Below, in pieces: positions 1 through 10,930 of a DNA stretch of 10,930 nt. The notes under the pieces are model-generated. The model was given only the letters and a program-made list of their open reading frames with translations. It had not been told where the DNA came from and did not search any database. This DNA comes from Hyphomicrobiales bacterium (GTDB lineage Bacteria; Pseudomonadota; Alphaproteobacteria; Rhizobiales; JAJFHC01). Position numbers and translations under genes: made by a program. Location of the stretch: assembly GCA_021775835.1 (NCBI GenBank), contig JAJFHC010000304.1:1-10930 (forward strand). Reading direction: 5' to 3'. Numbering within the stretch: position 1 is the first letter of the stretch; each line of letters starts with the position of its first letter.

Positions 1-123
1 CATATGGCAATGCTCGACGTCGGACATTGGGGCGTGCCACTCATGGCTTACAAAGGAGAACCCTTCTATGGACAGGATCGCTTCGATCAATTGATTTGGC
101 GACTGGGTATCAAACTGCGCTAA
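1..123 (+). CDS. DsbA-family / 2-hydroxychromene-2-carboxylate isomerase-like protein, C-terminal fragment
   Basis: Frame 1 is open from the window edge to TAA at 121-123 and gives the last 40 residues of a protein whose start lies outside the window. The motifs HWGVPLMAYKGEPFYGQDR and LIWRLGI match the C-terminal end of the thioredoxin-fold DsbA family that includes 2-hydroxychromene-2-carboxylate isomerase and kappa-class glutathione transferase, in which a cis-proline follows GV and a GQDR segment precedes the last helix. In that family the isomerase works in naphthalene-type aromatic breakdown using glutathione, but many members are only generic oxidoreductases or isomerases, and the N-terminal active site is not visible here. 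Family assignment is good; exact function is not determinable. The stop codon is followed almost immediately by a repeat element (from 133). Confidence 0.7.
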   Translation, partial: HMAMLDVGHWGVPLMAYKGEPFYGQDRFDQLIWRLGIKLR

Positions 124-454
124 GTCGTCTGTGGGTCAAAAATTCCCGTATTCGGCCTGACAAATTGACGGTGAAAATGTGGGGTTGAACGGACGTTCGG
201 GCCTGGCACTTCCGTTATCAGAGGGTCAACAGACGGAAATTGACCGACCTCCGCACGGTGATTTAGTGCCACAAGCAGTCACTCATGGAATTTGCTGCGA
301 ACGGCGGGAAGGAGCCCACAGCAGACTTATTTCTTGATGTGACTTCAAAAAATTCGGATTACCTTCTTAGTGTTTTATTCTCGGCAAATTGATTTCGTAG
401 TTTTATGCACATTGCCAAGCACAAGTCATGTGCGCCTATGTGAGGATGGGAAGG
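124..454. other. intergenic spacer with repeat copy 1, otherwise no recognisable content
   Basis: This stretch holds the first copy of the 147-bp repeat (133-279). It also holds about 50 bases (roughly 275-323) that look inserted relative to copy 2, between two GCAG words, and an AT-rich stretch at 320-420 just before the SEC-C gene. Short reading frames across it have no convincing ribosome binding site or protein similarity. No terminator hairpin is seen after the preceding stop codon. Confidence 0.5.
133..279 (+). repeat. long direct repeat, copy 1 (about 147 bp)
   Basis: Starting at GGGTCAAAAATTCCCGTATT, this segment aligns without gaps to 4309-4455. Counting by hand gives about 23 differences in about 147 positions, roughly 84% identity, including long identical stretches such as AATGTGGGGTTGAACGGACG. 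It begins ten bases after the stop codon of the DsbA-like gene. Differences do not concentrate at third codon positions, and the frame open in copy 2 is broken here by a TGA. It is therefore better read as an eroded non-coding repeat or pseudogene remnant than as a gene. Confidence 0.85.
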
Positions 455-1240
455 ATGGGCAAAATTGGAAGAAATGAACCGTGCCCGTGTGGAAGTGGGG
501 AAAAGTACAAAAGGTGCGGTTATCTCGAAACCGAAGTACACCGAAAAAACGTCAATGCGGTTGCGCATGTTGGTGAATTGCTGGCTAGCGGAAAAATTCC
601 ATTTCGTGCCGAGATTGAAAGTGTCAGCGGGAAGTCGTCTTCGATGACGATTTCCGGAGCGTCAGTTGTAGATGATCGTGGAGTGCATCAGGTTTTCAGC
701 GACGAAATTGAACTTAGCGTTGGAGGCGACGGTCCGGCAAAAGCGGTCTTTGAAGTTCCAATTCAGACTGCGAAGATGGGCCAAGTAATCACAACTGGCG
801 ACGCAAAAATCACCAACAAAACAGAATTCTATAACGTAAGCATCGTGGCGGCACGAAAGCTCAAAGCGAAAAGCCCGAACGGATTATTTGCAACTGTCAC
901 CACTCAAACCCAGCGGGATATTGGGGTTGACGTTTGCCACGTCTATTTTGGTGCAGAGGGAAAAGAAGAGAGTATTGGAATTGGCGGCAAAAAGGACAGA
1001 CCCCACATTGTTTTTGCGTCAACAGGTGCTGGGTTGTTCAAAAGGCTAGCTTCGTACAATTGCTCAATTTCGAGCCGCTCCACCTATGAACGGAGGTCAA
1101 AAGTGCTATCTGTTTCAAGCATTCGAATTGACATCGCGGACTGGAATGAAGCGCTTGAAGTTACATTTGATGTCGATCATGCCAAAGTGGAAACCAGGGC
1201 AACGAGTATCGGATTCGTTCCTATTGCTAAGTCGACTTAG
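455..1240 (+). CDS. SEC-C zinc-finger domain protein, unknown function
   Basis: The product has 261 residues from the ATG at 455, preferred over upstream ATGs at 428 and 446 because GAGG at 442-445 lies nine bases before it and because SEC-C proteins often start just before GRNEPCPCGSG. The N-terminal 22 residues are a SEC-C motif, a zinc-binding knuckle first known from the end of SecA and widely used as an interaction module. Three cysteines are present (C10, C12, C21), but the usual fourth ligand (Cys or His at 22) is Gly, so zinc binding may be altered. The rest is rich in beta-prone, polar stretches, with no signal peptide or membrane segment, and I do not recognise a second domain. Base composition is visibly more AT-rich than the right-hand operon, which suggests an accessory origin. 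It stands alone between eroded spacers; the biological role is unknown. Confidence 0.75.
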   Translation: MGKIGRNEPCPCGSGEKYKRCGYLETEVHRKNVNAVAHVGELLASGKIPFRAEIESVSGKSSSMTISGASVVDDRGVHQVFSDEIELSVGGDGPAKAVFEVPIQTAKMGQVITTGDAKITNKTEFYNVSIVAARKLKAKSPNGLFATVTTQTQRDIGVDVCHVYFGAEGKEESIGIGGKKDRPHIVFASTGAGLFKRLASYNCSISSRSTYERRSKVLSVSSIRIDIADWNEALEVTFDVDHAKVETRATSIGFVPIAKST

Positions 1241-1296
1241 CAACATGACCAATGTCGGCAAAGTCCGCTCTGCCGTCGTTGGATATGACTCACGTG

Positions 1297-1315
1297 AAGG
1301 TCTGTAGTTGGTCAA
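1297..1315 (+). repeat. short dispersed repeat, copy a
   Basis: AAGGTCTGTAGTTGGTCAA matches 3015-3033 at 18 of 19 positions. Both copies lie in plus-strand spacers shortly after a stop codon and share the GGTCAA core with the start of the 147-bp repeats. Confidence 0.6.
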
Positions 1316-1488
1316 TTTCTGCCGGTCCGAGCACCCAGAATGTTCGGCAGCGAAGTGCCAATTGCGGAAGTGTCGATAAAGCGAAATCGATCCGGATTGA
1401 TCTCTATCAACACTCAGTTGGTGCAGTTCCGCATACTCTCTGAAAACACGTACCGAAAAATTCAATTGGTCACATGATTTCCCGGAAT

Positions 1489-1494
1489 AGGAGG
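1489..1494 (+). promoter_or_regulatory. strong Shine-Dalgarno site of the flavin monooxygenase gene
   Basis: AGGAGG lies five bases before the ATG at 1500. It fixes the start of the luciferase-like gene and implies efficient translation. Confidence 0.85.
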
Positions 1495-1499
1495 GCGCG

Positions 1500-2603
1500 A
1501 TGGACCTTGGCTTTTTCATGATTCCGTCGCATCCGCCGGAGAGAAAGCCCTACGATTGGAACCAGTATGATTTGCAGGCTCTAAGGTGGGGCGACGAGCT
1601 TGGTGTCAGCGAAGCGTGGGTCGGCGAGCATTTCACTGTCGCCTGGGAGCCCAATCCTGCGCCGGATCTGACGATTGCCCAGGCACTGCTTCAGACCAAA
1701 CGGATCAAGCTCGCGCCTGGCGCTCACCTGCTCCCGTATCACAATCCAGTTGAGTTAGCGCATAGGGTTGCGTTCCTTGATCATCTAGCGCAGGGGCGCC
1801 TGCAGCTTGGCGTGGGCGTCGGTGACCACTTAGGTGACTTCATGGCATTTGGCGTTGACGGCCAACATGGCGAAAATGTCGTCATGATGCGCGAAGCTCT
1901 CGAGATCATGCTGGGTATCTGGGCGGCGGAGGGCGAGTTCAAATTTGACGGCAAGTACTGGAACGTGCACATCCCGCCGGAGATGATTGAGGGCAACTAT
2001 CGCCATCACATGCACACCTTCACTAAGCCACATCCTCCGATCGGCGTGACGGTGCTCGTGCCGGAGTCTGAGCCGATCAAGCTCGCCGGTTCACGCGGAT
2101 ACATGCCGTTGAGCATCTATTTCAATGATACATACGCCGTTGGTCTTTGGGAGAGTTATGCGAAGTCTGCGGAAGCTGCGGGAATCAAGCCAGATCGCAG
2201 CAAGTGGCGCCTGTATACCGAAATCCTGGTTGCCGAAACCGATGCTGAGGCAGAGCGCCTGGCCTTTGAAGGGCCGCTCGGCAGAGCTTGCCGCGAGTAC
2301 GTTTGGCAGTTCTGCAAGGCATTCGGCTTTCTCACCCATTTGAAGCACGATCCCGCAATGTCGGATGAGGAAGTGACGCCGGAATACTTCATGAAGACGA
2401 GTTGGATCATCGGATCGGTTGAAACGGTCACCGACAGGATCGTCAACATGTACGGGGCCACCGGCGGCTTTGGCACCTTGCTGTGGAACCCGACGGACTG
2501 GGGTGATCAGCCCGAGCGGATGCGCCATACGCTGGAGTTGCTGATCAAAGAAGTAATTCCGCAAGTGAACAAGAGAGTGAAGCCCCTACCGGCGCTGGAG
2601 TGA
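1500..2603 (+). CDS. LLM-class (luciferase-like) flavin-dependent monooxygenase
   Basis: This 367-residue protein belongs to the bacterial luciferase-like family, whose members use reduced FMN and oxygen to oxidise alkanals, terpenes, sulfonates or N-heterocycles. Typical marks are the first strand MDLGFFMIPSHPP, AWVGEHF at 39-45, the long HNPVELAHRVAFLDHLAQGR block at 81-100 followed by LQLGVGVGD, and the C-terminal GSVETVTDRI plus GATGGFGTL. Length matches full-length LLM proteins of the limonene-monooxygenase-like branch, but substrate cannot be read from sequence. The start is fixed by AGGAGG at 1489-1494. The stop is only eight bases before the next gene, a SnoaL-like protein, so the two are probably one transcript. 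A separate flavin reductase would be needed and is not in the window. Family call is secure; any named substrate would be a guess. Confidence 0.92.
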   Translation: MDLGFFMIPSHPPERKPYDWNQYDLQALRWGDELGVSEAWVGEHFTVAWEPNPAPDLTIAQALLQTKRIKLAPGAHLLPYHNPVELAHRVAFLDHLAQGRLQLGVGVGDHLGDFMAFGVDGQHGENVVMMREALEIMLGIWAAEGEFKFDGKYWNVHIPPEMIEGNYRHHMHTFTKPHPPIGVTVLVPESEPIKLAGSRGYMPLSIYFNDTYAVGLWESYAKSAEAAGIKPDRSKWRLYTEILVAETDAEAERLAFEGPLGRACREYVWQFCKAFGFLTHLKHDPAMSDEEVTPEYFMKTSWIIGSVETVTDRIVNMYGATGGFGTLLWNPTDWGDQPERMRHTLELLIKEVIPQVNKRVKPLPALE

Positions 2604-2611
2604 GGTCGAAA

Positions 2612-3007
2612 ATGTTCGAAGAAAAGAAGGAATTTGTACGGAAGTTTTTGAGCACGATGGATGCGCAGGATTGGGATACATTCAGAGAAATGATGGCCCC
2701 GGAGCATAAGTTCAACTCACCTCTTGGCCCCGCAATGGGGCGTGACGAGCACGTTGGACTAGACAGAGATTTCTTCAAGTCCTTTGACGCCAGGCACTAC
2801 ATTCTCGACATGGTGGCAGAGGGAGACAAGGTCGCGACTCGCGGCAAAACCACCATGGTGCACAAAGGAGAGTTTCTAGGCATCCGCCCAACAGGAAAGC
2901 ACATTGAATTGCACTGGCTGGACATCATGCGCGTTGAGGGCAGTAAGAATGTGGAGGAATGGCTTACCATGGACCTGATGGGTCTCATGCAGCAACTGGA
3001 AGCATAG
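2612..3007 (+). CDS. SnoaL-like / NTF2-fold small protein
   Basis: The product is 131 residues from the ATG at 2612, with GAGG at 2602-2605 six bases upstream; a GTG at 2600 in the same frame is less likely because it overlaps the preceding stop codon. It fits the SnoaL-like polyketide-cyclase family of the NTF2 fold: an N-terminal helix (KEFVRKFLSTMDAQDWDTF), GRDEHVGLDRDFFKSF around 43-58, AEGDKVATRGKTT around 69-81, then GEFLGIRPTGKHIELHW and the closing MDLMGLMQQLE. The Asp at 121, before LMGLMQQ, sits where SnoaL cyclases carry their acidic catalytic residue. The family includes cyclases, isomerases, epoxide hydrolases and many unassigned proteins. Being eight bases downstream of a flavin monooxygenase suggests that it processes the oxygenated product, perhaps by hydrolysis or isomerisation. 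That role is inference. Confidence 0.85.
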   Translation: MFEEKKEFVRKFLSTMDAQDWDTFREMMAPEHKFNSPLGPAMGRDEHVGLDRDFFKSFDARHYILDMVAEGDKVATRGKTTMVHKGEFLGIRPTGKHIELHWLDIMRVEGSKNVEEWLTMDLMGLMQQLEA

Positions 3008-3014
3008 CGATTTC

Positions 3015-3040
3015 AAGGTCTGTAGTGGGTCAAAATGCCT
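3015..3040 (+). repeat. short dispersed repeat, copy b
   Basis: The segment starts seven bases after the SnoaL-like stop codon. Its first 19 bases match copy a at 1297-1315 with one change, and GTGGGTCAAAA (3026-3036) is also found at 131-141 where the long repeat copy 1 begins. It occupies most of the 47-base gap before the transglutaminase-like gene. Confidence 0.6.
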
Positions 3041-3054
3041 GGTAGCATGATGTT

Positions 3055-3744
3055 ATGAAAAGACTTGCAGACTACGATCATCCTATCGTCAAAGAGACCG
3101 CTGGGCGCTTGACCCAAACTGAGACGACCCTGCGCGGCAAAATTGAGCAGTTATTCCTTTTTGTTCGGGATGATATCCGGTTCGCATTTCCCGACGATGG
3201 CGACTTCGTCAAGGCATCGGACACAATCCGTTTGGGATACGGGCAATGTAACACCAAAGCGACTTTGTTGCTTGCTCTATGTAAGGCTGTGAACATACCG
3301 GCGCGCATCCACTTCTCGCTTATCACCAAAGACATTCAGAAGGGTTTTTTTACTGGCTTTCTCTATTGGCTAATGCCGCCGGAACTCTCTCATTCCTGGA
3401 TCGAAGTTGAAGTTGACGGCAGCTGGAGGCGTATCGACACCTTCATCAATGACCTGCCGTTGTTTAACGCGGCTATAGCCGAGATCAAACGTCGTGGCTG
3501 GTCGGTCGGCTATTCGGTTGCGTTGAAAGACGGCGATGCCAGCGCGAAGCTCGACCTCGATCATGAGGTATATCAACAGATGGCGGCTGTGACTGACGAT
3601 CACGGCATTTGGGATGATCCGTCCGCCTATTATGCAAGTTCGAAGTATCAGAACCGGCCCGGCCGGTTACGGCTGTGGTTCTATCGGCAACTGATAGGCG
3701 GGATAAACCGTCGTGTTGAACAATTGCGCGATGAAAACAATTGA
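3055..3744 (+). CDS. transglutaminase-like superfamily protein
   Basis: This 229-residue protein carries a transglutaminase-like (papain-fold) domain. The catalytic triad is visible in order: Cys65 in GYGQCNTKATLLLALC, His113 in LSHSWIEVEVDG and Asp128 in WRRIDTF, with the usual hydrophobic stretch LLLALCKAVNIPARIHF after the cysteine. Bacterial members act as proteases, amidases or crosslinkers of unknown targets. A short hydrophobic stretch near 98-108 (FFTGFLYWLMP) may line the active site or touch a membrane. There is no signal peptide, so it should be cytoplasmic. The start ATG at 3055 has only a weak ribosome binding site, possibly because the repeat at 3015-3040 fills the gap. Its end overlaps the next gene by 14 bases, which argues for a coupled pair. 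The C-terminal 60 residues are basic and of unknown role. Confidence 0.85.
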   Translation: MKRLADYDHPIVKETAGRLTQTETTLRGKIEQLFLFVRDDIRFAFPDDGDFVKASDTIRLGYGQCNTKATLLLALCKAVNIPARIHFSLITKDIQKGFFTGFLYWLMPPELSHSWIEVEVDGSWRRIDTFINDLPLFNAAIAEIKRRGWSVGYSVALKDGDASAKLDLDHEVYQQMAAVTDDHGIWDDPSAYYASSKYQNRPGRLRLWFYRQLIGGINRRVEQLRDENN

Positions 3745-4198
3745 ATTGGAAACGTTTCTGCCGGCGGAAGCCGCGACTGTGTGGGATCATGTTCTTCAGC
3801 CGCGTCTGTTGCGCTTTGTCGCTAAAGGCATGCTGACGTTTCAACCAATCGACCCGGATATGTTTCCTGAGCGTTGGTCCGATGGCCAGTACAGAGTTCA
3901 GAAATATTTCATGGGGTTGCTGCCGATTGGTTGGCAGGACATCGGCATTGAGCTCTTGCCAGATCAAGGTCACATGCATCGTATTCGCGATAATGGTCGT
4001 GGCTGGCTTATACCTATCTGGGACCATATAATTGAAGTCGAGCCTGTTGACGGCGGAACTCGATATGTCGATCGTGTGAAGATCGAAGCTGGAATTCTGA
4101 CACCCTTGGTGGCGGGTTTCGCCCGCCGCTTCTATACCCACAGACAGCAACGGTGGCTGAAGCTTGTCGCGGCCAATTTCGACTACTCAGTCTCATGA
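3731..4198 (+). CDS. SRPBCC-family (START-like fold) small protein
   Basis: The ATG at 3731 lies inside the end of the transglutaminase-like gene, giving a 14-base overlap and likely translational coupling; a longer frame opening at 3713 has no better signal. The 155-residue product begins with a strand (KTIELETFLPAEAATVWDHV) typical of SRPBCC/polyketide-cyclase-like proteins, followed by alternating beta strands (GQYRVQKYFMGLLPIGWQDI, HIIEVEPVDGGTRYVDRVKI) and a long closing helix (LVAGFARRFYTHRQQRWLKL). The fold forms a deep hydrophobic pocket for lipids, aromatics or similar ligands. No catalytic residue is evident, so ligand binding or product handling is as likely as catalysis. The consistent coupling to a transglutaminase-like protein is the best clue to its job, but the target is unknown. 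Confidence 0.72.
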   Translation: MKTIELETFLPAEAATVWDHVLQPRLLRFVAKGMLTFQPIDPDMFPERWSDGQYRVQKYFMGLLPIGWQDIGIELLPDQGHMHRIRDNGRGWLIPIWDHIIEVEPVDGGTRYVDRVKIEAGILTPLVAGFARRFYTHRQQRWLKLVAANFDYSVS

Positions 4199-4613
4199 CC
4201 GCCACGGGTCAAACTGCCGTATGCATGGAACTCTACTTCTAGCTGCGACACTGGCGGAACGGCAGGTTTGTCTGGTTGATTCAACTATAGAGGCCGCACT
4301 TCCGCTTCGGGTCACAAATCACCGTATTCGGCCTGCCAGTTTGACGGTGAGAATGTGGGGTTGAACGGACGTTTGGATCTGGAACTTCCGTTGTCAGAGG
4401 GTGAACAGTCGGAAATCGACGAACCTCTGCACGGGGATTTTGTGCCAATTGCAGACTTAAACATGCCCTCCTATCTAGCGATCAAGTCAAGCCAATCGAA
4501 AACAAATCGTTCCGACGCGACATGGGGTATCCTTCATGATTTGGAGCTACTCAATTGATTGAAACCAATGATAAGAGATTAGGTTGGCGACGAGTGATGG
4601 CGAAGGACTAATC
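4199..4613. other. intergenic spacer with repeat copy 2
   Basis: Eight bases after the SRPBCC stop codon comes GGGTCAAACTGCCGTAT (4207-4223), a short variant of the repeat start. The full 147-bp repeat copy 2 follows at 4309-4455, then about 150 bases of ordinary AT-richer sequence up to the dehydrogenase gene. A frame open from 4280 to 4558 runs through the repeat, but it has no ribosome binding site or known similarity, and the same frame is broken in copy 1. No convincing promoter or terminator was found. Confidence 0.5.
4309..4455 (+). repeat. long direct repeat, copy 2 (about 147 bp)
   Basis: Gapless partner of 133-279, same orientation, about 84% identical by hand count. It begins GGGTCACAAATCACCGTATT and ends near GTGCCAATTGCAG. 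The two copies bracket the block of five complete plus-strand genes (SEC-C to SRPBCC), about 4.2 kb start to start. Confidence 0.85.
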
Positions 4614-5480
4614 ATGAAAATTGCATTCTTGGGACTTGGAACCATGGGTGCACCGATGGCGCGGTGTTTGAAGCAGGCCGGCTTCGATGTGGCCGGATGG
4701 GACACTGTAGAGACCATGCGGGCGAACGTGGACTTCTGTGCAGACGATGTTGGCGAGGCCATGAACCAGGCCGATGCCATTGTCACCATGTTGCCTGCGG
4801 GTCCAGATGTCGAAACAGTTTACAGCGATAGCGCCCTGGCCGCGCTACCGGCCGGCCGGCTGTTGATCGACTGTTCCACCATTGACGTGGACACCACGCG
4901 GCGCCTTGCAGAGCGTGCCGAACGCCATGGCCACACCCTGCTCGACGCGCCGGTGTCAGGCGGGGCCGAAGGGGCCGGTCAAGGCGCCCTCAGTTTCATG
5001 GTGGGGGGCAGCGCTGAAGGCTTCGAACGGGCCAAGCCGGTGCTGGAGACCATGGGCACAAAGATCACCCATTTCGGCGCCAGCGGCACTGGCCAGGCCG
5101 CAAAAGCCTGCCACAACATGATCTGCGGCATCACCGCCCTTGGCGTGTGCGAGGCCTTTGCCCTGGCAGATGGGCTAGGTCTTGATGCCGACAAGTTCTT
5201 CTCGCTTTGCCAGGGTGCAGCGGCGCAAAGCTGGATTCTTGAAAACAGATGCCCCGTGCCTGGGCCGGCCCCCGCCGCGCCCAGCTCAAACGATTACGCT
5301 CCCGGTTTTGCCGCACGGCTGATGGCCAAAGACCTGGGCCTTGCCCAGGCTGCGGCGAACTCTTGCGGCCAGGAAACACCGTTTGGCGCCCAGGCCGCCG
5401 AGCGCTTTGCCGCGTTTGCAGAGGGCGCTGAAGGCAATCTGGATTTCTCGGCGATCTATCGCACGATCCGCAAAGAGTGA
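4614..5480 (+). CDS. mmsB: 3-hydroxyisobutyrate dehydrogenase-type beta-hydroxyacid dehydrogenase
   Basis: The 288-residue product is a beta-hydroxyacid dehydrogenase, NAD(P)-linked and cytoplasmic. In order it shows the dinucleotide-binding GLGTMG at 7-12, the substrate signature DAPVSGGAEGAGQGALSFMVGG at 111-132 (positions only as guide), the catalytic Lys164 in GTGQAAKACHNM, and MAKDLGLA at 237-244. The segment PVPGPAPA (215-222) with NDYAPGF (226-232) is the pattern of true 3-hydroxyisobutyrate dehydrogenases (valine breakdown) rather than tartronate semialdehyde reductase, although this is not proof of substrate. The start is the ATG at 4614, six bases after AAGGA (4603-4607); a TTG at 4584 in frame is less likely. 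It converges on the minus-strand flavoprotein with three bases between stops. It may serve valine breakdown or reduce or oxidise a hydroxyacid from the neighbouring operon. Confidence 0.88.
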   Translation: MKIAFLGLGTMGAPMARCLKQAGFDVAGWDTVETMRANVDFCADDVGEAMNQADAIVTMLPAGPDVETVYSDSALAALPAGRLLIDCSTIDVDTTRRLAERAERHGHTLLDAPVSGGAEGAGQGALSFMVGGSAEGFERAKPVLETMGTKITHFGASGTGQAAKACHNMICGITALGVCEAFALADGLGLDADKFFSLCQGAAAQSWILENRCPVPGPAPAAPSSNDYAPGFAARLMAKDLGLAQAAANSCGQETPFGAQAAERFAAFAEGAEGNLDFSAIYRTIRKE

Positions 5481-5483
5481 GGC

Positions 5484-7943
5484 TTAGGCTTTCAGACGTG
5501 CGTTGGATGGATCATAGAAATGAGGCCGAACGCAAAGGGCTGCACAGGGACGTCCGAGAACTTCAATCGTGAAGCTGTCTCCCAGACCGCCCGCGCCATT
5601 TTCCACATAGCCCAAGGCTATGCGCTTGCCGGTGCGGCAGCCAAATGCAGCCGATGTTACATACCCCACCACCTTGCCGTCCCTGGTGATCGGGTCGCTG
5701 GGCATTGCGTCTGCGTCTGCGTCTGCACTCTCAAGCTCAAAGCCAAAGAAGCACCACTCAGGGTCCTGGCCCGCCATCTCTCGGGCCGCCTCTTGGCCAA
5801 TGAACGGGGCTTTATCCAGGGCAACGAACTTCTCCAGGCCTGCATCAAAGGGCGTGTATTCGCTGCCGAAGTCAGCGCCCCATCCGTGATAGCCCTTTTC
5901 GACACGCATTATGTTGAGGGCATAGGAGCCAAAGTCGCGCAGGCCGACTGCGGCGCCCGCCTCGCTGATGGCCGCATATAAATCTGGAAGATCTGAGGAG
6001 CGCGCATGGATCTCCCACCCAAGCTCTCCCACATAGGAAACCCGCATGGCGATGACAGGCGTGCCGGCAATCTCGATTTCGTGGACCGACATCCATGGCT
6101 GGGCCTGCGGCGACAGATCAGCGGTGGTGAGGCCGGCGAGGAGCGCGCGCGACTTGGGCCCCATGACCATGAGCGCGCCATCAAACTCTGAACCTTGACG
6201 CAAGATCACTGACCCGTCGTCAGGACAATGCGCACGCAGCCAGTCATAATCGCGATCAACCGCCAATGTGGGCCCGCACAGCAGGAAGCGGTCTGCGGCA
6301 AGACGGGCAATCGTGGCCTCCGACCAAAGCCGGCCCTTGGGCGTGAGCATGTAGGAGAGCCTGACCCGGCCAACCCCTGGCAGCTTGCCGCAAAACACAT
6401 GCTCAAGAAACGCCGCTGCCTCTGGCCCCTCAACCTCAAACTTGGTGAACCCGCCGTGGTCCATGATGCCCACACCATCACGCACGGCTTCACATTCCGC
6501 CCGCACTGCATCGCGCCAGGGTTCGTCATCACGGAAGCTCAAATGGCCATAGCCGTCTGCCGGCGGAACGTGCGGTTTGCCGTCTGGTTCAAACCAGAAG
6601 GCCCGTTCCCAGCCGCCAATCTGGCCGAACACGGCGCCCTTGGCTTGCAACGTGTCATACAGGGGCGTGCGGTTGACCGGGCGCGCAGACTGCAGAATGC
6701 GGTGAGGATAGGAGATGGCATATTGCAGACCATAATGCTCCGAGGCCCGTGCTTGGGCGTAGGCGCTGTCGGCCCAGACTCCAAAGCGCCGTGGGTCCCA
6801 GGCTGAAAGATCCCATTCGGTTTCACCCTCGGTGATCCACTCTGTCATGGCTTTGCCAATCGCAGCAGAATGGGTGATGCCAATCTGGACGCCGGTGGCC
6901 TGATAGAAGTTCGCCAGGCCCGCCGCAGGCCCAACCAGAGGCAAGGCATCAGGGGCATAGGCAATCGGCCCGTTGACGCAGCGCTGAACCCCGGCCTCGC
7001 CCAGCAACGGCACATGGGAGACGGTTTCCTCCAGCACCTCTGCAATGTCATCGAGACTATCAGGGAAAAGCTGATGGGCGAATGCATCCGGCGGCCCGTC
7101 CGGCCAAGCGGCCCGGCCGTCATGCGCGTAGGATCCCAACAGGAAGCTCGAGCGTTCGCGGCGCAAATAGAACCGGATGTCCGGATCTCGCACCAGGGGA
7201 AACACCGTCTGATCGTTCTCAAGCTGGTCCAACGCCTCGGTGACCAGATATTGATGCTCCAGGGTGGTCACCGGCACAGCGGCACCGGCAAGCTGTGCGA
7301 CTTGGGCTCCGTAAAATCCCGCCGCGTTGATCACGATCTCGCAACTGACCGTTCCCTTGTCCGTCTCCACCTGCCACCCGCGGTCGGCGGTTTGGGAAAG
7401 CCCGACCACTTTGGTGAAACGGGCAATCTCCGCGCCCTTGTCGCGCGCGCCCTTCGCCAGCGCCTGGGTGAGCTGGCTTGGGTCGATGTCGCCCTCATAG
7501 GGATCATGGATCCCGCCGATTACCCCGCCCGGCCTGTCAGCGTGCGCTTTGTAATAGGGATGCATCGCCTCCATATCTGCTGGAGTGATCATCGCCAACT
7601 CAAACCCGGCAGACTTGGAAACACCAACCAGGTGGCGGAACAAATCCATCCGCTCTTCCGTGTGAGCTGGCCAGAAGGCGCCCGTGTGCCGGTAGGTGAT
7701 GGGCACGCCCACCTTGTCGCCAAGCTCCTTGTAGAGCGCCCAGGCATAGTTGCCGGCCCGCATACCCAGCCAGCTTGTGGCATAGGTGGGGATGTTGCCA
7801 GCCGCGTGCCAGGTTGAGCCGGAGGTCAACTCATCGCGCTCGATGAGCAAAGTGTCGGTGATCCCGGCCTCTGCCAAATGATAGAGAATGGAGGTGCCGA
7901 CGGCGCCCCCGCCAATCACAACAACCCGGGCGTGATCGCGCAT
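5484..7943 (-). CDS. dimethylglycine/sarcosine dehydrogenase-like FAD protein with GcvT half
   Basis: This 819-residue, two-part enzyme resembles dimethylglycine dehydrogenase and sarcosine dehydrogenase. Residues about 6-365 form the FAD-binding amine-oxidase (DAO) half with VVVIGGGAVG at 7-16. In mammalian relatives the His of the conserved GSTWHAAG (here 42-49, His46) carries covalent FAD. A short FAO_M-type linker covers about 370-425. Residues about 428-705 match GcvT, with SYVGELGWEIH at 636-646 and MRVEKGYHGWG at 679-689, followed by a GcvT C-terminal barrel to about 810. The family oxidises N-methyl groups of glycine derivatives, and the GcvT half hands formaldehyde equivalents to tetrahydrofolate. 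It is the last gene of the operon, starting two bases after the previous stop with no good ribosome binding site, so translation is probably coupled. An acidic alanine repeat at 740-746 comes from a DNA hexamer repeat. The exact amine is unknown. Confidence 0.9.
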   Translation of the reverse strand: MRDHARVVVIGGGAVGTSILYHLAEAGITDTLLIERDELTSGSTWHAAGNIPTYATSWLGMRAGNYAWALYKELGDKVGVPITYRHTGAFWPAHTEERMDLFRHLVGVSKSAGFELAMITPADMEAMHPYYKAHADRPGGVIGGIHDPYEGDIDPSQLTQALAKGARDKGAEIARFTKVVGLSQTADRGWQVETDKGTVSCEIVINAAGFYGAQVAQLAGAAVPVTTLEHQYLVTEALDQLENDQTVFPLVRDPDIRFYLRRERSSFLLGSYAHDGRAAWPDGPPDAFAHQLFPDSLDDIAEVLEETVSHVPLLGEAGVQRCVNGPIAYAPDALPLVGPAAGLANFYQATGVQIGITHSAAIGKAMTEWITEGETEWDLSAWDPRRFGVWADSAYAQARASEHYGLQYAISYPHRILQSARPVNRTPLYDTLQAKGAVFGQIGGWERAFWFEPDGKPHVPPADGYGHLSFRDDEPWRDAVRAECEAVRDGVGIMDHGGFTKFEVEGPEAAAFLEHVFCGKLPGVGRVRLSYMLTPKGRLWSEATIARLAADRFLLCGPTLAVDRDYDWLRAHCPDDGSVILRQGSEFDGALMVMGPKSRALLAGLTTADLSPQAQPWMSVHEIEIAGTPVIAMRVSYVGELGWEIHARSSDLPDLYAAISEAGAAVGLRDFGSYALNIMRVEKGYHGWGADFGSEYTPFDAGLEKFVALDKAPFIGQEAAREMAGQDPEWCFFGFELESADADADAMPSDPITRDGKVVGYVTSAAFGCRTGKRIALGYVENGAGGLGDSFTIEVLGRPCAALCVRPHFYDPSNARLKA
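5707..5726. repeat. hexanucleotide tandem repeat inside the flavoprotein gene
   Basis: Three perfect GCGTCT units plus GC encode, on the minus strand, the ADADADA run near residues 741-747 of the flavoprotein. The unit length keeps the frame, so gain or loss of a unit would only lengthen or shorten a surface loop in the GcvT C-terminal region. Confidence 0.85.
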
Positions 7944-7945
7944 GG

Positions 7946-8650
7946 TCAGTGCTCGGAAAAGAGGCGGCCGTAGCCTTGCAGTTTATCGTCGATGCCGATA
8001 GCGCGCAGGGTTTGCCAGTAGACTGCCGCGTTGCAAGCCACAATGGGTTTACCCAGTTCGGCTTCCAACTCGTCGATGATCGCCACCACCGGCAGCGCGG
8101 TGCCCACCTGCAAAATCGCATCGCACTCGCTCTTCGCGATGGCGCGGAACACCGCTTTGATGTCCTCAATTGGTGTCTCGCAGATGGCGGGCAGTGAGGG
8201 CGCTTCGGTGCCCTTGATGGCAACCACGTCGAAGCCGGCCTCTTCGGCGTTGGCCTTCACCACTTGGTCCACCTCGGCGTTGAACGGGGTAACAATGGCA
8301 ATCTTCTTCGCACCAAAGGCCTTAAGGCCAGCATGGTCAGCCTCGGAGGCATTGAACACGGGGATGCCGGTTGCAGACGCAATATCTGCGCAGCGGGCAG
8401 CAAGCTTGGTCACGCCGCCGGGTCCGGCATCTGTGGTCAGGCCAATGGCGAGGGCGGCCGGACCGCAGTCCATAAGCTTTTGAGCTTCATCCACCACATC
8501 GTCGGACACCGTGTCGCCGCCCAGCCGGAAGCGCTGCATTTGGTTGGTCACACCTGGTGGGCACAACAGCTCGAGCTCCGGCTGTACAACGGTGTTCATC
8601 GCCGGCGTCATAACACCGATAATAGCTCTGGGCGCGAGGGTGTCTGCCAT
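7946..8650 (-). CDS. Asp/Glu racemase / maleate isomerase / arylmalonate decarboxylase-fold protein lacking usual cysteines
   Basis: The 234-residue protein has the two-domain fold of maleate isomerase and arylmalonate decarboxylase. It opens with IGVMTPAMNTVVQPELELLCP, has GIPVFNASEADHAGLKAFGAKKIAIVTPF (about 95-123) linking the halves, and closes with GYGRLFSEH, very like the decarboxylase ending. Members normally use one or two cysteines. The first position, usually in a (C/G)TS loop after a hydrophobic strand, reads AIGLTTDAG (68-76). The second, LSCGG in the decarboxylase, reads ILQVGTALP (179-187), so Val182 stands where the catalytic Cys is expected. Cys206 in IVACNAAVYW is nearby but at a position where relatives usually have Ser or Ala. 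It may therefore be a different lyase or isomerase, or a non-catalytic binder. It starts four bases after the SRPBCC stop, with AAAGGA upstream. Fold is sure; activity is open. Confidence 0.8.
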   Translation of the reverse strand: MADTLAPRAIIGVMTPAMNTVVQPELELLCPPGVTNQMQRFRLGGDTVSDDVVDEAQKLMDCGPAALAIGLTTDAGPGGVTKLAARCADIASATGIPVFNASEADHAGLKAFGAKKIAIVTPFNAEVDQVVKANAEEAGFDVVAIKGTEAPSLPAICETPIEDIKAVFRAIAKSECDAILQVGTALPVVAIIDELEAELGKPIVACNAAVYWQTLRAIGIDDKLQGYGRLFSEH

Positions 8651-8654
8651 ATAG

Positions 8655-9089
8655 TCAGGTTCCTTTCAGGTAATCGTTTAAGCCTTGCATTCCGCCGATA
8701 TAGATGTCGTCACCGACGATTTTCTCCATGGCCTCAGCCTGGTCTTGTGCACAGCTAAATGTGCTCTCCCAGATGCCGAGGGTTTGTGCGCTGTGGGTGA
8801 TGGGCAAGAACCGATGAGTGGAGACATAGTCCTCCACCGGCAACGGGCTTTCCAGAATGTCGTAGGTATAGAAGTGTTCAAGGTCGGAGTGGGCGAGCAA
8901 AGTTTCCCGGAACACCGAGCCGTCCACAATACCCAGATGGCGTATCGACCCGGTTTCGCATGCATGCCCGCTCTCCATGTGCGCGGCCGCAACCCCCGGA
9001 TTCCAGTTGACCACTCCGTCAAATGCCCGCACGGCGGCCCAAACCTTTTCTACGGAGGCATTCAGGATCATGCTTCGGTAAACCTTCAT
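8655..9089 (-). CDS. SRPBCC-family (START-like fold) small protein
   Basis: This 144-residue product starts at the ATG 9089-9087 with AGGA seven bases upstream. It has the SRPBCC layout: first strand MKVYRSMILNASVEKVWAAV, a helix with FDGVVNWNPGV, then strands GSIRHLGIVDGS, FRETLLAHSDLEHFYTYDIL and LPVEDYVSTHRFLPI, and a final helix (EAMEKIVGDDIYIGGMQGLN). The Trp-Asn-Pro after the first helix and the ligand-pocket strands fit the plant-PR10/polyketide-cyclase-like branch. It differs from the SRPBCC protein at 3731-4198. Placed between a methyltransferase and a racemase-fold protein with gaps of 23 and 4 bases, it probably binds or processes an intermediate of the same pathway. No catalytic residue can be named with confidence. 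Confidence 0.85.
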   Translation of the reverse strand: MKVYRSMILNASVEKVWAAVRAFDGVVNWNPGVAAAHMESGHACETGSIRHLGIVDGSVFRETLLAHSDLEHFYTYDILESPLPVEDYVSTHRFLPITHSAQTLGIWESTFSCAQDQAEAMEKIVGDDIYIGGMQGLNDYLKGT

Positions 9090-9112
9090 GGAAATTTCCT
9101 TTGGTGTTCAAC

Positions 9113-10633
9113 TCAGCGCCCAGCCAAACAGATGGGCAGAGCCTGGCGGATCTTTTCTTCAGCGTTGCGCGAAAGATGACTTGGCTCATCGCCCGCAAGA
9201 ATCTCTGCCACACGCTCCTCAGCACGGTCCCAAATCGTCAGGCGGCCGGCATCAATCCAATCATCCACACCTTGTCGGTCGGCGAGGCGCGGATAGACAT
9301 AATCGGTCTTCATGCGCCGCAGTGTTGCGTCCTCTCCAAGATAGTGGCCTTCGCCATCCACCACCCGTTGGATCATCTCCACATCCAGTGCATCGTCGCT
9401 GATCTCAATGCCGCGCACCGAACGCAAGATGGCTCCACACATGTCATCGTCGATGACGAGAGCCTCTGGCGAGGCCACCATGATGGAGCCCAGCATGCCC
9501 ACCGAAAGATTGATCATGTTGGCGCCCGCATGGGCGGCCAGGGCCACGGTGTAGCCCTTCTCATAACCAGCTTGCGCATCGGCCACCTTGGCGTCGGTCA
9601 TGCCGGCAGACACGGTGGAGGGCAGTCCCATGTGCCGCAACAGTTGCGCAGCTGCGGCGCTCGCAATGGCCGCCTCCCCGCTGCCGCCAGACATGGCGCC
9701 GGTCCTCAGGTCAGAGATGAAAGGCATGAGCGCGTAGATGCAAGGCGAACCGGGCGAGATCAAATCCACCAGCATCAGGCCGGCTAAACTTTCAGCCAGA
9801 CCCTGGGCCAGCGCACCGGCGAGCGTGACCGGGCTCGTTGCGCCTGCCTGACCGGCTGAGCAGATTTGCGGGATCATGCCCTGGCGGATGCAAGCCTCCA
9901 GAACCGCGCAGCCTTCCGGCGCAAACCGCAAAGGGGGCACCACATGCACAATAACCCCCATACAGAACGGCCTCGCCCGGAAGGCTCCCTCACCGCCCAA
10001 GGCTGTGTCGAACATGGAAACGGCCGCATCCAAGTGCTGCGGGTCCGAGAAGCTCACGCCAATGGGTTTGCGCGTGGCCTTCATACAGGCGAAGGCGGTG
10101 TTCACATCAAGCGCCAAGGGATCGCTAAGGTCCCGAGCAATCACGGGGCGCACCCCATAGTGGATATTGTCGCACACATCCAACACCCGCATGAGTGCAT
10201 AAAGGTCCTGCAAGGTAGACTCGTGGAATTCTCCCTCACTGGTCTCCAAAATCTGCACGGCGGCACCGCCCGTGCCAATGTGGACGCCTCCACCGCCAAT
10301 GGTCAGGTCTTTGTCCTCAGAAAACCCTGGAAGTTCGACATTTTCAGGCGCCCGGCTAAGAGCGTCTTGAACCATGGAGCGGGGAAAGCACAACCGGGCG
10401 CGGTCATTCAGTCGCGCACCGTTCTTGATGGCTTGTTCACACAGGTTTGCAGGCGTGTCTGCGACTCCCACATCGCTGAGGATCGCAAATGCACTCTCGA
10501 CGATTTTTTCCACATCGCTCTGACGCAACGGAGACAGCATTCCGCCCACCGGCGGGCTTGCCGGAGGAGGCGTGGGCGCGCTCCTACGGCGGGCCTTGGC
10601 TCTTTCTGGTCGTGTTCCTATGTGCCCAGCCAA
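9113..10633 (-). CDS. MttB-superfamily (trimethylamine methyltransferase-like) protein, no pyrrolysine
   Basis: The best start is TTG at 10633-10631, seven bases after GGAGG (10645-10641), giving 506 residues; the frame extends upstream to 10693 without a better signal, and the first ATG, 31 codons in, would remove the basic stretch AKARRRS typical of this family. Family marks are AGATSPVTLAGALAQGLAE (263-281), MSGGSGEAAIASAAAAQLL, GLPSTVSAGMTDAKVADAQA (337-355), AHAGANMINLSVGMLGS and the closing GHYLGEDATLRRMKTDYVYP. MttB of methanogens has an in-frame amber codon read as pyrrolysine; none occurs here, so it belongs to the non-pyrrolysine branch that includes glycine betaine methyltransferase MtgB of Desulfitobacterium. 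That enzyme moves a methyl group to a corrinoid protein. No corrinoid protein is in the window. It leads the four-gene minus-strand operon, 23 bases before the SRPBCC gene. The substrate is probably a methylated amine or betaine. Confidence 0.88.
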   Translation of the reverse strand: MAGHIGTRPERAKARRRSAPTPPPASPPVGGMLSPLRQSDVEKIVESAFAILSDVGVADTPANLCEQAIKNGARLNDRARLCFPRSMVQDALSRAPENVELPGFSEDKDLTIGGGGVHIGTGGAAVQILETSEGEFHESTLQDLYALMRVLDVCDNIHYGVRPVIARDLSDPLALDVNTAFACMKATRKPIGVSFSDPQHLDAAVSMFDTALGGEGAFRARPFCMGVIVHVVPPLRFAPEGCAVLEACIRQGMIPQICSAGQAGATSPVTLAGALAQGLAESLAGLMLVDLISPGSPCIYALMPFISDLRTGAMSGGSGEAAIASAAAAQLLRHMGLPSTVSAGMTDAKVADAQAGYEKGYTVALAAHAGANMINLSVGMLGSIMVASPEALVIDDDMCGAILRSVRGIEISDDALDVEMIQRVVDGEGHYLGEDATLRRMKTDYVYPRLADRQGVDDWIDAGRLTIWDRAEERVAEILAGDEPSHLSRNAEEKIRQALPICLAGR

Positions 10634-10640
10634 TGCCGCG

Positions 10641-10645
10641 CCTCC
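10641..10645 (-). promoter_or_regulatory. Shine-Dalgarno site that decides the TTG start of the mttB-like gene
   Basis: On the minus strand GGAGG lies seven bases before TTG 10633-10631. It is the only good ribosome binding site near the N-terminus and supports the rare TTG start over the upstream TTG at 10693. Confidence 0.6.
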
Positions 10646-10663
10646 GCTCGATCTGTGCAAGCG

Positions 10664-10693
10664 ATGATAGGAGGAACTGGTGACTAAGCGCAA
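10664..10693 (-). promoter_or_regulatory. possible weak sigma-70 promoter of the minus-strand operon
   Basis: On the minus strand TATCAT (10669-10664, five of six consensus) is preceded, with an 18-base spacer, by TTGCGC (10693-10688, only three of six). Transcription from it would give a short leader of about 20-25 bases before the TTG start. The match is weak and could be chance. Confidence 0.22.
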
Positions 10694-10847
10694 CGGACAA
10701 GGCGCACTGGTCGTGGTGAATATTTTTCTTCAAGTGGCCAAGCAGATCGCACTGGGTCGCCTATGCTTTGGAGTCGTGATGTCCGGTTCGGGTCATTGGA
10801 CTAAACCGCTTTCGCGGTATTTTTCTGCGGCGTTTGGCGATGACTGA
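10680..10847 (+). CDS. possible 55-residue small ORF, unknown
   Basis: A GTG at 10680, five bases after AGGAGG (10669-10674), opens a 55-codon frame ending with TGA at 10845-10847. The product starts VTKRNGQGALVVVNIFLQVA and has a hydrophobic middle (GALVVVNIFL, LCFGVVMSG) and a polar end (SRYFSAAFGDD). It resembles nothing I recognise. The ribosome binding site is the main support. Against it, it diverges from the mttB-like gene with only 46 bases between starts, and a terminator-like hairpin (10805-10824) lies inside it. It may be a real small membrane peptide, the remnant of a gene cut by the insertion-sequence-like DNA to its right, or chance. Confidence 0.3.
   Translation: MTKRNGQGALVVVNIFLQVAKQIALGRLCFGVVMSGSGHWTKPLSRYFSAAFGDD
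10805..10824 (+). terminator. terminator-like hairpin with T-run
   Basis: ACCGC (10805-10809), loop TTTC and GCGGT (10814-10818) form a five-pair stem followed by A and five T residues. It has the form of a weak intrinsic terminator for plus-strand transcription and could shield the region to the right from readthrough. The stem is short, and no firm plus-strand gene ends just before it. Confidence 0.35.
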
Positions 10848-10930
10848 GTATTAACGGGCAGGTCTGCCCTGTGTTGAGATTTGGGTGCTTAAAACCTCAT
10901 CCAACACAGGGAGCAGACCCATGACGGATA
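10848..10930 (+). mobile_element. possible left end of an insertion sequence, cut by the window edge
   Basis: The last 80 bases contain a perfect short palindrome GGGCAGGTCTGCCC (10856-10869) and a long inverted repeat: GGTCTGCCCTGTGTTG (10861-10876) pairs with CAACACAGGGAGCAGACC (10902-10919) except for a two-base bulge, around a 25-base loop. An ATG with a GGGAGC-type upstream sequence follows at 10921. Inverted repeats directly ahead of a coding start at the edge of a catabolic operon are typical of a transposase leader, and the MTD start recalls IS256-family transposases. The family name is a guess, as only ten bases of coding sequence are present. Confidence 0.35.
10921..10930 (+). CDS. 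start of a gene running off the window, possibly a transposase
   Basis: ATGACGGATA opens a frame reading Met-Thr-Asp and continues beyond the window. The weak ribosome binding site CAGGGAG (10907-10913) lies seven bases upstream, inside the right arm of the inverted repeat, so the hairpin could limit translation as in many transposase genes. Product identity cannot be shown from three codons. Confidence 0.3.

What the first reader, a model, noticed from the sequence alone, without database searches (positions are those of the whole stretch)
5484..10633. Four-gene operon joining an MttB-type methyltransferase, an SRPBCC protein, a racemase-fold protein and a DMGDH-GcvT flavoprotein
The sequence shows four minus-strand genes with gaps of 23, 4 and 2 bases, so they are almost certainly one transcript. 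MttB-superfamily enzymes demethylate methylamines or betaines, and DMGDH-like enzymes oxidise N-methylglycines with transfer of the carbon to folate. Putting a maleate-isomerase/arylmalonate-decarboxylase-fold protein and a START-like pocket protein between them is not a pathway I know. It may be an undescribed route for an N-methylated compound whose carbon skeleton also needs isomerisation or decarboxylation; creatinine or hydantoin derivatives and aromatic betaines are possibilities only.
Basis: partly seen in the sequence, partly recalled or inferred. Interest (0 to 1): 0.72.

Follow-up and report, generated by a model that had tools for sequence, protein, structure and literature searches.

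The report
Marine betaine-degradation cluster with swapped module
The four genes are a real, conserved cluster of mostly marine bacteria, probably for stripping methyl groups from an unidentified betaine, and two of them form a removable pair that stands where related clusters keep an aldehyde dehydrogenase.

Summary
In detail: four minus-strand genes, gaps 23, 4 and 2 bases. All four lie together in 38 of 43 loci fetched with the AMDase-fold protein, 31 in this order. MttB and the DMGDH-GcvT flavoprotein match known betaine/methylamine demethylation; 37 of 37 genomes tested hold a small corrinoid-type protein. Recurrent neighbours (class III aminotransferase, a diverged 3-hydroxyisobutyrate dehydrogenase, LysR) suggest that the demethylated amine becomes an aldehyde. 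New point: the SRPBCC + AMDase-fold pair is a detachable cassette. Of 295 genomes of one family, 9 carry the orthologous MttB; 7 of these lack the cassette, and exactly those 7 carry one aldehyde dehydrogenase, absent from 28 of 28 cassette-bearing genomes. On the tree this is two events. The AMDase-fold protein lacks the catalytic cysteine of arylmalonate decarboxylase and both of maleate isomerases/racemases, so none of these names fits. Substrate unknown. Best reading: MttB demethylates a betaine with a terminal nitrogen, the flavoprotein removes further methyls, an aminotransferase makes an aldehyde, and the cassette disposes of it in place of oxidation.

The parts
9113..10633 (-). Non-pyrrolysine MttB-superfamily methyltransferase (506 aa from TTG 10633; 475 aa from ATG 10540)
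   Evidence: PF06253 348 bits; best solved relatives 9yce/2qne glycine betaine methyltransferase about 192 bits and 7xcl M. barkeri MttB 174 bits; start and ribosome-binding site
9599..9601 (-). Codon at the pyrrolysine position of M. barkeri MttB (Pyl334): Met
   Evidence: Alignment; the Rfam PYLIS_3 match (54.8 bits, 9502-9601) starts at this codon, but the frame is open, with no in-frame stop
8655..9089 (-). SRPBCC / START-like protein (144 aa), first half of the cassette
7946..8650 (-). AMDase-fold protein without the catalytic cysteines (234 aa), second half of the cassette
8429..8440 (-). Conserved L71-T72-T73-D74 in place of the first-cysteine motif of maleate isomerases/racemases (Gly74 in wild-type AMDase)
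   Evidence: Alignments
8102..8104 (-). Gly183 in place of AMDase Cys188 (second catalytic cysteine)
   Evidence: Alignments
5484..7943 (-). DMGDH-like FAD + GcvT flavoprotein (819 aa)
   Evidence: 519 bits to human DMGDH 5l46; domain architecture
7806..7808 (-). His46 of the SGSTWHAAG motif, equivalent to the FAD-linked histidine of DMGDH (role recalled)
   Evidence: Alignment with 5l46 and 4pab; conservation
4614..5480 (+). 3-hydroxyisobutyrate-dehydrogenase-like gene, convergent, stop 3 bases from the DMGDH stop; recurrent partner
   Evidence: TIGR01692 325 bits, cut-off 291.6; present in 13 of 43 loci; motif K-x-x-H-N instead of K-x-x-N-N

Best explanation
A catabolic gene cluster for a quaternary ammonium compound (a betaine) whose nitrogen sits on a terminal carbon, not an alpha-amino acid betaine. 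Step 1 (inferred from family): MttB passes one methyl to the genome's small, shared corrinoid protein (MtgC type) and on to tetrahydrofolate. Step 2 (inferred from family and conserved motif): the DMGDH-GcvT flavoprotein oxidises the remaining N-methyl groups, giving methylene-tetrahydrofolate and, at the end, a primary amine. Step 3 (inferred from neighbours in relatives): a class III aminotransferase turns the amine into an aldehyde. Step 4 (inferred from the gene exchange): the SRPBCC + cysteine-less AMDase-fold pair disposes of that aldehyde, for example by decarboxylating a beta-formyl acid through an enolate, where sister clusters oxidise it with an aldehyde dehydrogenase; the 3-hydroxyisobutyrate-dehydrogenase-like enzyme works on the corresponding 3-hydroxy acid. 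Shown here: the conserved cluster, the missing cysteines, the mutually exclusive gene content. Not shown: any reaction or the substrate.
For: Cluster conserved in 38 of 43 loci. B12-binding_2 match in 20 of 20 and 17 of 17 genomes, in each of the 37 at least once in an open frame of 198-422 aa, that is not only in a full-size MetH; against 5-19 MttB copies per genome in 20 genomes, as expected if one corrinoid protein serves many methyltransferases. The published model is R. pomeroyi MtgBCD (PMC12478193). DMGDH architecture and FAD-His motif. Class III aminotransferase near 19 of 43 loci (9 of one kind, 10 of another) and LysR near 24 of 43; the first kind resembles omega-aminotransferases. 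HIBADH-like gene in 13 of 43; 7 of the 11 genomes tested that have it in the cluster also hold a second, 43-51% identical HIBADH, so it looks dedicated. Exchange: aldehyde dehydrogenase in 7 of 7 MttB+ genomes without the cassette and 0 of 28 with it, and in exactly those 7 of 295 family genomes; it lies within 10 kb of MttB in 6 of the 7. Two losses of the cassette on the MttB tree.
Against: No substrate is identified. The exchange rests on two evolutionary events on a quick tree, so p-values that count genomes overstate it, and gains instead of losses are not excluded. Five of the 7 cassette-less genomes also carry an extra DMGDH-like gene, so the clusters differ in more than one step and may have different substrates. 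In 24 of 43 loci no aminotransferase was seen in the fetched flank, and the window shows none. The second aminotransferase kind is closest to glutamate-1-semialdehyde aminomutase, which does not make a free aldehyde from a terminal amine. The B12-binding_2 family is unspecific: it also rings in 9 of 14 control genomes such as E. coli. In cassette-less L059 a HIBADH-like gene and the aldehyde dehydrogenase occur together.
Confidence: 0.5

Rival explanations
1. Same demethylation core, different substrates: clusters with the cassette degrade one betaine and clusters with the aldehyde dehydrogenase another; the two modules do not act at the same step.
For: Five of 7 cassette-less genomes have an additional DMGDH-like gene; three have a dipeptide-type ABC transporter protein and two a 2OG-oxygenase-like gene, named by eye. 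Other neighbours differ between loci: sulfatase in 5 of 43; hydantoinase/oxoprolinase-type and Rieske + 2OG genes, named by eye.
Against: MttB and DMGDH stay about 60-67% identical to the window on both sides, and LysR and one aminotransferase kind are shared; the exchange occurs in two places of the tree.
Confidence: 0.3
2. SRPBCC and the AMDase-fold protein are not enzymes but helpers, for example substrate-binding, sensing or MttB-corrinoid assembly proteins.
For: The catalytic cysteine positions of the fold are empty; SRPBCC fold relatives include ligand receptors.
Against: The AMDase-fold protein keeps many near-invariant polar residues in the motifs that hold the active site in the family, and cysteine-less relatives occur elsewhere without MttB or SRPBCC in the three annotated stretches seen. 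A helper would not explain the exchange with an aldehyde dehydrogenase.
Confidence: 0.1
3. One reading: a route for creatinine/hydantoin-type or aromatic N-methyl compounds, with isomerisation or decarboxylation by the racemase-fold protein.
Against: Such neighbours are a minority; MttB-family enzymes of known function act on quaternary or tertiary amines, not on N-methyl hydantoins (established knowledge); the cysteines needed for racemase, isomerase or AMDase chemistry are absent.
Confidence: 0.06
4. An ordinary glycine betaine cluster, with MttB being MtgB and the flavoprotein being DMGDH.
For: Closest solved relative of MttB is glycine betaine methyltransferase, and of the flavoprotein DMGDH.
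Against: The ten other MttB copies read in G010 (of 14 in that genome) match the cluster's MttB family at only 24-29%, so it is a separate branch; glycine needs neither the HIBADH-like enzyme nor the cassette (established knowledge).
Confidence: 0.04

Closest known systems
MtgB-MtgC-MtgD glycine betaine demethylation in Ruegeria pomeroyi (PMC12478193; abstract, Results and Discussion read)
   Same: MttB-superfamily protein in aerobic marine bacteria; core corrinoid protein; methyl groups to tetrahydrofolate; the authors note up to seven PF06253 genes and suggest other substrates
   Different: Divergent MttB family; extra SRPBCC + AMDase-fold cassette, aminotransferase and HIBADH-like gene; substrate unknown
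Non-pyrrolysine MttB superfamily of Eubacterium (MtpB, MtcB, MtyB; named in the Discussion and reference list of PMC12478193)
   Same: Paralogous methyltransferases, each for its own quaternary amine, sharing a corrinoid protein
   Different: Anaerobe; no flavoprotein-folate step or cassette known there (recalled)
Dimethylglycine dehydrogenase (PDB 5l46, 4pab)
   Same: DAO-FAO_M-GCV_T-GCV_T_C architecture, covalent-FAD histidine motif, 519 and 511 bits
   Different: Substrate probably not dimethylglycine, given the neighbours; not tested
Arylmalonate decarboxylase / maleate isomerase (PDB 3ixl, 2xed)
   Different: Cys188 and the first-cysteine position are Gly and Leu; the tyrosine of the oxyanion hole (role recalled) is Phe123; an acidic residue (Asp74) is conserved
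Cysteine-less 'arylmalonate decarboxylase'-annotated proteins on plasmids (L054-L056)
   Same: 34-36% identity, same cysteine loss (motifs GISAETFW or GMSSETFW, and Q-[VC]-GTNL)
   Different: Other operons; no MttB or SRPBCC annotated beside them in the three stretches looked at

Membership tests
MttB superfamily (PF06253) | Profile match over the curated cut-off | tested here: met
   348 bits, cut-off 25
Pyrrolysine trimethylamine methyltransferase (TIGR02369) | Equivalog cut-off and pyrrolysine codon | tested here: not met
   333 bits against 525; Met codon at the Pyl position, open frame; the PYLIS_3 hit I read as coding homology
MttB superfamily (corrinoid-dependent) | Small corrinoid protein in the genome | tested here: inconclusive
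   Met in relatives: 20 of 20 and 17 of 17 genomes have a match in a frame of 198-422 aa; the domain also occurs in MetH (9 of 14 controls ring) and the window's own genome is not held
Glycine betaine methyltransferase MtgB | Activity on, or binding residues for, glycine betaine | not testable with these tools
   Only family-level similarity
DMGDH family | FAD + GcvT architecture and FAD-His motif | tested here: met
DMGDH family | Dimethylglycine as substrate | not testable with these tools
   Needs an assay
Arylmalonate decarboxylase | Cys188 and NF052327 cut-off | tested here: not met
   Gly183 in its place; 75.8 bits against 225
Maleate isomerase / Asp-Glu racemase | Two catalytic cysteines | tested here: not met
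   Leu71 and Gly183, both at 97% or more in the 41-row alignment
EutA (TIGR02990) | Equivalog cut-off | tested here: not met
   67.6 bits against 318
SRPBCC / START-like superfamily | Helix-grip fold | tested here: met
3-hydroxyisobutyrate dehydrogenase (TIGR01692) | Equivalog cut-off | tested here: met
   325 bits against 291.6
3-hydroxyisobutyrate dehydrogenase | K-x-x-N-N motif seen in 5y8g and 3q3c | tested here: not met
   K-x-x-H-N in the 14 sequences that the pattern read (window, 12 of the 13 loci, and L059); L041 has the gene but the pattern did not read it

The most novel reading that the evidence does not exclude
SRPBCC + cysteine-less AMDase-fold protein is a new two-protein enzyme that converts an aldehyde acid made from a demethylated betaine, and was exchanged for an aldehyde dehydrogenase. 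One chemically fitting but untested substrate is the head group of the algal betaine lipid DGTA, 2-(hydroxymethyl)-3-(trimethylammonio)propanoate (structure recalled): demethylated, it is both a beta-amino acid for a class III aminotransferase and a 3-hydroxyisobutyrate analogue for the HIBADH-like enzyme, and its transamination product is a beta-formyl acid that an enolate-stabilising AMDase fold could decarboxylate without a cysteine. This would be the first bacterial route known to me for a betaine-lipid head group.
Probability: 0.15. Interest if true: 0.8.

Novelty: new variant of a known kind. Interest (0 to 1): 0.6.

Why it matters
Roseobacters and other marine bacteria carry many MttB copies (5-19 in 20 genomes here), but in the paper read (PMC12478193) only glycine betaine has an experimentally tied route. 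This cluster is a concrete candidate for another methylated compound in the sea. It also points to a protein pair of unknown chemistry, one of them on a well-studied fold, with a gene exchange that says at which step to look.

Tried and rejected
Filing the AMDase-fold protein as racemase, isomerase or AMDase: rejected on the cysteine positions. My notes said that 'both catalytic Cys' of AMDase are lost; wild-type AMDase has Gly74 and one cysteine (Cys188), so the two-cysteine comparison holds only for isomerases and racemases (corrected here).

Reading the Rfam PYLIS_3 hit as a pyrrolysine signal: rejected, open frame with Met.

One fixed pathway of all neighbours: rejected, because sulfatase, hydantoinase/oxoprolinase, Rieske and transporter genes occur in only a few loci each. 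PdxJ beside DMGDH in L003, L004, L037 and L060 looks like lineage linkage.

Limits. Structure models gave folds, but no coordinates were at hand, so no pocket analysis was done. The family- and class-level searches scored only the top 4-9 candidates per genome, so a miss there is not absolute. A class-level MttB search gave 4 of 385 genomes: two were already known, and the other two (L072, L073) carry the cassette. An order-level AMDase search gave 2 of 61, both known. Neither added a cassette-less case. The homarine pathway paper is not held, so I could not check whether its genes overlap. My ORF caller is home-made; many gene names outside the window are by eye. The tree left out L015 (taken as a copy of L017) and MttB pieces spanning under 350 query residues. 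DMGDH is broken into pieces in L021 and L039. Literature: listings; read: PMC12478193 (abstract, Results, Discussion), passages of PMC9842639 and PMC13390433.

Full report
Check of the observation. The MttB start at TTG 10633 has a GGAGG upstream. Pfam gives MTTB, Polyketide_cyc2, Amdase, and DAO/FAO_M/GCV_T/GCV_T_C. A fifth gene, 4614-5480 on the plus strand, ends 3 bases from the DMGDH stop and passes the cut-off for 3-hydroxyisobutyrate dehydrogenase (HIBADH).

Conservation. A pattern scan of the genome collection (84,980 species, by the tool's description) with the AMDase-fold protein gave 43 loci. All four genes are present in 38 of 43: 31 in the window's order, 6 with DMGDH-MttB and SRPBCC-AMDase back to back, 1 otherwise; 4 of the other 5 stop at an end of the held sequence, and L029 lacks SRPBCC. 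By record titles the hosts are mostly Alphaproteobacteria (many Ruegeria and Roseovarius), some Gammaproteobacteria, two Acidimicrobiia and single MAGs labelled Deltaproteobacteria and Flavobacteriia. Near these loci (thresholds): LysR in 24 of 43, HIBADH-like in 13, class III aminotransferase in 19 (9 of one kind, 10 of another), sulfatase in 5. The window's genes left of the HIBADH-like gene had no counterpart in the other loci.

MttB. It is not a pyrrolysine enzyme: Met stands at the Pyl position and the frame is open. In 20 genomes with the cluster there are 5-19 MttB copies each (1 of 14 control genomes has the family) but a single B12-binding_2 match in 16 of them and 2-3 in 4. In 17 further genomes, with and without the cassette, 12 have one match and 5 have two to six. 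Each of the 37 genomes has at least one match in a frame of 198-422 aa, the size of a stand-alone corrinoid protein; the family alone is unspecific, since 9 of 14 control genomes also ring. In G010 that protein sits near a gene that looks, by eye, like a homocysteine methyltransferase, as in the split methionine synthase/glycine betaine system of PMC12478193 (abstract, Results, Discussion read). That paper notes up to seven PF06253 genes per genome and suggests other substrates. I infer that the window's MttB uses the shared corrinoid protein.

Flavoprotein. It is closest to the DMGDH structures 5l46 and 4pab (519 and 511 bits) and keeps the SGSTWHAAG motif.

The exchange. Searching 295 genomes of the family of G001 (the Tropicibacter genome of L003) for the MttB found 9 with an ortholog at 61-63% identity; the next matches are at 42-48%. 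Only 2 of the 9 (G001, G101) have the AMDase-fold gene. The other seven (L057-L059, L061-L064) have MttB-DMGDH without SRPBCC-AMDase; 5 of 7 have a second DMGDH-like gene (77-100% to that of L058), while the best match in the 28 cassette-bearing genomes is 51%. The aldehyde dehydrogenase that follows the aminotransferase in L058 has orthologs (74-92%) in the other six and none at E 1e-130 in 28 cassette-bearing genomes; in the 295 it occurs in exactly these seven. It is within 10 kb of MttB in six of seven; in G229 it is on another contig (coordinates). Fisher tests by genome give 1e-12 for MttB with aldehyde dehydrogenase, 8e-4 for MttB with the cassette, and 1.5e-7 for cassette against aldehyde dehydrogenase, but on the MttB tree (65 rows, quick search) the exchange is two events (one gain and two losses, or other three-change histories). 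I call it suggestive, not proven, that cassette and dehydrogenase act at the same step.

HIBADH-like gene. The 11 genomes tested that have it in the cluster hold it at 60-78% identity to the window's, and 7 of these 11 hold a second HIBADH at 43-51%, so it is probably not the valine-pathway enzyme. Its motif is K-x-x-H-N instead of K-x-x-N-N.

Aminotransferases. One kind passes the cut-off of the PRK06105 aminotransferase subfamily and resembles omega- and 4-aminobutyrate transaminases; the other is nearest to glutamate-1-semialdehyde aminomutase, below its cut-offs, which fits the aldehyde logic less well.

Literature. Searches for the gene combination listed 1, 0 and 2 papers; I saw the listings only, and by title none is about such a cluster. 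Only open-licence PMC papers are searchable, so absence from print is not shown.

Verdict. A conserved betaine-type demethylation cluster is well supported; the terminal-amine/aldehyde logic and the role of the cassette are inferences; the substrate is open.

Noticed in passing
L048:2189-6465 (G010): Another MttB lies near a gene over the cut-off for cysteate racemase CuyB (NF052483, 266 bits against 190), a GcvT-like protein and a gene that looks like a PLP enzyme: a candidate for an N-methylated cysteate-type compound.
   Followed up: no
20 genomes with the cluster: 5 to 19 MttB-family genes per genome, more than the 'up to seven' stated in PMC12478193.
   Followed up: partly
L015 and L017: Apparently the same 14,950-base contig deposited under a Flavobacteriia (unverified) and a Roseobacter MAG; probably a binning or labelling error.
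   Followed up: no
L013, L024, L025, L028, L039, L059, L064: A sulfatase with some choline-sulfatase similarity (116 bits, under the cut-off, for L024) recurs beside the cluster; the L024 copy has a CSPAR motif. It may release the substrate from a sulfate ester.
   Followed up: partly
window 1500-4198 (+): Luciferase-like monooxygenase, SnoaL-like and transglutaminase-like genes and a small protein without a Pfam match (3713-4198); not recurrent neighbours of the cluster.
   Followed up: no
L029:4639-6884: Two genes resembling DMSP lyase DddP/creatinase (one tested: 268 bits, under the cut-off 600) next to an AMDase-DMGDH pair that lacks SRPBCC.
   Followed up: no
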